64,000 nucleotides of DNA from positions 248,001-312,000 of the forward strand of contig NZ_JALIQP010000002.1 of assembly GCF_023566055.1 (NCBI RefSeq), in the 5' to 3' direction. Positions 1 to 64,000 of this stretch are shown here, one piece after another. A model generated the notes under the pieces. The model saw only the letters and a list, made by a program, of their open reading frames with translations, ran no database searches and was not told where the DNA came from. Positions within the stretch are counted from its first letter, which is position 1. Each line of letters starts with the position of its first letter. A program made the translations under genes and the position numbers. Source of the DNA: Halosolutus amylolyticus (lineage in GTDB: Archaea; Halobacteriota; Halobacteria; Halobacteriales; Natrialbaceae).

Positions 1-52
1 CGCCGCCGAATCAGAACCCATAACTCGTCACTCTCGAAAGCACACGATACTC

Positions 53-817
53 GTGAGCGATGGAGCGGAGTTCCGAGTCGACTGTCACGTGAAGGTGCTC
101 GACGATCGCGTCGTCGAACGGGCCAGGCGGGCGGGCCTCGACGCGATCGTCTACGCCCCGCACTTCACCCGGTTGCCAGAGGTTCGCCGGAAGGCGGCCG
201 AGTACTCGAGCGACGACCTGCTGGTCGTCCCCGCTCGGGAGGTGTTCACCGGATCGTGGAAGAACCGCAAGCACGTCCTTGCACTCGGACTCGAGGAACC
301 GGTGCCCGATTTCATCTCGCTCGAGGCGGCGATGGACGAGTTCGAACGCCAGGATGCGACGATCCTCGCACCACACCCCGATTTCGCGAACGTGAGCCTT
401 ACCGAGGCCGACGTCCACGAGTACGCGGACGTCATCGACGCCGTCGAGATATTCAATCCGAAACACCTCCCGACGCACAACCGCAACGCGCGCGCCCTCA
501 CCGAAACGCTCTCGCTCCCGCCGTTTTCCTCGTCGTACGCACACCTCCCCAGTTCCGTGGGGGTTTCCTACACCGCGTTCGAGGACACGTTCGAGACCGA
601 AACCGAACTGATCGACGCGCTCGCCGACGGCGTCGCCCGGCGAGTCGTCTACAAGAACGGCCTGCGCCGGCTTCGCACGACCGCCGGCGAACTCGCTCAC
701 CTCGGCTACGAGAACACCTGGAAGAAGGCCGATCGGCTCTTCCTCTCGGGGATCGAGCCCACACACCCGCGACACATCGCGTACGACGGCCGGTTCGACG
801 ACGTGGCGGTCTACTGA
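53..817 (+). CDS. PHP-superfamily protein with degenerate metal site
   Basis: A 254-residue protein starting at a GTG. It keeps the overall order of PHP phosphoesterase motifs: DCHVK near the N-terminus, YAPHF, an ARE motif, LAPHPD, and VEIFNPKH. Several positions differ from active PHP enzymes. The first HxH is HxK, and the C-terminal motif that is normally a SDAH-type sequence reads SSYAHL. PHP proteins usually bind two or three metals to hydrolyse phosphoesters, so this one may have changed activity. Haloarchaea carry many such PHP-like proteins of unknown role. The gene stands alone, upstream of two minus-strand genes. Function is not assigned; family membership is fairly sure from the motif order. 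Confidence 0.8.
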   Translation: MSDGAEFRVDCHVKVLDDRVVERARRAGLDAIVYAPHFTRLPEVRRKAAEYSSDDLLVVPAREVFTGSWKNRKHVLALGLEEPVPDFISLEAAMDEFERQDATILAPHPDFANVSLTEADVHEYADVIDAVEIFNPKHLPTHNRNARALTETLSLPPFSSSYAHLPSSVGVSYTAFEDTFETETELIDALADGVARRVVYKNGLRRLRTTAGELAHLGYENTWKKADRLFLSGIEPTHPRHIAYDGRFDDVAVY

Positions 818-865
818 TCGGCCGCTCGCCGCGATCGCACCGCCGTCGATCGCTCCGTTGCGGCG

Positions 866-1024
866 TCAGTCTTCCTCCTCCAGCGCGTCCGCGATCCGTT
901 CGAGTTGCAATCCGACGTAACACAGCGCCTGCGTTTGCATGATCGCGGGATCGTCGCTCCACTCGTTGGTGATGTACGCGGCCTGTTTGCCAGCCATATC
1001 GAGGCGATCGGTATCCTCCGGCAT
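866..1024 (-). CDS. Small acidic conserved-type protein, unknown function
   Basis: A 52-residue reading frame beginning MPEDTDRLDMAG and ending in an acidic helix (ERIADALEEED). A longer in-frame extension exists upstream, but it is rich in residues typical of non-coding frames and would run into the neighbouring gene, so the internal ATG is preferred. The composition is acidic as expected for a haloarchaeal cytosolic protein. No motif tells its function. It lies just downstream of the Mut7-C RNase gene on the same strand with about 70 nt between them, so the two may be cotranscribed. Confidence 0.6.
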   Translation of the reverse strand: MPEDTDRLDMAGKQAAYITNEWSDDPAIMQTQALCYVGLQLERIADALEEED

Positions 1025-1092
1025 GTGTCGACCGTCGTCGGCCACCGAAAAGACGTTCGGGGACCGATCACAGTATCGGAGAGACGCGATCC

Positions 1093-1563
1093 CTACCCCG
1101 CTCGGCTCCCATCCCCGTTCTCGATTCGCGCCAGCGTCTGCGCCACCCGATCCCAGTGGCTCCCCCGCCAGAAGTACTGGCCGCAGGCCGTACACCTCCA
1201 GATGTCGGTCGATCCGGGGTCAGGCGCGTACTCCGGCGTCGAGTCGGTTGCCGGAACCGGTTCGAGCGGGCCGTTACACCGGCCGCAGAACTCGGGATCG
1301 GACGTGAGCGAGAGATCCAGTCCCGCGTCGACGAGTTCCGTGAGTTGCGCCTCGACCTCGCGGGATTCGAGCAGGATCGACTCGTCGGTGCGGGCCGCGA
1401 GGTCGACGTCGCGCGTGATCAGCGTGCGGTCCGCCTCGCGGGCGAGTGCGAGCACCTCGTCGTCGTCCTCGAGACCGTGATCACCGGCGTAAACGGTATC
1501 GTACCCGCACATTCGAAGGTACGAGACGATCCCGCCGCACATGACGTCGAGGAGCAGTTGCAT
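1093..1563 (-). CDS. Mut7-C family RNase-like protein (PIN-like plus zinc ribbon)
   Basis: A 156-residue protein matching the Mut7-C (DUF82) layout. A PIN-like N-terminal half carries LLLDVMCGGIVSYLRMCGYDT and LITRDVDLA, with acidic residues expected to hold a metal. A C-terminal zinc ribbon has CGRC and CTAC pairs followed by FWRGSHWDRV, the family's hallmark ending. The domain is named after C. elegans MUT-7, and prokaryotic versions are predicted nucleases, so an RNA-cleaving role is plausible but not shown. The gene follows the DNA polymerase X gene on the same strand with a 22-nt gap, suggesting one transcript with it. Confidence 0.9.
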   Translation of the reverse strand: MQLLLDVMCGGIVSYLRMCGYDTVYAGDHGLEDDDEVLALAREADRTLITRDVDLAARTDESILLESREVEAQLTELVDAGLDLSLTSDPEFCGRCNGPLEPVPATDSTPEYAPDPGSTDIWRCTACGQYFWRGSHWDRVAQTLARIENGDGSRAG

Positions 1564-1585
1564 GGGCAGTCGATCCGGAGTGGGG

Positions 1586-3337
1586 TCAGTGCAGGAATTC
1601 GCGCAGGTCCGCGAGTTCCCAGGTGTTGATCACGTCCGCGGGTTCGGCCCAGCCGCGACGCGCGGTGTGAACGCCCCAGCGCATGAACTCGAGCGTCGAC
1701 GGCCGGTGGGCGTCCGTGTTGATCGCGATCGACGCCCCGGCATCGATCGCGGCCTGGACGGCGCTCCCCCAGAGGTCGAGTCGGCGCGGATTGCTGTTGA
1801 TCTCGAGTGCGGTGTCGGAGGCGGCCGCGGCCTCGCCGAGCGCAGTCGCGTCGAACGTGAGTCCCGACCGCTCGTTGAGCAGGCGGCCGCTCGGGTGGCC
1901 GAGCACGTCGATCGCGGGGTTCTCGATCGCGCGGACGAGTCGCTCCGTGGCCGTCCCGGCGTCCTGGTCGAGCGCGCTGTGGGGCGAGGCGACGATCACG
2001 TCCAGTTCCGCGATCACCTCCTCGCCGAGGTCGATCTCTCCGTTCGCGTCGACGTTCGCCTCGATTCCGGCGAAGACCTCGATGTCCGCCGCGGCGTCGA
2101 CCTCGCGGATGGACTCGACCTGTTCGATGATCTGGGTATCCGAGAGCCCCATGTCGCCGACGACCCCCGGCCCTTCGGCGTGGTCCGCGATCCCGAAGTA
2201 GTCGTACCCGCGCGCTTCGGCGGCCTCGACCATCTCCGAGATGGTGTTGTTGCCGTCCGACCAGCCGGTGTGGGTGTGCAGATCGCCCCGAACGTCGTCT
2301 CGGGTGAGCAGATCCGGTAACTCGCCGACCGCCGCGGCGTCGATCTCGCCACGGTCCTCGCGCAGTTCCGGCGGCATCCACTCGAGTCCCAGCGCCTCGT
2401 ACATCCCCGCCTCGGTCTCGCCGGCGACGCGCTCGCCCGCGCGCTGTCCGGAATCCGGATCTTCCACCTCGCTGACGTCGAAGGCACCGTACTCGTTCAG
2501 CTTCATCCCCCGATCGATCGCGTAGTTGCGCAGGGCGACGTTGTGGTCCTTGCTGCCGGTGAAGTACTGCAGGGCGGAGCCGAACTCCCCGGGGACGACC
2601 ACGCGCAGGTCGACCCGGATCTCGCCGACGCGGACGCTCGCCTTCTCCGGACCGGACTCGATCTCGCTGTCAACCGAGTCCCAGTTCACGAACTGCTCGA
2701 TCACGTCGTCGGCCGACTCGGTCCCGACGAGGACGTCGACGTCGCCGATCGTCGCGCGCCAGCGGCGGATCGATCCCGCGACCTCGCACCGATCGACCGC
2801 GTCGATCGACTCGAGGAAGGCGAGCACGTCGTCGGCGAGCGGCCGCGCCTCGCCGAGCAACTGGCGCTGGCCGATCGTCCGGGCGAACTCGAGGTTGTCG
2901 CGGATGTTCTGCTCGGTCTTGGGACCGAAGCCCGAGACCTCCTGGATCTCGCCGGCCTCGGCGGCCGCCTCGAGGCCGTCGAGCGTTTCGATCCCGAGTT
3001 CGCGGTAGAGTTTGCCCGCCGTTTTCGGGCCGACGCCCTCGATCCGGGTGATGTCGGCGATGTCGATCGGGAGGTCCGCGCGCAGTTCCTCGAGTTCCTC
3101 GATTTCGCCAGTCTCGACGTACTCGACGATCTTCGACGCGATCGCGTCCCCGACGCCGTCGATGTCCTCGATCGTGTCGCGATCGCCCGCCGCGACGTAG
3201 TCGGCGATCGGCGTCGGGTGCGCGCGGATGTTGTCCGCCGCGCGGCGGTAGGCGCGGGGCTTGTACTCGACGTCGTCGGCCTCGAGCAGGTCGGCGAACT
3301 CCTCGAAGCGGCCCGCGATCTCGGCGTTCGTCGCCAT
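1586..3337 (-). CDS. polX: DNA polymerase X with C-terminal PHP domain
   Basis: A 583-residue family X DNA polymerase/3'-5' exonuclease. In order it has an N-terminal 8-kDa-like helix-hairpin-helix region (residues about 1-150, with IDGVG and IEGVG hairpins), a nucleotidyltransferase core with the GS motif (AGSIRRW) and the catalytic GDVDVLVG aspartates near residue 200, and a PHP domain starting DLHTHTGWSDG at about 352 and ending with NTDAHR. Proteins of this type fill gaps and trim ends in base-excision or break repair. An in-frame extension reaching 3868 overlaps the preceding gene, so I chose the ATG at 3337, whose A is also the last base of the upstream stop codon (TGATG). That coupling argues for cotranslation with the upstream gene. 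Confidence 0.96.
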   Translation of the reverse strand: MATNAEIAGRFEEFADLLEADDVEYKPRAYRRAADNIRAHPTPIADYVAAGDRDTIEDIDGVGDAIASKIVEYVETGEIEELEELRADLPIDIADITRIEGVGPKTAGKLYRELGIETLDGLEAAAEAGEIQEVSGFGPKTEQNIRDNLEFARTIGQRQLLGEARPLADDVLAFLESIDAVDRCEVAGSIRRWRATIGDVDVLVGTESADDVIEQFVNWDSVDSEIESGPEKASVRVGEIRVDLRVVVPGEFGSALQYFTGSKDHNVALRNYAIDRGMKLNEYGAFDVSEVEDPDSGQRAGERVAGETEAGMYEALGLEWMPPELREDRGEIDAAAVGELPDLLTRDDVRGDLHTHTGWSDGNNTISEMVEAAEARGYDYFGIADHAEGPGVVGDMGLSDTQIIEQVESIREVDAAADIEVFAGIEANVDANGEIDLGEEVIAELDVIVASPHSALDQDAGTATERLVRAIENPAIDVLGHPSGRLLNERSGLTFDATALGEAAAASDTALEINSNPRRLDLWGSAVQAAIDAGASIAINTDAHRPSTLEFMRWGVHTARRGWAEPADVINTWELADLREFLH

Positions 3338-3777
3338 CAGCGCCCCCTCCGTTTCGCGCCCGACTCCTCCTGCCCGAGGGCCTTCTTGAGGAACGACATC
3401 CAGCGCTTCCGGTCGGCGGCCTGCTGAGCCTGCTGTTCGCGCTCGAGGTCCGTCGGGCCGAGACTCTCCAGGGCGTTCAGCGCGCGATCGATCCCGATGA
3501 CGCTCCTGGCGAGTTCCTCGCCCTCCTCGCGGCTGATGTCGGCCTCCTCGATGCGCTCGAGTCGCTCGATGCGCTCGCGGCGCAGGTTCCGTTTGGCCTG
3601 CTCGACGCGGTCGCGGTCGCCGGACGGGACCGTCTCGCGGCGCTTGATCTCGAAGACGAACTGCTGGAGGTCGATCGCCTCCCCCTGGACCGTGATCGTC
3701 TCCGGGATGTCCGCGCCGACGGTCGCGCCCTCGCGCTCGACGCGTTCGAGCAGTTGCTTGCGCTCGTACGGTTGCAC
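3337..3777 (-). CDS. Conserved haloarchaeal protein upstream of polX
   Basis: A 146-residue, highly charged and largely helical protein beginning MQPYERKQLLERV and ending in a basic tail (SGAKRRGR). It shows no enzyme motif. Its stop codon overlaps the polX start by one base, so it is very likely the first gene of a polX operon. A run of A residues at 3801-3808 reads as a T-rich TATA-type box on this strand, at the distance expected for a leaderless transcript. It may help DNA repair simply by association, but nothing in the sequence shows that. I recall such proteins as a haloarchaeal domain of unknown function, without certainty about its family number. Confidence 0.85.
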   Translation of the reverse strand: MQPYERKQLLERVEREGATVGADIPETITVQGEAIDLQQFVFEIKRRETVPSGDRDRVEQAKRNLRRERIERLERIEEADISREEGEELARSVIGIDRALNALESLGPTDLEREQQAQQAADRKRWMSFLKKALGQEESGAKRRGR

Positions 3778-3800
3778 GGACGGAACTGCGGGCCGCGGCG

Positions 3801-3808
3801 TAAAAAAA
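3801..3808 (-). promoter_or_regulatory. TATA-like box for the 3777-polX operon
   Basis: A run reading TTTTTTTA on the minus strand lies 24-31 nt ahead of the ATG at 3777, the standard spacing for a leaderless haloarchaeal transcript. This is inferred from sequence and spacing only. Confidence 0.45.
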
Positions 3809-3901
3809 CGTCCGTCGGATCGATCGCGTCACCGTCGACGCACCGGTATCCACCGGGGGAAACCCCAAATCCCTTAGCTATGCCACGCATACCCCACCGC
3901 A

Positions 3902-4840
3902 ATGGCAAAGTGCGACGTGTGTGGGAAAGACGAAAGCATGCCGTACAACTGCCGGCATTGCGGGGGCACCTACTGCTCGGAGCACCGGTTGCCGGAGAAC
4001 CACGACTGCACCAGTCTGAACACCTGGAACGATCCGCAGGGCGTCTTCGACAGCGGGTTCGACGACAGCGTCGACTCGGGGAGCAAATCCCGATCGGCCA
4101 GCCTGACCGACAAACTCCCGATCGACACCGGGCCGGGCGGCCCGCTCGGCTACTTCCGCGGGAACATGACCTACACGTTCCTCGCGATCATGTGGGTGAC
4201 GTTCCTCTTCCAGTGGGTCGCGATACTGATCGGCGGCATGTCCCTCCACAACGCGCTGTTCGCGCTCTCGTCGTGGAACATCGAGTACGTCTGGACGTGG
4301 ATCACGTCGATCTTCGCCCACAGTCCAGTCAACATCTTCCACATCGTATTCAACAGCATCGTGATATTCTTCTTCGGGCCCCTCGTCGAGCGCTACGTCG
4401 GTTCGAAGCAGTTCGCGATCCTGTTCATCGTCAGCGGCGTCCTCGCCGGTCTCGGTCAGGTCGGGCTGGCGATCGTCCAGGGCGTTCCCTCGAGCGTGCT
4501 CGGGGCTAGCGGTGCCGCGCTCGCGATCATGGGCGTGCTGACGATCCTGAACCCGGGTCTCAAAGTGTACCTCTACTTCATCCTGCCCGTGCCGATCTGG
4601 CTGTTGACCGCAGGCACGGCAGTCATCAGCGTCTTCTTCATCAGCACCGGCGGCGGCGGGACCGTCGCACACATGGCCCACCTCGTCGGCCTCGTGATCG
4701 GCCTGGGCTACGGCGAGTACGTCAAGCGCACCCAGAACGTCCGCGCCCCGAGCCAGTTCCAGCTCGGCGGTGGCCCCGGCGGTCCGGGCGGCCCCGGTGG
4801 GCCGGGCGGTCCCGGTGGTCCCGGCCGCGGCCGGTTCTGA
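3902..4840 (+). CDS. Rhomboid-family intramembrane serine protease with AN1-type zinc finger
   Basis: A 312-residue membrane protein. Residues 1-40 form an AN1-type zinc finger (CDVC, CRHC, CSEHRLPENHDC). After an acidic linker comes a six-helix rhomboid core from about residue 90, with HxxxN at 147-151, the catalytic GASG serine at 203 and the partner histidine at 260 (AHMAHLVG). Rhomboids cut transmembrane substrates within the membrane. The C-terminal 25 residues are almost only Gly and Pro (GGPGGPGG repeats) ending GRGRF, a low-complexity tail likely to be disordered. The fusion of an AN1 finger to rhomboid is known in haloarchaea. The gene has its own upstream region and no obvious operon partner. 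Confidence 0.93.
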   Translation: MAKCDVCGKDESMPYNCRHCGGTYCSEHRLPENHDCTSLNTWNDPQGVFDSGFDDSVDSGSKSRSASLTDKLPIDTGPGGPLGYFRGNMTYTFLAIMWVTFLFQWVAILIGGMSLHNALFALSSWNIEYVWTWITSIFAHSPVNIFHIVFNSIVIFFFGPLVERYVGSKQFAILFIVSGVLAGLGQVGLAIVQGVPSSVLGASGAALAIMGVLTILNPGLKVYLYFILPVPIWLLTAGTAVISVFFISTGGGGTVAHMAHLVGLVIGLGYGEYVKRTQNVRAPSQFQLGGGPGGPGGPGGPGGPGGPGRGRF

Positions 4841-5137
4841 TCCGTTCGATCGGTCCGCTTCTCATACACAACATTACGAAAGGTCCTGCCGCACTCGGCT
4901 CCCAGGACACGGTATCGTTCGAGAGAGTTCCCCAGCCGTTCGCGCTCAACGCGCCTCCTCCCTTCCTTCCCACCCGTATCGGCTGGTGAGGCTGCCACCG
5001 CGGGTGGGAATGAAAGGGGCAGGGGCTTTCGTGGTGTTTTCGTCACCAGAAGCTGGCCGACAGCAATCGGTGAACCCGTACACCGATCGGGAGAACCCCG
5101 ACACTGATTTTCCCGCGGCCGCTACGGGGTCCCATCG
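4841..5137. other. Non-coding gap with a GGAATGAAAGGGG motif
   Basis: Almost 300 bases between the rhomboid and endonuclease V genes. I see no convincing gene on either strand. Near 5003-5037 is a purine-rich stretch GTGGGAATGAAAGGGGCAGG followed by GGCTTTCGTGGTG. Similar GTGGGANTGAAAGGGGC stretches are familiar to me from other haloarchaeal intergenic regions, but I cannot verify that here. No hairpin longer than a few pairs was found around it. Confidence 0.4.
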
Positions 5138-5929
5138 ATGGAACCCGTTCGCCCGGACCTCGTCCCCGACGCCGAACTCTCGCGCGACGAGATGGAGGCC
5201 CTCCAGCACGAGATCGCCGACGCCGCCGTCTTCGTCGACGACGTGGCGATCGATCCCGATCGGCTGTCGAACCCGCTCGCGTCGGCGGCGAGCGAGGGGG
5301 AACCGCCGATCGTCGCCGGCGTAGACCAGTCCTTCCTCCAGGACGGGGACGGGACCGAGGATCGCGCCCTGAGCGCCGTCGTCGCGATGCAGGGCGGCGA
5401 GGTGATCGAGCGCGTCTACGCAGTGACGCCCCTCGAGATCCCGTACATCCCGGGGCTGCTCGCCTTTCGCGAGGGCGGACCGATCCTCGCCGCGCTCGAG
5501 GCGCTGTCGGTCGAGCCCGATCTGCTCCTGTTCGATGGGAGCGGCCGCATCCACTTCCAGCAGGCCGGCATCGCGACGCACATGGGCGTCGTGCTGGACG
5601 CGCCCTGTATCGGCGTCGCCAAGAGCCTCCTCTGTGGCCGGCCGCGATCGGACGTCGAGAACCTGCCCGAAGGAGCGCGGGTCGCGATCGAGGCGAACGA
5701 CAGGGTCGACGCGCCCGCGGGCACACTGATCGGCTACGCCGTCCAGACTCGACAGTACGACTCGCCCGATCGGTACATCAACCCGCTCTACGTGAGCCCC
5801 GGCCACCGCGTCGGCCCGGAGACCGCCGCCGACGTCGTCCTCGCGCTCGCTTCGTCGTACAAACTGCCGGAGCCGGTTCGGCTGGCGGACGGCTACGCCG
5901 ACGAGGCGAAGCGCGCCGTCCGCGACTGA
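5138..5929 (+). CDS. nfi: Endonuclease V
   Basis: A 263-residue deoxyinosine-specific endonuclease, which nicks DNA (in some organisms RNA) near deaminated adenines. The family motifs are all present: AGVDQSF with the first metal aspartate (D63), the wedge motif PYIPGLLAFRE (Y103, E112), FDGSGRIHF with D133 and H139, THMGV, and IGVAKSLLCG with the catalytic lysine near 162. The N-terminal 50 residues form an acidic helical extension common in haloarchaeal versions. It probably acts in repair of hypoxanthine, alongside the polX operon nearby on the other strand, though there is no sign of co-regulation. Confidence 0.96.
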   Translation: MEPVRPDLVPDAELSRDEMEALQHEIADAAVFVDDVAIDPDRLSNPLASAASEGEPPIVAGVDQSFLQDGDGTEDRALSAVVAMQGGEVIERVYAVTPLEIPYIPGLLAFREGGPILAALEALSVEPDLLLFDGSGRIHFQQAGIATHMGVVLDAPCIGVAKSLLCGRPRSDVENLPEGARVAIEANDRVDAPAGTLIGYAVQTRQYDSPDRYINPLYVSPGHRVGPETAADVVLALASSYKLPEPVRLADGYADEAKRAVRD

Positions 5930-6053
5930 TCGGACCTGGGGGCGAGGCGGCAACGACCCACCCGGCTGGCCGCCGACGATTCGCCGATCGTGACAGTCCG
6001 GTGAGCGCGACAAACCGTCGCTACTTAGGTATCGCCGCACGAACCACTCGCGC

Positions 6054-7022
6054 ATGGCCATCGCTGAGGACGCCGAGGAAGCGGAGACCGACGACGGGGG
6101 CCACGCCGTCGACGATCGCGATCGAGAGCCGGCGCGGACGACCGACGACGATCGCGGCCGCGAGACGAGCAGGGCTGAGGACGATCGCTACACGCGCAAG
6201 CAGTGCGTCCTGATCACCGGCTGTTCGTCCGGGATCGGCCGAGCGACCGCCGAGGCCTTCCTGGCGGAGGACTGGCAGGTGATCGCGACCGCGCGGAACG
6301 CGGACGACATCGCCGACCTGGCCGACGCGGGCTGTCGGACCCTCGAACTCGACGTCACCGATCCGGAGCAGGTCGCGAGCGTCGTCGAGGAGGCCGTCGA
6401 CTACGGCGGCGCGATCGACTGTCTCGTCAACAACGCCGGCTACGCCCAGATGGGACCGATCGAGGACGTCTCGACGATCGACCTCCACCGCCAGTTCGAC
6501 GTCAACGTCTACGGGCCCCACCGCCTCGTTCGCGCCGCCCTGCCGCACATGCGCGCCCAGGGCGAGGGCCGGATCATCAACGTCTCGAGCGCGATCGGAC
6601 GGGTCTCGGTTCCCGGCGCGGGTGCCTACGCCGGCTCGAAACACGCCCTCGAAGCGATGAGCGACGCGTTGCGCGGCGAAGTCGAGGAGTTCGGGATCGA
6701 CGTCGTCCTGATCGAACCCGGACCGGTCGAGACGAACTTCGACGAGCGAGCCGACGACGAACTCCCCGAGTCCGATCGGACGCCCGCCTACGAAACACTG
6801 TACGAGATCTACGACGACGCACAGCTGATCGGCGGCGGGAAGGGCGGCCCGTTCGCGTCCGAACCGGAGGACGTCGCGGCGGCGATCCTCGAGGCCGGAA
6901 CCTGTCCGGAGCCGCCGGCGCGGTACCCGGTCGGGCCGCTCGCCCAGTTCGGCGTCTACGCCCGGTTCCTGCCCGCTCGGCTCCGCGACGCGGGCTACGG
7001 CCTGCTCCGTCGGCTGGTCTAA
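6054..7022 (+). CDS. SDR-family oxidoreductase
   Basis: A 322-residue classical short-chain dehydrogenase/reductase. The Rossmann motif TGCSSGIG lies at 55-62, NNAG at 126-129, the catalytic serine at about 179 and YxxxK at 192-196. The first 48 residues are a very acidic, probably disordered extension (EDAEEAETDDGG...) not found in typical SDRs, so a downstream start is possible, but no good alternative start codon precedes the core closely. A TATA-like CTTAGG at about 6024 fits leaderless transcription from the ATG at 6054. The C-terminal part (ARFLPARLRDAGYGLLRRL) resembles the tail of retinol-dehydrogenase-like SDRs acting on lipophilic substrates. The substrate cannot be named. The glycerate kinase gene begins 8 nt downstream, so the two are probably one operon. 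Confidence 0.93.
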   Translation: MAIAEDAEEAETDDGGHAVDDRDREPARTTDDDRGRETSRAEDDRYTRKQCVLITGCSSGIGRATAEAFLAEDWQVIATARNADDIADLADAGCRTLELDVTDPEQVASVVEEAVDYGGAIDCLVNNAGYAQMGPIEDVSTIDLHRQFDVNVYGPHRLVRAALPHMRAQGEGRIINVSSAIGRVSVPGAGAYAGSKHALEAMSDALRGEVEEFGIDVVLIEPGPVETNFDERADDELPESDRTPAYETLYEIYDDAQLIGGGKGGPFASEPEDVAAAILEAGTCPEPPARYPVGPLAQFGVYARFLPARLRDAGYGLLRRLV

Positions 7023-7030
7023 GATACAGC

Positions 7031-8392
7031 ATGTTTCGCAACCGCGATCGATCCGCAGAGACGCCCGCCCACGAAACCGCCCTCGCGTGTCTCGAGGCCG
7101 GCATCGCGGCGACCCTGCCGGAGCGAGTCGTCGCCGACCGAATCGCTCTCGACGAGGAGACGATCGCGGTCGGCGGCGCGACCTACTCTCTCGACACGTT
7201 CGACCGACTCGTCGTCCTCGGCGGCGGCAAGGCGGCCGGCGGACTCGCCGCGGCGCTCGCCGATCGGCTCGGGTCCCGCCTCGACGACGGCTGCGTCGTC
7301 ACGACGGACGTCGAATCGGGATCGGTCGGGCCGATCGAGGTCCGCGAAGGCGATCACCCGACGCCGACGGAGCGAAACGTCGAAGCGACGCGGACGATTC
7401 TCGACCGCGCCGAGGCCGCCACGGCGGAGACGCTCGTCCTGGCGCTCGTCACCGGCGGCGCGAGCGCCTTGCTGTGTGCACCCGCGGCGGGCCTCGCGCT
7501 CTCCGATCTGCAGGCCACGACGGACGCGCTGCTCGCGTCCGGCGCGTCGATCGACGAGATCAACGCCGTCCGCAAGCACTGTTCGGCGATCAAGGGCGGC
7601 CAGCTCGCACGCGCGGCCGCTCCGGCACCCGTCGTCACGCTCGCGATCAGCGACGTCGTCGGCGACGACCCCGCGGTGATCGGGAGCGGACCCACGGTCC
7701 CGGACGGAAGCACGTTCGGCGACGCGCTCGCCGTGCTCGACCGGTACGACCTCCGGGAGACGATCCCGGATCCCGTCGTCGATCGGCTCGAACGGGGCGT
7801 CGACGGCGAACTCGAGGAGACGCCCGACGCGGGCGCGAGGGCCGTCGCCGCGGCCGCGGACGACTGGCACTCCCTCGCGAACGGCCGCACGGCGATCGAC
7901 GCCGCGCGCGGCGTCGCCCGTGAGCGCGGCTACGAGCCACTCGTGCTCTCGAGCCGATTCGCCGGTGAGGCCGGCGAGGTCGGCCGCGTCCACGCGAGCG
8001 TCGCCGCGGAGATCGTTGCCGCGGGTGAGCCCGTCGAACCGCCGGCGGTCGTCCTCTCGGGCGGCGAGGTGACCGTCACCGTCGACGGCGACGGCACGGG
8101 CGGGCCGAACCAGGAATTCGCCCTGGCGGCCGCGATCGAACTCGCCGAGTCCGGGGCCGACGCCGTCCTCGCGAGCGTCGACACCGACGGCATCGATGGC
8201 CCGACGGACGCCGCGGGGGCGATCGTCGATCGGGGGACGGTCCCGCGCGACGAGGTCGACCCTGCGCGACGCGCGCTCGCCGCAAACGACGTCTACGACG
8301 ACCTCGACGATCGATCGGCGCTCCTCCGTACCGGGTACACGGGCACGAACGTGAACGATCTTCGCGTCCTCGTCGTTCCGGCGGCCGACTGA
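7031..8392 (+). CDS. Glycerate 2-kinase (MOFRL-type)
   Basis: A 453-residue glycerate kinase of the GckA/MOFRL family, which converts D-glycerate to 2-phosphoglycerate with ATP and feeds it into lower glycolysis. Recognisable segments are the glycine-rich VVLGGGKAAGGLA, VREGDHPTPTERN, ALVTGGASALLCAP, NAVRKHCSAIKGGQLA, SDVVGDDPAVIGSGPT, and the C-terminal MOFRL region with LSGGEVTVTV, GGPNQEFALA and GYTGTNVNDL. An in-frame extension runs upstream through the SDR gene, but the ATG at 7031, 8 nt after the SDR stop, gives the usual family length. Coupling with an SDR suggests linked processing of a hydroxy-acid or sugar-acid intermediate, which is only an inference. Confidence 0.95.
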   Translation: MFRNRDRSAETPAHETALACLEAGIAATLPERVVADRIALDEETIAVGGATYSLDTFDRLVVLGGGKAAGGLAAALADRLGSRLDDGCVVTTDVESGSVGPIEVREGDHPTPTERNVEATRTILDRAEAATAETLVLALVTGGASALLCAPAAGLALSDLQATTDALLASGASIDEINAVRKHCSAIKGGQLARAAAPAPVVTLAISDVVGDDPAVIGSGPTVPDGSTFGDALAVLDRYDLRETIPDPVVDRLERGVDGELEETPDAGARAVAAAADDWHSLANGRTAIDAARGVARERGYEPLVLSSRFAGEAGEVGRVHASVAAEIVAAGEPVEPPAVVLSGGEVTVTVDGDGTGGPNQEFALAAAIELAESGADAVLASVDTDGIDGPTDAAGAIVDRGTVPRDEVDPARRALAANDVYDDLDDRSALLRTGYTGTNVNDLRVLVVPAAD

Positions 8393-8519
8393 GTCCTGGC
8401 GAGTCGATTCCTGTTCTGGCGGTCGTCCACCGGAGATCGAGGTGTGATAGCCGTCACGAGACAGGTACGGCGCTCGAACGGCCGACTCGCCCCGAGTTCG
8501 ACGATCGTTGTAACAAGGA

Positions 8520-8526
8520 TTTATTA
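8520..8526 (+). promoter_or_regulatory. TATA-like box before the 8551 HTH gene
   Basis: TTTATTA centred about 28 nt before the ATG at 8551 in otherwise GC-rich sequence. Its position favours that ATG over the in-frame ATG at 8533. Confidence 0.5.
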
Positions 8527-8550
8527 TCGTCGATGGTAGAGTCGGGATCG

Positions 8551-8793
8551 ATGACAGTCACCACGGACGACCTGGAACGGACCGATGCCGAGGTCCGCGT
8601 TCCACCAGCGATCGATGCCCCGCGAGCGAAACTCGTCTACCTCTGTCTCGACCTGCTCGGCGCGCAGACGGTCGACGATCTCCAGCGCGTCACGAACGTC
8701 CCGAAACTGAGCCTCTACAGCATCCTTCGACTGCTCGAGCGGGAGGACGTGGTTCGAACGGACGGCGACGAGTACCGGATCGCGGACGCGTGA
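8551..8793 (+). CDS. Small winged-helix DNA-binding protein
   Basis: An 80-residue protein (86 if the ATG at 8533 is used). The centre, LVYLCLDLLGAQTVDDLQRVTNVPKLSLYSILRLLEREDVVRTDGDEY, is a compact winged helix-turn-helix of the TrmB/MarR-like type seen in many short haloarchaeal regulators. No effector domain is present. The TATA-like box at 8520-8526 lies at leaderless distance from 8551. The target genes are unknown. A second small HTH gene of similar size is encoded 150 nt away on the opposite strand, convergent with this one. Confidence 0.82.
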   Translation: MTVTTDDLERTDAEVRVPPAIDAPRAKLVYLCLDLLGAQTVDDLQRVTNVPKLSLYSILRLLEREDVVRTDGDEYRIADA

Positions 8794-8948
8794 GGACCGG
8801 CGGCCTCGCGATCGGCCGCCGTGACGATCGACGATCGGGACACACAGTGACGAAGTGACGACCCGTTTTCGGCGAAACTCAGTCGCAAGAATCAGATCGA
8901 TACGGCCCCGCGTCGATCCGCTCGGGAACCGGCCGGTATCCGCCGCGC

Positions 8949-9170
8949 TCAATCGGCTGCCGTTCGGTCGGTGCGGACGCCCTCGGAGAGTGTATACGCC
9001 CCGCCGGTACACTGTCGGATCTCGCCGCTCCGCTGGAGTCGCTCACAGTGCCGTTCGACCGTCATCGGATGCGCGTCGAGCGAGGCCGCCAGGTCCGGAA
9101 CCGTCGCCGGCTGCGACTCGTCGAGGACGGCGAGGAGCAGTTCCCGATCGATCGTGTCGGAGTCTCCCAT
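8949..9170 (-). CDS. Small winged-helix DNA-binding protein
   Basis: A 73-residue protein starting MGDSDTIDRELLLAVLDE. The stretch QPATVPDLAASLDAHPMTVERHCERLQRSGEIRQCTGGAYTLSE is a typical winged helix-turn-helix with a beta wing. A longer frame begins at 9221, but the ATG at 9170 gives a start directly ahead of the domain, so I prefer it. No ligand domain is present. It faces the other small HTH gene at 8551. The two are not close copies of one another, so they are not a recent duplication. Confidence 0.8.
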   Translation of the reverse strand: MGDSDTIDRELLLAVLDESQPATVPDLAASLDAHPMTVERHCERLQRSGEIRQCTGGAYTLSEGVRTDRTAAD

Positions 9171-9252
9171 AGTGGTCTCGTTCGAGAGTTCTCGAAGACG
9201 ATCATCAACCGTTCGCCGCATTCCCAGTTGTCGAGAACGGTCCCGGCGTCCC

Positions 9253-9352
9253 GTCGACGATGGAGGGCGGCGATGGCGATAGCCGGTTCCGTCGACGATG
9301 GAGGGCGGCGATGGCGATAGCCGGTTCCGTCGACGATAGAGGGCGGCGATGG
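9253..9352. repeat. 38-bp direct tandem repeat, 2.6 copies
   Basis: Two exact head-to-tail copies of a 38-bp unit starting GTCGACGATGGAGGGCGGCG occupy 9253-9290 and 9291-9328. A third partial copy of 24 bases (one change, GATAGAGG for GATGGAGG) follows at 9329-9352. The array lies between the small HTH gene and the 3' end of the ArsA-type gene. The unit length is not a multiple of three, and neither strand gives a plausible protein. Confidence 0.9.
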
Positions 9353-9406
9353 TGACGTTCGATACCGCCTGCGACGACGGGGATGCCGACTACCGATCCC
9401 CGTCCG

Positions 9407-10582
9407 CTACCGGAGACAGGCCGCGACGACTTCGAGCATCCCTTCGCCGCGAACCTCGTCCGCGAACAGCGGGACGCGCCGCACGTCGGTTCCACGGAAG
9501 AGGTCCTGCGCTTCGGCGAGCGCGCTCTGCTGGACGTCCCAGCGTCGCTGGCAGAACTCGCAGTCGTCGAGGTTCGGTTGGAGAAACTCACCCTCGACGT
9601 CGTCGGCGACGTTCGAGAGCGGTTCCATAACCCGGTTGACGACGACGGTGCCGACCGGGATGTCGAACTCCCCGAGTTGCTGGCGCAGGCGCTTGGACTC
9701 CACCACGCTCATCTCTTCGGGCACCATGACGATCCGGAAATCGGTTCGAGTCGGATCGCTCAGTGCGGCCCGCAGTCGCTCGATCCGCTCGCGTAACTCC
9801 TGGAGGTCCTCGAGGTCCGCCTCCTCCTCGGGCGGTTCTTGCCCGCCGAACATCCCCTTCATCCCCTCGATCATCCCGCCGATCCGCTGGCGAAACTGGA
9901 GGATCCGGCCCATCATCGAATCCATCAGCTCGGGCAACTGGAGCAGTCGAAGCGTGTGGCCCGTCGGCGCCGTGTCGACGACGACCCGATCGAACCGATC
10001 GTCGTCCAGGTACTCGAGTAAGAGTTGCATCGCGGCGGCCTCGTCCGCGCCGGGCATCGCGCCGCCGAACACCGCGTCCATCGGCGATTCGTCGCCGAAC
10101 ATCTCGCCGAGTCCGCCGAGGGGTCCCGCATTGCCTTCGGCTCCGGGACCCGCGCCGGCGAAGGCCGCGTTCCCCTGCTCCATCGCGTGCTCGGGATCGA
10201 TCTCGGCCCCGTAGAGCGGGATGTCCTCGCGAATCCGACCCGGTTCGGCGGGAACGTTGGTCTCGAACGTATCCGACAGCGAGTGCGCGGGATCGGTCGA
10301 GACGACGAGCGTGCGGGTCCCCCCGCGAGCGCTGGCAAGCGCCGTCGCGGCCGCCATCGTGGTCTTTCCGACGCCGCCCTTCCCGCCGTAGAGCACGTAC
10401 TCCGGGCCGTCGATCGGCTCGTCGGATGGTTCGACGTCGATTCGTTCGCGGTCACCGGTCTCCTCGACGGAGTCCGTCGGCGTCACTTCGATCGTGTGTG
10501 CGCCCTCGTCCGCGTCCGCCTCGCCGCCGCTCGACCCGTCCGCATCCTCCTCGTCGGCCGCCGCGACGTCGATTCCACTCAT
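9407..10582 (-). CDS. ArsA/Get3-type ATPase
   Basis: A 391-residue ATPase with the deviant Walker A GGKGGVGKTT at 66-75, the switch motif STDPAHSLSDTF, VVVDTAPTGHTLRLLQLPE (switch II and the A-loop region), and a CEFC pair at about 341-344. The single ATPase domain and the CxxC are features of Get3, the tail-anchored-protein targeting factor, as well as of some arsenite pump ATPases. A Met-rich insert (GMIEGMKGMFGG) lies where Get3 proteins hold their client-binding helices. The first 60 residues are a very acidic extension. No arsenic genes lie nearby, so a protein-targeting or chaperone role is more likely than arsenite export; that is inference. Confidence 0.93.
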   Translation of the reverse strand: MSGIDVAAADEEDADGSSGGEADADEGAHTIEVTPTDSVEETGDRERIDVEPSDEPIDGPEYVLYGGKGGVGKTTMAAATALASARGGTRTLVVSTDPAHSLSDTFETNVPAEPGRIREDIPLYGAEIDPEHAMEQGNAAFAGAGPGAEGNAGPLGGLGEMFGDESPMDAVFGGAMPGADEAAAMQLLLEYLDDDRFDRVVVDTAPTGHTLRLLQLPELMDSMMGRILQFRQRIGGMIEGMKGMFGGQEPPEEEADLEDLQELRERIERLRAALSDPTRTDFRIVMVPEEMSVVESKRLRQQLGEFDIPVGTVVVNRVMEPLSNVADDVEGEFLQPNLDDCEFCQRRWDVQQSALAEAQDLFRGTDVRRVPLFADEVRGEGMLEVVAACLR

Positions 10583-10732
10583 GCGGCTCGATTCCCGGTC
10601 CGGACAGGAGTATTCGTCGGTCCGATCCGATCGGTTCGCGGCGCTCGTCCACGACCTAGTATGTGATTATATATTCTGCTGAACTAGGATCGTACCTTAC
10701 CCATTGCTGAATTTAAGAACTATCCTTATATA

Positions 10733-10739
10733 CGAGGAC
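10733..10739 (+). promoter_or_regulatory. TATA-like box in the 10583-10799 divergent region
   Basis: TTATATA in an AT-rich stretch (10660-10740) between the divergent ArsA-type and zinc-ribbon genes. Its distance to the ATG at 10800 implies a leader of about 35 nt for that gene. The AT-rich block at 10663-10680 (TGTGATTATATATTCTGC) could serve the minus-strand gene. Confidence 0.4.
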
Positions 10740-10799
10740 GGTGTCGATTCGGATGACTACCGATGGCCGCGAGCCGGCCGATATGCACCCACAGCACCC

Positions 10800-11054
10800 A
10801 TGACACCCCAGCTCACACGGCGACCTGCGGACGAACCGGCGAACCGAACGGCGACCGATCCCTTCCCCTACGGGTCCGATCGGACCGGGTTCCTCCTGAC
10901 GGCGACGGCCCGCGGTGTGCTTCGATCGCGAGAGCCGGCCGGCCCGATCGGCGCTGCCGGCTCGACGGACTGTCCGAACTGTAGCGGCGAGACGATCGAC
11001 GGTGCGGGACTGTTCGCCTGCACGGACTGCGAGTGGACCGGGACGCTCCGCTAG
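10800..11054 (+). CDS. Small C-terminal zinc-ribbon protein
   Basis: An 84-residue protein. The last 27 residues form a treble-type zinc ribbon: CPNC, then a hydrophobic turn, then CTDCEWTG. The first half is Pro/Arg/Thr rich and reads RTGFLLTATARGVLRSRE before the ribbon. I chose the ATG at 10800 because sequence before it is not protein-like. Proteins with a short acidic front and a CxxC...CxxC end are numerous in haloarchaea and mostly unstudied. They may bind nucleic acid or other proteins. No operon partner is evident; the next gene starts 120 nt downstream. Confidence 0.65.
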   Translation: MTPQLTRRPADEPANRTATDPFPYGSDRTGFLLTATARGVLRSREPAGPIGAAGSTDCPNCSGETIDGAGLFACTDCEWTGTLR

Positions 11055-11174
11055 CGCGCGAACGGCAGGCTCACGTCGACGTCCGGGCCAAGGGTCGTGG
11101 GTCGATGACGGGGGTACCAGTGGGCCTGTGGAAAACGACCACAGCGTTATCCCGATCATTCCCGTGTAGACAGT

Positions 11175-11540
11175 ATGGGAGACACCAGAAAGGGGCGAGA
11201 CAAGCAGGCCCGCGACGCGGAGAACCGCCAGCGAGAGCGGGAACTCGAAGAGGCGCGTGAGCGGGCCGACGAAGCCGAACCGCGTGACGAAGCGGAAGAG
11301 GCGGACGACGATCCGAACGCTTCTCGCGAGTGTCACCGACGCGGCTGCACCGAGCCGGCGACGTTCCGCGTCCTCGAACGGTACCAGGAAGAGACCGGAC
11401 AGGGGGCCGTCGAGGCGGAGGCCGCCCTGTGTCGTGACCACACCGCCGAAGAGAGTCCAACGAACCTCGATGGCGTCTACGCCGACTACGTATTTCGGGT
11501 CGTCCCCATTCTGGGGACGGGAACCACCGACGTCGCCTGA
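11175..11540 (+). CDS. Acidic coiled-coil protein with Cys/His cluster, unknown function
   Basis: A 121-residue protein. Residues 1-50 are a highly charged helix (RQRERELEEARERADEAE) likely to form a coiled coil. The second half has CHRRGCTEPATFRVLERYQEE and AALCRDHTAEE. The spacing C-x4-C ... C-x2-H resembles haloarchaeal zinc-binding modules, where the end reads VALCRDH or similar. It finishes with VFRVVPILGTG. No catalytic motif is seen. An ATG preceded by a TATG-containing AT-rich segment was chosen. It sits between a zinc-ribbon gene and a Usp-like gene with no clear functional link. Confidence 0.75.
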   Translation: MGDTRKGRDKQARDAENRQRERELEEARERADEAEPRDEAEEADDDPNASRECHRRGCTEPATFRVLERYQEETGQGAVEAEAALCRDHTAEESPTNLDGVYADYVFRVVPILGTGTTDVA

Positions 11541-11593
11541 GGTTCCGGTTTGCGGGAGGTGGGATTGATATGCTCGGCGGGTGTATATGTACC

Positions 11594-12001
11594 GTGACCC
11601 GGACTGCGTTGCTGGTGCCGATCCGCTATCCGCCGAACACGGCCAGCGTGGAGACGGTAACCCACGCGATCGACCTCGCCGAGGGGTTCGACGATGTCCA
11701 CCTGTTCATCCTGCACGTGAACGTCCTCCACCGGGGCGAGGACGTCGATCGAACCGAACTCCGTCAGGCGGTCGAAGACGAGATCGACCCGCTCGCAAAC
11801 GCGACCTGTCACGTCCGGGATGCGTACCTGATCGAGAACGCGATTCTCGACGAGGCAGCCCAGCAGGACGTCGATTACGTCGTCATCGGGGAATCGATGC
11901 GGGCGCGCTGGCGCCAGCTGCTGGCCGACCGCCTCGGCGTCGGCATCGACCTCGAAGCCGCCCTCCACGGCCGGCTGAACGCCGAACTCGTCGTCAGTTG
12001 A
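11594..12001 (+). CDS. Universal-stress-protein-like (UspA fold) protein
   Basis: A 135-residue protein using the GTG at 11594; an upstream ATG at 11570 is in frame but adds only MLGGCICT, which does not fit the fold. It begins TRTALLVPIRYPPNTAS, the first strand of the Usp/HUP fold, and ends with DYVVIGES and NAELVV, the usual last strands. The ATP-binding loop G-x2-G-x9-GS of UspA is not present: the region after IGES reads MRARWRQLLADRLG. It may therefore be a non-nucleotide-binding member. Expression and partner are unknown. It is 22 nt from the convergent aminotransferase gene. Confidence 0.8.
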   Translation: MTRTALLVPIRYPPNTASVETVTHAIDLAEGFDDVHLFILHVNVLHRGEDVDRTELRQAVEDEIDPLANATCHVRDAYLIENAILDEAAQQDVDYVVIGESMRARWRQLLADRLGVGIDLEAALHGRLNAELVVS

Positions 12002-12022
12002 CGCCCGGGCGAATCGACGCCG

Positions 12023-13123
12023 CTACTCGAAGTACGACGCGAGCCGATCGGCCGCCTCCTCGACGCGCGGCGTGACGAGCGCGAACCGGAGCCAGTCGCG
12101 CCGCGAGTCGCCGAACGCCTCGCCGGGCATCCCGGCCACGCCGGCCTCGTCGACCAGTTTCTCGACGTTCTCGAGGGTTCCGGGATAGCCGTCGAACCGC
12201 GCCATCACGTAGAACGCGCCCTGCGGCGTGGTGTACTCCGCGCCCGCTGCGTCGAGCGCGTCGGTGAACGTTTCGACCCGATCGGCGAGCAGGGCCCGAT
12301 TGCGCTCGTAGTAGTCGGGGCCGGTCTCGCGCAACGCCCGAAGGACGGCGTACTGGGCCGGTCGACTCCCGGCGACGTTGACCAGCATGTGGCGGCTCCT
12401 GGCGTTCTCGACGAGGTGTGGCGGGAAGACCGCGTAACCGACACGGAAGCCGGTGATCGCCAGCGACTTCGAGAACGCGTTGGTGACGATCCGGTGGTCC
12501 GAGTCGAACCGGAGCGCGCTCGTGAACCGGCCCGAGAGGTCGTAGTGGTCGTACACCTCGTCGCTGACCAGAATCGCGTCGTACTCCTCGGCGATCGCCA
12601 CGAGTTCCCGGATCGTCTCCTCGGGGTAGACCGCTCCCGTCGGGTTGTTCGGCGAGTTGGCCACGATCGCGGCCGTCTCCTCGCTCGCGGCCGCCCGGAC
12701 GTCGGCCGGATCGAGCTGTCCCTCCTCGTCGGCCGCCACGTACGACTGCGTCCCCCCGAGCATCGTCGTCTTGCCAGGATAGTAGGAGTAGACCGGGTCC
12801 GTGAGCAGGATCTCGCGGCCCCGATCGCGCTCGAGTGCGCGCGCCATCGCGAGGTAGTTCGCCTCGCCGGCCCCGTTCGTGATCACGACCTGCTCGACGT
12901 CCACCCCGCGCCGTGCGGCGATCTCCTCGCGCAATTCACGGAGCCCCGCGCTCGGCGGGTACTGGAACCGATCGGGATCGAAGTCGGCGTACTCGCGCAG
13001 TCCATCCCGGAGCGCCTCCGGGGGCTCCCAGTCGGGGTTGCCACTCACCATGTCGACGACGTCGCGGTCCGCCTGGGCCGCGTACTCCATCACGTGGAAG
13101 AACAGCGGCGTCTCGTACTCCAT
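12023..13123 (-). CDS. Class I/II PLP-dependent aminotransferase
   Basis: A 366-residue fold-type I aminotransferase. Visible family features are MVSGNPDWEPP near the start, QYPPSAGLRELREEIAARR, NGAGEANYLAMARA, the aspartate/asparagine motif ANSPNNPTGAVYP, VSDEVYDHY, and the PLP lysine in TNAFSKSLAITGFRVGY. Enzymes of this type transfer amino groups from aspartate, alanine or aromatic amino acids to 2-oxo acids; the exact substrate is not visible. A frame running through to 14014 covers the cinA gene on the other strand and is not real. The ATG at 13123 gives the standard length. It is convergent with the Usp-like gene and divergent from cinA. Confidence 0.95.
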   Translation of the reverse strand: MEYETPLFFHVMEYAAQADRDVVDMVSGNPDWEPPEALRDGLREYADFDPDRFQYPPSAGLRELREEIAARRGVDVEQVVITNGAGEANYLAMARALERDRGREILLTDPVYSYYPGKTTMLGGTQSYVAADEEGQLDPADVRAAASEETAAIVANSPNNPTGAVYPEETIRELVAIAEEYDAILVSDEVYDHYDLSGRFTSALRFDSDHRIVTNAFSKSLAITGFRVGYAVFPPHLVENARSRHMLVNVAGSRPAQYAVLRALRETGPDYYERNRALLADRVETFTDALDAAGAEYTTPQGAFYVMARFDGYPGTLENVEKLVDEAGVAGMPGEAFGDSRRDWLRFALVTPRVEEAADRLASYFE

Positions 13124-13222
13124 ACGCAGTAGTGGGCGGGCCGGAACCGTCGTTCTTTCGTCACGCGCCGACCCGTCAGTACCACCCCCCGCGCTTACAT
13201 CGACGGCGCGTCGAGGGGACGT

Positions 13223-13750
13223 ATGAACGACGACATCGATCGCGACCAGCCGATGGACGTCGCCGACGCGCTCAGAGGACGCGAGGAGACGCTGGCCGTC
13301 GCGGAGTCCTGCACCGGCGGGCTGATCGGCGCGGCGATCACCGCCGTACCGGGCGCGAGCGACTACTTCGATTCGGGACTGACGACCTACTCGTACGACG
13401 CCAAGCGCCACCACCTCGGCGTCAGTCGCGAGGCGCTCGACGAACACGGGGCCGTCTCCGAACCCGTCGCGCGGGAGATGGCCCGCGGCGTCCGAGACGT
13501 GGCGGACGTCACGTGGGGGGTCGCGACCACCGGCATCGCGGGGCCGACCGGCGGCACCGACGAGAACCCCGTGGGCACCGTCTACATCGGCGTCGCCTAC
13601 GCCGGGCCGTGGGGGACGGAGACCTCCACCTGCACCGTCTCTCGCTACGTGTTCGACGGCGATCGGGCCGCGGTCCGGGCGAAAACGGTCGATCGGGCGC
13701 TCGCAGATCTGCTCGATGCGATCGAATCCGTCGATCGATCGGCGGACTGA
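13223..13750 (+). CDS. cinA: CinA-family nicotinamide-nucleotide amidohydrolase
   Basis: A 175-residue protein consisting of the CinA C-terminal domain only. It hydrolyses nicotinamide mononucleotide to nicotinate mononucleotide in the pyridine nucleotide salvage cycle in characterised members (PncC). The motifs AVAESCTGGLIGAAIT, GGLTTYSYDAKRHHLGV-like segment (here SGLTTYSYD), GAVSEPVAREMA, and ATTGIAGPTGGT are all present. The bacterial N-terminal molybdopterin-binding-like domain is absent, as is normal for archaeal stand-alone versions. A 100-nt gap separates it from the divergent aminotransferase gene. Confidence 0.93.
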   Translation: MNDDIDRDQPMDVADALRGREETLAVAESCTGGLIGAAITAVPGASDYFDSGLTTYSYDAKRHHLGVSREALDEHGAVSEPVAREMARGVRDVADVTWGVATTGIAGPTGGTDENPVGTVYIGVAYAGPWGTETSTCTVSRYVFDGDRAAVRAKTVDRALADLLDAIESVDRSAD

Positions 13751-13792
13751 GGAGCGCGTCCCTATCAGTTCGACCGAGAGACAGGACGGAGA

Positions 13793-13801
13793 GAAACTTA
13801 T
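13793..13801 (+). promoter_or_regulatory. TATA-like box before 13830
   Basis: AAACTTATT lies 29-37 nt ahead of the GTG at 13830, compatible with a leaderless transcript. Confidence 0.4.
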
Positions 13802-13829
13802 TCGGCAGTCGACTGTCCAGTAGTCGAAC

Positions 13830-14315
13830 GTGAACAAGAAAGGACACGTTCTCAATGCCGTACTGCTGAGTATCGGCCTGGGGTATCTGCTCGAACCGGC
13901 CGGCGATCTGGCGACGTTCGAGACGATCGTCGCGATCGGCGTCCCGGTCACGCTCGGCGCGCTCTTTCCCGACGTCGACACGGCGTTCGGGAAACACCGG
14001 AAGACGCTGCACAACCTGCCGATCCTCGTCGGTTTCGTCGCCTTTCCCTACGTCTTCGGTAATCTCGAGTACGTCTGGATCGGAATTTTGACCCACTACG
14101 TGCTGGACGTCGCCGGCAGCAAACGGGGAATCGCGCTGTTTTACCCGGTCTGGAAGAAGGAGTTCGGGCTTCCGGTCGGGGTGACCGTCAGCAGCAAACA
14201 CGCGAATCTCATGACCGTCGCCGTCACGTTCGGTGAACTGCTGCTCGTCGCCGCGATCGTCGTCCAGCTTCCGCGGTGGGGCTTCGAACTGGGCCGCCTG
14301 ACGATCGGCGCGTAG
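13830..14315 (+). CDS. Membrane-bound metal-dependent hydrolase-like protein (YdjM/DUF457 type)
   Basis: A 161-residue integral membrane protein starting at a GTG. It opens with NKKGHVLNAVLL, whose His is the family's first conserved residue, followed by about four hydrophobic segments. LGALFPDVDTAFGKHRKTLHNL carries the PDxD and HR...LH signature of the YdjM family, and GILTHYVLDVAGSKRGIALFYPVW holds the third motif (HxxLD). Proteins of this family are annotated as membrane-bound metal-dependent hydrolases, but the true substrate is unknown. The stop codon is followed after 3 nt by the palindromic repeat at 14319, and the next gene converges on it. Confidence 0.9.
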   Translation: MNKKGHVLNAVLLSIGLGYLLEPAGDLATFETIVAIGVPVTLGALFPDVDTAFGKHRKTLHNLPILVGFVAFPYVFGNLEYVWIGILTHYVLDVAGSKRGIALFYPVWKKEFGLPVGVTVSSKHANLMTVAVTFGELLLVAAIVVQLPRWGFELGRLTIGA

Positions 14316-14318
14316 GTC

Positions 14319-14400
14319 ATACGGTTTCCTGTACGTCAGTTCCGGCGCAACCGCGACCCGGGCGGCGGTTGCGCCGGTACATCGGTACAGCAATCCGTAT
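14319..14400. repeat. Palindromic interspersed repeat, copy A
   Basis: An 82-bp imperfect palindrome. Outer arms ATACGGTTTCCTGTAC and GTACAGCAATCCGTAT pair with two mismatches. Inner arms CCGGCGCAACCGC (14342-14354) and GCGGTTGCGCCGG (14365-14377) pair perfectly around a 10-base loop. The reverse complement of this copy matches the copy at 20511-20591 along its whole length with few changes. It fills nearly all of the space between two convergent genes, and its last base is also the last base of the GNAT gene's stop codon. Confidence 0.92.
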
Positions 14401-15131
14401 CAGATCTCGTAGGCCATCATCACCTCGTCGACGTGCTCGCCGTCGATCGTGTAGTGGTTCCGGCGGATGGCCTCCGTGTCCCAGCCGTGCATCGTCAGGA
14501 ACTCGAGCGCGCCGTCGTTGACGACCGGAATGCTGTTGTAGACTTTCCGGTAGCCGTTGGCCTCGGCCCACTCGATCCCGCGGGCGAGCAGTTTGCCCCC
14601 GATCCCGTGGCCCCGATGAGTCTCCTTCACGCCGACGGTTTGCTGGGCGGTTCCCCGGACTTGCTCGACCTGTGGCAGATCGAGGTGGGTCCACCCGACG
14701 ACGTCGCCGGCGACGGTCGCCACGAAGAACATCCGCGATTTGACGGTGTTGTGCCTGTTCACCGCGTTCTCGTAGAGAAGTTCCTCGGCGATCGTCTCGG
14801 CGACGACGTACGTCTCCTCCGCCGTCACGTCCCGGATCGTCTCGACGAGTCCCTCGAAGTCCCGCTGGCGCGCCGGCCGGATCGTGAACTCGAAGCCGTT
14901 CTCCTCGTACGTCTCGATGGCACCGAACTCGAGAGCGAGCTGTAGCGTCCCGTCGTCCTCCCTGAGATAGCCGTCGGCCGTCAGCGCGTCGAGGTGCGTT
15001 TCGAATTCCGACGTCGGCAATTCGACGATCTCCCGGAGTTTGTGCCGTTTCACGGTCCCGTGCCGTTCCACGTACTCGTAGATGCGTTTGCGGTCCTCCG
15101 ACGAGAACGCCGGTCGCTCAATCGCGCCCAT
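14400..15131 (-). CDS. GNAT N-acetyltransferase with N-terminal winged helix
   Basis: A 243-residue two-domain protein. Residues 1-70 (RKRIYEYVERHGTVKRHKLREIVELPTSEFETHLDALTADGYLRED) form a winged helix; residues 80-243 form a GNAT domain with FTIRPARQRDFEGLVE, the acetyl-CoA loop QTVGVKETHRGHGIGGKLL, and the NSIPVVNDGALEFLTMHGWD segment typical of the last strands. The combination suggests a DNA-bound or regulated acetyltransferase, but the acceptor is unknown. The stop codon overlaps the end of the palindromic repeat by one base. The gene is convergent with the membrane hydrolase gene. Confidence 0.93.
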   Translation of the reverse strand: MGAIERPAFSSEDRKRIYEYVERHGTVKRHKLREIVELPTSEFETHLDALTADGYLREDDGTLQLALEFGAIETYEENGFEFTIRPARQRDFEGLVETIRDVTAEETYVVAETIAEELLYENAVNRHNTVKSRMFFVATVAGDVVGWTHLDLPQVEQVRGTAQQTVGVKETHRGHGIGGKLLARGIEWAEANGYRKVYNSIPVVNDGALEFLTMHGWDTEAIRRNHYTIDGEHVDEVMMAYEI

Positions 15132-15297
15132 AGACGGCGTACGACGACGAGTCGCTTAGAGTTTGTCTATTGGTACCCACCAGCACAGTACAGCGACGCC
15201 GGTCACAGCGGCTGGCGACGTCGAGCGGGAACGAAACGGAGACCGTCGATCGATCGGTGCGAGAACTCTCGGGCGAGGACGACTGGCCGAGCCCGAA

Positions 15298-16206
15298 TCA
15301 GCGGCGGTTCGGCGTCCACTCCTCGCACGCGTCCATGTCGTCCATCGCGGACTCGTGACGGGCACAGTAGGGGACCATTCCCGACGAGGACCGGACGTAC
15401 TCGAAGTGACTGCAGTTGCCACAGTAGCGATCGGCCGGCTCGCTCGCCGACTCCGGCGGGTCGACGATTTCCGCGTCCCGGCCGTCGCCGTCGCGATCGA
15501 TCGGCGACGAAATGTCCGCCGTCGTGGAACCGCCGTCGCTGGTCGCCGCGCCGGCGACGGCCGCGGCGTTCGATCGGCGGCCCGAGGACGCGTTCGTCTG
15601 CGTCTCCACGTCGCCGTCGGGCGTTCCGCCGAGGAATCCCACGCCGCCGACGCCGGTCGCGTCGTCGCTCTCGTCGACCTCGACGACCGTCTGGTTGCGT
15701 CGGGTCACGTTCATCTCGAGCATGCCGCCGGGGTCGTTCCGGGTCTTGAAGTTGACGACGGCGGTGAACAGACACCAGACAGCGGTCACGAGCCCGAGCA
15801 GGTAGATGGCGGAGACTTCCAGGGTGAGTTCCTGACCGAATCCGCGCCAGTGGTGCGGATAGGCGTGCCAGAAGAGGGCGACGCCGAGCAGGCAGAGGCT
15901 CGCGCTGATCGCGGCGGCCGCGAGCACGCGCCGACCCGCCGGCAACACGACGAAGACGCCGACGAGCGCGACCGGGACGCCGAGACCGGCGAGGACGCCG
16001 GCGACGCGCACGGCAGCGTAGTGGTCGGCCATCTCCCACGCGGTGAGTTCGACCACGTACCCCCCGAACGGGTCGGTCGTCGCCACGAGCACGGCCACGA
16101 CAGCGAGTATCGCACCGAGGCAGACGAGGGCCGTCCCCGCGTACAGCCGCCGGAGGCTCGCTCCCTCCCGTGCGGCCCCGTCGTAAACCTCCGTCAGGCT
16201 AGTCAT
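15298..16206 (-). CDS. Haloarchaeal four-helix membrane protein with Cys-rich end
   Basis: A 302-residue protein. I use the ATG at 16206; an ATG nine codons further upstream adds only WAEREYDR. The first half has about four hydrophobic helices (AGTALVCLGAILAVVAVLVATT, VLAGLGVPVALVGVFVVL, AAAAISASLCLLGVALFW, AIYLLGLVTAVWCLFTAVVNF). Then follows NFKTRNDPGGMLEMNVTRRNQTVVEVDE, a long acidic low-complexity linker, and a Cys-rich C-terminal unit: CGNCSHFEYV...YCARHE...CEEW. The last part looks like a zinc-binding module on the cytoplasmic side. The function is unknown. I recall this layout as a conserved haloarchaeal family. Confidence 0.85.
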   Translation of the reverse strand: MTSLTEVYDGAAREGASLRRLYAGTALVCLGAILAVVAVLVATTDPFGGYVVELTAWEMADHYAAVRVAGVLAGLGVPVALVGVFVVLPAGRRVLAAAAISASLCLLGVALFWHAYPHHWRGFGQELTLEVSAIYLLGLVTAVWCLFTAVVNFKTRNDPGGMLEMNVTRRNQTVVEVDESDDATGVGGVGFLGGTPDGDVETQTNASSGRRSNAAAVAGAATSDGGSTTADISSPIDRDGDGRDAEIVDPPESASEPADRYCGNCSHFEYVRSSSGMVPYCARHESAMDDMDACEEWTPNRR

Positions 16207-16330
16207 GCGATCGTATTCACGCTCGGCCCACAAAACGGTATGTCAGACATATTTCGTCAAAGAGAGAGGATCGGTCCGATCGATCCCCGGAAACGAAAGC
16301 TTGAATCGCCACGCTCGAGAACCACTGCCT

Positions 16331-16618
16331 ATGAGCGACGAGGACGACGAGTCGGAGCCCGCCGTATCGCTCGGAGACCACACTCCCGTCGAGGGAGCAC
16401 CCCTCGCCCGCGTGACATCACGGCTGACCTGGCCCAAAGAGAAGAGCGAGGTCGATCGACTCGAGGGCGACAGCGTGATTCGAACCCCCGACGGGCCCCG
16501 GGAACTCTCCTCGGTACTCGAGGCGGTCGACGAGACGTACTTCCAGCGCCACCAGGAGTTCGAGCGACACGTCCGCGGGGTCGTCGGCACCGGGCCGGTC
16601 CCGACCGCAGACGAGTGA
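16331..16618 (+). CDS. Small conserved haloarchaeal protein, unknown function
   Basis: A 95-residue acidic protein beginning MSDEDDESEPAVSLGD. The middle reads RLTWPKEKSEVDRLEGDSVIRTPDGPRELSSVLEAVDETYFQRHQEF, a pattern I associate with a family of roughly 70-100-residue haloarchaeal proteins of unknown function (possibly DUF5789-like). No catalytic residues stand out. It lies 6 nt before the CPBP-like gene in the same direction, so the two are probably cotranscribed. The start was placed at 16331 because upstream in-frame sequence is not protein-like. Confidence 0.78.
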   Translation: MSDEDDESEPAVSLGDHTPVEGAPLARVTSRLTWPKEKSEVDRLEGDSVIRTPDGPRELSSVLEAVDETYFQRHQEFERHVRGVVGTGPVPTADE

Positions 16619-16624
16619 CGATCC

Positions 16625-17323
16625 GTGGCCACTGAAGAGGATCGAGCACCGGGAGAGTGGGCGCGTGCCCAGTTCGATCGGCTTACCTGGTTTCAGAAGT
16701 CGTTGCTAACCGGCGCCGTCCTGACCGTCGTGTGGATGCAGGTCGTCCCCGGCGACCTCGGCCGCCGAACGTTCGTCGACGCGGTCCTGCTCATCGGCGG
16801 CCCGCTCGCGCTCGGCTTCTCCCACGGCAAGCACATCGGCTGGACCGTCGATCGCGCCGCCGTTCGAAACGCGATCTTGCTCGCGATGTTCGTCCTGCCG
16901 TTCTACCTCGTCGGGTCGACGCTACCGACCATCCGGACGTTCTATCCGATGTGGGAGACCTCGTCCGCGCCGGGCGAGTTTCTCCCCCACGCGGTGAAAC
17001 TCTTCACGCTCGCGCTGGCCGCGGAGACCTACTACCGCGGCCTGCTCTGTGTCGGCGTCAGGGAGATCGGGTTCAAGGCCGTACTCATCAGCCCCGTCGT
17101 CTACATGATCCACCACTCGACGAAACCCCCGATCGAATTCCTGCTGTCGGGGCCGACCGACGTTCTCTTCGGCGCGGTCGACTACCAGTCGAACTCCATC
17201 CTCCCGTCGGTGATCGCCCACGGCGCCGGCCTCGTCCTGCTGGACTGGCTCGTGTTGCACGACCCACTGTTCGATCCACTGCCGTACCTGCAGTATCTCG
17301 AGTGGCTGCCGCTCCCGCTGTGA
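16625..17323 (+). CDS. CPBP/Rce1-like intramembrane protein lacking the first catalytic Glu
   Basis: A 232-residue protein, GTG start, with about six or seven membrane segments. The CPBP (Abi/Rce1) motif 1, normally EExxxR, reads AETYYR (residues 133-138), so the first Glu is Ala while the second Glu and the Arg remain. Motif 2 is seen as VYMIHHSTK (H163/H164) and motif 3 as VIAHGAG (H199). CPBP proteins are intramembrane glutamic proteases or scaffolds. In Rce1 the first Glu is needed for catalysis, so this protein may be inactive or use the remaining residues. The gene is likely cotranscribed with the small protein gene 6 nt upstream. Confidence 0.8.
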   Translation: MATEEDRAPGEWARAQFDRLTWFQKSLLTGAVLTVVWMQVVPGDLGRRTFVDAVLLIGGPLALGFSHGKHIGWTVDRAAVRNAILLAMFVLPFYLVGSTLPTIRTFYPMWETSSAPGEFLPHAVKLFTLALAAETYYRGLLCVGVREIGFKAVLISPVVYMIHHSTKPPIEFLLSGPTDVLFGAVDYQSNSILPSVIAHGAGLVLLDWLVLHDPLFDPLPYLQYLEWLPLPL

Positions 17324-17399
17324 CCGTCGGCTGCCGTCCGGATCCCGATCGGCGGTCCGGCGAATCCGACCCGGCGGCGGCTTCCCTCGACTCGTCCGA

Positions 17400-17843
17400 T
17401 CACGTGTCGCGAACGGTGATCGCGAACTCCTCCGAGATCGAGTCCGCGGCCTCGCGGTCCGATCGGTTCCAGACCGTCACGCCGTAGCGGACGGTCCCCG
17501 GTTCTGCGTCGGCCGCGACGGAGACGGGGACCACGACCTCGACGGTCTGTCTCGGCCGCCACCAGTTCCAGTACGGCGGGTAGGAGTCCTCCTGCGAGGT
17601 CGGAGACGGCGACACGCTGGCGTCGTTCACGTCGATCCGGACGCGTTCCCGAGAGTGCGGGAGAGAGAGGATGAGAGACCCGACGTTGTGCGCCGTAACC
17701 GTGATGGTCGTTTCCTCGCCGGGAGCGAGTTCCGGCTCGGCTCCGTCGACGCCCGGTGAACCCACGAATCCCCGGAGCAGCGACGTACTGACCGCGGCGA
17801 GACCGGCGAAACCGCCGACGAGGAGCGCGCGTCTGGAGGGCAT
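17400..17843 (-). CDS. Secreted protein with Tat-like signal, beta-sandwich type
   Basis: A 147-residue protein starting MPSRRALLVGGFAGLAAVSTSLLRGF. The SRRALLVGG twin-arginine motif plus hydrophobic stretch is a Tat signal. The mature part (PELAPGEETTITVTAHNVGSL, VEVVVPVSVAADAEPGTVRYGVTVWN) resembles a CARDB- or Ig-like beta sandwich exposed on the cell surface. No lipobox cysteine follows the signal, so it is probably released or held by another means. An ATG nine codons upstream exists but precedes the signal, so I prefer 17843. The function is unknown. Confidence 0.78.
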   Translation of the reverse strand: MPSRRALLVGGFAGLAAVSTSLLRGFVGSPGVDGAEPELAPGEETTITVTAHNVGSLILSLPHSRERVRIDVNDASVSPSPTSQEDSYPPYWNWWRPRQTVEVVVPVSVAADAEPGTVRYGVTVWNRSDREAADSISEEFAITVRDT

Positions 17844-17939
17844 ATTCCGATGGACGATGACAACTACCAAGAGTGTATCGCGATTCCGAGGCGAACGTCA
17901 CCAACCACTGTTATGCACCCCCCGTCCGATGTATCGCAT

Positions 17940-18404
17940 ATGAGCCTTCCCATCGACCCTGCCGCGATCGATCCCGACGAGTACGGCGAGAAACAGGCGG
18001 TCCTCGAGATGGACCACGAGGAGGCGATCGAACACGTCCGCGAGGTCTGCCTCGACGTCGGCTTCGGCATCCCCGTCGAGTTCTCGCCCTCGGACCTGCT
18101 GAACGAGAAGGTCGACGCCGATCGGGACCCCTACTACGTGCTCGGGGCCTGCAACCCCGAAATCGCCGATCGAGCCCTCGACGAGACGATCCGCATGGGC
18201 GGACTCTTCCCGTGTAACATGATCGTCTGGGAGGAGGAACCGGGGCGACAGCGCGTCTACCACGTCTCGATCATGAAGATCGCCCGCCTGCTCGGCATCG
18301 CGCCGGACAACGAGGCGTGGGCCGACATCGTCGACACGACCGGCGACTTCGTCGCGGAGACGTTCGACAAACTCGATTCGGTCGAGAGCGAGGTTACGGA
18401 CTGA
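17940..18404 (+). CDS. DUF302 domain protein
   Basis: A 154-residue acidic protein with a DUF302 domain: IEHVREVCLDVGFGIPVEFSPSDLLNEKVDADRDPYYVLGACNPEIADRALDETIRMGGLFPCNMIVWEEEPGRQRVYHVSIMKI. The cysteine in ACNP and in FPCNM are conserved in this family. DUF302 proteins are widespread, often near sulfur or metal genes, but no biochemical role is established. A TTATGC box about 30 nt before the ATG suits leaderless expression. The gene is divergent from the Tat-exported protein gene and otherwise isolated. Confidence 0.93.
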   Translation: MSLPIDPAAIDPDEYGEKQAVLEMDHEEAIEHVREVCLDVGFGIPVEFSPSDLLNEKVDADRDPYYVLGACNPEIADRALDETIRMGGLFPCNMIVWEEEPGRQRVYHVSIMKIARLLGIAPDNEAWADIVDTTGDFVAETFDKLDSVESEVTD

Positions 18405-18466
18405 GACCAGGACGATCGGCCGACGTCCCTCGATCGACGTTCCCACCGGTTGCCACCGCTACCCCG

Positions 18467-18474
18467 CCTTTTAG
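18467..18474 (+). promoter_or_regulatory. TATA-like box before 18501
   Basis: CCTTTTAGAAC places TTTTAGA about 28-34 nt ahead of the GTG at 18501 and supports that start over an in-frame ATG at 18450 that lies upstream of this box. Confidence 0.45.
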
Positions 18475-18500
18475 AACGTGCGACGGCGTACCGGGAGTCA

Positions 18501-19280
18501 GTGACACCGCACGCGGACTTTCACGTCCACTCGAACTACTCCGACGGCCGGCCCCTCCCCGAGATGGTCGCAGCGGCCGAACGCGCGGGTCTCGAGGCCG
18601 TCGGGATCACCGATCACTGCAACGTCTCGAACCGATCGGTGCCGATGCGGGCCAAGCGCGAGCACGGGTTCAACCTCGATCTGACCTACGAGCGACGCCG
18701 GGAAGCCCTGGAGAGCCTGCGAGCCGCGACCGACCTCGCGATCTACGACGGCGTCGAACTCGACTACGACCCCCGCGACGAACCCGAACTCGAGTCGTTC
18801 CTCGAGCAGGCCGGGTTCGACTACGCGATCGGCAGCGTCCACGAACTCGACGGCGCGTGTATCTTCGACCGATCGGCCTTCGCCGACCGGTCCGAATCCG
18901 AACGCCGGGACCTCGTCGACGACTACTACCGCAAGATCGTCTCCCTGCTCGAGTTCGACGCGTTCGACGTCCTCGGTCACGTCGACGCGATCGAACGGAC
19001 GCCGGAACTGCGCGGCTACGCGACGACCGAGCACTACCACCGGGTCGCCGACGCGCTCGTCGAGTCCTCGTCCGTCCTGGAGATCAACGCCGGGCGAGTC
19101 GGCCGGGAATACGGATCGTTCCACCCCGAACCGTCGTTTCTCGAGATCCTCCGCGATCGCAACGTCCGCTTCGTCCCCGGGTCCGACGCTCACCGGCCGG
19201 CCGAACTCGTCGATCGGGTCCCGCTGTTCGCCGACCGATTCGTCGAAGCGGGTCTCGAATCGACCTCGCCGATCGGCTGA
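18501..19280 (+). CDS. PHP-domain phosphoesterase (histidinol-phosphatase-like)
   Basis: A 259-residue protein with an intact PHP metal site: HADFHVHSNYSDG at the very start, GITDHC, GVELDYDP, IGSVHELDG, DVLGHVDAIERT, EINAGR and PGSDAHRPAEL. The order and spacing match HisK-type histidinol phosphatases and related phosphoesterases. A role in histidine synthesis (histidinol phosphate to histidinol) is plausible, but no other his gene lies nearby. It contrasts with the PHP-like protein at 53-817, whose ligands are altered. The start is at GTG 18501 because the motif begins four residues later and a promoter box fits. Confidence 0.92.
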   Translation: MTPHADFHVHSNYSDGRPLPEMVAAAERAGLEAVGITDHCNVSNRSVPMRAKREHGFNLDLTYERRREALESLRAATDLAIYDGVELDYDPRDEPELESFLEQAGFDYAIGSVHELDGACIFDRSAFADRSESERRDLVDDYYRKIVSLLEFDAFDVLGHVDAIERTPELRGYATTEHYHRVADALVESSSVLEINAGRVGREYGSFHPEPSFLEILRDRNVRFVPGSDAHRPAELVDRVPLFADRFVEAGLESTSPIG

Positions 19281-19370
19281 TCACGGGTTGGGTACCCCGG
19301 TAATGGGTCTCCTGCAAGGGGTGTCGAAGCGGCCACGGTCGACCTGTCCACTGGTTGGCACGCGGAGATG

Positions 19371-19378
19371 TCAATATT
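19371..19378 (+). promoter_or_regulatory. TATA-like box before 19406
   Basis: CAATATTTACG lies 27-35 nt ahead of the ATG at 19406. Confidence 0.45.
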
Positions 19379-19405
19379 TACGTACGTGAAGGGCAACCAC
19401 GAACT

Positions 19406-20575
19406 ATGGACGTCCGGACCACGTTTTTTGCCCTCCTGCTCGTCGCCCTGGGGACCATCGCGACCCTGATGATCGCCCCGCTGTTGCAGTACGTGATGGC
19501 CGCCGCGCTCCTCGCGTTCGTGCTCTACCCCGCCCACGAGCGACTCGAGGAGCGGATCGGGGCGCGCCCGTCCGCGTTCGTCATCACGGGTCTCGCGATC
19601 GTCGCGACGGTGGTCCCGACGCTCTACGTCTCGATCGTCCTGCTCCAGACGACGATCACGTATCTCGACGGGTTCGACGAATCGGTCGTCGTCGACTCGA
19701 TCAGGGACGTGGCGTTCCAGATCGGCGTCGACGAGGCGGCGTTCGCGATGGCACGGGAGCAAGTCATCGCGGAGGTCGAGGGATCGATCGCGAGCGCCGT
19801 CGAACTGTTCCTCCGGGAGACGATCGGCCTCCTGAACGCCAGCATTCGGATGAGCGTCGGCCTGCTCGTCCTCGTGTTCGTCCTCTACTACCTGCTTCTC
19901 GACGGACCGGCGTTCGTCGCCTGGCTCGCCGACGTCATCCCGCTCGAGGACGGCGTTCGCGACGAGTTGTTCGACGAGGTCGAGACCGTGACGCGGGCCG
20001 TGATCCAGAGCCACGTCCTCGTCGCGCTGGCCGAGGGCCTGCTCGGCGGTCTCGGATTCTACCTGCTCGGCGTCCCCAACGTCGCGCTGTGGACGGTCGT
20101 GATGATCGTCGTCTCGTTCCTGCCGGCGATCGGGATCTGGCTCGTCTGGGGCCCCGCCGTCGGCTATCTCGTGGCCGCGGACGAGTTGGTCGCCGGACTG
20201 GTGTTGCTCGTCTACGGACTGACCGTCCTGTCGATCGTCGACAATTACCTGCGGGCGGTCTTCGTCGATCACGGTTCGGGTCTCCACCGTGCCGCCGTCC
20301 TCGTCGGCGTCATCGGCGGGATCTACCTCCTCGGGATCATGGGACTGTTCCTCGGCCCGGTACTCCTCGCGGTGTTCAAGGCCGGTCTCAACGTCTTCAG
20401 CAAGACCGCACTGGCGAGCGGCGACCCACAGGTGGCTCCGACCGCTCGGCCGGTCTCCAGCGGCGAGAACGCAACGGCCGCCTCGAAGGGAGAAAACGCG
20501 CCGACGGTCGATACGGATTGCTGTAACGATTTCCCGGCGCAACCGCCGCCCGGATCGCGGTTGCGCCGGAAATGA
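19406..20575 (+). CDS. AI-2E family transporter; C-terminus encoded by a repeat element
   Basis: A 389-residue polytopic membrane protein of the AI-2E/PerM family, with about eight membrane segments. Typical features are the N-terminal hairpin (TTFFALLLVALGTIATLMIAPLLQYVMAAALLAFVLYPAHERLEERIG), the large soluble loop between helices 3 and 4 with DESVVVDSIRD, LYYLLLDGPAF, and the later GLPNxxLW-like region GVPNVALWTVVM and SIVDNYLRAV. Family members include a quorum-signal exporter and Na+/H+ antiporters, so the substrate is open. The last 22 residues (from about VDTDCC to SRLRRK) and the stop codon fall inside the palindromic repeat at 20511-20591, so the tail is not native to the family. Confidence 0.92.
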   Translation: MDVRTTFFALLLVALGTIATLMIAPLLQYVMAAALLAFVLYPAHERLEERIGARPSAFVITGLAIVATVVPTLYVSIVLLQTTITYLDGFDESVVVDSIRDVAFQIGVDEAAFAMAREQVIAEVEGSIASAVELFLRETIGLLNASIRMSVGLLVLVFVLYYLLLDGPAFVAWLADVIPLEDGVRDELFDEVETVTRAVIQSHVLVALAEGLLGGLGFYLLGVPNVALWTVVMIVVSFLPAIGIWLVWGPAVGYLVAADELVAGLVLLVYGLTVLSIVDNYLRAVFVDHGSGLHRAAVLVGVIGGIYLLGIMGLFLGPVLLAVFKAGLNVFSKTALASGDPQVAPTARPVSSGENATAASKGENAPTVDTDCCNDFPAQPPPGSRLRRK

Positions 20576-20591
20576 CGTACAGTAAACCGTA
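20511..20591. repeat. Palindromic interspersed repeat, copy B
   Basis: An 81-bp palindrome nearly identical to the reverse complement of the copy at 14319-14400. Inner arms CCGGCGCAACCGC (20534-20546) and GCGGTTGCGCCGG (20557-20569) are perfect, and outer arms begin ATACGGATTGCTGTA and end TACAGTAAACCGTA. The stop codon of the AI-2E-type gene (20573-20575) lies within it. Confidence 0.92.
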
Positions 20592-20720
20592 GAGTGAGCG
20601 CCCGCGATCGACTCGCGATCGGACGGGACGAGCCAAGTGCGAGCGAGGAGACTCTTCGTGCCGACGCAACGAGAACAGACCGACGAGCGGGGACGAGACC
20701 GACGAACGGAGGGTGCTGAA

Positions 20721-20942
20721 TTATCGATCGTCGTCGCACTGGCCCGTAGACGGGTCACTCGTACCGTCTTCGTGAGACCCGTCTTCACCGCCGGTTCGCT
20801 CCGCGACCCGGCGATCGATGTCGGACTGGAGGGCCCCGGAGGCGATCATGATGACGGCGATGACGACGATCGGGACGCCGACGAGGAGGGCGAGCACCGC
20901 GATCACCGCGAGCAATTCGGCGCTGACCAGCGCGAGCCACAT
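20721..20942 (-). CDS. Small single-pass membrane protein
   Basis: A 73-residue protein starting MWLALVSAELLAVIAVLALLVGVPIVVIAVIMIASGAL, i.e. one long or two close hydrophobic helices, followed by an acidic tail (RVAERTGGEDGSHEDGTSDPS). An alternative ATG at 20975 would add 11 residues (MPKPFERVSGR). The sequence GCCTAAGCC about 30 nt before 20942 could be a weak TATA box favouring the shorter form. No motif indicates function. It precedes another small membrane protein gene on the same strand upstream (21051-21302), 108 nt away. Confidence 0.62.
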   Translation of the reverse strand: MWLALVSAELLAVIAVLALLVGVPIVVIAVIMIASGALQSDIDRRVAERTGGEDGSHEDGTSDPSTGQCDDDR

Positions 20943-21050
20943 ACGTCCGGACACGCGCTCGAACGGCTTAGGCACCGGGGATCGAGGACGCCGGGGACTG
21001 CGGTCCCACCGTCGCGGACTTCGTCGACCGCCGGTGACGCCGGCGGTCGA

Positions 21051-21302
21051 TCAGGGCTCGCGGCGATCGGCCTCGAGGTGCTCGACGCGCCGTTCGAGGG
21101 CCGCCACGCGCTGCTCGAGCGCGGCGACGTCTCCATCGGTCGGCGCAGTCGCTCCAGTGCTGTCGTCGCCGTCGCGGGTCAGGATCCAGACCACGAGTCC
21201 GATCGCGACGATCGGAACGAGAACGAAAAACATCATGAACAGCACGATCAGGAGCTCTGGGCCGCCGGGTGCGCCCGGGACGAAGAGGGGAACGGGGATC
21301 AT
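21051..21302 (-). CDS. Small membrane protein with TatA-like N-terminus and coiled coil
   Basis: An 83-residue protein. It starts MIPVPLFVPGAPGGPELLIV, very like the start of haloarchaeal TatA proteins (PGxPGGPELLI), then continues as a single hydrophobic helix (LFMMFFVLVPIVAIGLVVWIL). The FGxxKLP-type hinge that follows in TatA is missing. The C-terminal third, ALEQRVAALERRVEHLEADRREP, is a clear heptad coiled coil. It is thus a membrane-anchored oligomerising protein, possibly derived from TatA, but there is no evidence it works in protein export. Resemblance to TatA is from memory of the family. Confidence 0.8.
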   Translation of the reverse strand: MIPVPLFVPGAPGGPELLIVLFMMFFVLVPIVAIGLVVWILTRDGDDSTGATAPTDGDVAALEQRVAALERRVEHLEADRREP

Positions 21303-21388
21303 ACGGACACGTCAGACCGAATCGACAAAAGTGTTCGCGTACTGCAACGACGCCGATCGGTGGCATCCGTCGGCCCGACCGTACCGAC

Positions 21389-22690
21389 CTATCGGTCCGT
21401 CGAGAACGCACTAAGGTTCGACTGGACCGCCGCCGCGAGTTCGGACTTCCGCCGGAGTCGTGCGTAGGAGACCGGCAACTGGGTCGCGATCTCCGCGATC
21501 GCGCCGTGGAACGTCTCGGCCTCGCCGTACTCCCCCTCGAAGGCGTTGCGGACGCTCTCGCGGACCTGCCAGACGCCGACCGGGGCCCAGTAGTCGTCGC
21601 TGACCTCCCGCAGGACCAGACACTTCGCCTGCCGGCCGATCGACTCGAGGTGCTCGAGCACGCCGAGGCGGGCGGCGTAGTACGCGCCGGCGGTCTCCTC
21701 GACGTAGCTCGATCGGCCCTCGAACCCCTCGTACGCGCTCTGGAGCCAGACGTCGTCCTCGGGGTTGGGGTTCCAGATACTGCCGGGGGCTTTCATCTCG
21801 ACGAGTTCGAACTCCCAGTTGCCGGGCGCGAGGATCACCCAGTAGCGATTGCCCATGTACTCGTTGGCCCAGACCTGGACCTCGTCGATGCTCGGGGCCG
21901 ACCGGATGCGCCCGCGCAGGAACTGGCCGACGGTGTCGTCGACGGCGGTGATCGACCACCGCGTCGGCACGAGGCGGCGCTGGTCGGTCTCGCCGAGCGC
22001 GCCCGCAGAGAGGATCGAGTTGATCTCGTAGACGTCGAACCCGCGGCGGTAGAGGTAGGTCATCGCACCCTGGGCCTGCCAGTCGTCGTCCTCCAGGGTC
22101 TTCTTGACCGGTCTGGGGACGTGGGGGTTCTCCTGCAAGTCGGCGTTCCGGGCGGTCGCTCGCGGGCCGCGGGGCGTCGCGACGTCCGTCCCCGCGTCGA
22201 GGCCGAGATCCGGCGTGTCGTCGAGGCCGATCTCGAGGTCGACCGGCCGATCGGCGATCGCGACCTCGCGCTGGACGCCGACGAAGCCGTTCCAGGCGTC
22301 GTGGACGTTCGGCGTCAGCCTGCTCGCGATGCTCGGCGAGTCGACGTTCGCGCGCTTGTTCGAGTTCAACAGTCCAGTTCTGCGTTGCAGGACGTCGTCG
22401 ATCGCGTACCCCTGCCGGTACCACTCCCCGTCGGTGACGTACTCCTCCGCCGCCCCCTCGTCGCCGACCGGCGAGAGCAGGCCCACGGGGATGTCGGGGT
22501 AGTTCGATCGCCCGACGAAGATCGAGGGGGCGGTCGACCCGACGAGCGTATCGCCGGTCAGGGCGTCGTCGAACCGCCGTTCGAAGTCCTCGAGGTGGTC
22601 CGTGATCGCGTAGGACTTCTCCTTCGCGAGGCGCCGTCGCTCGGCCTCCTCGTCGGGTTCCAGGTCCTCGATGTAGTCGTCGAGGCGCAT
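21389..22690 (-). CDS. nreA: DNA repair protein NreA
   Basis: A 433-residue archaeal NreA protein (DUF650/DUF651). Recognisable segments are SAPSIFVGRSNYPDIPVGLLSP-type (here TAPSIFVGRSNYP), LLNSNKRANVDSP, GFVGVQREVAIADRPVDLEI, RNADLQENPHVPRPVKKTLEDDDWQAQGAMTYLYRRGFDVYEINSILSAGALG, RRLVPTRWSITAVDDTV and the PVGVWQVRESVR region. NreA proteins in haloarchaea help resist mitomycin-type DNA damage and bind the PCNA clamp through a C-terminal PIP box; here the end reads AVQSNLSAFSTDR, where Q, L and F fit a PIP-like spacing with a weak final aromatic. The zinc finger found at the N-terminus of some NreA proteins is absent. Confidence 0.95.
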   Translation of the reverse strand: MRLDDYIEDLEPDEEAERRRLAKEKSYAITDHLEDFERRFDDALTGDTLVGSTAPSIFVGRSNYPDIPVGLLSPVGDEGAAEEYVTDGEWYRQGYAIDDVLQRRTGLLNSNKRANVDSPSIASRLTPNVHDAWNGFVGVQREVAIADRPVDLEIGLDDTPDLGLDAGTDVATPRGPRATARNADLQENPHVPRPVKKTLEDDDWQAQGAMTYLYRRGFDVYEINSILSAGALGETDQRRLVPTRWSITAVDDTVGQFLRGRIRSAPSIDEVQVWANEYMGNRYWVILAPGNWEFELVEMKAPGSIWNPNPEDDVWLQSAYEGFEGRSSYVEETAGAYYAARLGVLEHLESIGRQAKCLVLREVSDDYWAPVGVWQVRESVRNAFEGEYGEAETFHGAIAEIATQLPVSYARLRRKSELAAAVQSNLSAFSTDR

Positions 22691-22787
22691 TCACCGGCTG
22701 TAGGGACGCAGTGGGTTTGAATGTTGAGTTCGCAGCCTGCGGCAAAGGAGGAGCGTTATCAAACCCAATCGCATAGCTCCAGTCACC

Positions 22788-24635
22788 GTGTCGCTGCTCC
22801 CCGTCGTCGTCGGCATTCTCACGCTCGGCGTGGGCACACAGTTACTCGCAAAGCGGATGCAGGTTCCGAGCGTCCTCTTTCTCATCGCCATCGGCGTCGT
22901 CGTCGGTCCCGAGGGGTTAGGATTCGTGACGCTCGACACCTTCGGCGAGGGGCTGTCGACCATCGTCGGGGTGAGCGTCGCCATCATCATCTTCGACGGC
23001 GCGTTTCACCTCCACCGAGAGAAACTCGAGCAGGCGCCCAAAGCAGTCCGTAGATTGACGACGGTCGGTGCGGCGCTCGCGTTCGTCGGGACGGGTGTCG
23101 CGGTTCGAGTCTTCCTCGGAACAGAGTGGGACGTCGCGTTCCTGATTGGTGCCCTGCTCATCGCGACCGGTCCGACCGTGATCACGCCGGTGCTCGAGGT
23201 CGTCACGGTGCGAGACCACGTCGAAACCGCGCTCGAGGCCGAGGGGATCGTCAACGACGTCACCGCCGCTGTGCTCGCGATCGTCATCTTTGAGGCGGTC
23301 GTCGTCGGGAATTCTCCGGAGGCCGTTCCGGTCGAGTTCCTCCAGCGTCTGGCGGTCGGGATCGGTATCGGGGTCGTCGTCGCGGGCGTCGTCTGGTATC
23401 TGCTGGTCGAAGTCAGGGCTCCGGCGGGCGACGCCCCGCAGATGGCACGGCTGGTGACGCTTACGGGGGCGCTCCTCTCGTTCGGGCTCGCGGAGTCGGT
23501 CTTCCCGGAAACCGGCGTCGCAGCGGCCGCGGTCACCGGACTCGTCCTCGGCAACGTCGATCTACCCCACCGCGAGGAGATCCTCGCCTTCAACCGGGAT
23601 CTGACGCTCGTCGTCCTCTCGTTCGTGTTCATCTCGCTCGCCGCACTGATCGACTTCGACTCCCTGATCGGCCTCGGGACCGGCGGGATCGCCGTCGTGG
23701 TGGCAGTTACACTCTTCGTCCGGCCGGTTCTCGTCATCCTCTCGGCGACCGACCGCCAGTTCAGTCGTTCGGAACGGCTCTTCCTCTCGTTCGTCGGTCC
23801 GCGAGGGATCATCCCAGCGTCGGTGGCGACGCTGTTCGCGATCGAACTCGAGGCCGCGGGCCAGTTCGAGGCCGCGCAGACGCTCGCCGGGACCGTCTTT
23901 CTCGTCATCTTCATCACTGTCGTGATACAGGCGGGGTTCGCCCGCCAGATCGCGGAGTACCTCGATGTCATTCCAATGCCTACGATCATCGTCGGCGGCG
24001 GCCGGGTCGGCCGGGCGCTCGCCACACGACTGGAGAACCGAGGCGAAAACATCGTCATCGTCGACGAGGACGAGGAGACGATCGAACAACTTCGCCGGGA
24101 CGGCTACACCGTCTGCAACGGGAACGGGACGAGTGCGGAGACGCTCCGCGAGGCCGGAATCGAACGCGCAGGGATCGTTGCAGCGACGACCGCGGACGAC
24201 AATACCAACCTGCTGGTCGCCCAGCTCGCCCGGACCAAATTCGGCGTCGAAACGGTCGTCGCGAGGGTGAACGAACCCGGAAACGTCGACGCCTTCGAAG
24301 CGCTCGACGTCCGCGCGATCGACGTCGCGAACGCAACCGCGTGGTCGCTGGACAACGAGATCGAACGCCCGGCGCTCTCCCACTGGATGACCGAACTCGG
24401 TGAGGGCCACGACGCTCAGGAGATCACCGTCACTGCCTCGGATCTCGGCGGAGCGACGATCGCGGAGTTGGACGCCGACATCCCGGACGGCGTCATCATC
24501 GCGGTCATCGCCCGCGACGGCGAGACGTACGTCCCGGAGGCGGACACCGTTCTCGAGGAGGGTGACAAAGTGACCTTCCTCGGGCGTGAGGAAGCCGTTC
24601 GAGCGGCGGTGCGTCGGTTCCATCCGCACGGGTAG
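22788..24635 (+). CDS. Na+/H+ antiporter (CPA family) with C-terminal TrkA domains
   Basis: A 615-residue protein with a GTG start. Residues 1-390 form about twelve membrane helices of the CPA1/NhaP type, with IATGPTVITPVLEVV, AEGIVNDVTAAVLAIVIFE (the ND pair in the ion-binding core) and SFVGPRGIIPASVATLFA. A Rossmann TrkA-N domain follows (PTIIVGGGRVGRALATRL, IVIVDEDEETIEQL, VAATTADDNTNLL), then a TrkA-C domain (ITVTASDLGGATIAELD...VTFLGREEAVRAAVRR). The latter two should bind nucleotides and gate transport. It most likely exports Na+ in exchange for protons, needed by a salt-loving cell. It is monocistronic with a hairpin 50 nt after the stop. Confidence 0.95.
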   Translation: MSLLPVVVGILTLGVGTQLLAKRMQVPSVLFLIAIGVVVGPEGLGFVTLDTFGEGLSTIVGVSVAIIIFDGAFHLHREKLEQAPKAVRRLTTVGAALAFVGTGVAVRVFLGTEWDVAFLIGALLIATGPTVITPVLEVVTVRDHVETALEAEGIVNDVTAAVLAIVIFEAVVVGNSPEAVPVEFLQRLAVGIGIGVVVAGVVWYLLVEVRAPAGDAPQMARLVTLTGALLSFGLAESVFPETGVAAAAVTGLVLGNVDLPHREEILAFNRDLTLVVLSFVFISLAALIDFDSLIGLGTGGIAVVVAVTLFVRPVLVILSATDRQFSRSERLFLSFVGPRGIIPASVATLFAIELEAAGQFEAAQTLAGTVFLVIFITVVIQAGFARQIAEYLDVIPMPTIIVGGGRVGRALATRLENRGENIVIVDEDEETIEQLRRDGYTVCNGNGTSAETLREAGIERAGIVAATTADDNTNLLVAQLARTKFGVETVVARVNEPGNVDAFEALDVRAIDVANATAWSLDNEIERPALSHWMTELGEGHDAQEITVTASDLGGATIAELDADIPDGVIIAVIARDGETYVPEADTVLEEGDKVTFLGREEAVRAAVRRFHPHG

Positions 24636-24683
24636 CTGCGCACGAAACCGGGCGGACAGAGCCAGCACAAGTAGTCAGAGGCA

Positions 24684-24715
24684 GAGGTTCGGTCGGCCTG
24701 ACACCACCGAACCTC
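24684..24715 (+). terminator. Hairpin after the antiporter gene
   Basis: Perfect 10-bp arms GAGGTTCGGT and ACCGAACCTC around a 12-base loop, beginning 49 nt after the antiporter stop. There is no T-run after it, so a role in transcript ending or RNA protection is only possible. Confidence 0.35.
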
Positions 24716-24971
24716 GAGTCTCCCTTTCACGCGGGATGTCATATACACCGAAGCGCGTTTTCTGGGTCAGAAAACACCGCCGAGACCGCATCATCGCCGG
24801 TAATACACTGACGGACTGTCGTCCGCCAGTCCTCGAGTCGTACCCGGGGTGACTCGACAATCGGGACTCGACAGCAGTACGACCGTCCCCTCTCGAGTAC
24901 CGGGTACTGACGCGGTCTTGGACGCGGTTCCATCGACTCCACTCGAGACTGGACGACTGAAAGACAACGGT

Positions 24972-24977
24972 TAAAAA
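24972..24977 (+). promoter_or_regulatory. TATA-like box and SD before the zinc-ribbon gene
   Basis: GGTTAAAAACG at 24969-24979 lies 23-28 nt ahead of the ATG at 25000. AAGGGAGGTGT directly before that ATG contains a strong Shine-Dalgarno-like GGAGGTG, unusual in this window where most genes lack one. Confidence 0.45.
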
Positions 24978-24999
24978 CGACGGGCGGGAAGGGAGGTGT

Positions 25000-25179
25000 A
25001 TGAGTACGACCGACGACCGCGAGACGCGCTCTTGTGTCTCCTGCGGAATCAACATCGCGGGGACGAACGCCGCCGCGTTCAAGTGTCCCGAGTGCGGCCA
25101 GCAGATCTACCGCTGTGCCAAGTGTCGCAAACAGAGCAACCTCTACGAGTGCCCCGACTGCGGGTTCCTGGGTCCATAA
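25000..25179 (+). CDS. HVO_2753-family zinc-ribbon microprotein
   Basis: A 59-residue protein with four CPxCG-like knuckles: CVSCG, CPECG, CAKCR and CPDCG, enough for two zinc ions. The sequence [35 protein letters not shown] closely matches what I know of the small zinc-finger protein HVO_2753 of Haloferax volcanii and its homologues. Its stop lies 11 nt before the aEF-1beta gene and an SD-like GGTGAGTT is absent there, so the two share a transcript. This arrangement is widely kept in archaea and suggests a link to translation. Molecular function is not established. Confidence 0.93.
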
Positions 25180-25190
25180 GGTGAGTTAGA

Positions 25191-25457
25191 ATGGGAAAAG
25201 TCGCAGCCAAGGTCAAGGTCATGCCGGACAGCCCCGAAATCGACCTGGACGCGCTCCAGGAGCGCCTCGAGAGCGCCCTCCCCGAGGGTGCCAAAATCAA
25301 CGGCGTCGAACGTGAAGAGGTCGCGTTCGGCCTCGTCGCGCTCTACCCGACCGTGATCGTCCCCGACGGCGCGGGCGGTACGGAGACCGTCGAGGAGAAC
25401 TTCACGGACGTCGAGGGCGTCGAGAGCGTCGGCGTCGAGAACGTCGGCCGGATCTAA
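25191..25457 (+). CDS. ef1b: Translation elongation factor 1-beta (aEF-1B)
   Basis: An 88-residue archaeal EF-1beta, the nucleotide exchange factor that recharges aEF-1alpha with GTP. It begins [22 protein letters not shown], with [31 protein letters not shown] and the closing [22 protein letters not shown], all standard for the family and full length. It is the second gene of a two-gene operon behind the zinc-ribbon microprotein. A short T-run (25468-25472) lies 11 nt after the stop and may end transcription. Confidence 0.97.
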
Positions 25458-25465
25458 CGGAAGCC

Positions 25466-25472
25466 CCTTTTT
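25466..25472 (+). terminator. T-run after aEF-1beta
   Basis: CCTTTTT just downstream of the aEF-1beta stop. T-rich stretches without hairpins end archaeal transcripts, so this is a possible stop site. Confidence 0.35.
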
Positions 25473-25539
25473 CGCCGCCGTCGAGCAGTTCCGCGAGCGG
25501 CGGCGCTCGCGTCTGATCGCGTCACACCGGGACGGACGG

Positions 25540-26214
25540 TTAGTCGATCGTTCGCTTCGTTTCAGGGTCGACGGTCGCGAGGTACTGCTCCAGCAGGTTG
25601 GGAAACTCCCGGCCGCGGATGAAGCGCAGGCCGAAGTCCTCGGTCCAGTCGATGATGCCCCTGTCCTCGGTGACGACGCCCGCGTCGAGTTCGCGGGCGA
25701 GGATCAAGAGGTCGAAGTCCTCGCGTGAGTCGAGCACGCCGGTGCGCATCGCGCCGCGGTACTTGTCCCGCAGGTCCGAGATCACGGCGTCGACCTCCGT
25801 CTTGTACTCGTGTTCGTCGAGGGGTTCGTCGGCGCTTCGCTCGGCCCGACGGACCGCCTCCTCGGAGACCCGCAGTCCGCGGTTGACCCGATCGCTCATC
25901 TCGTCGACGAACGTGTAGACGACGTTCGCCGGGATCGAAATCTCGTACCGATCGGGGTGTTTGCGGATGACCCACGTGTTGAGCATCGCGACCGTCTCCT
26001 CGCTCACCCCTCGATCGGCGAGCATCGTCGTCAACTCGTCGTGGATCGTCGGCGGCACGTAACAGGAGATGCCGAGGTTGAGGCGGGCGTTCGCGATCAA
26101 CTCGAGCAGTCGACACACGGCGTCCTCGACCGACTCGTCGTCTCGCCGGATCTCCTCGGTGATGAACAGGGACGTATCGAGAACGAACCGCTGTTTGAAC
26201 GCCTCGCTGGACAT
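25540..26214 (-). CDS. RNA ligase partner protein (PIN-fold)
   Basis: A 224-residue protein of the RNA ligase partner family (MJ0950-like). It starts with a PIN-type strand [15 protein letters not shown] and carries [44 protein letters not shown], a helix bundle, and the closing PIN acidic motifs [37 protein letters not shown] domains are RNA nucleases, so it may cut or trim the RNA that the ligase seals. The ligase gene itself is at 26952 on the other strand, separated by an unknown gene and a MITE-like element. The enzyme's real substrate is unknown; family identity is secure. Confidence 0.93.
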
Positions 26215-26300
26215 GGTCGAGGATAGGGGCCGAACCGGGAAATAAGTAGGTCTCGGGGCGGATCGGGGACGGACGAACGCGGAATCGGCGGGGCGAACCG

Positions 26301-26741
26301 TCAGTTGTCGTCCGTCTGGGGCCCCTTCGCGCCGAGGTCCGCCTCCGAGATCATCTCGGCCCCGGTCGGCGAGAGGTCGACGGTCACGTCGCTGGGAACG
26401 GCCTTGCTGATCTCGTCGACGTTGCCGGCGAGCACCGTCAGGATGTCCTGGGGATCGACGTAGATGAGCATGTTGCCGTCCTGGCCTTCCGTCACGAGCT
26501 GGAGATCGTTCAGGACGACCTGGTTGTCCTGTATCGACGCCGCGACGACGGGTAGCGAGGCCGGTTTCCCGGGCTCGTCCTCCCGGACTCTGCGGATGTG
26601 GACCGCATCGAGGTCGATGACGTCTTTGTACTCCTTGATCCGCTCGGCGCAGTCGACCATGTCGTTGATCACCTGCGTCCGCTTCTCGTTGCCGTGATCG
26701 CCCTCGAGACAGTGCTGGCAGACGCGGAGTTCGATCTGCAT
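26301..26741 (-). CDS. Conserved-type protein with N-terminal CxxC, next to RNA ligase genes
   Basis: A 146-residue acidic protein beginning [49 protein letters not shown]. Cys8 and Cys11 plus His/Cys residues after them may bind a metal. The remainder is an alpha/beta stretch ([52 protein letters not shown]). The frame continues upstream into the MITE at 26792, so I chose the ATG at 26741. It is on the same strand as the ligase partner gene 86 nt downstream and divergent from the ligase. I do not recognise the family. Confidence 0.8.
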
Positions 26742-26791
26742 ACGAGCGCGTACTCGCTGGACGCCGATGAGAATTCCGTTTCGCCGATCAA

Positions 26792-26871
26792 TAGTAGCCA
26801 CTGAAAGTCAATGCACACCTGATCGCAGGACAGCTTTGCGATCAGTGTGTAAATCGTTTCAGTGGCTACTA
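26792..26871. mobile_element. MITE-like palindromic element, 80 bp
   Basis: Perfect 15-bp terminal inverted repeats TAGTAGCCACTGAAA (26792-26806) and TTTCAGTGGCTACTA (26857-26871) flank an inner, nearly palindromic stretch where CACAC-CTGATCGCA is answered by TGCGATCAG-TGTGT. The whole can fold into one long hairpin. It has no coding capacity and is AT-richer than its surroundings, the look of a miniature inverted-repeat transposable element. No parent transposase or second copy is in the window. It lies inside the 210-bp intergenic region that must hold the promoters of both divergent genes. Confidence 0.85.
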
Positions 26872-26951
26872 GAGACGCCACCGTCGCGGGCCCGACTGCG
26901 GATCCGATCGGGGGGCGTGATTCTTCCGTCGGCGCGACGTAGCCCGACACG

Positions 26952-28070
26952 ATGAGTGATACCGAGTACCACCGGACGCTCGGGATCGGAAAAGCCGCGT
27001 TCGACTCGCTCACGGAACACATGGAAGACCGGAGCTACGACGGACTCGAGTACCGGCACGTGCCGGACTACCGTCGCGGCGTCGAGCGCGGTACCGCCCT
27101 GATCGCGGGCGAGGTCGTCCGTGGGTTCCCCAAGATCCCGCGGACGCTCGTCCTCGAGACGGGGATCCCGAACTGGTTCGACGACGTGGTCGTCGTCGAG
27201 GAGAAACTGAACGGCTACAACGTCCGGTTCGCCCGGATCGACGGCGACGTCCTCGCGTTCTCCCGAAGTGGCATGGTCTGCCCGTTCACGACCCGATTCA
27301 TCGATCGCCTCGTCGATCTCGACCCGCTCTTCGACGCCCATCCCGAGGCGATGGTCTGTGGCGAAATGATCGGTCCCGAGAACCCCTACACCGCCCACGA
27401 CTACCCCGACGTCGACTCGCTGGCCTTCCGGGCGTTCGACTGGCGCGATCGGCAATCCGGCGACCCGCTCCCGGTCGACGAACGCCGGGCGCGGTACGAT
27501 CGGTTCGATATTCCGCAGACGCAGTACTTCGGCAGCTACGACGTCGACGACGCGGCCGGCGAGGTCGATCGGATCGTCCGCGACCTCGAGGCCGAGGACC
27601 GGGAGGGCGTCGTGATGAAATCGCCCGACGGAACCGAACTACTGAAGTACACGACGTCGGCGGCGAACCAGGGGGATCTCGCGTACGCCTTCTCGCTCCC
27701 GTTCGATTACGGGCAGGCGTTCATGTTCCGCCGACTCATCCGCGAGGCGTTCCAGACGATCGAGCGCGGCGAATCCGACGAGCGAGCGAGCGAGCGCGCA
27801 CACGAACTGGGGGAGGCGATCCTCCTCTCGATGCGCGACAGCATCCAGACCGTCGAAGAGGGTGGATCCGTCGGCGAACGACACACCGTCCGGGCCAGCA
27901 CGGAGACGATCGACGTCCTCTTCGACCACCTCCGGGGCCAGGGCCTCCAGATCGAGGTCGAGGACGACCGGCGCGAGGACGGCGATCGAGTCGTCACGTT
28001 CTGCAAGCGGACCCAGGCGACGAACGACAAGATCGAGAACTATCTCGAGGGCCACATCGTCAAGGAGTGA
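26952..28070 (+). CDS. ATP-dependent RNA ligase (Pab1020/Rnl3 type)
   Basis: A 372-residue archaeal RNA ligase that joins RNA ends, reported for related thermophile enzymes to circularise single-stranded RNA. The adenylation lysine lies in motif I VVEEKLNGYN (K85), after GIPNWFDD. Motif III/IIIa is seen as EAMVCGEMIGPENPYT, motif IV as REGVVMKSPDG, and motif V as LLKYTTS. The C-terminal third is the helical dimerisation region of this family, ending FCKRTQATNDKIENYLEGHIVKE. The ATG at 26952 fits the family length. Its PIN-like partner is encoded divergently at 25540. Confidence 0.95.
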   Translation: MSDTEYHRTLGIGKAAFDSLTEHMEDRSYDGLEYRHVPDYRRGVERGTALIAGEVVRGFPKIPRTLVLETGIPNWFDDVVVVEEKLNGYNVRFARIDGDVLAFSRSGMVCPFTTRFIDRLVDLDPLFDAHPEAMVCGEMIGPENPYTAHDYPDVDSLAFRAFDWRDRQSGDPLPVDERRARYDRFDIPQTQYFGSYDVDDAAGEVDRIVRDLEAEDREGVVMKSPDGTELLKYTTSAANQGDLAYAFSLPFDYGQAFMFRRLIREAFQTIERGESDERASERAHELGEAILLSMRDSIQTVEEGGSVGERHTVRASTETIDVLFDHLRGQGLQIEVEDDRREDGDRVVTFCKRTQATNDKIENYLEGHIVKE

Positions 28071-28090
28071 CCGCAGACGGTCGAACGCCG

Positions 28091-28774
28091 TCAGTTCCGA
28101 TACTGGTCGTAAATCTCCGCGATCCGATCGCTCCCGGCGTCGACGTAGCCGCCGTGAAAGCACAGGGTGTGTTCGACGTCCCGCTCGGCGAGTCGACCGA
28201 CGGAGTCCGTGGCGCGGTCCGTGTCCGGCGTGAACTCGGGTTTCGGCCCCTCGAGCGGAGCGTCCCCGTCGGCGACGAGCGCGTCGCCGGCGAGCAGGAG
28301 TCCGTCCTCGGGGAACAGCAACGAGATATGTCCCGGCGTGTGGCCGGGGGTCGCGACGACCTCCATCGGCCCTGCGAGCGTCGGAATCCGAACGCCGTCC
28401 GCGAGTTCGAGGTCCACCGCGACCGGCGCGTACCGATTGCCGCCGCCCTTGATCGGGTCGCGATCCCCCCTGACGTACGGTGCCTCGTCGCGATGGGTCG
28501 CGACGACGGCGTCGACGCGATCGAGCACGGCCGACAGCCCGCCGACGTGGTCGCCGTCGTGGTGGGTACAGACGATCAGCCAGACGTCCGTGATCGCATA
28601 GCCGAGGTTCTGCAGGTGCGCCTCGAGCGAATCCACCGCACCCTGCGGCCCGACGTCGATCAGGACCAGTCCGCGATCGGTCTCGACGACCGACGGCGTG
28701 ATCGTCAGTTCGCGGCCGCCGTACTCGACGTCGATCGGAAGCGCGTGAACACCGGCTTCGTCGTGGTCGTTCAT
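28091..28774 (-). CDS. MBL-fold metallo-hydrolase
   Basis: A 227-residue metallo-beta-lactamase-fold protein. The metal motif THHDGDHVGG gives the HxHxDH-type pattern with the first His followed by a second (TH-H-D-G-D-H). Later ligands are in VVATPGHTPGHISLLF, LLLAGDALVADG and CFHGGYVDAGSD. Such enzymes hydrolyse thioesters, lactones or phosphodiesters. The substrate is not evident. Closest general shape is that of glyoxalase II-like or YcbL-like hydrolases. The gene is convergent with the RNA ligase gene, 20 nt apart, so there is no functional linkage visible. Confidence 0.93.
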   Translation of the reverse strand: MNDHDEAGVHALPIDVEYGGRELTITPSVVETDRGLVLIDVGPQGAVDSLEAHLQNLGYAITDVWLIVCTHHDGDHVGGLSAVLDRVDAVVATHRDEAPYVRGDRDPIKGGGNRYAPVAVDLELADGVRIPTLAGPMEVVATPGHTPGHISLLFPEDGLLLAGDALVADGDAPLEGPKPEFTPDTDRATDSVGRLAERDVEHTLCFHGGYVDAGSDRIAEIYDQYRN

Positions 28775-28856
28775 AGGACGCCGTTCGTCGGGGACCGAGA
28801 AAGGTGTGTGTCATTTCCCGGCCCGATCGGGTTCGTGGACGACCCGTGACGGCGAG

Positions 28857-28872
28857 GAGCCGATATCGGCTC
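28857..28872. other. 16-bp perfect palindrome GAGCCGATATCGGCTC
   Basis: A perfect palindrome in the 249-bp region between the MBL-fold gene and the next gene. It could be a protein binding site or chance in a GATC/CGAT-rich genome. Confidence 0.5.
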
Positions 28873-29023
28873 GGATCGACGTGACGCGTGTGATCGATCG
28901 AGGCCCCGACTCGAATACTCATTCGTCCAATTCAAACGGGTTACAACGCCACTACTGTGTACGATCGTCAACTATCTGGGGAAAATTGAATATCTCCCAC
29001 CCACAACCACGAGACATCGTACC

Positions 29024-29248
29024 ATGAGTCAGCACGTCACAGCGGAACCGGTCGACGACGTCCCGGCCGACTCCACCGTCTGCCACTACGACGAACTGGG
29101 CGAAGCGGCGAAAGAACTGTTCCCCGACCTCGTCGGCGAGAGCGGTCCTGACGACGATTTCGACGCCGTCGACGAAGACGCCGCCGACGGGTTGCAACGA
29201 TGCGATTTCGTCAAGTACACCGACTACTACGGAATCTCGGTCAACTGA
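29024..29248 (+). CDS. Small acidic protein, unknown function
   Basis: A 74-residue strongly acidic protein: MSQHVTAEPVDDVPADSTVCHYDELGEAAKELFPDLV at the start and GLQRCDFVKYTDYYGISVN at the end. The ending and the CHYDELGE motif look like a conserved haloarchaeal type of small protein, but I cannot name a family. The two cysteines are far apart. AT-rich sequence upstream (GGGGAAAATTGAATATC, 28978-28994) supplies a possible promoter. It precedes the terpene-synthase-like gene by 157 nt, and that gap holds its own strong AT-rich promoter, so they are probably separate transcripts. Confidence 0.75.
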   Translation: MSQHVTAEPVDDVPADSTVCHYDELGEAAKELFPDLVGESGPDDDFDAVDEDAADGLQRCDFVKYTDYYGISVN

Positions 29249-29376
29249 CCACGATCGATCGCCTTCCGTATCCAGTCTCGCGATTTCTGGCCCGTCCGCA
29301 CCGAACCTGCGGGTTCGTCCCACCGCTACCGTCGTCGAACCCGCCACCGACTATTTTATCATCTTATATCAATAGA

Positions 29377-29385
29377 TTTAATAAT
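29377..29385 (+). promoter_or_regulatory. TATA-like box before 29406
   Basis: TTTAATAAT in a 60-bp very AT-rich block (29344-29400), ending 20 nt before the GTG at 29406. This is one of the AT-richest stretches of the window. Confidence 0.5.
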
Positions 29386-29405
29386 ATATTAGAGTAAAAT
29401 CATTC

Positions 29406-30401
29406 GTGGCGAGTAATCACCTCCAGTCCGAAACCACTGGACGAGACTCGATCGTCGCGGCCGTTCGTCGGCAGGAACTCCCCGAATCGATCGTCCCACT
29501 GCTCGATGCGTACGACGACGCGATCGGAAACCGGGATCCGTACCTCTGGCGCTGGCTCACGCACCTCTTTCCGAAGTTTACGCTCTCCTGCGTGGACGAC
29601 GACCACGCCGGGCGCGCTCAGGAGGCGAAACTCCTCTCGTCGCTGTTCGTCACCGTCGTCGACGACGTCGCCGAGAAACGCGGCGATCGGGCCACGTTCG
29701 AGGAGGCGAGCAAAGTTCCGTTCGACTACTGTCAGGCGGATCCCGATCGCCGCGGGGTCGACGACGAGACGATCCGATTCCTCCAGCGCGTCTGGGCGAC
29801 GTTTTCGGCGACGATCGAGGACAGTCCCCGTCTCGGAGCGTTCCGCGACGTCCTGAGGTTCGACCTGCAACAGGTCGTGCAGGCGATCGAGTACGCGAGG
29901 GTCGCCGACGCACACCCCGCGCTCGTCTCCGAACGCGATCTGTGGCGGTACGACGTTCACAACATGATGATCTTCGTCTACGCGGATCTCGACCTCGTGA
30001 ATGCGCCGTCGTTCGACGCCGGCGAACTCGGGGCGCTCCGGCAACTGGTCCGGCGAACCCAGCGGATGGCCCGGATCTGCAACTGGCTCGTGACCTGGAA
30101 GCGCGAACTCCACGAGGGCGATCTCGTCTCCGGGATCGTCGTCCGCGCGCTCGAGTCCGGCGTCGTCTCGCGAGATCGACTCGAGGCCGTTCGGGCGTCT
30201 CCGACGCCGGAGACCGTCGATCCGGTGATCGAGGCGATCGAGGGGAGCGACCTCGAGGCCCAGTTCCTCGCGGACTGGCAGGCGGAGTACGACGCCGCAG
30301 GTACCCTCGTCGGCGACCTCGACTCGGTCGACGGGAAGGCCTATCTCGAGGCCTTCGAGCGGATCCTGGTTTACCACGTCGAGAGCAGGGGCCTGCTGTG
30401 A
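29406..30401 (+). CDS. Class I terpene-synthase-like protein
   Basis: A 331-residue, all-helical protein starting at a GTG. The metal-binding signature of class I terpene synthases is complete: an Asp-rich motif VVDDVAEKRGD (DDxxE at residues 86-90), an NSE triad NWLVTWKRE (N226, T230, E234, i.e. NxxxTxxxE), and an arginine (R181, in LWRYDVHNMM) about 45 residues before the NSE motif, the position of the pyrophosphate sensor in bacterial terpene cyclases. The 140-residue spacing of the two metal motifs is also canonical. It is short of polyprenyl synthase hallmarks (no second DDxxD). The likely reaction is Mg-dependent ionisation and cyclisation of an isoprenyl diphosphate. The product is unknown, and the gene has no obvious pathway neighbours. 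Confidence 0.75.
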   Translation: MASNHLQSETTGRDSIVAAVRRQELPESIVPLLDAYDDAIGNRDPYLWRWLTHLFPKFTLSCVDDDHAGRAQEAKLLSSLFVTVVDDVAEKRGDRATFEEASKVPFDYCQADPDRRGVDDETIRFLQRVWATFSATIEDSPRLGAFRDVLRFDLQQVVQAIEYARVADAHPALVSERDLWRYDVHNMMIFVYADLDLVNAPSFDAGELGALRQLVRRTQRMARICNWLVTWKRELHEGDLVSGIVVRALESGVVSRDRLEAVRASPTPETVDPVIEAIEGSDLEAQFLADWQAEYDAAGTLVGDLDSVDGKAYLEAFERILVYHVESRGLL

Positions 30402-30500
30402 GACGGTCTGCTGTCACTGTGTCCCCGTGTTCCTGCACGGCGGGTCGTAGGTACGCCGGAACCGACTGACGGGAGTCCGTACGGTCCGGGGATCCCGACG

Positions 30501-31667
30501 TCACGTCCCGAGCGCGCGATCGATCGCGGCGTCGAGATCGGCGATCAGGTCGTCGACGTGTTCGATGCCGACGCTCACCCGGATGAGACTGTCCGTCAGA
30601 CCGGCCTCGATGCGTTCCTCGCGCGGGATCGCGGCGTGAGTCATCGGGGCGGGCTGTTCGATCAGGCTCTCGACGCCGCCGAGGCTCTCCGCCAGCGTGA
30701 AGACCTCGGTGTTCGAGACGACCTCGCTAGCCTCCTCGAGAGTCGCGTCGAGTTCGAAACTCAGCATGCCGCCGAAGTCGTCCATCTGTTCGCGAGCGAT
30801 CTCGTGGCCCGGGTGGGACTCGAGCCCCGGATAGTAGACCCGATCGACGTCGGGGTGGTCGTCCAGCCAGTCGGCGATCGCGCGCGCGTTCTCGCAGTGA
30901 CGCTCCATACGGACGGGCAGGGTCTTGGTCCCCCGGAGGACGAGGAAGCAGTCGAACGGACCGGGCGTCGCGCCGACGGAGTTCTGGTAGAAGCCGAACT
31001 GTTCGTCTAACTCCTCGTCGTTCGTGAGCAGGGCGCCGCCGACGACGTCGGAGTGGCCGCCGAGGTACTTGGTCAGCGAGTGGGAGACGACGTCCGCGCC
31101 GAGGTCGAGGGGCCGCTGGAGGTACGGCGTCGCGAACGTGTTGTCGATCGCACAGAGCGCATCGTTCGCGTGGGCGATCTCGGCCGCGCCCTCGACGTCG
31201 ACCACCGACATGAGCGGGTTGGTGGGGGTCTCGAGCCAGAGCAGTTCGGTCTCCGGCCGGAACGCGGCCTCGATCTCGTCGAGATCGGTCATATCCACGA
31301 AGGAGAACTCGACGTCGTAGTCCTCGTACACCTGGGTGAAGATGCGGTGGGTGCCGCCGTAGACGTCGTTGCCCGTCACCACGTGATCGCCCGCCTCGAG
31401 CAGGTTGAGCACGGTGTTGATCGAGCCCATACCGCTCGAGAAACAGCGGCCGTAGTCGGCATTCTCGAGGCTCGCGAGGTTCTCCTCGAGGTCGGTCCGG
31501 GTCGGGTTCCCGGTCCGGGAGTACTCGTAGCCGCGGTGGTCGCCCGGGGCGTCCTGCTCGTAGGTCGAGTTGGCGAAGATCGGGGTCATCAGCGCCCCCG
31601 TCTCCGCGTCGGGTTCCTGGCCGGCGTGGATCGATCGCGTCTCGATCCGGAACTGGTCGTCGTCCAT
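30501..31667 (-). CDS. metB: Cystathionine gamma-synthase/lyase-type PLP enzyme
   Basis: A 388-residue trans-sulfuration enzyme of the Cys/Met metabolism family. It shows ALMTPIFANSTYEQDAPG, YSRTGNPTR, FSSGMGSINTVL, the PLP lysine in SHSLTKYLGGHSDVVGG, and AESLGGVESLIEQPAPMTHAAI near the end. It could make cystathionine from an activated homoserine (gamma-synthase) or break it down (gamma-lyase); the two cannot be separated by motif. Methionine gamma-lyases carry Cys in the YGCT position; here it reads YGGT, which argues against that activity. The gene is divergent from the methanethiol-oxidase-like gene, with a 177-nt shared upstream region. Confidence 0.93.
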   Translation of the reverse strand: MDDDQFRIETRSIHAGQEPDAETGALMTPIFANSTYEQDAPGDHRGYEYSRTGNPTRTDLEENLASLENADYGRCFSSGMGSINTVLNLLEAGDHVVTGNDVYGGTHRIFTQVYEDYDVEFSFVDMTDLDEIEAAFRPETELLWLETPTNPLMSVVDVEGAAEIAHANDALCAIDNTFATPYLQRPLDLGADVVSHSLTKYLGGHSDVVGGALLTNDEELDEQFGFYQNSVGATPGPFDCFLVLRGTKTLPVRMERHCENARAIADWLDDHPDVDRVYYPGLESHPGHEIAREQMDDFGGMLSFELDATLEEASEVVSNTEVFTLAESLGGVESLIEQPAPMTHAAIPREERIEAGLTDSLIRVSVGIEHVDDLIADLDAAIDRALGT

Positions 31668-31810
31668 ACGCGGGCCGACGCGGCGGAGGTAAGTTATACT
31701 GACGACTCCGCCGTCGGGGCCGATCTCCGAGTATCGACCCCGCTCTATGCTCCGGGGGACGGGTCCGTAGAAACACAGGACCGAAGGTTTGCAAATATCT
31801 TTCTATAATA

Positions 31811-31819
31811 TTTATTTAT
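31811..31819 (+). promoter_or_regulatory. TATA-like box before 31845
   Basis: TTTATTTAT in the AT-rich stretch 31796-31820, 26-34 nt ahead of the ATG at 31845; well placed for a strong leaderless promoter. Confidence 0.55.
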
Positions 31820-31844
31820 GTAGTCTAGACGCGTATCATACTGT

Positions 31845-33236
31845 ATGGGCTCTAGCTCAGAACACCACAGCCACGCCCACGGCGAACACGAGCATCATGC
31901 CAGCGACGTGGGCTATGCAACGCCGCAGGCCGCCATCGAGCAGGCGGCCCGCGAGACCATCGGGTACGTACCGGCCCTCTACGTCGGGACGGACGTCGAC
32001 GCCCCCGACATGCTGACGGTGGTCGACCTCGACCCCGACTCGGAGACGTACTGCGAGATTATCGATCGGATCGAGATGCCGGTCGAGGGCGACGAACTCC
32101 ACCACTTCGGCTGGAACGCCTGTTCCTCGTCCTGCCACGTCGAGGGCGCACAGCGGCGCTACCTCGTCGTTCCTGGCAACCGATCGTCCCGGATTCACAT
32201 CGTCGACACCGACGACCGCGAGAACCCCGAACTCGTGAAGGTGATCGAACCCGAGGAGGTGTTCGAACACGACCTCTCGGCGCCGCACACCGTCCACTGC
32301 ATCCCGGACGAGAAGATCATGATCAGCATGCTCGGGAACGCCGACGGCGACCTCCCGGGCGGCTTCCTCCTCCTCGATTCGGACTTCGAGGTCGAGGGTC
32401 GGTGGGACGCGCCCGGCGACATCGAGATGAACTACGACTTCTGGTACCAGCCACGCCGGAACGTGATGGTTTCGAGCGAGTGGGCCGCTCCCGCGACCTA
32501 CCAGCCCGGGTTCGACCTCGAGGACGTCGAAGCCGGAAAGTACGGCCAGAAACTCCACTTCTGGAACTGGGAGGATCGGACGGTCGAGCAGACGATCGAT
32601 CTCGGCGAAGAAGGGATGGTCCCGCTCGAGGTGCGATTCCTCCACAGTCCCGACTCCGACCACGCGTACGTCGGCGCCGCGCTCTCGTCGAACATGTTCC
32701 ACCTGTACGAGGAGAACGGGGACTGGCAGGCGAGCAAGGTCATCGACGTCGAACCCCGCGAGCACGAGGACTGGGACATGCCGGTCCCCGGTCTCATCAC
32801 CGACCTCGTGATCTCGATGGACGACCAGTACCTGTTCTTCGCGAACTGGCTCCACGGGGAGGTCCGCATGTACGACATCTCCGACCGGTCGAACCCGCGA
32901 CTGGTCGACACGGTCTCCGTCGGCGGCCTCTTCAGCGATCGCCAGGAGGTGAACGGGCGGACGATCAACGCCGGGCCGCAGATGCTCCAGTTCTCGCTGG
33001 ACGGCGAGCGCCTCTACTTCACGACGTCGCTGTACTCGACCTGGGACAACCAGTTCTTCCCCGCGGAGGGTGAGGAGGGGTCGGTCATGCTGAAGGTCGA
33101 CGTCGATCCCCGCAAGGGAACGATGACGCTCGACGAGGACTTCCTCGTCGACTTCGGCGAGTTACCGGACGGGCCCGCTCGCGCCCACGAGATCCGGTGG
33201 CCCGAGGGCGACTGCACCAGCGACATCTGGATGTAA
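31845..33236 (+). CDS. Selenium-binding protein / methanethiol oxidase family (SBP56)
   Basis: A 463-residue beta-propeller protein of the SBP56/SELENBP1 family. Members oxidise methanethiol to formaldehyde, sulfide and hydrogen peroxide with copper. Conserved histidines are present: ELHHFGWNACSSSC (H86, H87), APHTVHC (H148, H151) and RAHEIRWPEGDCTSDIWM at the end (H448). The N-terminal 18 residues hold seven histidines (EHHSHAHGEHEHH), not usual for the family and likely a metal-binding tag. TAA at 33234 is followed after one base by the GTG of a ZIP-like gene, so the two are coupled. Methanethiol oxidase activity is inferred from family and histidines. Confidence 0.9.
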   Translation: MGSSSEHHSHAHGEHEHHASDVGYATPQAAIEQAARETIGYVPALYVGTDVDAPDMLTVVDLDPDSETYCEIIDRIEMPVEGDELHHFGWNACSSSCHVEGAQRRYLVVPGNRSSRIHIVDTDDRENPELVKVIEPEEVFEHDLSAPHTVHCIPDEKIMISMLGNADGDLPGGFLLLDSDFEVEGRWDAPGDIEMNYDFWYQPRRNVMVSSEWAAPATYQPGFDLEDVEAGKYGQKLHFWNWEDRTVEQTIDLGEEGMVPLEVRFLHSPDSDHAYVGAALSSNMFHLYEENGDWQASKVIDVEPREHEDWDMPVPGLITDLVISMDDQYLFFANWLHGEVRMYDISDRSNPRLVDTVSVGGLFSDRQEVNGRTINAGPQMLQFSLDGERLYFTTSLYSTWDNQFFPAEGEEGSVMLKVDVDPRKGTMTLDEDFLVDFGELPDGPARAHEIRWPEGDCTSDIWM

Positions 33237-33237
33237 C

Positions 33238-34092
33238 GTGCACCGAACAGCCCGTCTCGAACGGATTCGCCCGCCCCGGACGACCGTCGTCGCGATAGCC
33301 ATCGCACTCGTCGCCCTCTCGATCGGGCCGGCCGTCGCCAGTGCCCACGAGACGGGAGCGAGCGCACAGGGCCACGAAGCGACGGTGCCGTTTCTCGCGG
33401 CGATCGGCCTTTCGACCCTGCTCAGCGTCGCGATCGGCCTCGGAGCGGTTCGAGGCTTCCGGTCGAAACTCGCGTCCGATCCCGCGTCCGGATCCGATTC
33501 CGACCCCGCCGATCCGGATCGCGACCACGAGCACGGTGACGGCGCGGCGACCCGGATCGTGACGTCGGTCCTGCTGATCCTCCTCGGACTCCTGGCGCTG
33601 CTGTCGGTCGTCGGTCAGTACGCGGCCGTCGCGATCGGCGGCGTGCTCCTGGGTGGCGCGGTCGCGTGGGCCGGTCGTGCCCGGGGCGTCTCGCCGCACG
33701 ACGGCTGTGCTGACGCCGCGTTCGGCGCGATCGCGCTCCACCGATCGGTCGAAGGCGTCCTCGTTGCGGGGGTCTACGTCGCGAGCGCCGCGCTCGGTCT
33801 GGTCGGCCTGGCGGTCCTGACGGTGCACGCGATCGGCGAGACCGTCGCGATCGGCGGCCTGTACGCGCCGGTCGGCCGGGGCTGGGCGATCGGGAGCGTC
33901 ACCGGAGTCAACCTCGGGTTCCTCGCCGGTGCACTCGTCGGACGGTACCTCATCGACGTCGTCTCGCCGCCGATCGCGACGGTCGTTCTCGCCGGCGTCG
34001 GCGGGGTGCTTCTCGTGACGGGTATCATCGAACTCCGCGCGTCGACGCATCGGCGTCGTCGACTCAACGGCCCGACGCCGGGGCCAGGGTAA
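33238..34092 (+). CDS. ZIP-like metal transporter
   Basis: A 284-residue membrane protein with a GTG start one base after the SBP56-type stop. It has an N-terminal hydrophobic segment with an AxA-type site (GPAVASAHETG), then about seven further hydrophobic helices. The signatures ALHRSVEGV (H168, E172) and TVHAIGETVAIGG (H197, E201) match the HNxxEG and HxxPEG metal-binding motifs of ZIP transporters in position and spacing. A His/Asp loop (DPDRDHEHGDG) lies between helices, also typical of ZIP proteins. Translational coupling suggests it supplies or removes a metal for the neighbouring enzyme, perhaps copper or zinc. The metal specificity is not visible. Confidence 0.78.
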   Translation: MHRTARLERIRPPRTTVVAIAIALVALSIGPAVASAHETGASAQGHEATVPFLAAIGLSTLLSVAIGLGAVRGFRSKLASDPASGSDSDPADPDRDHEHGDGAATRIVTSVLLILLGLLALLSVVGQYAAVAIGGVLLGGAVAWAGRARGVSPHDGCADAAFGAIALHRSVEGVLVAGVYVASAALGLVGLAVLTVHAIGETVAIGGLYAPVGRGWAIGSVTGVNLGFLAGALVGRYLIDVVSPPIATVVLAGVGGVLLVTGIIELRASTHRRRRLNGPTPGPG

Positions 34093-34179
34093 CAGGGAGG
34101 TCGACCGCCTCGTCTGTCGGCGGGCGGCGATCGGATCCGGGTCGATTCTCGTTCGCGACCGCGACGACGGTGGAACGTG

Positions 34180-34189
34180 CGTTTTATAA
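34180..34189 (+). promoter_or_regulatory. TATA-like box before rpl21e
   Basis: GTTTTATAAC lies 30-39 nt ahead of the ATG of the L21e gene. Confidence 0.5.
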
Positions 34190-34218
34190 CCATCACCAAG
34201 TAAGAGGGGCGTACGACT

Positions 34219-34527
34219 ATGCCGAAATCTAATGGCCCTCGTCAGGGAACCCGGAACAAACTTTCCAACGATCCCCGCGATCGCGGGGCGTCGCCGCCAC
34301 AGCGAGCGATCCAGGAGTACGACGACGGACAGAAAGTCCACCTGAAGATCGACCCGAGCGTCCCGAAGGGCCGCTTCCACCCGCGCTTCGACGGCCACAC
34401 CGGTGAGGTCGTCGGCAAACAGGGAGACGCGTTCAAGGTCGAGATCGACGACCGCGGCAAGATCAAGACGCTCATCGTGACCGCGGCCCACATGCGCGCA
34501 CAGGACCAGGACCAGGTCGACGTCTGA
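34219..34527 (+). CDS. rpl21e: 50S ribosomal protein L21e
   Basis: A 102-residue archaeal/eukaryotic-type ribosomal protein L21e, a part of the large subunit. It begins [27 protein letters not shown] and carries [43 protein letters not shown], the family core. It is the first gene of the conserved archaeal cluster rpl21e-rpoF-DUF655-ksgA, starting here and followed 10 nt later by rpoF. Full length and normal in composition. Confidence 0.98.
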
Positions 34528-34537
34528 GCCAGGACCC

Positions 34538-34894
34538 ATGACGATCTTCAAAGAGATCGTCGACGAGGAGTTCCTGACGGTCTCGGAAACGAAGGAGCTG
34601 CTCGCCGACATCGAAGCCGAACGCGCACTGGACGAGGACCGCGAGCTCCGCTACGAACTCGCCCGCGCGATCGAACACGTCAACCGGTTCACCACGCTCG
34701 ACCCCGAGGAGGCACAGGCGCTGGTCGACGACCTCCAGGAACTCGAGAAGGTCGACGAACCGACGGCGTACAAGATCGCGAACCTCCTGCCACGCGACCG
34801 GGACGAACTTCGATCGGTGTACGCACAGCAACGGTATTCGCTGTCCGGCGACGAACTCGACGACATTCTCAACGTCGTCGCGCAGTACCGGTGA
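34538..34894 (+). CDS. rpoF: RNA polymerase subunit Rpb4/RpoF
   Basis: A 118-residue Rpb4-type subunit of archaeal RNA polymerase that, with RpoE, forms the stalk. It shows MTIFKEIVDEEFLTVSETKELLADIE at the N-terminus and the HRDC-like C-terminal part LDDLQEL-type (here VDDLQELEKVDEPTAYKIANLLPRDRDELRSVYAQQRYSLSGDELDDILNVVAQYR). It is encoded 10 nt after rpl21e in the same operon, and the order matches other archaea. Confidence 0.97.
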   Translation: MTIFKEIVDEEFLTVSETKELLADIEAERALDEDRELRYELARAIEHVNRFTTLDPEEAQALVDDLQELEKVDEPTAYKIANLLPRDRDELRSVYAQQRYSLSGDELDDILNVVAQYR

Positions 34895-34987
34895 GACGAT
34901 CGGCACCGACGTACCGCCCGATCGCAGTCTTCGATAGGGATCAGCGATGCACTGGTTCGACGCCGACGGCTGAGAGCGGGCCGACTC

Positions 34988-34996
34988 TTTAAGTAC
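34988..34996 (+). promoter_or_regulatory. TATA-like box before the DUF655 gene
   Basis: TTTAAGTAC lies 23-31 nt ahead of the ATG at 35019, suggesting that the DUF655 gene also has its own leaderless start within the cluster. Confidence 0.5.
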
Positions 34997-35018
34997 GCCG
35001 TGGCCGTATCGACAACTA

Positions 35019-35615
35019 ATGAGCGAAGCCGACAGCGACGAGACGGACGTTCGGCGCGCGGTCGTGTTGGATTACCTCGCACACGGTCTGTCGGACGACG
35101 GCCGCCCGCAGTACGAGAAGTCGCCGGCAGGGTACGCGCTCGAGGTCGAGGACTTCCGCCTCTACCAGGTCGCGTTCGACGAGGACGAACGCCTGACGAT
35201 CGGGAGCGAGGTCGTCGTCGAACCGCCGGCAGAGCGCGAGGTAGTCACCGAAGCCCACCGGGTCGAGTACGAGGACCTCTCGTCGGGCGCCCAGTCCGAA
35301 CTCGAGTACGTCGTCGACGACCTCGTCGAGGAGAACGAGGAGCGGTTCGTCGACTTCTACAACGACGCCCAACCGATCACGTTGCGACTCCACCAGTTGA
35401 ACCTCCTGCCGGGGATCGGGAAGAAACTCCGGAACGGCATCCTCGACGAGCGCAAGCGCAAGCCCTTCGAGAGCTTCGACGACCTCTCCGATCGAGTCTC
35501 GGGGCTGCACGATCCCGACGAGATCCTCGTCGAGCGTATCCTCGAAGAACTGCGCGACGACGACCTGAAGTACCAGACGTTCGTCGGGCGACGCGAACAG
35601 GAACAGAACCAGTAG
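35019..35615 (+). CDS. DUF655 nucleic-acid-binding-type protein
   Basis: A 198-residue archaeal DUF655 protein. It starts with VRRAVVLDYLAHG and continues through a small OB-like beta part (EDFRLYQVAFDEDERLTIGSEVVVEP) and a helix-hairpin-helix part (LHQLNLLPGIGKKLRNGILDERKRKPFESFDDLSDRV). The HhH motif and operon context with a ribosomal protein, RNA polymerase subunit and rRNA methylase suggest nucleic acid binding in ribosome or RNA metabolism. The molecular function is unknown. It is 124 nt after rpoF with a possible own promoter. Confidence 0.95.
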   Translation: MSEADSDETDVRRAVVLDYLAHGLSDDGRPQYEKSPAGYALEVEDFRLYQVAFDEDERLTIGSEVVVEPPAEREVVTEAHRVEYEDLSSGAQSELEYVVDDLVEENEERFVDFYNDAQPITLRLHQLNLLPGIGKKLRNGILDERKRKPFESFDDLSDRVSGLHDPDEILVERILEELRDDDLKYQTFVGRREQEQNQ

Positions 35616-35711
35616 TCGATCCGCAGTGTCTCCGGGCGGACTGGGCATCGATACCGCCAGTTCGCCACCGGGAACCGCCACCTCTTTTGTCACGTGGCGT
35701 GACTGTCGGCC

Positions 35712-36104
35712 ATGGATCCGAACTGGATCGATCACCTGAATCTCCGCATTCCGGCGGACAGCGTCGACGAGTTCGTCTCGCTGTACCGCGATGCGCTCGG
35801 CTTCGAGTTCGAGCACCTGCCGGCGTACCGGGACGGCGAGCAGGGCTTTTTCTTCGTCCGCCTCACCGAGGAGACGGTCTGGCACGTCTCGCCGACCGAG
35901 TCGTTCTCGCGACCCTCCCGCGAGGCGGTCAACCACGTCGCGGTGTTCGTCGACGAGCCCCGATCGGTCGTCCGGGACCGACTCGAGGACAGCGCCGCGG
36001 AAATCGTCGAGGAAGCGACGCGACTCGGTGCAACGGGCCGGTATCCGTCGATTTACTTCGAGGACCCGTTCGGCTACCTCGTCGAGATCAAATCGCCCGC
36101 GTAG
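35712..36104 (+). CDS. VOC-family (glyoxalase-like) protein
   Basis: A 130-residue protein of the vicinal oxygen chelate superfamily. IDHLNLRIPADSVDEFVSLYRDALGFEFE opens it, HVAVFVDEPRSVVRDRLED lies in the middle, and YFEDPFGYLVEIKS closes it. The usual metal ligands (His in the first strand, His in NHVAVFV, Glu in VEI) are present, so a metal-dependent dioxygenase, isomerase or resistance enzyme is possible. The substrate is unknown. It lies between DUF655 and ksgA, a place where most archaeal clusters have no such gene, so its link to the cluster may be accidental. Confidence 0.9.
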   Translation: MDPNWIDHLNLRIPADSVDEFVSLYRDALGFEFEHLPAYRDGEQGFFFVRLTEETVWHVSPTESFSRPSREAVNHVAVFVDEPRSVVRDRLEDSAAEIVEEATRLGATGRYPSIYFEDPFGYLVEIKSPA

Positions 36105-36183
36105 TCGGTCCGGCACGGCACCCGATCGGATCCCCGACGTCGAAGACGGTGCGTTTACACCCGTTCCGTCCCAACCGTCGCCA

Positions 36184-37074
36184 ATGAGAGATCCAGACGG
36201 ACTGATCGCTCGGGCGGGCGTGCGGGGCGATCCGGATCGCGACCAGCATTTCCTCGTCGACGATCGTGTCCTCGATCGCCTGCCGACCTACCTCGAGGAT
36301 GGCGAGGCGCCACGCGCCTCGGATACTGCGAGCGGGGATCCCCCGCGAGCGGAGATCGACGCCGACACGAGCCACGTCCTCGAGATCGGCGGCGGGACGG
36401 GCGCGCTGACCGATCGGCTGCTCGCGGTCGCCGACGAGGTCACCGTCGTCGAGCGCGATCGAACCCTCGCGGGGTTCCTGCGCGAGGAGTTCGCCGACGC
36501 GATCGACGAGGGGCGACTGACGGTGATCGAGGGCGACGCCCTCGAGGTCGACCTGCCCGAGTTCACCGCGTCCGTGTCGAACCTGCCGTACGGCGTCTCG
36601 AGCGAGATTACCTTCCAATTGCTTCCCGAGGAGCGGCCGCTGGTGCTGATGTTCCAGCAGGAGTTCGCCGAGCGGATGGTCGCCGATCCCGGAACCAGCG
36701 AGTACGGGCGGCTCTCGGTCTCCACCCAGCACTACGCGGAGCCGGAACTCGTCGAGACGGTGCCGAAGGAGGCGTTCTCCCCGCCGCCGGCGGTCGAGAG
36801 CGCGGTGGTCCGACTGGTCCCGCGGGACCCGGACTACGAGATCGACGACGAGGAGTTCTTCCTGCGGTTCGTCAAGGCGCTGTTCACCCAGCGACGGAAG
36901 ACGGTCCGGAACGGCATCCGGAACACGGCCCACATCACGTCCCTCGAGGACCCCGACGCGGTCGTCGACGCGGCCGACGAAGCACTGCTCCGGAAACGCC
37001 CGGACGCGATGACGCCCGCCGAATTCGCGCAACTGGCGACGCTCGCGATCGAGGTCGGTGAACCGACGGCGTGA
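36184..37074 (+). CDS. ksgA: 16S rRNA dimethyladenosine transferase KsgA/Dim1
   Basis: A 296-residue SAM-dependent enzyme that dimethylates two adenines in the 3' terminal loop of 16S rRNA during small-subunit maturation. It has DQHFLVDDRVLDRL, the SAM motif VLEIGGGTGALTDRLL, VTVVERDRTLA, the catalytic NLPYGVSSEITFQLL (NxPY), and the C-terminal RRKTVRNGIRN segment. An acidic insert (EDGEAPRASDTASGDPPRAEIDADTS) precedes the SAM motif and is a haloarchaeal elaboration. The start at 36184 follows a GTTTACAC box about 25 nt upstream. Longer upstream frames cover the VOC gene in another register. Confidence 0.97.
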   Translation: MRDPDGLIARAGVRGDPDRDQHFLVDDRVLDRLPTYLEDGEAPRASDTASGDPPRAEIDADTSHVLEIGGGTGALTDRLLAVADEVTVVERDRTLAGFLREEFADAIDEGRLTVIEGDALEVDLPEFTASVSNLPYGVSSEITFQLLPEERPLVLMFQQEFAERMVADPGTSEYGRLSVSTQHYAEPELVETVPKEAFSPPPAVESAVVRLVPRDPDYEIDDEEFFLRFVKALFTQRRKTVRNGIRNTAHITSLEDPDAVVDAADEALLRKRPDAMTPAEFAQLATLAIEVGEPTA

Positions 37075-37165
37075 TCGCACCTGTCAACCGATCGACCCCG
37101 TCCGGCGCTGACCGACGGATACTCAAAGCTGGACGGCCGAATCGGTCGACAGATCACACAGATCC

Positions 37166-38377
37166 ATGACCGGTGTCGTGTCGGGACTCGACTGGCTGTC
37201 GGAAACCGTCGAATCGCAACCCCAGCGGCTCGCGGTGACGTTCGCAGCCTTCGGGTTCCTGCTCGCCGTATTGATCTCCTCCCGGCGACTCCAGGCGTGG
37301 CTCAACGAACGGACACGACCGCTGTACAGCGACATCGTCACGATGGTCGTGCTCACCGCGAGTTGCGTCGCGAGCCTCGGCGTCGTCGTCGGCGTCTGGG
37401 GTCAGACCGACGTTCTACAGAATGCCTACGATACCTACGGGTTCGGCAGCGACGCGGTCGCCCGGTCGATCGTCACGTTCATCCTCCTCGTCGCGACGTT
37501 CATCGTCACGCGGTTCGTCCGCCGGGTCGTCGCGGAGGTCCTCGGCTCCGCCGCGGCGGTGACCGACCACCAGCGAGAGGTGACTCACCGCCTCTCGCAG
37601 GTGATCATCTGGTCGGTGTCGCTCGTCGTCATCCTCGGCGTCTGGGTCGACGACCTCGGTGGCCTGCTGGTCGGGGCCGGCTTCCTCGGGATCGTCGTCG
37701 GTATGGCGGCACGCCAGACGCTCGGGACGATGCTCGCCGGGTTCGTCCTGATGTTCGCCCGACCGTTCGAGATCGGCGACTGGATCGAGGTCGAGGACGA
37801 GGAGGGGATCGTCACCGACATCTCGATCGTCAACACCCGCCTCAAGTCCTTCGACGGCGAGTACATCATGATCCCCAACGACGTCATCGCCTCGAGTACG
37901 GTGACGAACCGATCGAAGCGGGGACGGCTCCGCATCGAAGTCGAGGTCGGCGTCGACTACGGGACGGACGTCGATCGGGCGGCAACGCTCGCGGAGGACG
38001 CACTCGCGGACGTCGATCTCGCACTCGACGCGCCGTCGCCGATGGTCGTCGGCAAGTCGTTCGGCGACTCGGCGGTGGTGCTCGGCGTCCGGTTCTGGAT
38101 CGACAGGCCGAGCGCGCGACGCCACTGGCGGGCCCGGACCGCCGCGATCGAGGCGATCAAAACGGCCTTCGAAGAGGAGGGGATCAAGATCCCCTACCCG
38201 CAGCGCGAACTGTCCGGCCGGGCCGAAACCGGCGGCTTCCGGATCTCGGACGGCCCGGAAGGGGCGTTCGACGGTGACGGTGGCCGACCGAGAGGCGAAC
38301 CCGCCGAGGCCGGATCCAACGGGGACGACGATCGATCCGGTTCCGACCACCAGTTGTCACAGCCGGAGGGATCGTAG
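37166..38377 (+). CDS. mscS: MscS-family mechanosensitive channel
   Basis: A 403-residue membrane protein. Four hydrophobic segments (residues about 25-45, 55-80, 95-120, 135-160) are followed by the pore helix LLVGAGFLGIVVGMAARQTLGTMLAGFVLMFARPFEIGDWIEVED, the diagnostic MscS segment, then the beta domain (GIVTDISIVNTRLKSFDGEYIMIPNDVIASSTVTNRSK) and the alpha/beta C-terminal domain. The last 60 residues are acidic low complexity. Such channels release solutes on osmotic downshock, which suits a halophile. It ends at TAG 38375-38377, and the methylase gene's ATG follows with no gap. Confidence 0.95.
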   Translation: MTGVVSGLDWLSETVESQPQRLAVTFAAFGFLLAVLISSRRLQAWLNERTRPLYSDIVTMVVLTASCVASLGVVVGVWGQTDVLQNAYDTYGFGSDAVARSIVTFILLVATFIVTRFVRRVVAEVLGSAAAVTDHQREVTHRLSQVIIWSVSLVVILGVWVDDLGGLLVGAGFLGIVVGMAARQTLGTMLAGFVLMFARPFEIGDWIEVEDEEGIVTDISIVNTRLKSFDGEYIMIPNDVIASSTVTNRSKRGRLRIEVEVGVDYGTDVDRAATLAEDALADVDLALDAPSPMVVGKSFGDSAVVLGVRFWIDRPSARRHWRARTAAIEAIKTAFEEEGIKIPYPQRELSGRAETGGFRISDGPEGAFDGDGGRPRGEPAEAGSNGDDDRSGSDHQLSQPEGS

Positions 38378-38950
38378 ATGGGCCTCGAGGACCGGCGGGG
38401 GCTCGAACGCGACGTGTACCAGCCAGCGGAGGACTCGGCGCTGCTCGCCGAGACCGCCGCCGAACGGATCGACGACGACGCGCTCGTGCTGGAGGTCGGC
38501 ACTGGGTCGGGCTACGTCGCGTCCCGGATCGCCGAAGAGACCGATGCCCGCGTGATCGCCTCGGACCTGAATCCCCACGCCGTCCGAGAGGCCCGGAGCG
38601 AGGGGGTCGAGACGGTCCGGGCCGATCTGGTATCGCCGTTCGCCGACGGCGCGTTCGACGCGGTCGCGTTCAACCCGCCCTACCTGCCGACCGACCCCGA
38701 CAACGAGTGGGACGACTGGATGGAACGAGCCCTCTCGGGCGGCGAAGACGGCCGGGCCGTCATCGATCCGTTTCTCGCGACCGTCGGCCGCGTGCTGGCC
38801 CCCGACGGCGTCGTCTACCTGCTCGTCAGCAGCCTCACCGGCGTCGACGAGGTCGTCGAACGCGCGGGCAAGGAGGGGTTCAGCGCCGTCGCGGTCGCCG
38901 ACGAGTCGTTCCCGTTCGAGACGCTGACCGTGCTCGAATTGCTGCGCTGA
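38378..38950 (+). CDS. HemK2/MTQ2-type protein methyltransferase
   Basis: A 190-residue SAM-dependent methyltransferase. It has YQPAEDSALLAETAAE, the SAM motif VLEVGTGSGYVASRIAEE and the active-site FNPPYLPTDPDNEWDDW (NPPY), the pattern of Mtq2-like enzymes that methylate the GGQ glutamine of class 1 release factors together with a Trm112 partner. In archaea such genes commonly sit near ksgA, and here it follows the mscS stop directly (no gap), indicating translational coupling. The target aRF1 assignment is inferred from the family. Confidence 0.94.
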   Translation: MGLEDRRGLERDVYQPAEDSALLAETAAERIDDDALVLEVGTGSGYVASRIAEETDARVIASDLNPHAVREARSEGVETVRADLVSPFADGAFDAVAFNPPYLPTDPDNEWDDWMERALSGGEDGRAVIDPFLATVGRVLAPDGVVYLLVSSLTGVDEVVERAGKEGFSAVAVADESFPFETLTVLELLR

Positions 38951-38961
38951 CCCGGTACCGA

Positions 38962-38971
38962 AGGTATTTAC
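38962..38971 (+). promoter_or_regulatory. TATA-like box before 38996
   Basis: GGTATTTACC lies 25-34 nt ahead of the ATG at 38996. Confidence 0.45.
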
Positions 38972-38995
38972 CGGATCTCCTGTGACGTAACGAAT

Positions 38996-40222
38996 ATGTC
39001 TCCGTCACGACGTGCCCTCCTGGCGAGCGTCGGTGCCGCGAGCGCGACGATCGCGGGGTGTTCTGAACTCTCGCGAGAGGTATCGACGCCCGACCCCGAC
39101 GAGCCGCCGGAGTCGGGCGTCGGCGAACTCCCGGATCCGGGCCGACACGTCAGCGGTGCGAACGGCGAGTGGTCGACGTTCGGGTGCAACGCCGCCAACA
39201 CGCGTGCGATCGCGGACGGCGAAGCGCCGGTCGACGGGGTGACCGAACGCTGGCGCGTCGAGGTCGCGCAGACCGCCTATCGAGAACCGATCGTCGCGGA
39301 CGATCGCGTCTATTTCCTCGACGTAGACACCCTCCGGGTCTTCGACGCCGACGACGGGACGGAGCTGTGGACGGTTCCCGACGTCGATACTGTACCGTTG
39401 CTCTGGGACGGCGTCGCGTACGTCTCGACCCACGAGTCGGTCCGTGCGATCGATTCGGACAACGGCGGGATCCTGTGGGAGCGCTCGTTCGAGACGCCGG
39501 GCCGGGCGACGACGCCGGCCACGTACGACGGATCGTCGCTGGTCTGCGGGGCGGGCGAGGAAGTCGTCTCGCTCGATCCCGAGAACGGCGACGTCCAGTG
39601 GCGACGGGACGTCTTCGGGCAGGTCATCGATCACGCAGCGATCGCTCAGGGATACTACTGGATCGTCGCCACGGAGGCCGGGATGGTCTACGCCATCGAC
39701 GACGGCGGGCGCGGGTGGCGCCAGTGGCGGCTTCCCGCAGGGCCAACGTGTCCGCCCAGCATCGACACCGATGCGGTCTACGTCACCTGCCGGAACGGGA
39801 CGACCTACGCCCTGACGATGGACGAGCAGGCGGACGCCGCGGACGGGATCCGCTGGTCGGTAGACACCGGGCAGGCGGAACGCGGAATCGCTCTCGCCGA
39901 GGGAGTCGTCTACGTCGCCACTCTCTCGGGAACGCTCCACGCCATCGATTCGGCGTCCGGAACCCGGTACTGGAAATACGACATCGGCGACTGGCAGCAC
40001 ACCGCGCCGGTGCTCGGCCGCGACACCCTGTTCGTCGGCGGCGATCGACTCTGGGCAGTCGATCCGACGCCCGGCGACGATCCGGACCGCGGGCCGGCGC
40101 TCCGATTCGATCGGTCCTTCGACGGTCGCGTCGGACCGGGGCCAGTTCTCGACGACGGCACGCTCTACGTCGTCGCGGAAGTCGAGCGAGACGAGACGTA
40201 CGCGCTGCTTGCCCTGGAGTGA
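38996..40222 (+). CDS. PQQ-like beta-propeller lipoprotein, Tat-exported
   Basis: A 408-residue protein. The signal peptide MSPSRRALLASVGAASATIAGCSE combines a twin-arginine motif with a lipobox (IAGC), so it is a Tat-exported, lipid-anchored protein. After a Pro/Asp-rich spacer come repeated WxxxV/DxDxGxxLW-type blades: NGEWSTFGCNAANTR, RVFDADDGTELWTV, RAIDSDNGGILWERSF, VSLDPENGDVQWRRD, YAIDDGGRGWRQW, HAIDSASGTRYWKYD. These are the PQQ/WD-like beta-propeller repeats. A catalytic PQQ site is not obvious. In haloarchaea such surface propellers are common and mostly uncharacterised; it may bind protein partners or a ligand. Confidence 0.92.
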   Translation: MSPSRRALLASVGAASATIAGCSELSREVSTPDPDEPPESGVGELPDPGRHVSGANGEWSTFGCNAANTRAIADGEAPVDGVTERWRVEVAQTAYREPIVADDRVYFLDVDTLRVFDADDGTELWTVPDVDTVPLLWDGVAYVSTHESVRAIDSDNGGILWERSFETPGRATTPATYDGSSLVCGAGEEVVSLDPENGDVQWRRDVFGQVIDHAAIAQGYYWIVATEAGMVYAIDDGGRGWRQWRLPAGPTCPPSIDTDAVYVTCRNGTTYALTMDEQADAADGIRWSVDTGQAERGIALAEGVVYVATLSGTLHAIDSASGTRYWKYDIGDWQHTAPVLGRDTLFVGGDRLWAVDPTPGDDPDRGPALRFDRSFDGRVGPGPVLDDGTLYVVAEVERDETYALLALE

Positions 40223-40274
40223 GCGGACGGCGACCGCGGCCCGAGACAGCGAGTCGTCGCTTCGACCGATCGAC

Positions 40275-41105
40275 TCACGATCGCTCGACGACGCCGAGTC
40301 GACGGCCGAGGGGCTCCGACTCGAAGAACGCGACCCGGCCGTCGGGCCACTCGATCGGGTCGGTCAGCGGATAGGCCGCCCGCGCGGTCGCGAGGTCGTC
40401 GGTCGCCAGGAGACACGAACACGGACAGTCGGGGAACCGGTCGAGGCGATCGGCGAGCCAGCCGTCGTCCGTCGGGGTCGCGAAGGCTACCGGCTGGCCG
40501 GGGACCGAGGCGACGGTTCCGATCCCGGGGACCTCGTCGCGAACCGGGGTCGGGATCCGATAGCAGTCCCGGAACGTCCGGACGGCCTCGCCGAGATCCG
40601 TCACGCCGAGGACGACCTGTCCGATCCCGGTGAGCGGGCCGCCGGCGACGCTCGGGGAGGGTTCGACGCGAGCCGACAGCGGGGTCCGATCCGCGATCGC
40701 GAACGGGAACAGGAGTCGATCGTCGTCCGTCCCGAACTCGGCCCGGTCCCACTCGACGAGGGTGCCGTCCTCGCGTTCGCGGGAGCCGTAGAGCGGCCCC
40801 CGGACGGGGTATCCCCGCTCGAGGACGCGTTTGCACGCCGCGACGATGTCGGGAACCCGAACGCACCAGGCGGCCGGACCCGCGTCGGCGCGGATGTGGT
40901 CGGGCCAGAAGTCGTGCTCGCCGTCCGCCCGTTCCGAGATGAGTTCGAGGTACGACTCGTCCTCGAAGCCGAGGACGGACATGTGCGTGACGCCGTTGCC
41001 GTGGACGCCGCCGTACTCGGGATCGAGTCCGAGTCGATCGAACTCCTCGCCGGTCGCCGCGAGGTCCCGGACCGCGAACGGAACGTGGTCGATGGTCAGT
41101 TCCAT
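40275..41105 (-). CDS. Glyoxalase-like VOC-family protein, two-domain
   Basis: A 276-residue protein. The N-terminal half is a glyoxalase-3-like or VOC domain (ELTIDHVPFAVRDLAATGEEFDRLGLDPEYGGVHGNGVTHMSVLGFEDESYLELISE), and residues about 160-276 form a second VOC module (GIGQVVLGVTDLGEAVRTFRDCYRI ... GRVAFFESEPLGRRLGVV). The first-strand His and the Glu at ESYLELI fit metal ligands. The ring substrate is unknown. An in-frame upstream extension exists to 41225 but it is not protein-like; the ATG at 41105 is preferred. It is divergent from the methionine synthase operon. Confidence 0.88.
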   Translation of the reverse strand: MELTIDHVPFAVRDLAATGEEFDRLGLDPEYGGVHGNGVTHMSVLGFEDESYLELISERADGEHDFWPDHIRADAGPAAWCVRVPDIVAACKRVLERGYPVRGPLYGSREREDGTLVEWDRAEFGTDDDRLLFPFAIADRTPLSARVEPSPSVAGGPLTGIGQVVLGVTDLGEAVRTFRDCYRIPTPVRDEVPGIGTVASVPGQPVAFATPTDDGWLADRLDRFPDCPCSCLLATDDLATARAAYPLTDPIEWPDGRVAFFESEPLGRRLGVVERS

Positions 41106-41266
41106 ACCGGGGGTCTCTCGGCCGGGGAGATAACTCCCCTGCCGGTCGTCGTCGTGCCGCGGACGCTGTGAGCGCCCAGTTAGCGGCCGATCGCGGCGAC
41201 GATCGACCGATCGAACCGCCGCCATCGTCCCGTGAGGATTACTGTCGTGTATTAGATGGGATGGAA

Positions 41267-41275
41267 AATATTAAG
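41267..41275 (+). promoter_or_regulatory. TATA-like box before the methionine synthase operon
   Basis: AATATTAAG lies 29-37 nt ahead of the ATG at 41304 in a locally AT-rich stretch. Confidence 0.5.
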
Positions 41276-41303
41276 CGTCGGTATAGCCTAGCCCGCCTCA
41301 CGA

Positions 41304-42308
41304 ATGACTGATTACGTCTCGACCACGCCGGGGCTGTATCCGCTCCCGGACTGGGCGAAAGACGACCTCTCGGACCTCAAAGGTCACCAGAAGGGCGACC
41401 TCGTCAGCGGCGACGAGGGCGAGGAGATCACCGCGGCCTACGAGCAGGCCCGCGAGGACGTGATCGCCGTCCAGCAGGACGCCGGCCTCGATCGGATCGT
41501 CGAAGGGCAACTGCGCTGGGACGACATGCTCGCCCACCCGCTGGCGGTCCACGACGCCGTCGAAACGCGCGGGATCGTCCGCTACTACGACAACAACAAC
41601 TTCTATCGCGAACCCGTCGTCCAGGACGACCTCGGCTTCTCCGGCGACGTCGCCGGTGAACTCGAGTCCGCGGTAGAACTGGCCGACGGCGACGACCTGC
41701 AGGCCGTCCTCCCCGGCCCCTACTCGCTCGCCGATCTCGCGACGGACGAACACTACGGCGACGAGGCCGACTTCCTCGCGGCGATCGCCGACTTCCTCGC
41801 GGGCGAGGTCGACGCCTTCCCCGACCACGAGACGCTGTTCCTGCTCGAACCGTCGCTCGTCGAGAACGCCCCCGAGGACGGCGAAGACGAGCGTGCCAGC
41901 GAGGCGATCGATCGAGTCGCGGGCGCGACCGACGCCGACGTCGTCGTCCAGCCCTACTGGGGCGCGCTCGAGGAGAAGGTCTACGCCCACCTGCTCGACG
42001 CCGATATCGACGCGGTCGGCTTCGACTTCGTGGCCGAACAGGAGGACAACGTGTACAATCTCCAGGAGTACGGCGCGACCGACGGCGTCTCGCTGGGGCT
42101 CGCCGACGGGCAGAACACGCTCGTCGAGGATCCCGAGGCGATCCGCGACCGGGTCGACTGGGTGTACGACCAGCTTCCAGTCACGGAGTTCGAGACGGTC
42201 TACCTGACGACGAACACGGAGACGTTCTACCTGCCGTACAGCAAGTTCGAGGAGAAACTCGCGGTCCTCGCCGAGGCCGCGGACCTCGCGGAGGTGAAAG
42301 CAGCATGA
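41304..42308 (+). CDS. MetE-family barrel protein without zinc ligands (first subunit)
   Basis: A 334-residue protein of the cobalamin-independent methionine synthase superfamily (MetE/UROD-like TIM barrel). It opens TTPGLYPLPDWAKDDLSDLKGHQKGDLVSG and has VEGQLRWDDMLAHPL, LPGPYSLADLA and FDFVAEQEDNVYNLQEYG. The zinc ligands expected in a catalytic MetE barrel (HxC and a late Cys) are absent: the HxC stretch reads VQPYWG, and the last Cys site reads TTNTETFYLP. It resembles the N-terminal half of MetE, which binds folate. It overlaps the second gene by 4 nt (ATGA), so the two probably make a two-subunit enzyme. Confidence 0.88.
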   Translation: MTDYVSTTPGLYPLPDWAKDDLSDLKGHQKGDLVSGDEGEEITAAYEQAREDVIAVQQDAGLDRIVEGQLRWDDMLAHPLAVHDAVETRGIVRYYDNNNFYREPVVQDDLGFSGDVAGELESAVELADGDDLQAVLPGPYSLADLATDEHYGDEADFLAAIADFLAGEVDAFPDHETLFLLEPSLVENAPEDGEDERASEAIDRVAGATDADVVVQPYWGALEEKVYAHLLDADIDAVGFDFVAEQEDNVYNLQEYGATDGVSLGLADGQNTLVEDPEAIRDRVDWVYDQLPVTEFETVYLTTNTETFYLPYSKFEEKLAVLAEAADLAEVKAA

Positions 42309-43381
42309 GCACGAACGAGAACAAGGATCAGTTCCGGCCCGAGAACCACGAGCACGACCACTTCCTGCTGACGACCGTCGTCGGCAGCTACCCCAAGCCG
42401 AAGTGGCTCAACCGCGCGAAGGAACTCTACGAGGACCCCGACCACGATTTCGACGCGGACGACTGGCGGGAAGCGAAAGACGACGCCGCTCGCCTCATCA
42501 CGCAGGAACACGAACGGGCGGGTCTCGACGCCGTCGTCGACGGCGAGATGCGGCGCAACGAGATGGTCGAGTTCTTCGCCCACCGCATCGAGGGCTACGA
42601 GTTCAACGGCCCCGTCAAGGTCTGGGGACACAACTACTTCGACAAACCGAGCGTCGTCGACGAGGTCGAGTACGACGAGAACTGGCTGGTCGACGAATAC
42701 GAGTTCACCGCGAGCGCGACCGATCGGCCGGTCAAGGTCCCGATCACGGGTCCGTACACCCTCGCGAGCTGGTCGTTCAACGAGGCCTACGAGGACGACG
42801 AGGAACTCGCCTACGACCTCGCCGACCTCGTCAACGAGGAGATCGAGAAACTCGTCGACGCCGGCGCGCGCTACATCCAGATCGACGAACCGGCCCTCGC
42901 GACGACGCCGGACGACCACGCGATCGTCGGCGAGGCGCTCGAGCACATCGTCGCCGACATTCCCGACGACGTCCGCATCGGCCTCCACGTCTGCTACGGC
43001 GACTACTCCCGGATCTACCCCGAGATCCTGGAGTTCCCGGTCGACGAGTTCGACCTCGAACTCGCCAACGGCGACTACGAGCAACTGGACGTGTTCAAGG
43101 ATCCCGAGTTCGAGAAGGACCTCGCGCTCGGCGTCTGTGACGTCCACGTCGCCGAGGTCGAGTCCGTCGAACAGATCGAGGAGAACATCGAGAAGGGGCT
43201 CGAGGTCGTCCCGCCGGAACAGCTCGTCGTCTCGCCGGACTGCGGCGTGAAACTCCTGCCCCGCGACGTCGCCTACGGCAAGATGGAGAACATGGTGCAG
43301 GCGGCCCGCAACGTCGAGGCGAAGCTCGACGAGGGCACTATCGACGTCGACCGCGGCACTGCGGCGCCCGCGGACGACTGA
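42305..43381 (+). CDS. metE: Methionine synthase, catalytic subunit (MetE-like)
   Basis: A 358-residue MetE-family protein that probably transfers a methyl group to homocysteine. It begins with an acidic/His-rich stretch (RPENHEHDHF) and then TTVVGSYPKPKWL. The zinc site is recognisable as LHVCYGDYS (H228, C230) and SPDCGVKLLP (C313). IDEPALAT and GPYTLASWS are family segments. It overlaps the end of the first gene by 4 nt. In Archaea the methyl donor may be methyl-cobalamin or a methylated corrinoid protein or a folate analogue; haloarchaea use tetrahydrofolate, so the donor is likely a folate. The donor assignment is inference. Confidence 0.94.
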   Translation: MSTNENKDQFRPENHEHDHFLLTTVVGSYPKPKWLNRAKELYEDPDHDFDADDWREAKDDAARLITQEHERAGLDAVVDGEMRRNEMVEFFAHRIEGYEFNGPVKVWGHNYFDKPSVVDEVEYDENWLVDEYEFTASATDRPVKVPITGPYTLASWSFNEAYEDDEELAYDLADLVNEEIEKLVDAGARYIQIDEPALATTPDDHAIVGEALEHIVADIPDDVRIGLHVCYGDYSRIYPEILEFPVDEFDLELANGDYEQLDVFKDPEFEKDLALGVCDVHVAEVESVEQIEENIEKGLEVVPPEQLVVSPDCGVKLLPRDVAYGKMENMVQAARNVEAKLDEGTIDVDRGTAAPADD

Positions 43382-43420
43382 AGCCGGTTCGATTCTGACT
43401 GTTCGGGGATCGACTCGGCC

Positions 43421-44017
43421 TCACGGGAGGTCGATGCTGGCCAGCGGGCCGCCGCTGCCGACGACGATCGATCCGTCGCGACGAACGATGATTCCGTAGC
43501 CGAGCAGGTCGAGTTCGAAGATCACGTCGGTTCCAGACCCGCCGTCGCTCCTGACCGATTTCTCGACGGCGAACGTCAGCGACTCGACCGTTGGAGAGTC
43601 GCCAGCGATCGTCTCGATCGTCTCCGTCGGGACGTCCCGGATCTCGCCGTGGACGGTAAACGAGAGGACGTCGGGCGGCGAATCGAGCGAGTCGGGTCCC
43701 CCGTCGGTCGTCGGGGAGAGCGCGTCGATGCCGGCCGCGACGTCGGCCCCGTCCGGCGTGGCCACGCCGACGTCGACGGCGTCGAGGCGGAGCGACGCCC
43801 GGTCCGTCAGATCGATCGGGACGGCGTCCGTGCCGTCGGCGGAGACGGTTACGCGAACGGGATCCAGCGTCGCGCCCTCGAACTGTCCGAGCAACGCGTC
43901 GGTGATCGTCAGGCTCCCGGCCACGACGAACTCGATTCGATCCGCCGATCGCGTTTCCACCGTCGCCTCCGTCAGCCGTACGTTCTCGGTGTCGTCGAAC
44001 TGAAGTGTGACGCTCAT
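43421..44017 (-). CDS. Conserved-type protein of unknown function
   Basis: A 198-residue protein beginning MSVTLQFDDTENVRLTEATVETRSADRIEFVVAGSLTITDALLGQFEGATLDPVRVTVSADGT. It alternates beta strands and has a central acidic patch (PTTDGGPDSLDSPPD); the end reads VIFELDLLGYGIIVRRDGSIVVGSGG. It looks like a soluble beta-sandwich protein. No motif suggests an enzyme. An in-frame extension upstream is compositionally poor and was rejected. It lies convergent with the methionine synthase operon and divergent from the sugar kinase gene. Confidence 0.78.
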   Translation of the reverse strand: MSVTLQFDDTENVRLTEATVETRSADRIEFVVAGSLTITDALLGQFEGATLDPVRVTVSADGTDAVPIDLTDRASLRLDAVDVGVATPDGADVAAGIDALSPTTDGGPDSLDSPPDVLSFTVHGEIRDVPTETIETIAGDSPTVESLTFAVEKSVRSDGGSGTDVIFELDLLGYGIIVRRDGSIVVGSGGPLASIDLP

Positions 44018-44191
44018 GGATCTCTCCAGGGCGTCGTACGCCGCTCCGACAGTGAAAGGATTGCGCGTCACACGCAAGCACCCCCGCGGGACGAACCACG
44101 CCGAACGAAGGGGATCGGTGTGGACCACAGTCGCGACGCCGGTCGATCCGGACCCGTAACGTCTTGTGGCCGGCGGGTCGAAGGGGGCGCC

Positions 44192-45157
44192 ATGAACCAC
44201 GAGGTCCTTGTCGCCGGCGAGGCGTTGATCGACTTCCTTCCCGAGGAACCCGGCCCGATCGCGGCGGTCGAAGGGTTCGAACGACGGCCCGGCGGCGCGC
44301 CGGCGAACGTCGCCGTCGCGCTCGCCAGACTCGAGCACGCGCCGCTGTTCTGGACGCGCGTCGGCGACGACCCCTTCGGCCGATACCTTCACGAGACGCT
44401 CGTCGCGAACGAGGTGCCCGATCGGTTCCTCGAACTGGACCCCGACGCGAAGACCTCACTGGCGTTCGTCACACACGACGAGCGTGGCGACCGGGAGTTC
44501 TCGTTCTACCGGGACGGAACCGCCGACACGCGCCTCGAACCGGGGCGGATCGACGACGCGGTGCTCGCGGACCGGGAGTGGGTCCACGCTGGCGGCGTGA
44601 CGCTCTCCAGCGGCCGGTCCCGGGAGGCGACGCTCGACCTGCTCGATCGGGCCGCCGACCAGGGGTGTACCGTCTCGTTCGATCCGAACGAGCGCCCGGA
44701 ACTGTGGCCGGACGCGGATACCTACCGGCGCGTCGTCAGGGGGGCGCTCTCGAACGTGGACGTGCTGAAAGCGACCGCGGGGGAACTCTCGCGACTCGGC
44801 TTCGAGGGCGAGACCGCCGAGGCGATCGCCGGGGACGCGATGACGGCCGGACCGGACGTGGTGTTCGTCACCCGCGGCGAATCGGGGGCGATCGCCGTCG
44901 GCGCCGACGGGACCGAGTGGGCGGGAACCGCGAGCCACCCCGGCTACGATCCCGACGTCGTCGACACGACCGGGGCGGGAGACGCCTTCGTCGCGGGGGC
45001 GATCGCCGGACTGCGCGAGGAGCGGGACCTGACCGCGACGCTCTCGTTCGCCAACGCGGTCGGGGCCGCCGCGACGACGGCCGCCGGCGCGATGGCGGCG
45101 CTCCCGGGCCGGGAGACCGTCGGTTCGATCGGGGACGGATCGATCGCGGACGAGTGA
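44192..45157 (+). CDS. PfkB-family sugar kinase
   Basis: A 321-residue ribokinase/fructokinase-type kinase. It begins VLVAGEALIDFLPEEPGPIAAVEGFERRPGGAPANVAVALARL (PfkB signature 1), has SFDPNERPELW, and contains PfkB signature 2 VVDTTGAGDAFVAGAIAGL with the catalytic Asp. The closest general match is fructokinase or 2-keto-3-deoxygluconate kinase, but the sugar is uncertain. A long frame upstream is not real; I chose the ATG at 44192, immediately followed by NHEVLVAGE. It may phosphorylate a sugar brought in by the transporter at 47.5 kb, although it lies outside that operon. Confidence 0.93.
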   Translation: MNHEVLVAGEALIDFLPEEPGPIAAVEGFERRPGGAPANVAVALARLEHAPLFWTRVGDDPFGRYLHETLVANEVPDRFLELDPDAKTSLAFVTHDERGDREFSFYRDGTADTRLEPGRIDDAVLADREWVHAGGVTLSSGRSREATLDLLDRAADQGCTVSFDPNERPELWPDADTYRRVVRGALSNVDVLKATAGELSRLGFEGETAEAIAGDAMTAGPDVVFVTRGESGAIAVGADGTEWAGTASHPGYDPDVVDTTGAGDAFVAGAIAGLREERDLTATLSFANAVGAAATTAAGAMAALPGRETVGSIGDGSIADE

Positions 45158-45175
45158 TCGCGGGGCGGGATCCGC

Positions 45176-46015
45176 TCAGCGCTCGTCCTCGAAGATGAAG
45201 AACCGCTCGTTGCAGTCGGGACAGACCAGTTTCTCCGTGGGCGTCTTTCCGATCGGCGTCACGTCGCCACAGCAGGTCGACTGAGAGACGGTCAACTCGC
45301 CGTCACAGAGGGGGCACGTCTCGAGGAGCGATCGCAACGGGCGGCCGGCGGCGCGGCGGATCGCGCCGGAGTCGACGCGGGACTCGAGAGCCCGTGCGGC
45401 GGCGAGTTCGGCGACGGCGATCCCCCGTCGGAGCGTGACGGGCGGGGCGTCATCGCTCTCGAGCACCAGGACGGGACGGCCCCAGCCCTCTCTCGTCCGC
45501 GGTTCGATCCTTGGCGGCGTCTGCTCGTCGGCGACCTGTGCGAGCGTCTGGAGGTCCCCCTCGCGAAGCGTCCGCATCTCTCGCCGCCAGTCGTCCTGGA
45601 AGTCGGACGAGAGGCGGATCTCCTCGCCCTCGGCGACGACCGCGTCCGCCTCGAGGAGTTCTGTAAGGACCTCCTCGCCGGTCGGCGCTGGCTCTCCCTC
45701 GTCGTGTCCGGCCGCCTCGCCCGCGCCAGAGAGCGACCCCGTTTCCGTGACCGGGTCGCCGTGGTCGAACGCGTCGATCGGGAGCGCCGCGACGAGACGC
45801 GGCGCGAACCGCGGCGTGTACGGGACGACGTAGCCGCGGAGTGCGATCGCGCCGGCCCCGAGGAGGCCGATCCCGGCGGCGAGGAGCCGTCGACCTCGCC
45901 ACGCGGCCGCGCCGACGAGGACGGTCAGCAGGAGACTGTTGGTGATCGTACACGGCCAGCACCGGTTCTCGCCGGTGTATTCGGGTCGGCGTACCCGTTC
46001 GAGCGGATCGGTCAT
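45176..46015 (-). CDS. Membrane protein with C-terminal zinc ribbon
   Basis: A 279-residue protein. The N-terminus has two hydrophobic stretches (TNSLLLTVLVGAAAW and LAAGIGLLGAGAIALRGYVV). A soluble middle part (VTETGSLSGAGEAAGHDEGEPAPTGEEVLTELL ... SDFQDDWRREMRTL) follows. The C-terminus has four paired cysteines: CPLCDGELTVSQSTCCGDVTPIG and LVCPDCNERFFIFEDER, a zinc ribbon. It may be a membrane-tethered regulatory or assembly factor. The function is unknown. It converges on the kinase gene and is divergent from the regulator gene at 46218. Confidence 0.82.
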   Translation of the reverse strand: MTDPLERVRRPEYTGENRCWPCTITNSLLLTVLVGAAAWRGRRLLAAGIGLLGAGAIALRGYVVPYTPRFAPRLVAALPIDAFDHGDPVTETGSLSGAGEAAGHDEGEPAPTGEEVLTELLEADAVVAEGEEIRLSSDFQDDWRREMRTLREGDLQTLAQVADEQTPPRIEPRTREGWGRPVLVLESDDAPPVTLRRGIAVAELAAARALESRVDSGAIRRAAGRPLRSLLETCPLCDGELTVSQSTCCGDVTPIGKTPTEKLVCPDCNERFFIFEDER

Positions 46016-46217
46016 GGCGCGTTCGTTTCCCCCCGATCGTCTTGAGTGTGGCGCCAGCGACAGTCTTTTTTACAACAGGTGTTATATCCTGCCAAGAATG
46101 AACGAGAGAGACACGCACAGGAACCGATCGTACTGCGTCCTCGCGAGCGGCCCCGATCGCCCGATCGGCGGTGGACGCGATCGATCGACGCCCGACCTCG
46201 CGGGGCGGTGAGTCGCG

Positions 46218-47294
46218 ATGGACGGCGACCAACTCGTCGAGACGCTGGAGGACGCCGGCCTCTCGCCGTACCAGGCCGACGCGTTCGTGACGCTGCTGGA
46301 GTTCGGCTCGGCGTCGGCGACCGACGTCGCACAGGCCAGTTCGGTCCCCGACCCACGCATCTACGACGTGTTGCGCGATCTCGAGGACGAAGGGTACATC
46401 GAAACCTACGAGCAGGACAGCCTGCACGCCCGCGCCCACGATCCGGCGGACGTGCTCGCCGACCTGCGATCCCGTGCGAATCGCTTCGAGACCGCCGCCG
46501 ACGAGATCGAGGATCGGTGGAGTCGGCCGGACATCGAGGACCACAAGGTCAGCATCGTCAAACGGCTCGATACGGTCCTGACGCAGACGGACGAGTTGAT
46601 CCGATCGGCCACGAACCAGGTCCAGATCGGCCTGACGCCCGCCCAGTTCGCGGAGCTCTCGGACGCGCTCGCGGTCGCCGTCGAGAACGACGTCGACGTC
46701 AAAGTCTGCCTGTTCCCGCCGCTGGAGGACGAACCGGACCTCCCCTCGACGGAGGACCTGGCGCGTGCGTCCACGGAAGCGCGATACCGCGACATCCCCT
46801 CGCCGTTTCTCGCGCTGGTCGATCGATCGTGGACCTGTTTCTCGCCACACGGCGGGTCGACGAACGAGTACGGCGTCATCGTCAACGATCGGACCCACTC
46901 GTACGTCTTCCACTGGTACTTCCTGACCTGCCTCTGGGAGGTCCAGGAGACGATCTACTCGGCCCGCCGCGAGGAGCCGCCGCTCACCTACGTCGACCTC
47001 CGGCAGTGTCTCCAGGACGTCATGCCGCTGCTCGAGGACGACCGGACCATCGAGGCGACGATCCGCGGCTTCGAGACGGACACGGGCCGCGAGGCGACCC
47101 GACACGGGACGATCGTCGACGCCACGTACGCCGGCATCTCCGCGAGCGACGACCGGGCGACGCCCCTCTCGCAGCTGGCAGGCCAGGCCTCGCTGACGGT
47201 CGCCGACGGTGACGAGCGCTTCACCATCGGCGGCTGGGGGGCGATGATCGAGGACTACGAGGCGATGCGGATCACGATCGAGTCGATCGAGTAA
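46218..47294 (+). CDS. trmB: TrmB-family sugar-responsive transcription regulator
   Basis: A 358-residue regulator. Residues 1-80 are a winged helix (VETLEDAGLSPYQADAFVTLLEFGSASATDVAQASSVPDPRIYDVLRDLEDEGYIETYEQDS), then a short coiled region (ETAADEIEDRW), then a C-terminal alpha/beta sugar-sensing domain beginning around HKVSIVKRLDTVL and ending in the TrmB all-beta part (QASLTVADGDERFTIGGWGAMIEDYEAMRITIE). TrmB proteins bind sugars and control sugar uptake and central carbon genes, and in Halobacterium they are known as global sugar regulators. It is placed 255 bp upstream of a CUT1 transporter operon, which it probably regulates. The sugar is not identifiable. Confidence 0.93.
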   Translation: MDGDQLVETLEDAGLSPYQADAFVTLLEFGSASATDVAQASSVPDPRIYDVLRDLEDEGYIETYEQDSLHARAHDPADVLADLRSRANRFETAADEIEDRWSRPDIEDHKVSIVKRLDTVLTQTDELIRSATNQVQIGLTPAQFAELSDALAVAVENDVDVKVCLFPPLEDEPDLPSTEDLARASTEARYRDIPSPFLALVDRSWTCFSPHGGSTNEYGVIVNDRTHSYVFHWYFLTCLWEVQETIYSARREEPPLTYVDLRQCLQDVMPLLEDDRTIEATIRGFETDTGREATRHGTIVDATYAGISASDDRATPLSQLAGQASLTVADGDERFTIGGWGAMIEDYEAMRITIESIE

Positions 47295-47487
47295 GCCGGG
47301 GGCGGCGCGTCGAGGTGCCGTTTTCGGTGTCCCTGGCTGTTCTGGCGGCGCTGTGTACGGACGGCGGATTGGGTAGCCTGCGCGGCCCGTGAGCCACCGC
47401 TCCGTTCGGAAGGGGATCGATCGTCATCGGCGCCTGACCGTCGTGGGTACTCGATCGTCGTCGTCCCCTGACAGAATAGATCTGGTT

Positions 47488-47506
47488 AACTACACCCGTT
47501 GTAGTT
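47488..47506 (+). promoter_or_regulatory. Candidate operator AACTACA-N5-TGTAGTT
   Basis: A perfect 7-bp inverted repeat (AACTACA, CCCGT, TGTAGTT) placed 11 bp upstream of the TATA box of the sugar-binding-protein gene. A similar motif lies at 56064-56082. Placement directly behind the promoter, and the TrmB gene next door, suggest a binding site for a regulator. TrmB-type proteins in Halobacterium recognise a spaced TACT/AGTA-like palindrome, so this site is similar in style though not identical. Confidence 0.6.
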
Positions 47507-47517
47507 GATCCATTAGC

Positions 47518-47525
47518 TATAAATA
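47518..47525 (+). promoter_or_regulatory. TATA box of the ABC transporter operon
   Basis: TATAAATA lies 25-32 nt ahead of the ATG at 47550, a textbook leaderless archaeal promoter, with the candidate operator just upstream. Confidence 0.65.
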
Positions 47526-47549
47526 CGAATAACCCTCATACTCTTTTCT

Positions 47550-49025
47550 ATGAGTGAGAGATACTCACAGGGTTCAGAGAACGAAGACGCGGGCGTTTCA
47601 CGACGGACCTTCGTCAAGGCGGCAGGGGCCGGCGGGGCCGCGACGAGTCTGGCAGGGTGTATCTACGGCGACGACGCAAGCGCCGAGAACGCCGTGACGA
47701 TCGCGATGGGGTCGACGACCATCTCGGACGTCAGGGACAACCTCCCGGACCTGCTCCACGAGAACGGCGTCGACGACGAGATCGAGATCCAGTTTAGCGA
47801 ACAGTCGGACGACACCGGCGACCAGCGCGACCAGTACATCTCCCTCCTCGACGCACAGGAGTCCTCGCCCGACCTGTTCATGATGGACACTGGCTGGACG
47901 AACGTCCTGATCGAACGGGGGTACATCGCGAACCTGTCCGAGGAACTGGACGACGACACCCTCTCCCGGATCGACGAGGACTACTTCGACGCGTTCACCA
48001 ACACGGCCCGCGATCCGGACGGGAACCTCTTCGGGGTCCCGCTGTTCCCCGACTACGCGCTCATGCTGTACAACAAGGGGTACGCCCGCGAGGCCGGCTA
48101 CTCCGACGAGGACTTCGACCAGTGGGAATCCGAGCCGATGACCTGGCAGGAGTGGGCCGAGATGGCCGAAGAGATCGTCGACGCCTCCGACGCCGAGTTC
48201 GGCTTCTCGACCCAGTGGGACGTCTACGAGGGGACCGCCTGCTGTACCTTCAACGAGGTCATGACCTCCTTCGGCGGCGCGTACTTCGGCGGCGAGGAGA
48301 ACCTGGCCGGCCCCGTCGGCGAGCGGCCGGTGACGATCGACGAACCGGAGGTCATCGAGGCGCTCAGCATGATGTACACGCTGGCCGCAGACGAGGAAGA
48401 CGAGCACACGCTCGACGACTACCCCACTGGCGTCGCGTCACCGGACATCACCTCGTGGACGGAGAACCCGGCGCTGGCTCCGTTCACCGAGGGACGGGCG
48501 GCCTTCCACCGGAACTGGCCGTACGCGATCGTCGAGGCGCTCAGCGGCGAGTACGACTTCGAGGGGCCGGACGACCTCGGCGTAATGCCGCTCCCCTACG
48601 CCGTCGAGGAGGGCGAGACCGAGTACTCCGGAACGGGCGGGTCGACCTCCGCCCAGGGCGGCTGGCACATCGGGCTCAACCCCAACTCCGAGCGGAAAGA
48701 CGAGGCCCTGCAGGTGCTCGCCGCCATGACGGAGGACGACTTCAACCTCGGGATGCTCGAAGCCATCGCGTGGCTCCCGCCGAAACCGTCCCTCTTCGAC
48801 TCCGACGAGGCGACCGATCCCGACGTCATCGGCGACGTGGCCAACTACATGAGCACGCTTCGCGTCGCCGGCGAGGGCGCGATGCCGCGACCCGTGACGA
48901 CCAAGTGGCCCAACCAGGCGACGACGATCGCCGAACAGGCCAACCAGGCCGTCGCCGGCGAGAAGAGTCCCGAAGACGCTGCGGCTGACCTCCAGAGCGC
49001 GATCGACGACATCGAAAACGAATAA
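47550..49025 (+). CDS. Sugar ABC transporter substrate-binding lipoprotein (CUT1)
   Basis: A 491-residue substrate-binding protein. Its signal SRRTFVKAAGAGGAATSLAGCIYG has a twin-arginine motif and a lipobox (LAGC), so it is exported by Tat and lipid-anchored outside. The mature part has VTIAMGSTTISDVRDNLPDLLHE, FMMDTGWTNVLIERGYIANLSEEL, TWQEWAEMAEEIV, FTEGRAAFHRNWPYAI and STSAQGGWHIGLNPNSERKDEALQVLAAM, the pattern of CUT1 (maltose/trehalose-type) binding proteins. It is the first gene of the transporter operon. The stop overlaps the first permease gene by one base (TAATG). The ligand cannot be deduced. Confidence 0.95.
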   Translation: MSERYSQGSENEDAGVSRRTFVKAAGAGGAATSLAGCIYGDDASAENAVTIAMGSTTISDVRDNLPDLLHENGVDDEIEIQFSEQSDDTGDQRDQYISLLDAQESSPDLFMMDTGWTNVLIERGYIANLSEELDDDTLSRIDEDYFDAFTNTARDPDGNLFGVPLFPDYALMLYNKGYAREAGYSDEDFDQWESEPMTWQEWAEMAEEIVDASDAEFGFSTQWDVYEGTACCTFNEVMTSFGGAYFGGEENLAGPVGERPVTIDEPEVIEALSMMYTLAADEEDEHTLDDYPTGVASPDITSWTENPALAPFTEGRAAFHRNWPYAIVEALSGEYDFEGPDDLGVMPLPYAVEEGETEYSGTGGSTSAQGGWHIGLNPNSERKDEALQVLAAMTEDDFNLGMLEAIAWLPPKPSLFDSDEATDPDVIGDVANYMSTLRVAGEGAMPRPVTTKWPNQATTIAEQANQAVAGEKSPEDAAADLQSAIDDIENE

Positions 49026-50044
49026 TGAGTACAGAACGACAGACGGTCGACAGCGGTCGGGAATCCCGCCAGTCGGGGCCGCTCGTCGCGCTCACGCGGT
49101 GGCTGGAGAACCTGGGCGAGACGGCCTTCGCCTACCTGCTGTTGACGCCCGTGTTCGTCCTGTTGACCACGATCGCGCTCTACCCGCTGTTGCGGACGTT
49201 CGAGCTGTCGATGTACACGGGCATCCTGGGGAACACCGATCCGGAGTTCGTCGGCGTCCAGCACTACGCCGACCTGTTCACCGGCAACGCGAACTCGAGC
49301 TTGCCCGGGTCGGTCACGTTCCTCCCCGACGTTTCGACGAGCGGGAGCTTTCCGTTCGTTCACGTCGAGGGCTGGGCCCGCAGTACGCTCGTCGTGACGA
49401 TCCTCTTTGCCGTCGTGAGCGTCTTCTTCGAGACCCTGATCGGGTTCGGACAGGCGCTCGTGCTCGACAAGGAGTTCCGCGGTCGGCGCTGGGTTCGTGC
49501 GGCGATCATCATCCCGTGGGCGATTCCGCTCGTCATCCAGGGGATGATCTTCTACCTGATGTTCCACCCGAGCACCGGGTTCCTGACCCAGTACCTCTCG
49601 TCGTTCGGCCTCGTCGCCCCGACGAACACGCTCAACGATCCGACGAGCGCGTTCCTGATCGTGACCGTCGCCGACATCTGGAAGACGACGGCGTTCATGG
49701 CCCTGCTCATCCTCGCGGGGCTCCAGAGCATCGATCGGAGCCTCTACGACGTCGCGAAGGTCGCCGGGGCCTCGAAGTGGCAGCAGTTCAAGCTGATCAC
49801 GTTCCCGCTGGTCCTGCCGTCGCTCGGCATCGCCGTCCTCTTCCGGACGATCGACGCGATGCGGATCTACGGGCTGATCGACTCCGTCTCGAGCTGTACG
49901 ACCGTGCCGTCGCTGTCGTGTATGGTCGTCGAGACGTTCTACTCGAGTCGCGGACTGGCCTCCGCGGTCGCGTTCGTGACGGCCGGCATCATCGGCGTGA
50001 TCGTGACGATCGTCATCTACCAGCAGTACAAGGAGGGGGTCTGA
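49025..50044 (+). CDS. Sugar ABC transporter permease (MalF-type)
   Basis: A 339-residue permease with about six hydrophobic segments. LLLTPVFVLLTTIALYPLLRTFELSMYTG at the start is a common beginning for MalF-type permeases, and the binding-protein-dependent EAA loop is seen as DVAKVAGASKWQQFKLITFPLVLPSL. Its start overlaps the previous stop by one base and its stop is followed after one base by the next gene. It forms the channel together with the second permease. Confidence 0.95.
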   Translation: MSTERQTVDSGRESRQSGPLVALTRWLENLGETAFAYLLLTPVFVLLTTIALYPLLRTFELSMYTGILGNTDPEFVGVQHYADLFTGNANSSLPGSVTFLPDVSTSGSFPFVHVEGWARSTLVVTILFAVVSVFFETLIGFGQALVLDKEFRGRRWVRAAIIIPWAIPLVIQGMIFYLMFHPSTGFLTQYLSSFGLVAPTNTLNDPTSAFLIVTVADIWKTTAFMALLILAGLQSIDRSLYDVAKVAGASKWQQFKLITFPLVLPSLGIAVLFRTIDAMRIYGLIDSVSSCTTVPSLSCMVVETFYSSRGLASAVAFVTAGIIGVIVTIVIYQQYKEGV

Positions 50045-50045
50045 C

Positions 50046-51044
50046 GTGGCGACCGCAACCGACACCCGGAGCGACGAGGCGGACGCCGACGAGGGACCGC
50101 TGAACAGGTGGGCCCGGAGCGTCCTCGAGGACGAAGCGAAGCGCCAGCGCCTCTACAGGGCGCTGTTCTGGGTCGCGTGTTCGTTCTTCCTCGTGACGAC
50201 GCTGTTCCCGTTCTACTGGCTGCTCGTCCTCGCGCTGACGCCGAACAGCCAGATCCTGACGGGCGACTGGTCCCTGCCGGTGATCGGGATCGAGTTCCCG
50301 CATCCACAGGGGTTCAACGTCTACGCGTTCGTGGAAGTGTTCCAACAGGTGCCGTTCCACCTCTTCGTCTTCAACAGCTTCGTGCTCGCGACGACGACGA
50401 CGATCATCGTCCTCGCCGTGGCGACTCTCGCAGGGTACGTGTTCGGGCGCCTCGAGTTCCCCGGCCGCGGCGCGCTGATGCTCGCGGTGCTGGTGATCTC
50501 GTACTTCCCGCCGGCGGCGTTTCTCATCCCGCTGTTCGACGCGTTCCTCGGGAACGCGGTCGTCGTCCCGTTCCTCGGCATCGAACTGTTCGAGGCACCG
50601 CGGCTGGTGAACACGCCGGGCTCGATGATCATGCCCTTCAGCGCGCTGTTCCTGCCGCTCGCGATCTTCATCCTCACCACGTTCTACGCCCAGATCCCGG
50701 ACGGACTGGAGGACGCGGCACGGGTGGAGGGGACCACGCGGCTGGGCGCGCTGTTCCGCGTGATCATGCCGCTTTCGGCGCCCGGCGTCGCGACCGCCGC
50801 CGTGCTGACGTTCATCGCGGTCTACAACGAGTACTTCTTCAGTTCGATCATGGCGCTGGAGAATCGGCCCGAGAACTGGTCGCCGCTCGTCGGTGGCATC
50901 CTGAGCTACCAGACCCAGTACACGACCGACTTCAACCTGATGGCGGCCGCGAGCATCGTCGGGGTCCTCCCCGTGGTGATCCTCGTCATCGTCGCGCAGG
51001 AACGAATCGTGAGCGGACTGACCGCAGGCGCACTCAAAGAATGA
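50046..51044 (+). CDS. Sugar ABC transporter permease (MalG-type)
   Basis: A 332-residue permease, GTG start, beginning after an acidic stretch (EADADEGPLNRWARSVLEDE) that is soluble. The hydrophobic segments follow, with TTLFPFYWLLVLALTPNSQILTGDW near the start and the EAA loop IPDGLEDAARVEGTTRLGALFRVIMPLSAPG in the last third. The final part GLTAGALKE is the typical MalG-type ending. The GTG is one base past the previous stop, so translation is coupled. It pairs with the preceding permease. Confidence 0.95.
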   Translation: MATATDTRSDEADADEGPLNRWARSVLEDEAKRQRLYRALFWVACSFFLVTTLFPFYWLLVLALTPNSQILTGDWSLPVIGIEFPHPQGFNVYAFVEVFQQVPFHLFVFNSFVLATTTTIIVLAVATLAGYVFGRLEFPGRGALMLAVLVISYFPPAAFLIPLFDAFLGNAVVVPFLGIELFEAPRLVNTPGSMIMPFSALFLPLAIFILTTFYAQIPDGLEDAARVEGTTRLGALFRVIMPLSAPGVATAAVLTFIAVYNEYFFSSIMALENRPENWSPLVGGILSYQTQYTTDFNLMAAASIVGVLPVVILVIVAQERIVSGLTAGALKE

Positions 51045-51063
51045 CGATACTCACACACCACCC

Positions 51064-52275
51064 ATGGCACGCGTAACACTCGATAACGTCACGAAACGCT
51101 ACGAAGACGTCGTCGCGGTCGACGAGATGAATCTCGACATCGAGGACGGCGAGTTCGTCTGTCTCGTCGGCCCGTCGGGCTGTGGCAAGTCGACGACGAT
51201 GGAGACCATCGCCGGTCTCACGAAACCGACGGAGGGAACGGTCCACATCGGGGACAGGGACGTCACGACCCTCCCGCCGAAGGACCGCGGGGTCTCGATG
51301 GTCTTCCAGAACATCGCGCTGTTCCCGCACATGGACGTCTACGAGAACATCTCGTTCGGCCTCCGGCTGCGCAAGTACGACAAGGACGAGATCGATCGTC
51401 GGGTCGAACAGGCCTCGGACGTCGTCCAGCTCGAGGGGATGCTCGATCGGGAGCCGAACGAACTCTCGGGCGGCCAGCAACAGCGGGTCGCGATCGCCCG
51501 CGCGATCGTCCGCGAACCCGACGTCTTCCTGATGGACGAGCCGCTGGCGAACCTCGACGCGAAACTACGCGTCCACATGCGAACCGAACTCCAGCGGCTC
51601 CACAAGCAACTGGACACGACGATCATCTACGTCACGCACGACCAGGCCGAGGCGATGACCATGTCCGATCGGATCGCGGTCATCAACGCCGGCGAACTCC
51701 AGCAGATCGACCCGCCGCTGACCTGCTACAACGAGCCGGCGAACCTGTTCGTCGCCGGCTTCATCGGCTCGCCGTCGATGAACTTCGTCGAGGGCGACCT
51801 GACCGCCAGCGGACTCGAGACCGAGCACTTCGACCTCGCGTTCGATCCCGGCGATATAGAGCCCGTCGACGACGGAGTCACGATGGGCGTCCGCCCCGAG
51901 GACATCTACCTCGAGCGCAACGCCGGCTCCGTCGAGAGCGGTTCGGAGCTGATCGAAGCCCGAACCGACGTCCTCGAGCCGATGGGGGACGAGATCTTCG
52001 TCTACCTCACGCTCGACGGCGCGAGCAGCGAGATGATGACCAGCGACGAGGCCTCGGCCGCGTCGAACCAGCTCCTGATGAGCGTCGACCCGGACACCGA
52101 CATCGCCGAAGACGAATCCGTGTCGGTCGTCCTCGATCGATCGAAGATTCACCTGTTCGAGGCGGCCTCCGGCGAGGCCATCACCCACGGCATCGCGGAC
52201 CTGTCGGCCCGGCACCTTGCCGGCGGCGACGCGGGAGCCGCGGCGGAAGCCGAATCCGGTGGCCAGCATGAGTAG
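51064..52275 (+). CDS. Sugar ABC transporter ATP-binding protein (MalK/UgpC-type)
   Basis: A 403-residue ATPase. It has Walker A VGPSGCGKSTTME, Q-loop VFQNIALFPHMDVYENI, the signature LSGGQQQRVAIARAI, Walker B VFLMDEPLANLD and the switch His in YVTHDQAEAMTMSDR. A C-terminal TOBE-like regulatory domain follows (residues about 240-380, GVRPEDIYLERN). The last ~20 residues are Ala/Gly-rich (LAGGDAGAAAEAESGGQHE). It is 20 nt behind the second permease. One ATPase subunit serves as a homodimer. The stop codon lies within the coding start of the small membrane protein, which begins 8 nt earlier. Confidence 0.96.
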   Translation: MARVTLDNVTKRYEDVVAVDEMNLDIEDGEFVCLVGPSGCGKSTTMETIAGLTKPTEGTVHIGDRDVTTLPPKDRGVSMVFQNIALFPHMDVYENISFGLRLRKYDKDEIDRRVEQASDVVQLEGMLDREPNELSGGQQQRVAIARAIVREPDVFLMDEPLANLDAKLRVHMRTELQRLHKQLDTTIIYVTHDQAEAMTMSDRIAVINAGELQQIDPPLTCYNEPANLFVAGFIGSPSMNFVEGDLTASGLETEHFDLAFDPGDIEPVDDGVTMGVRPEDIYLERNAGSVESGSELIEARTDVLEPMGDEIFVYLTLDGASSEMMTSDEASAASNQLLMSVDPDTDIAEDESVSVVLDRSKIHLFEAASGEAITHGIADLSARHLAGGDAGAAAEAESGGQHE

Positions 52276-52471
52276 CCTCGTGCCGCTCGTCTACTACGGC
52301 GGGCTGACGGTCCTGTTTTTCTTCTGGATCTACGGGATCGTCTCGTTCACGCTCGACGTGAAGAACAAGATCGTCCCCGGAATCCGGCAGTATCGACGCA
52401 ACAGACACCGACGCAAGCGACAGCAGGAACACGACAATGAACGACAGGAGACCGAAGAGCAGTTGTACTGA
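52268..52471 (+). CDS. Small basic membrane protein overlapping the transporter ATPase gene
   Basis: A 67-residue protein. It has one hydrophobic segment at residues 4-27 (LVPLVYYGGLTVLFFFWIYGIVSF), then TLDVKNKIVPGIRQYRRNRHRRKRQQEHDNERQETEEQLY, a strongly basic then acidic cytoplasmic tail. Its ATG lies 8 nt inside the end of the ATPase gene, so it is almost surely cotranslated and belongs to the transporter operon. It might stabilise or regulate the transporter complex. I do not know a named family. It is easy to overlook because of its size and the overlap. Confidence 0.75.
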   Translation: MSSLVPLVYYGGLTVLFFFWIYGIVSFTLDVKNKIVPGIRQYRRNRHRRKRQQEHDNERQETEEQLY

Positions 52472-52591
52472 TCGCGAAGCCCTCCGCGAAGAGCGAGCGC
52501 CGTTCACGATCGACGACGCCGATCGAGTCGGGTCGCACGGTGACGCGGATCGAACCGGACCGGTCGGACGCGACGGTCCGGTGGAGGACCG

Positions 52592-53674
52592 ATGACGGCG
52601 GACCTCCCGGCCGTCCGGACCGGCATCGTCGGTCTCGGAAACATCGGCCACCACCACGCCGATCGGCTCGCGGACCTCGGCGTCCCCCTCGTTGGCGGGA
52701 TGGACGTCTCGGCAGAGGCGCGCGACCGGTTCGCCGATCGCTACGGTGTCGAGACCTACGCGGATCACGCGGCCCTCTTCGACGACGTCGACGCCGTCGT
52801 CGTCACGACCCCGAACAAGTTCCACGAGGAGTACGCCCTGGCGGCGTTCGATCGCGACCTGCACGTCCTCCTCGAGAAGCCGCTGGCCCACTCGATCGGG
52901 AGCGCCGAGCGGATCGCCGACGCGGCGCGGGAGGCCGACGGCACGTGCATGGTCGGGTTCAACAACCGCTTCCGGAACGCGGTCCAGTTGCTCCGGGAGC
53001 GGATCGAGCGCGGCGATCTCGGGGAAGTGACCCACGTCGAGGCGAACTACGTCCGCCGGCGCGGCGTCCCCGGTCGGGGCTCGTGGTTCACCCGGCGCGA
53101 GATCTCCGGCGGCGGCGCGCTCATCGACCTCGGCGTCCACGCGATCGACCTCGCGCTGTACCTGCTCGGCGGTCCGGACGTCGAAGAGGTCTCCGGCGTC
53201 ACCCGATCGGAGTTCGGCTCCCGCGAGGACTACGCCTACCTCGAGATGTGGGGCGACGACGAGGGCCCCGGCGCGTTCGACGTCGACGATTCGGCGAGCG
53301 CGTTCGTTCGCTGTGCGGACGACCGGACGGTCTCGCTCGAGGTCGCGTGGGCGACCAACCGGCCGCCGACCCACGAGTTCGTCGTTCGCGGTACGGAGGC
53401 CGCCGCGCGGTTCGACCTCATGGAGTCCGACCTCACGATCCACTCGGCGAGTTCCGACGGGGCCGACCACTTCGTGGACGCGACGATCGAACCTCGCGAG
53501 AACGACCCGCACGCGGCCGAACAGCGGGCGTTCTTCGAGGCGATCGACGCCGGCCGCGAGGAGGGAAGCGGCGTCGAGGAGGCGCTGACCGTCCAGCGGG
53601 TCGTCGACGCCATCTACCGATCGAGCGACGAGGGGCAGACGATCTCGTTGGCGAAGCGACTCCAGGAGGTCTGA
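52592..53674 (+). CDS. Gfo/Idh/MocA-family dehydrogenase (first)
   Basis: A 360-residue NAD(P)-dependent dehydrogenase. The Rossmann motif VGLGNIGHHHADRL and the lysine in LLEKPLAHSIGSA (the EKP motif, catalytic Lys) are present, along with GGGALIDLGVHAIDLALYLLG (the Dxxx H of the second catalytic motif). Members oxidise or reduce a hydroxyl of inositols or sugars, or their 1-phosphates. It begins 120 nt after the small membrane protein gene, without an obvious promoter, so it is likely the last gene of the transporter transcript. A CCCGGAC/GTCCGGG hairpin follows at once. It probably acts on the imported sugar. The substrate is unknown. Confidence 0.94.
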   Translation: MTADLPAVRTGIVGLGNIGHHHADRLADLGVPLVGGMDVSAEARDRFADRYGVETYADHAALFDDVDAVVVTTPNKFHEEYALAAFDRDLHVLLEKPLAHSIGSAERIADAAREADGTCMVGFNNRFRNAVQLLRERIERGDLGEVTHVEANYVRRRGVPGRGSWFTRREISGGGALIDLGVHAIDLALYLLGGPDVEEVSGVTRSEFGSREDYAYLEMWGDDEGPGAFDVDDSASAFVRCADDRTVSLEVAWATNRPPTHEFVVRGTEAAARFDLMESDLTIHSASSDGADHFVDATIEPRENDPHAAEQRAFFEAIDAGREEGSGVEEALTVQRVVDAIYRSSDEGQTISLAKRLQEV

Positions 53675-53690
53675 CCCGGACACGTCCGGG
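53675..53690 (+). terminator. Hairpin after the first Gfo/Idh gene
   Basis: CCCGGAC and GTCCGGG arms directly follow the stop codon with a two-base spacer. This may mark the end of the transporter transcript, or it may be chance in GC-rich DNA. Confidence 0.35.
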
Positions 53691-53856
53691 ACCGACCCGG
53701 GAGTGACAGGAACGGCCCGGAGACGGAGCGCCGATCGGCATCGACGCGCTCGCCGAGACGGGACGTTTCGACCGTCGTTCAGCCCCGATTCAAAAGCACG
53801 AAATACGGACAGAGAGCCGCGCTACTCGTCAAATTGTGCGATTTTCCGGCACTGGA

Positions 53857-53863
53857 TTTATGG
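53857..53863 (+). promoter_or_regulatory. TATA-like box before 53889
   Basis: TTTATGG lies 26-32 nt ahead of the ATG at 53889. Confidence 0.45.
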
Positions 53864-53888
53864 TCCGGGATGCCGTCGAATCGACCGT

Positions 53889-54857
53889 ATGAATATCGGC
53901 GTTCACACCCCGCCGCTGGCGGACGAATCGCTCGAAGGCGCACTGGAGTACCTCTCGGATATCGGCGTCGACGCGATCGAACCCGGCGTCGGCGGCTACC
54001 CGGGCGACGACCACCTCGTACGCGACGAGTATCTCGACGACGAGGACGCCCAGAGCGACCTCCACGACCTGCTCGAGGAGTACGGGATGGGGATCAGCGC
54101 GCTCGCGACGCACAACAACCCGCTCCACCCGGACGACGAACGGGCCGACGAGGCCGATACCGAACTTCGGGAGGCGATCGAACTCGCCGCGCAACTCGAC
54201 GTGAACACGGTCACCTGCTTCTCGGGGCTGCCCGCCGGCGGCCCGGACGACGAGGTTCCGAACTGGATCACGGCCCCGTGGCCGCCCGAGCACGCCGACG
54301 CCCACGAGTACCAGTGGGAGGTCGCCGTCGACTACTGGGCCGATCTCGCGGCGTTCGCCGACGATCACGGCGTCGACCTGGCGATCGAGATGCACCCGAA
54401 CATGCTGGTCTACGAACCCCACGGGATGGCCCGTCTGCGCGAGGCGACCAACGAGCGCGTCGGCGCGAACTTCGACCCCTCGCACCTCTACTGGCAGGGG
54501 ATCTCGATCACCGACGCGATCCGGTTCCTCGGCGAGCGCGACGCCATCCACCACTTCCACGCCAAGGACACCCGGATCTACGAGGAACAGGCCCGCGAGA
54601 AGGGCGTCCTCGACACGACCGCCTACGACGACGAACCGAATCGCTCGTGGCTGTTCCGATCGGTCGGCTACGGCCACGACGAGTCCCACTGGAAGGACCT
54701 CGTCTCGACCCTGCGGATGGTCGGCTACGACGGCACCCTGAGCATCGAACACGAGGACTCGCTGACCAGTTCCCGCGAGGGCCTCGAGAAAGCCGTCGAA
54801 CTGCTCGATCGGGCTGTCTTCCGCGAGACGCCCGGCGAGGCCTACTGGGCGGAGTAG
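53889..54857 (+). CDS. Sugar phosphate isomerase/epimerase (TIM-barrel, xylose-isomerase-like)
   Basis: A 322-residue AP-endonuclease-2-like TIM barrel. It starts MNIGVHTPPLADESLEGALEYLSDIGVDAIEPGVGGYPG, with metal-site residues in LAIEMHPNMLVYEP (Glu), ANFDPSHLYWQG (Asp, His), HFHAKDTRIY (His) and LSIEHEDSL (Glu). Enzymes of this family isomerise or epimerise sugars, or dehydrate inosose (IolE-type). Its placement between two Gfo/Idh dehydrogenases suggests it works on the keto-sugar produced by one of them, as in inositol or 3-keto-sugar pathways. The start at 53889 is supported by the TATA-like box. Confidence 0.92.
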   Translation: MNIGVHTPPLADESLEGALEYLSDIGVDAIEPGVGGYPGDDHLVRDEYLDDEDAQSDLHDLLEEYGMGISALATHNNPLHPDDERADEADTELREAIELAAQLDVNTVTCFSGLPAGGPDDEVPNWITAPWPPEHADAHEYQWEVAVDYWADLAAFADDHGVDLAIEMHPNMLVYEPHGMARLREATNERVGANFDPSHLYWQGISITDAIRFLGERDAIHHFHAKDTRIYEEQAREKGVLDTTAYDDEPNRSWLFRSVGYGHDESHWKDLVSTLRMVGYDGTLSIEHEDSLTSSREGLEKAVELLDRAVFRETPGEAYWAE

Positions 54858-55018
54858 CGGCCGTTTGCCGAACGGGCTTCTCGGTCGTCGTCCCGTGCTC
54901 GATTCGAGGACCAGAACAGTTCAAACACATTATTTGTTCGGTAGTATTATTATCTTAGCAAACATATTCGCCGGAGGAGATTGAGAGGTGCACTTATCTC
55001 GACAACTCCAACTCAACA

Positions 55019-55957
55019 ATGACACGAGAGAAGACCGGAGAGCGGACAGGTGCTGACGATCGATTTCGCGTCGGGAGACGTCGGTTCGTCGGAACCGTAG
55101 CTGCTACCGGAGCGGCCATCGGAATGGGCGGACTGGCAAGTGCGGACACGGGCAGTGAGTTCCCACCGGCCGGCATAACCGAATGGGGAGATCCCGTTAC
55201 GCTCGGCAACGGCGAGGTGAAGACGTTTACGACGAGTACGCCATCGGGATCACCAAAGCAGTACGGCCTCTTTATCGAGCGGGACGCGCTCGAGGGCCTC
55301 CCGTCGGCTGAAGCACTCGCGAATTCCGGCGATGACGAGTACACGGACAAATACGGACCGAACGGTCAGTCACTGATCATTCACTACAAGTGGTCCCAAG
55401 AATTCTTCCTCCCGTTTCCGAAGACGGACTCGACACCGTTTACGTTCCTCGGACTGCACTGGAACCCGGGTGGTCACCCGCCCGAGGGTGTCTGGACGGT
55501 ACCCCACTTCGACATTCACTTCCACATGCTGCCAACCGACACCGTCGATGCCATTACCGGTCCGGCCGCGCCGGCCTACGACCTCCCGGCCAGATACATT
55601 CCCACGGGGTACGCCCGAGGCCCGGTCGTCGACGAGCGAGTCATCACCGATATGGGCGAACACATGGTCGACCCCACCGTGCCCGAGATGAACGGTGGCA
55701 CGTTCACGAACACGCTCATCTGGGGTGCCTACGACCCGGACGGCGATGGTACTGCGGAGTTGACGTTCGTCGAGCCGATGATCACTCGTGCGTTCCTTCG
55801 GGGCCATTCCGGCACCGATCGGCGAAAGATTGCCCAGCCCGAGACCTACGCAAAATCCGGTCGCTATCCGACGGCGTATGCGGTCCGTGACGTCCCGGAA
55901 CAGGACGCGATCGCCGTCTCCATCGAGAACTTCAGCGAATTTCAGGGCGACAGCTAA
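55019..55957 (+). CDS. Tat-exported protein of unknown function (possibly TTHB210/DUF5602-like)
   Basis: A 312-residue protein. RVGRRRFVGTVAATGAAIGMGGLASAD is a Tat signal with a cleavage-like ASAD site. The mature part shows SPKQYGLFIERDALEGLP, FTFLGLHWNPGGHPPEGVWTVPHFDIHFHMLPTD with its HxDxHxH cluster that could bind a metal, and PRxYxPTGYARG. I am reminded of DUF5602/TTHB210-like proteins. Codon use looks less GC-biased than in the neighbours, and its upstream 70 bases are AT-rich, hinting at recent gain. It is outside the transporter operon but embedded in the sugar region. Confidence 0.78.
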   Translation: MTREKTGERTGADDRFRVGRRRFVGTVAATGAAIGMGGLASADTGSEFPPAGITEWGDPVTLGNGEVKTFTTSTPSGSPKQYGLFIERDALEGLPSAEALANSGDDEYTDKYGPNGQSLIIHYKWSQEFFLPFPKTDSTPFTFLGLHWNPGGHPPEGVWTVPHFDIHFHMLPTDTVDAITGPAAPAYDLPARYIPTGYARGPVVDERVITDMGEHMVDPTVPEMNGGTFTNTLIWGAYDPDGDGTAELTFVEPMITRAFLRGHSGTDRRKIAQPETYAKSGRYPTAYAVRDVPEQDAIAVSIENFSEFQGDS

Positions 55958-56063
55958 CGCCCAGTCTCGATCGATAGCAACGCCTGGTGTCGATTCCGAT
56001 CGGCAGTTGCGATCGACACCGATCGCTCGACCCGCCGACCGAGTCCTCGCGACGAAAACCTCT

Positions 56064-56082
56064 AACTACATCTATTGTGAAT
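56064..56082 (+). promoter_or_regulatory. Second candidate operator AACTACA-N5-TGTGAAT
   Basis: AACTACA followed by five bases and TGTGAAT, sharing the left half-site exactly with 47488-47506. It ends 8 bp before the ATG of the second Gfo/Idh gene, so it overlaps the expected promoter (-27 to -9). Confidence 0.5.
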
Positions 56083-56090
56083 GAATACTC

Positions 56091-57209
56091 ATGACGATCG
56101 AAGTCGGCGTACTCGGCTATCGGTTCATGGGAAAAGCCCACGCGAACGCCCTCTCTCGGCTCCCGATGTTCTTCCCGGACGCCCCGGACGTCGAGCGGAG
56201 CGTGCTCGTCGGCCGCGACGAGGAGGCACTGCGCGAGGCGGCGGATCGACTCGGGTTCGACTCGATCGCGACCGACTGGACGGACGTCGTCGACGAGGTC
56301 GACGTCTTCTACAACCTCGGGCCGAACCACGTCCACGCCGAGCCCTCGGTCGCGGCGCTTTCGGCCGGCACCCCGGTCTTCTGCGAGAAGCCGCTCGCGC
56401 CGACGCTCGAGGACGCAGAACGGATGGCCGACGCCGCTCTCGACGCCGGCGTCACGAACGGGACGGCGTTCAACTACCGGTTCGTCCCCGCGATCCGGTA
56501 CGCGAAGCGGCTGCTCGACGACGGCGAACTCGGCGAGATTCACCACGTTCGCGGGCGGTACCTCCAGGACTGGCTGGTCGACCCCGACGCACCGTGGTCG
56601 TGGCGCAACGACGAGGAGATGGCCGGTTCCGGCGCGCTGGGCGACCTCGGCGCGCACACGGTGGACCTGCTCCGATACCTGGTCGGCGACGACGACCTCG
56701 CGGGCGGGATGGAGCGCGTGAGCGGGCACCTGCAAACGTTCGTGGAGGAGCGGCCCGTAGAGGGCAGCGACGAGACGCGCCCCGTCACCGTCGACGACGC
56801 CTACTCGGCCCAGGTCGAGTTCGAAAACGGCGCGATGGGAACGCTCGAGGCCTCCCGCTTTGCGAACGGCCACAAAAACGACCACACGATCGAGATCCAC
56901 GGCTCGAAGGGAAGCCTGCGCTTCTCGCTCGAACGACTGAACGAACTCGAACTGCTCCGGGAGGGCGATCGGGGCTACGAGACGATCCTCGTCACCGACG
57001 AGGACGACCCCTACGTCGACCACTGGTGGCCGCCGGGCCACGTCATCGGCTGGGAGCACACCTTCGTCCACGAGAACTACGAGTTCCTGCGCGCGGTCGC
57101 CGAAGGGGACGAGTTCGTGCCGGGATTCGAAGAGGGCCTCGCCGCCCAGCGCGTCCTCGCATCGATCGAGGAGAGCGACGAGCGCGGCGAGTGGGTCGCG
57201 ATCGAGTGA
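56091..57209 (+). CDS. Gfo/Idh/MocA-family dehydrogenase (second)
   Basis: A 372-residue dehydrogenase with the Rossmann part LGYRFMGKAHANALSRLP, the EKP catalytic motif VFCEKPLAPTLEDA, and GALGDLGAHTVDLLRYLVG (Dxxx H). YNLGPNHVHAEPSVAALSAGTPVF and the RYLQDWLVDP motif resemble dehydrogenases acting on anhydrosugars or 3-keto-sugars. It is about 25-30 percent like its partner at 52592 by eye and not a recent copy. A candidate operator and no classical TATA precede it. It is expected to oxidise a sugar hydroxyl with NAD(P)+. Confidence 0.93.
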   Translation: MTIEVGVLGYRFMGKAHANALSRLPMFFPDAPDVERSVLVGRDEEALREAADRLGFDSIATDWTDVVDEVDVFYNLGPNHVHAEPSVAALSAGTPVFCEKPLAPTLEDAERMADAALDAGVTNGTAFNYRFVPAIRYAKRLLDDGELGEIHHVRGRYLQDWLVDPDAPWSWRNDEEMAGSGALGDLGAHTVDLLRYLVGDDDLAGGMERVSGHLQTFVEERPVEGSDETRPVTVDDAYSAQVEFENGAMGTLEASRFANGHKNDHTIEIHGSKGSLRFSLERLNELELLREGDRGYETILVTDEDDPYVDHWWPPGHVIGWEHTFVHENYEFLRAVAEGDEFVPGFEEGLAAQRVLASIEESDERGEWVAIE

Positions 57210-57251
57210 CGCGTCGCCCCCCGACGACGGCCGATCACCTGGTGCCGTCGC

Positions 57252-57500
57252 TCACTCGGTGTCGACGCGAACGACGACGTGAATCTCGTCGTAGCGGACG
57301 CTCCCCTCGTCGAGCGGTTGCCCGTCGAGTTCGAGGTAGCCCGGTTCGATCCCCGTCACCGTTCCGGCCCGTTCGGGATCGTCCGCCCCGGTTCTATCGG
57401 CCTCCCAGACTTCGACCTCGTCGCCGACCGAGACGTGTTGCTGGACGAGGGTCGCGGCCTCCTGCTGGTCGGCGTCCGGGGGGATAGTGAGATCAGTCAT
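57252..57500 (-). CDS. Small beta-type protein of unknown function
   Basis: An 82-residue protein, MTDLTIPPDADQQEAATLVQQHVSVGDEVEVWEADRTG at the start and GTVTGIEPGYLELDGQPLDEGSVRYDEIHVVVRVDTE at the end. The second half resembles a small SH3-like barrel, and several haloarchaeal small proteins have this look. No function is inferable. The ATG at 57500 was selected because the frame upstream is non-protein-like. It is convergent with the second Gfo/Idh gene and divergent from the HD-domain gene. Confidence 0.75.
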   Translation of the reverse strand: MTDLTIPPDADQQEAATLVQQHVSVGDEVEVWEADRTGADDPERAGTVTGIEPGYLELDGQPLDEGSVRYDEIHVVVRVDTE

Positions 57501-57589
57501 TGGTGATGGAACCGACCACGGCGACGCCATTAGTGGTGGTGCCGGCAATGACACGACCGTTTTTGTGTGAGAGCGCCGAAAGGCGGGGC

Positions 57590-58822
57590 ATGAAAACCAT
57601 CAAGGATAGCGTCCACGACCACATCCGGATCGACGGCGTGGCACGGGACCTCCTCGATACGCCGGCCGTCCAGCGACTCCGGCGAATCGCCCAGCTGGGG
57701 ACCGTCTCGCTCGTCTATCCGTCGGCTAACCACACCCGCTTCGAGCACAGTCTCGGCGTCTACCATCTCGCGTGTGCGGCCCTCGAAGAACTCGGCATCG
57801 AGGGGAAACGGGCCGATCGCGTCCACGCGGCCGCGCTCCTCCACGACGTGGGCCACGGGCCGTTCAGTCACAACCTCGAGTCGCTGACCTACCGCCGAAC
57901 GGGCCGGTACCACGACGACGTTCACGACCTCCTGAACGAGGGGCAGGTCGGGACGGTCCTGCGAGATCACGACCTCGACCCCGACGCAGTCGCGGATCTC
58001 GTCGCGGGCAACGGCCGCTTCGGGCAGCTCGTCTCGGGCGAACTCGACGTCGATCGGATGGACTATCTCGTCCGGGACGCCCACCACACGGGCGTCCCCT
58101 ACGGGACGATCGACACCGGCCGGCTGGTCCGGGAGCTGACGTTCGCCGACGGCGAACTCGTCCTCGACGAGGGGAACGTCCAGACGGCCGAGAGCCTGCT
58201 GGTCGCCCGGGCGCTGATGAACCCGACCGTCTACAGCCACAGCGTCGCCCGGATCAGCAAGGCGATGCTCCGTCGCGCGGCGGAACGACTGCTCGAGTCG
58301 CCCGACGCCGACGTCGACGCCGCCACCCTCCAGCGAATGGACGATCACGAACTGATCGTCGCGCTCCGATCGTGTGCGGACACCGGCGAGTTCTCCCGGC
58401 GACTCGACCAGCGGGACCTGTTCAAGCGAGCGGTGTGGGCCGAGATGGACGATGTGCCGGGCGGGGTCATCGAGGCCGAGCACGAGTCGATCCGGGCGTT
58501 CGAGCGCGACATCGCGTCCGAGGCCGGCGTCGACCCCGAACGGGTGATCCTCGACGTTCCGAGTCGGCCGTCGATGACCGAGTCGACGTCACGCGTGATG
58601 GTCAACGGCGAGATCCGGCCCCTCGAACACCAGTCGCCGCTGGTCGGGGCGCTCCGGGCCGCCCAGTACTCGCAGTGGCGGCTGGGCGTCTACTCGCCGG
58701 CCGAGGTGCGCGATCGGGTCGGCCGGGCCGCCGTCTCCGTGCTCGGACTCGACATCGAGGGGGCGCTGGTGAGCGAGGTCAGGAACGGCCTGGACGCGAC
58801 GCTGGACCAGTTCGCCGAGTGA
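57590..58822 (+). CDS. HD-domain phosphohydrolase (dNTPase-like)
   Basis: A 410-residue HD-superfamily protein. The core HTRFEHSLGVYHLACAALEE, HAAALLHDVGHGPFSHNLE (the HD metal pair) and LDVDRMDYLVRDAHHTGVPYG carries the H...HD...D ligands. The arrangement resembles dNTP triphosphohydrolase-like or YdhJ/SAMHD1-like proteins of archaea. The C-terminal half extends to EALISEVRNGLDATLDQF-like ending (here EGALVSEVRNGL). It starts with an ATG following AGGCGGGGC, a possible SD. The substrate may be dGTP or an RNA-linked nucleotide. No operon partner is visible. Confidence 0.93.
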   Translation: MKTIKDSVHDHIRIDGVARDLLDTPAVQRLRRIAQLGTVSLVYPSANHTRFEHSLGVYHLACAALEELGIEGKRADRVHAAALLHDVGHGPFSHNLESLTYRRTGRYHDDVHDLLNEGQVGTVLRDHDLDPDAVADLVAGNGRFGQLVSGELDVDRMDYLVRDAHHTGVPYGTIDTGRLVRELTFADGELVLDEGNVQTAESLLVARALMNPTVYSHSVARISKAMLRRAAERLLESPDADVDAATLQRMDDHELIVALRSCADTGEFSRRLDQRDLFKRAVWAEMDDVPGGVIEAEHESIRAFERDIASEAGVDPERVILDVPSRPSMTESTSRVMVNGEIRPLEHQSPLVGALRAAQYSQWRLGVYSPAEVRDRVGRAAVSVLGLDIEGALVSEVRNGLDATLDQFAE

Positions 58823-58970
58823 CCGCGGTCGGCAGCCGACCGTACTCAGCCGCTCGAACCCGGGGCGGACGACCGACGCAGGTGTTCTCGAGGCGATCGA
58901 ACCCGGGTCGATCCCGAGATCGGCGATCCGACGCCGAACCGTTGAAGGGACTCCCCACGAACACTCCTCC

Positions 58971-59993
58971 ATGGAACGAACGGGGACGATACTGCGAGGG
59001 CGGGACTTCGACCCCGTCGAAGGACGACTCGTCGTGGACGACGACGGCCGCATCGAGGCTATCGATGAGGAATCGGTCGACAGCACCGACGTCATCGTCC
59101 CGGCGTTCGTCAACGCCCACACCCACATCGGCGACTCGATCGCGAAGGAAGCAGGCGGCGGCCTCTCGCTCGAGGAACTGGTCGCGCCGCCGGATGGACT
59201 GAAACACCGCCTGCTCCGGGCGGCCTCGCGGGAGGACCTGGTCGCCGGCATGCGCCGATCGCTCCGATTCATGCAGCGGAACGGGACGACGGCCTGCCTC
59301 GACTTCCGGGAGGGCGACGTCGCTGGGGTCGAGATGCTCGACGAGGCCACGGCCGATCTCGACGTCGAGGCGCTCTCGTTCGCCCGGGGCTCGATCGACG
59401 CCATGCACGCGGGCGACGGCTTCGGCGCGAGCGGGGCCAACGACGACAGCTTCGATCGGGAGCGAGCCGCGACCCGCGAGGCCGGCAAACCGTTCGGGAT
59501 CCACGCCGGCGAGGTCGATTCGAGCGACGTCGATCCGGCGCTGGACCTCGAACCGGACTTCCTGGTGCACATGGTCCACCCCGAGCCGGATCACCTGGAT
59601 CGGGTCGCCAAGCAGGACGTACCGATCGTCGTCTGCCCGCGATCGAACCTCGTCACCGACGTCGGCTTCCCGCCCGTCGACGAACTGGCCGAGCGGACGA
59701 CCCTCGCGCTTGGCACGGACAACGTGATGCTCAACTCGCCGTCGATGTTCCGGGAGATGGAGTTCGTCGCAAAGATCGCCGACCTGCCGGCCGCGGAAAT
59801 CCTCCGGATGGCGACGATCAACGGGGCCGAACTCGCGGACCTCGAGTATGGCGTGCTCGAACCGGGACGCGAGGCCCGATTCCTGGTTCTCGACGGCGAC
59901 TCGGACAACCTCGCGGGGACGCGGGATCCGGTCCGGGCCGTCGTCCGGCGCGCTGGCGTCGACGACGTCAGCGAAGTCGTGCTCGACCCCTGA
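58971..59993 (+). CDS. Amidohydrolase-superfamily enzyme
   Basis: A 340-residue metal-dependent hydrolase. The N-terminal motif PAFVNAHTHIGDS (HxH), the central FGIHAGEVDSSD, VHMVHPEPDHL and the terminal LALGTDNVMLNSP (Asp) match the amidohydrolase TIM-barrel motif set, in the deaminase-like group (HAGE, GTDN). The start is at the ATG 58971 after a plausible leader. A close general match is to cytosine/guanine/chlorohydrolase-type deaminases, but the substrate is unknown. It sits on its own between the HD-domain gene and a uspA gene. Confidence 0.92.
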   Translation: MERTGTILRGRDFDPVEGRLVVDDDGRIEAIDEESVDSTDVIVPAFVNAHTHIGDSIAKEAGGGLSLEELVAPPDGLKHRLLRAASREDLVAGMRRSLRFMQRNGTTACLDFREGDVAGVEMLDEATADLDVEALSFARGSIDAMHAGDGFGASGANDDSFDRERAATREAGKPFGIHAGEVDSSDVDPALDLEPDFLVHMVHPEPDHLDRVAKQDVPIVVCPRSNLVTDVGFPPVDELAERTTLALGTDNVMLNSPSMFREMEFVAKIADLPAAEILRMATINGAELADLEYGVLEPGREARFLVLDGDSDNLAGTRDPVRAVVRRAGVDDVSEVVLDP

Positions 59994-60085
59994 CGGGACG
60001 GCGCTCCGCTCGCCGAATCGGTCAAGTAACCCACACGTTCACGTAACGTTATGCCCGTGGGTGCGGTATGATATCTACTAGCAAG

Positions 60086-60565
60086 ATGTACGACTGTATC
60101 CTCGTCCCGACCGACGGGTCGGAAGAGGGCGAACACGCCCTCGAGTACGCGTTCGACCTCGCGCGGGCCCACGACGCGACGGTTCGCGTGCTGTACGTGG
60201 TCAACGTCGCCGGCTACGGTGGTCTCCCCATGGAGACGGCGTGGGAAGGGATCAGCGACGCACTGTACACGGAAGGCGAAGCCGCCGTGGAACGCGCCGA
60301 GGAGCTCGCTCCAGACGACGTCGAGGTCGAAACCAGCGTCCGCGAGGGGGCCCCGAGTCGAACGATCATCGATCGGGCCTCGCCCGAGAACTGCGATCTC
60401 GTCGTGATGGGAACCCACGGCCGCGGCGGCATCGATCGCCTCCTCCTGGGGAGCGTCGCGGAACGGGTCGTCCGCCGGGCCGACGTCCCGGTGCTTACGG
60501 TCCGGGTCGGCGACGACGACGAACGTGGCGAGGCGGCCGAACGATCGCCCGTCGCCGTCGAGTAA
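60086..60565 (+). CDS. UspA-family universal stress protein
   Basis: A 159-residue Usp with the start at 60086; an ATG at 60068 adds MISTSK before it. The ATP-binding motif G-x2-G-x9-GS is present as MGTHGRGGIDRLLLGSVAERVVRRADVPVLTV. The first strand is MYDCILVPTDGSEEGEHALEYAFDLA. An acidic tail (GDDDERGEAAERSPVAVE) ends it. A GTTATGCCC box lies 30-40 nt upstream. Usp proteins bind ATP and are induced by stress. Unlike the Usp-like protein at 11594, this one has the nucleotide-binding loop. Confidence 0.94.
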   Translation: MYDCILVPTDGSEEGEHALEYAFDLARAHDATVRVLYVVNVAGYGGLPMETAWEGISDALYTEGEAAVERAEELAPDDVEVETSVREGAPSRTIIDRASPENCDLVVMGTHGRGGIDRLLLGSVAERVVRRADVPVLTVRVGDDDERGEAAERSPVAVE

Positions 60566-60679
60566 GAGCGCGTTCTTCGCAGGAGCGTCGTGTCGTCGAC
60601 ACGCACAGCGACAGCGCTGGCCCGATCGGCGAACGCCCGCGGGTACGTGCGTGCGGTTAGCAGAGCGACGGACGCTGCG

Positions 60680-60850
60680 TCAGAGTTCTTCGATGTAGGG
60701 AGCGACGTCGTCGTCGGTGACCTCGCGTCCGTGGACGTCCTTCAGGTGGGACCGGGCGGCCTCGTATATCGACTCCTCGAACTCGCTGTAGACGACCACG
60801 TCGCAGTCCGCGACGTCGCGACATTCGAACCGATACCGTTCCGTGACCAT
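60680..60850 (-). CDS. DUF1059-like microprotein
   Basis: A 56-residue protein: MVTERYRFECRDVADCDVVVYSEFEESIYEAARSHLKDVHGREV and onwards. The pair C10 and C16 and the C-terminal H40 resemble the DUF1059 arrangement (FxCRDVGxxC...AxxHAxxxHG). DUF1059 proteins are small and unstudied. The gene lies between a UspA gene and a membrane protein gene, on the minus strand. It is too short to be noted in frame lists, but the codon-level reading is clear. Confidence 0.8.
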   Translation of the reverse strand: MVTERYRFECRDVADCDVVVYSEFEESIYEAARSHLKDVHGREVTDDDVAPYIEEL

Positions 60851-60956
60851 ACGCTATCGAGTCGCGCAATCACCAAGTAGGTGCTGCCTCGGGGAGGTAC
60901 GATCCGTCCCACTGCCGCCGTCGAAGCATTTGTATTCCGCTCTCGATTGCACACGT

Positions 60957-61730
60957 ATGGGAGCAACGGGGACGGTTGTCTCGGTTCTCGCCGGTGCGGT
61001 GACCGCACTGTTCGCCGTCTTCCTCACGTTTTACCTTCGCAACCAGTGGCAGGAGATCCAGTCCCTCCGGGCGATGCAGACGGAACTCGACCAGAACGCC
61101 GATCGACTCCGGGAACTCGCCGACCTCCTCACCGACGACCTGCAACGCCAGCAGGTCGACCTGCCGATCGAGGTCCCGCCGGGAACGCGGATGGAGATCC
61201 GGTACGTCGTCTCGTTTCCCAGTTCCCTCTCGACCACTGCGTTCGAGCAGTTGAAACACACCGGCATGTTCCTCCGGCTATCGCCCGAAATCCGCCGCTC
61301 GTTGCTCGAGTTGTACGATACCATCGATCGGATCAACCGGTTGCGCCAGCACAGGGAACGGATCCACTTCGACGACGTCGGGAACGTCCACATCGTGATC
61401 GATCCGACCGAACTCGACGTCGACCCGGACGCGACCGTCACCGAGGACGACCTCTCGGCGGAGACCCGACGACGGCTGGCGGATCTCCGACAGATGCGGC
61501 GAGCCATGAAGGGCGTGAACCGGTCGATACTGCGCCTCATCGCCTCGATCTCGTCGTCGGAAGTAATCGAAGAACTCGACCTGGAACCGTTCACTGAAAC
61601 GGATCGGAGTCGCGGGCCACACCGGGACTCGCGGACCGAGTCGCCGGGTACTGAGGAGGTCGATCTCGAGGAGATGCGATCGACTCTGCGCGACGTCGAG
61701 CGGGACTCGGTCTGGTCCCGATTCATGTGA
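60957..61730 (+). CDS. Membrane-anchored coiled-coil-type protein
   Basis: A 257-residue protein. Residues 4-27 (TGTVVSVLAGAVTALFAVFLTFYL) make one membrane anchor, followed by a helical region (QWQEIQSLRAMQTELDQNADRLRELADLLTDDLQRQQ) that could form a coiled coil, a mixed part (TTAFEQLKHTGMFLRLSPEIRRSLLELYDTIDRINRL), and an acidic C-terminus (RTESPGTEEVDLEEMRSTLRD). No catalytic motif is evident. The start was placed at 60957 because upstream in-frame sequence is not protein-like. It is convergent with the BirA gene and divergent from the microprotein gene. Confidence 0.8.
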   Translation: MGATGTVVSVLAGAVTALFAVFLTFYLRNQWQEIQSLRAMQTELDQNADRLRELADLLTDDLQRQQVDLPIEVPPGTRMEIRYVVSFPSSLSTTAFEQLKHTGMFLRLSPEIRRSLLELYDTIDRINRLRQHRERIHFDDVGNVHIVIDPTELDVDPDATVTEDDLSAETRRRLADLRQMRRAMKGVNRSILRLIASISSSEVIEELDLEPFTETDRSRGPHRDSRTESPGTEEVDLEEMRSTLRDVERDSVWSRFM

Positions 61731-61770
61731 CGCGACACGAGCGCACGGATCGAATAGCGCGCTGTCAGCT

Positions 61771-62706
61771 TCAGACCGGCCGGAGGTGTTCGCAGTCGCC
61801 CGCGGAGACGGTTTCCCGCCCGTCGTCGGTCTCGACGACGAGCGCACCCGAGTCGGTCACGTCGATCGCCTCCCCGACGAGGTCGCCGGCCGGCCGATCG
61901 ATCCGCACCCGCTGGCCGAGCGTCAGCGCGTGCTCGCGCCAGGCCGGCACGACGGAGTCGAGGTCCGATCGGTACCGGTCGAACCCCTCCAGGAGTCGCT
62001 GGACGAAGACGCGTCGATCGACGTCGCCGGATTCCGCGCGGATGCTGGTAGCCGTCTCGGGCAGGGCGTCGGCGTCGATGTTCGCGTTGACGCCGATCCC
62101 GACGGTGAGCCACTCGACGCGTCCCGTCTCGCCCTCCATCTCCGTGAGAATTCCTGCGAGTTTCCGGTAGTCGGTCCCGTCGATCGGGACGACCACGTCG
62201 TTTGGCCACTTGATCCGCGCGTCGACGCCCGCTTCGCGGGCCGCCTGCGTGATCGCGACCGAGGCAGCGAGCGTGTACAGCGGTGCCCTCGCCGGCGCGA
62301 TCGCCGGTCGCGAGACGACGCTTACCCAGACACCACCCGAGGGGGCGGACCACTCGCGTTCGAGTCGGCCGCGCCCGCCGGTCTGCTCGTCCGCCAGGAC
62401 GGCGACGTCCGCGGCCCCCTCCGACGCCAGGTCGCGCGCCCGATCGTTCGTGCTCCCGACCGAGTCGTGGTACTCGATCGTAAACGGCGCGTCGAGCCCG
62501 TACTCGACCGCCGGGCCGTTGTACGCCGTGACCCCGGCGAAGTCGTAGCCGTCGGGACCGCTCTCGATCTCGAAGCCGGCCTCGCGGAGCGCCTCGATGT
62601 GCTTCCAGACGGCCGCTCGCGAGACGTCCAGTTCGTCGGCCAGCTCCGGACCCGACAGCGGGCCGTCGTCGATGGCCGCGAGGATCGCTCGTCGCGTCTC
62701 GTTCAT
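61771..62706 (-). CDS. birA: Biotin--protein ligase BirA with HTH domain
   Basis: A 311-residue enzyme. Residues 1-60 form a winged helix (RRAILAAIDDGPLSGPELADELDVSRAAVWKHIEALREAGFEI), and the rest is a biotin ligase: YHDSVGSTNDRARDL, VLADEQTGGRGRLEREWSAPSGGVWVSVV, ARIKWPNDVVV, and the C-terminal SH3-like part. It attaches biotin to a carboxylase carrier, such as the acetyl/propionyl-CoA carboxylase of haloarchaea, and may repress biotin genes through its HTH. The ATG at 62706 was chosen, as the frame reaching 63534 overlaps the next gene. Confidence 0.96.
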   Translation of the reverse strand: MNETRRAILAAIDDGPLSGPELADELDVSRAAVWKHIEALREAGFEIESGPDGYDFAGVTAYNGPAVEYGLDAPFTIEYHDSVGSTNDRARDLASEGAADVAVLADEQTGGRGRLEREWSAPSGGVWVSVVSRPAIAPARAPLYTLAASVAITQAAREAGVDARIKWPNDVVVPIDGTDYRKLAGILTEMEGETGRVEWLTVGIGVNANIDADALPETATSIRAESGDVDRRVFVQRLLEGFDRYRSDLDSVVPAWREHALTLGQRVRIDRPAGDLVGEAIDVTDSGALVVETDDGRETVSAGDCEHLRPV

Positions 62707-62919
62707 AGGCTCGCAAGGGGTCCGCTCGTACTTCAATCGGGAGGATCGGTCGCGATCGATCGCTTCGGTCGTCCGATCTGTCGACGTCCCGGCCGATCCG
62801 GAGCTATTTTGGGATCGATCACGCACGTGGATTGTATACTGGTACCGATCGACAGGAGTCAGTCGGTGAGTCGTCCAGTTGATATAAGTGGACCGTAACG
62901 GAATCCGAAATATAGTCTT

Positions 62920-63744
62920 ATGCCAGCCGATACTCCGTTTTACGTTCTCCTCGAGGACGGGCCGCCACTGGGCGGACAGATCGTCCAGGCCGTCTCGACG
63001 GTCGTCGACGAGGGACGAGAGGAACTCGCGCCGCTCCAGGAAACCGTCGATCCGGAGGTCCTGGAAACGATCGTCCGCGAAAGGTCCACGCGGTTCGTTT
63101 CCATCGTCTACGAGGGGGTTCAGGTGACCGTCCTGAACGGGACGCGGCTGGTCGTTCGAGATCCGGACTCGATTCACGCGGCACTCACCGGCGTCTCGAA
63201 CGTGCTCGTGCCGACGACGGAACGATCGGAGGTGTGTACCGAACTGTTGACCCCGTATCCCCCGGCGTGGGAGAACGTTCTCGTTATCTCGTTCGACGAT
63301 CCGTCCGTTCACCTCGAGGGTCGTCCGGCCGAGACGGGGATCGTCACCGTCGGCGGATTCACGCGATCGGCATCGACGTCCGCGTCCGAACCGGTCCGGA
63401 CGGACACGGGACCCGATCCGCCGTCGATCGCCGCGGTCGAGGATCCGACCGACCTGGCGACGCTCGAATCGGTAATCACCGACCAGCTCTCCGCGTGGGC
63501 GACGAACGACAATCGGACCGTCGTCTGCTTTCATTCGCTCTCCGAGCTATTAGGGCACGTCGACTGGACGACTGGACGGCGGTTTCTCGAGGCGCTCGCC
63601 CGGAAAATCAGTGCGGCGGACGCGATCGCTCACTACCACGTCGACGTCGGCGCCTGCCCAGGGGTCGACCTGGACGCGCTCGAATCGATCGTCGACGCGA
63701 CCGTCGAACGGGACGAGACCGGACTCCGGGTCCGGGACTCGTAG
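62920..63744 (+). CDS. HalOD1-like signalling protein
   Basis: A 274-residue protein. The N-terminal part LLEDGPPLGGQIVQAVSTVVDEGREELAPLQETVDPEVLETIV resembles the HalOD1 output domain, a haloarchaea-specific signalling module. The C-terminal part SVITDQLSAWATNDNRTVVCFHSLSELLGHVDWTTGRRFLEALARKISAADAIAHYHVDVG resembles a RecA/KaiC-like or DUF7504-type domain without a P-loop. Such proteins often stand near two-component systems; none is seen here. It is convergent with tyrS at 63769. The strand of DNA upstream (62707-62919) has AT-rich stretches that could drive it. Confidence 0.82.
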   Translation: MPADTPFYVLLEDGPPLGGQIVQAVSTVVDEGREELAPLQETVDPEVLETIVRERSTRFVSIVYEGVQVTVLNGTRLVVRDPDSIHAALTGVSNVLVPTTERSEVCTELLTPYPPAWENVLVISFDDPSVHLEGRPAETGIVTVGGFTRSASTSASEPVRTDTGPDPPSIAAVEDPTDLATLESVITDQLSAWATNDNRTVVCFHSLSELLGHVDWTTGRRFLEALARKISAADAIAHYHVDVGACPGVDLDALESIVDATVERDETGLRVRDS

Positions 63745-63768
63745 CGTATCTCCCGGCCGGCGTGACGA

Positions 63769-64000
63769 TCAGGCCCGCAGTTCGCGGAGTTTCTCGCGAC
63801 CCGGTGCGATCAGTTCGTCGAGACACGCCGCCAGGGTGCTCTTCGCGTCGGCGGGGTGGAGTTCGCCGGATTCGAGGTCCGCTGCGAGCGCCTCGTAGGA
63901 CTCGTAGGTGAGGTCGCCGCCGTACTTCTCGGGTCGCTCGACGGTCACCGTCTCGAACCGCGGGAAGACGTGGTACTCGAACAGTTCGAGTACGGGGTTT
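63769..64000 (-). CDS. tyrS: Tyrosyl-tRNA synthetase, C-terminal part
   Basis: The 3' end of a minus-strand gene that runs past the window edge. The visible 77 codons read NPVLELFEYHVFPRFETVTV, then a Y-G-G-D-L segment, and an ending in PGREKLRELRA. This fits the C-terminal end of archaeal TyrRS, which charges tRNA-Tyr. No catalytic HIGH or KMSKS motif is inside the window, so the identification rests on the tail only. It converges on the HalOD1-like gene with 24 nt between them. Confidence 0.8.
   Translation of the reverse strand, partial: NPVLELFEYHVFPRFETVTVERPEKYGGDLTYESYEALAADLESGELHPADAKSTLAACLDELIAPGREKLRELRA

Follow-up and report, generated by a model that had tools for sequence, protein, structure and literature searches.

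Here, we report a terpene synthase-like gene, present in one copy in the genome of the haloarchaeon Halosolutus amylolyticus and located in the 64,000 nucleotides of contig NZ_JALIQP010000002.1 that were analysed (the window), whose product is probably a non-canonical, Mg2+-dependent enzyme of the class I terpene synthase fold that ionises a prenyl diphosphate. The family occurs in about four in ten Natrialbaceae genomes and is kept into the methanogens, with an intact metal site and with the usual diphosphate-sensing residues missing. If active, it would mean that archaea make non-lipid terpenoids beyond rare gene transfers, and its recurrent association with sensor kinases and Bat-type regulators provides a direct route to asking when and why. 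To our knowledge, few if any archaeal terpene cyclases have been characterised. A Pfam match, conserved metal motifs and a confident fold count for the class I enzyme reading. The absence of the sensor Arg, of the Asp in the NSE motif, of the RY pair and of the Asn that follows the NSE motif counts against it, as do the lack of a confident terpene synthase match in sequence and profile searches of the PDB, a weak profile-profile comparison, TM scores of only about 0.5–0.6 and the lack of tailoring genes nearby.

The gene and its mapped features are collected in Table 1. The original prediction had placed DDxxE at residues 86–90, NxxxTxxxE at 226–234 and an Arg at 181, with a motif spacing of 140, in an all-helical protein of 331 residues; these positions are right, the two motifs reading DDVAE and NWLVTWKRE, and both the ORF length and the AlphaFold model agree with that description.

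Table 1. The terpene synthase-like gene and its features, in window coordinates.
Feature	Position	Strand	Remarks
Terpene synthase-like gene	29406..30401	+	331 aa, GTG start; Pfam PF19086; AlphaFold pLDDT 92.5, pTM 0.90
D86-D87-V-A-E90 codons, aspartate-rich metal motif, end of long helix 65–90	29661..29675	+	Sequence, model, family-wide conservation
N226-W-L-V-T230-W-K-R233-E234 codons, NSE/DTE-type metal motif, helix 205–236	30081..30107	+	N, T/S, R and E conserved
G238-D239 codons	30117..30122	+	Correspond to the GD four and five residues past the NSE Glu in T-muurolol synthase
Arg181, proposed pyrophosphate sensor	29946..29948	+	Arg 39/91, Thr 21, Gln 9: not conserved
Arg43	29532..29534	+	Invariant: 91/91 relatives and 3/3 methanogen ones; R29 in alignment A4
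AT-rich, TATA-like element directly upstream of the gene	29377..29391	+	Sequence; putative function

A search against terpene synthase profiles, proposed as a check with the original prediction, gave a match of the window protein to Pfam Terpene_syn_C_2 (PF19086) that lies exactly at the cutoff (E 4.5e-5, 23.7 bits, cutoff 23.7). All 52 members of alignment A1 match the same profile at E<=1, the best at 2.2e-8, and 32 of the 52 also match PF03936. A prenyl-diphosphate, squalene or phytoene synthase paralogue of the ordinary kind would have the same superfamily fold, but such an identity is highly improbable and is largely refuted by the profile searches: none of the 52 members matches PF00348 (prenyl synthase) or PF00494 (squalene/phytoene synthase) at E<=1, a second DDxxD is missing, and the source genome has its own such genes elsewhere, namely three of the prenyl-diphosphate synthase type, which could supply substrate, and two of the squalene/phytoene-synthase type. 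NCBIfam, PHROGs and a single-sequence search of the PDB returned no match for the window protein, and a profile search of the PDB returned weak matches alone, with manganese transport proteins on top and no confident terpene synthase among them. A profile-profile comparison against true synthases aligned the NSE motifs but was weak overall, which the shallowness of both alignments probably explains.

The AlphaFold model, built on A1, predicts the all-helical class I terpenoid synthase alpha bundle and includes a break in helix G (helices 176–181, 183–187 and 189–198, with breaks at 182 and 188). The structural check suggested at the outset thus came out in favour of the fold, with isoprenoid synthases as Foldseek matches of the window model (probability 1.0, E 3e-4 to 2.5e-3, TM about 0.5–0.6): farnesyl diphosphate synthases came first, and the elongation domain of fusicoccadiene synthase, pimarane-type and geosmin synthases were also matched. 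That farnesyl diphosphate synthases lead could suggest a prenyl-transferring or diphosphate-cleaving enzyme of the same fold, in which the prenyl group passes to water or another acceptor without cyclisation, an alternative that we consider unlikely but worth weighing. The metal motifs would suit any class I ionisation, and R43 stands 43 residues before DDxxE, a spacing that resembles the basic motif of prenyl synthases. Terpene cyclases can also serve as aromatic prenyltransferases (PMC7414894). However, the second metal motif is of the NSE type rather than DDxxD, prenyl-synthase family matches are absent among the 52 A1 members, and the model of a Methanosarcinaceae relative that is about 22% identical (pLDDT 87.5) matches cyclases first, namely hydropyrene, tolypothrichol, T-muurolol and 10-epi-cubebol synthases.

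Conservation was counted over 91 distinct full-length relatives, with three Methanosarcinaceae relatives counted apart. In the aspartate-rich motif, D86 is found in 89 of the 91 and D87 in all, while position 90 is Glu in 81 and Asp in 10; in the NSE-type motif, N226, R233 and E234 are each present in all 91, and position 230 is Thr in 89 and Ser in two. R43, R212 and R223 are likewise found in every one of the 91. Both metal motifs, together with R43 and K75, are kept in the three Methanosarcinaceae relatives, where R212 and R223 are not. The metal motifs are essentially invariant in haloarchaea and in Methanosarcinaceae. That the motifs arose by chance in an acidic haloarchaeal protein is a negligible prospect. 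DDxxD/E alone is indeed common (118 of 330 unrelated genes), and the pair, DDxx[DE] followed by Nxxx[ST]xxxE 100–180 residues on, appears in 0.24% of shuffles of the window protein, and two of the 330 unrelated haloarchaeal genes have it as well, for which reason the pair on its own is suggestive and not decisive; conservation across families and into the methanogens, together with the fold, refutes the chance explanation. For the metal motifs, conservation across the family settles the matter; for R181, it counts against the assignment.

The same comparison thus upheld one part of the original prediction, the near-invariant metal motifs, and not another, the assignment of R181 as pyrophosphate sensor. 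In terpene synthases, the sensor is usually found 46 residues ahead of the NSE triad, whose Asp partners it; an RY pair and, 8 or 9 residues past the triad, an Asn are further features (PMC8450962). R181 is not conserved, stands 45 residues before the motif, and would have Trp (W227) in place of its Asp partner; the class I signature, described at first as complete, is therefore incomplete, and R181 as sensor is ruled out by conservation and spacing. No Arg is found at the usual distance either, residue 180 being a Trp that is variable in the family. From the NSE consensus N-D-(L/I/V)-x-(S/T)-x2-(K/R)-E, the window protein has conserved N, L/I/V, T/S, R and E, with the second-position Asp replaced by Trp. 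Past the NSE motif, the family alignment has no conserved Arg-Tyr, and the expected Asn is absent, with Ser242/Gly243 here and S or A and G in the family. A parallel is offered by SmTS1, a sesterterpene synthase of Streptomyces mobaraensis in which the sensor Arg is likewise missing (Gly in its place), as is the NSE Asp (Gln), and which is nevertheless active on GFPP (PMC8450962); these losses therefore do not exclude activity. The likeness to SmTS1 concerns these motif residues; the aspartate-rich motif of SmTS1 is altered (PMC8450962), whereas that of the archaeal family is intact.

Compared with the bacterial class I synthases of PF19086 (such as T-muurolol, 10-epi-cubebol and hydropyrene synthases), the archaeal family has the same all-alpha fold, helix-G break and DDxx(D/E), as well as N-x-(L/I/V)-x-(S/T)-x2-(K/R)-E and the subsequent GD. 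It differs in having no sensor Arg, Trp for the NSE Asp, no RY pair and Ser/Ala for the post-motif Asn, and sequence identity is very low. In the NSE region of T-muurolol synthase, KE-x3-GD-x2-N stands against RE-x3-GD-x2-S here, with R233 and the GD matching.

The activity, substrate, product, phosphate-binding replacement and regulation that we infer would combine as follows. D86/D87/E90 and N226/T230/E234 would hold a Mg2+ cluster, which would bind a linear prenyl diphosphate and abstract its diphosphate; the resulting carbocation would then be quenched in the pocket to give a hydrocarbon or alcohol, probably cyclised. Other basic residues may replace the sensor-Arg/Asp and RY pairs, with R43, R212, R223 and R233 as candidates, and Arg43 in particular could be one of the basic residues at the phosphate site. 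For their membrane lipids, haloarchaea produce GGPP and in many cases GFPP too; from this and the SmTS1 parallel, our guess is a larger isoprenoid diphosphate, GGPP or C25 GFPP, as the probable substrate. PAS-type sensors would be linked to expression or activity in many relatives.

The family is far from confined to the source genome. A single-sequence scan of genome contigs found nothing, whereas an alignment-based scan did find relatives, and a protein search located the gene in 51 of 125 Natrialbaceae genomes, spread over 14 of 29 genera. In a Pfam search of the class, Terpene_syn_C_2 was present in 62 of 394 genomes, three other families included; among named genomes, 79 loci were found, almost all of them in Halobacteria, with one Methanohalobium MAG besides, and a phylum-wide profile search added three non-haloarchaeal families, Methanosarcinaceae among them. 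The gene had originally been described as isolated, which holds for its local neighbourhood and not overall, given its many relatives across Halobacteria and methanogens. A quick tree places the window protein in a supported Natrialbaceae clade, beside Salinadaptatus. Tandem duplicates occur in Natrialba chahannaoensis (L072) and in another genome (G043:C14:19415-21701).

Haloarchaeal terpene synthases of the bacterial type were also encountered, at L175 (G262), L176 and L177 (G047), scoring 136–170 bits and carrying an N-terminal extension. These conserve the sensor Arg, at an R336-N382 spacing of 46, which the archaeal family lacks; L175 holds two copies with a prenyl synthase gene alongside each. 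The bacterial-type synthases look acquired, whereas the present archaeal family is broad. Terpenoid biosynthesis in archaea is claimed in the title of a preprint by Samusevich et al. (bioRxiv 10.1101/2024.01.29.577750), as cited in PMC12797696, and this citation was all that was found of published work on archaeal terpene synthases; the preprint may include the present archaeal family, which would be less new if so. The sole archaeal reference given in a terpene synthase database of 2025 concerns a prenyl-chain synthase (PMC12797696).

In the window, neither a biosynthetic nor a sensor gene lies beside the terpene synthase-like gene, whose neighbours encode an RNA ligase, a metallo-beta-lactamase-fold protein, a Cys/Met metabolism enzyme and SBP56. 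A biosynthetic cluster in the window was rejected, and the annotation bears out the earlier remark that no biosynthetic neighbour was visible. A small ORF of 74 aa just upstream (29024–29248, + strand) has no Pfam match and was not found in related loci. The Natrialbaceae copies in general have no sensor or regulator linkage at the adjacent position, and a search beside them for a HalOD1 gene missed in annotation found none.

Elsewhere the linkage is pronounced, and it is a new finding. Outside Natrialbaceae, sensor or regulator domains were found in 44 of 110 directly adjacent genes, compared with about 3% of those at a distance of five genes or more. When relatives outside the window's clade were collapsed at 60% identity, 11 of 17 clusters had a directly adjacent sensor or regulator. 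In 5000 trials with the query moved to a random gene within its locus, the mean was 2.7 and 11 was not reached once; the neighbour profiles were built from these very neighbours, which somewhat favours detection, and the null used the same annotation. One cluster of Bat-type regulators (PAS, GAF, BAT, HTH_10) is represented in 29 loci, with all 29 members no more than three genes from the terpene synthase-like gene and in several orientations, and HalOD1 genes as well as a directly adjacent HisKA_4TM-type histidine kinase are found in further loci. The adjacent Bat-type regulators form a distinct group, scoring 867–1032 bits in leave-one-out comparison, whereas other genes from ten genomes reached 677 at most. 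An orthologue of this regulator elsewhere in the source genome was rejected, the best paralogue there, at 619 bits, falling within the paralogue range. The arrangement is reminiscent of the Bat regulator next to phytoene synthase in the bop regulon, and the source genome itself also has a Bat-like gene next to a gene of the squalene/phytoene synthase type (G000:C2 564735-566848); regulators that adjoin terpene synthase-like genes are a group of their own, apart from such Bat-type paralogues.

So strong a linkage in relatives, together with the loss of the sensor Arg and RY pair, could also fit a signalling protein in which the terpene synthase fold binds an isoprenoid diphosphate as ligand and which partners the adjacent sensors while catalysing little or nothing. 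We find this doubtful, since the whole metal triad is strictly conserved, beyond the needs of ligand binding, and the window's clade has no adjacent sensor gene. Because the linkage is absent in Natrialbaceae, a regulatory role of the window gene itself would be by analogy only. For the class I enzyme reading, a wider and more tentative extension, which we think possible but on the whole improbable, is an old archaeal class I terpene synthase lineage with its own way of holding the diphosphate, whose product acts in, or is switched by, PAS-type sensing, a sensor-terpene module reaching from Methanosarcinaceae to haloarchaea.

In seven Methanosarcinaceae loci, an orthologous PAS-PAS-HisKA_2 kinase is encoded directly upstream of the terpene synthase-like gene on the same strand, and the kinases in three of the seven are 66–69% identical. 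The Methanohalobium gene is flanked by PAS kinases, with a DUF92 gene intervening on one side. This DUF92 gene (L155:11160-12554, +) encodes an integral membrane protein and is divergent from the terpene synthase-like gene; DUF92 includes the plant phytyl-phosphate kinase. In a Halobellus clade (L125, L128, L134, L135 and L136), the terpene synthase-like gene instead adjoins genes of the type II/IV secretion ATPase type. The stretch from the Bat-type regulator to the terpene synthase-like gene carries, in L088, L096, L100, L101, L106, L120 and L126, a conserved element similar to TCAYGAATTCGTAC. This element is intergenic in the Halorubrum/Halobellus loci, occurs hardly anywhere else in them, and is a candidate site for the regulator.
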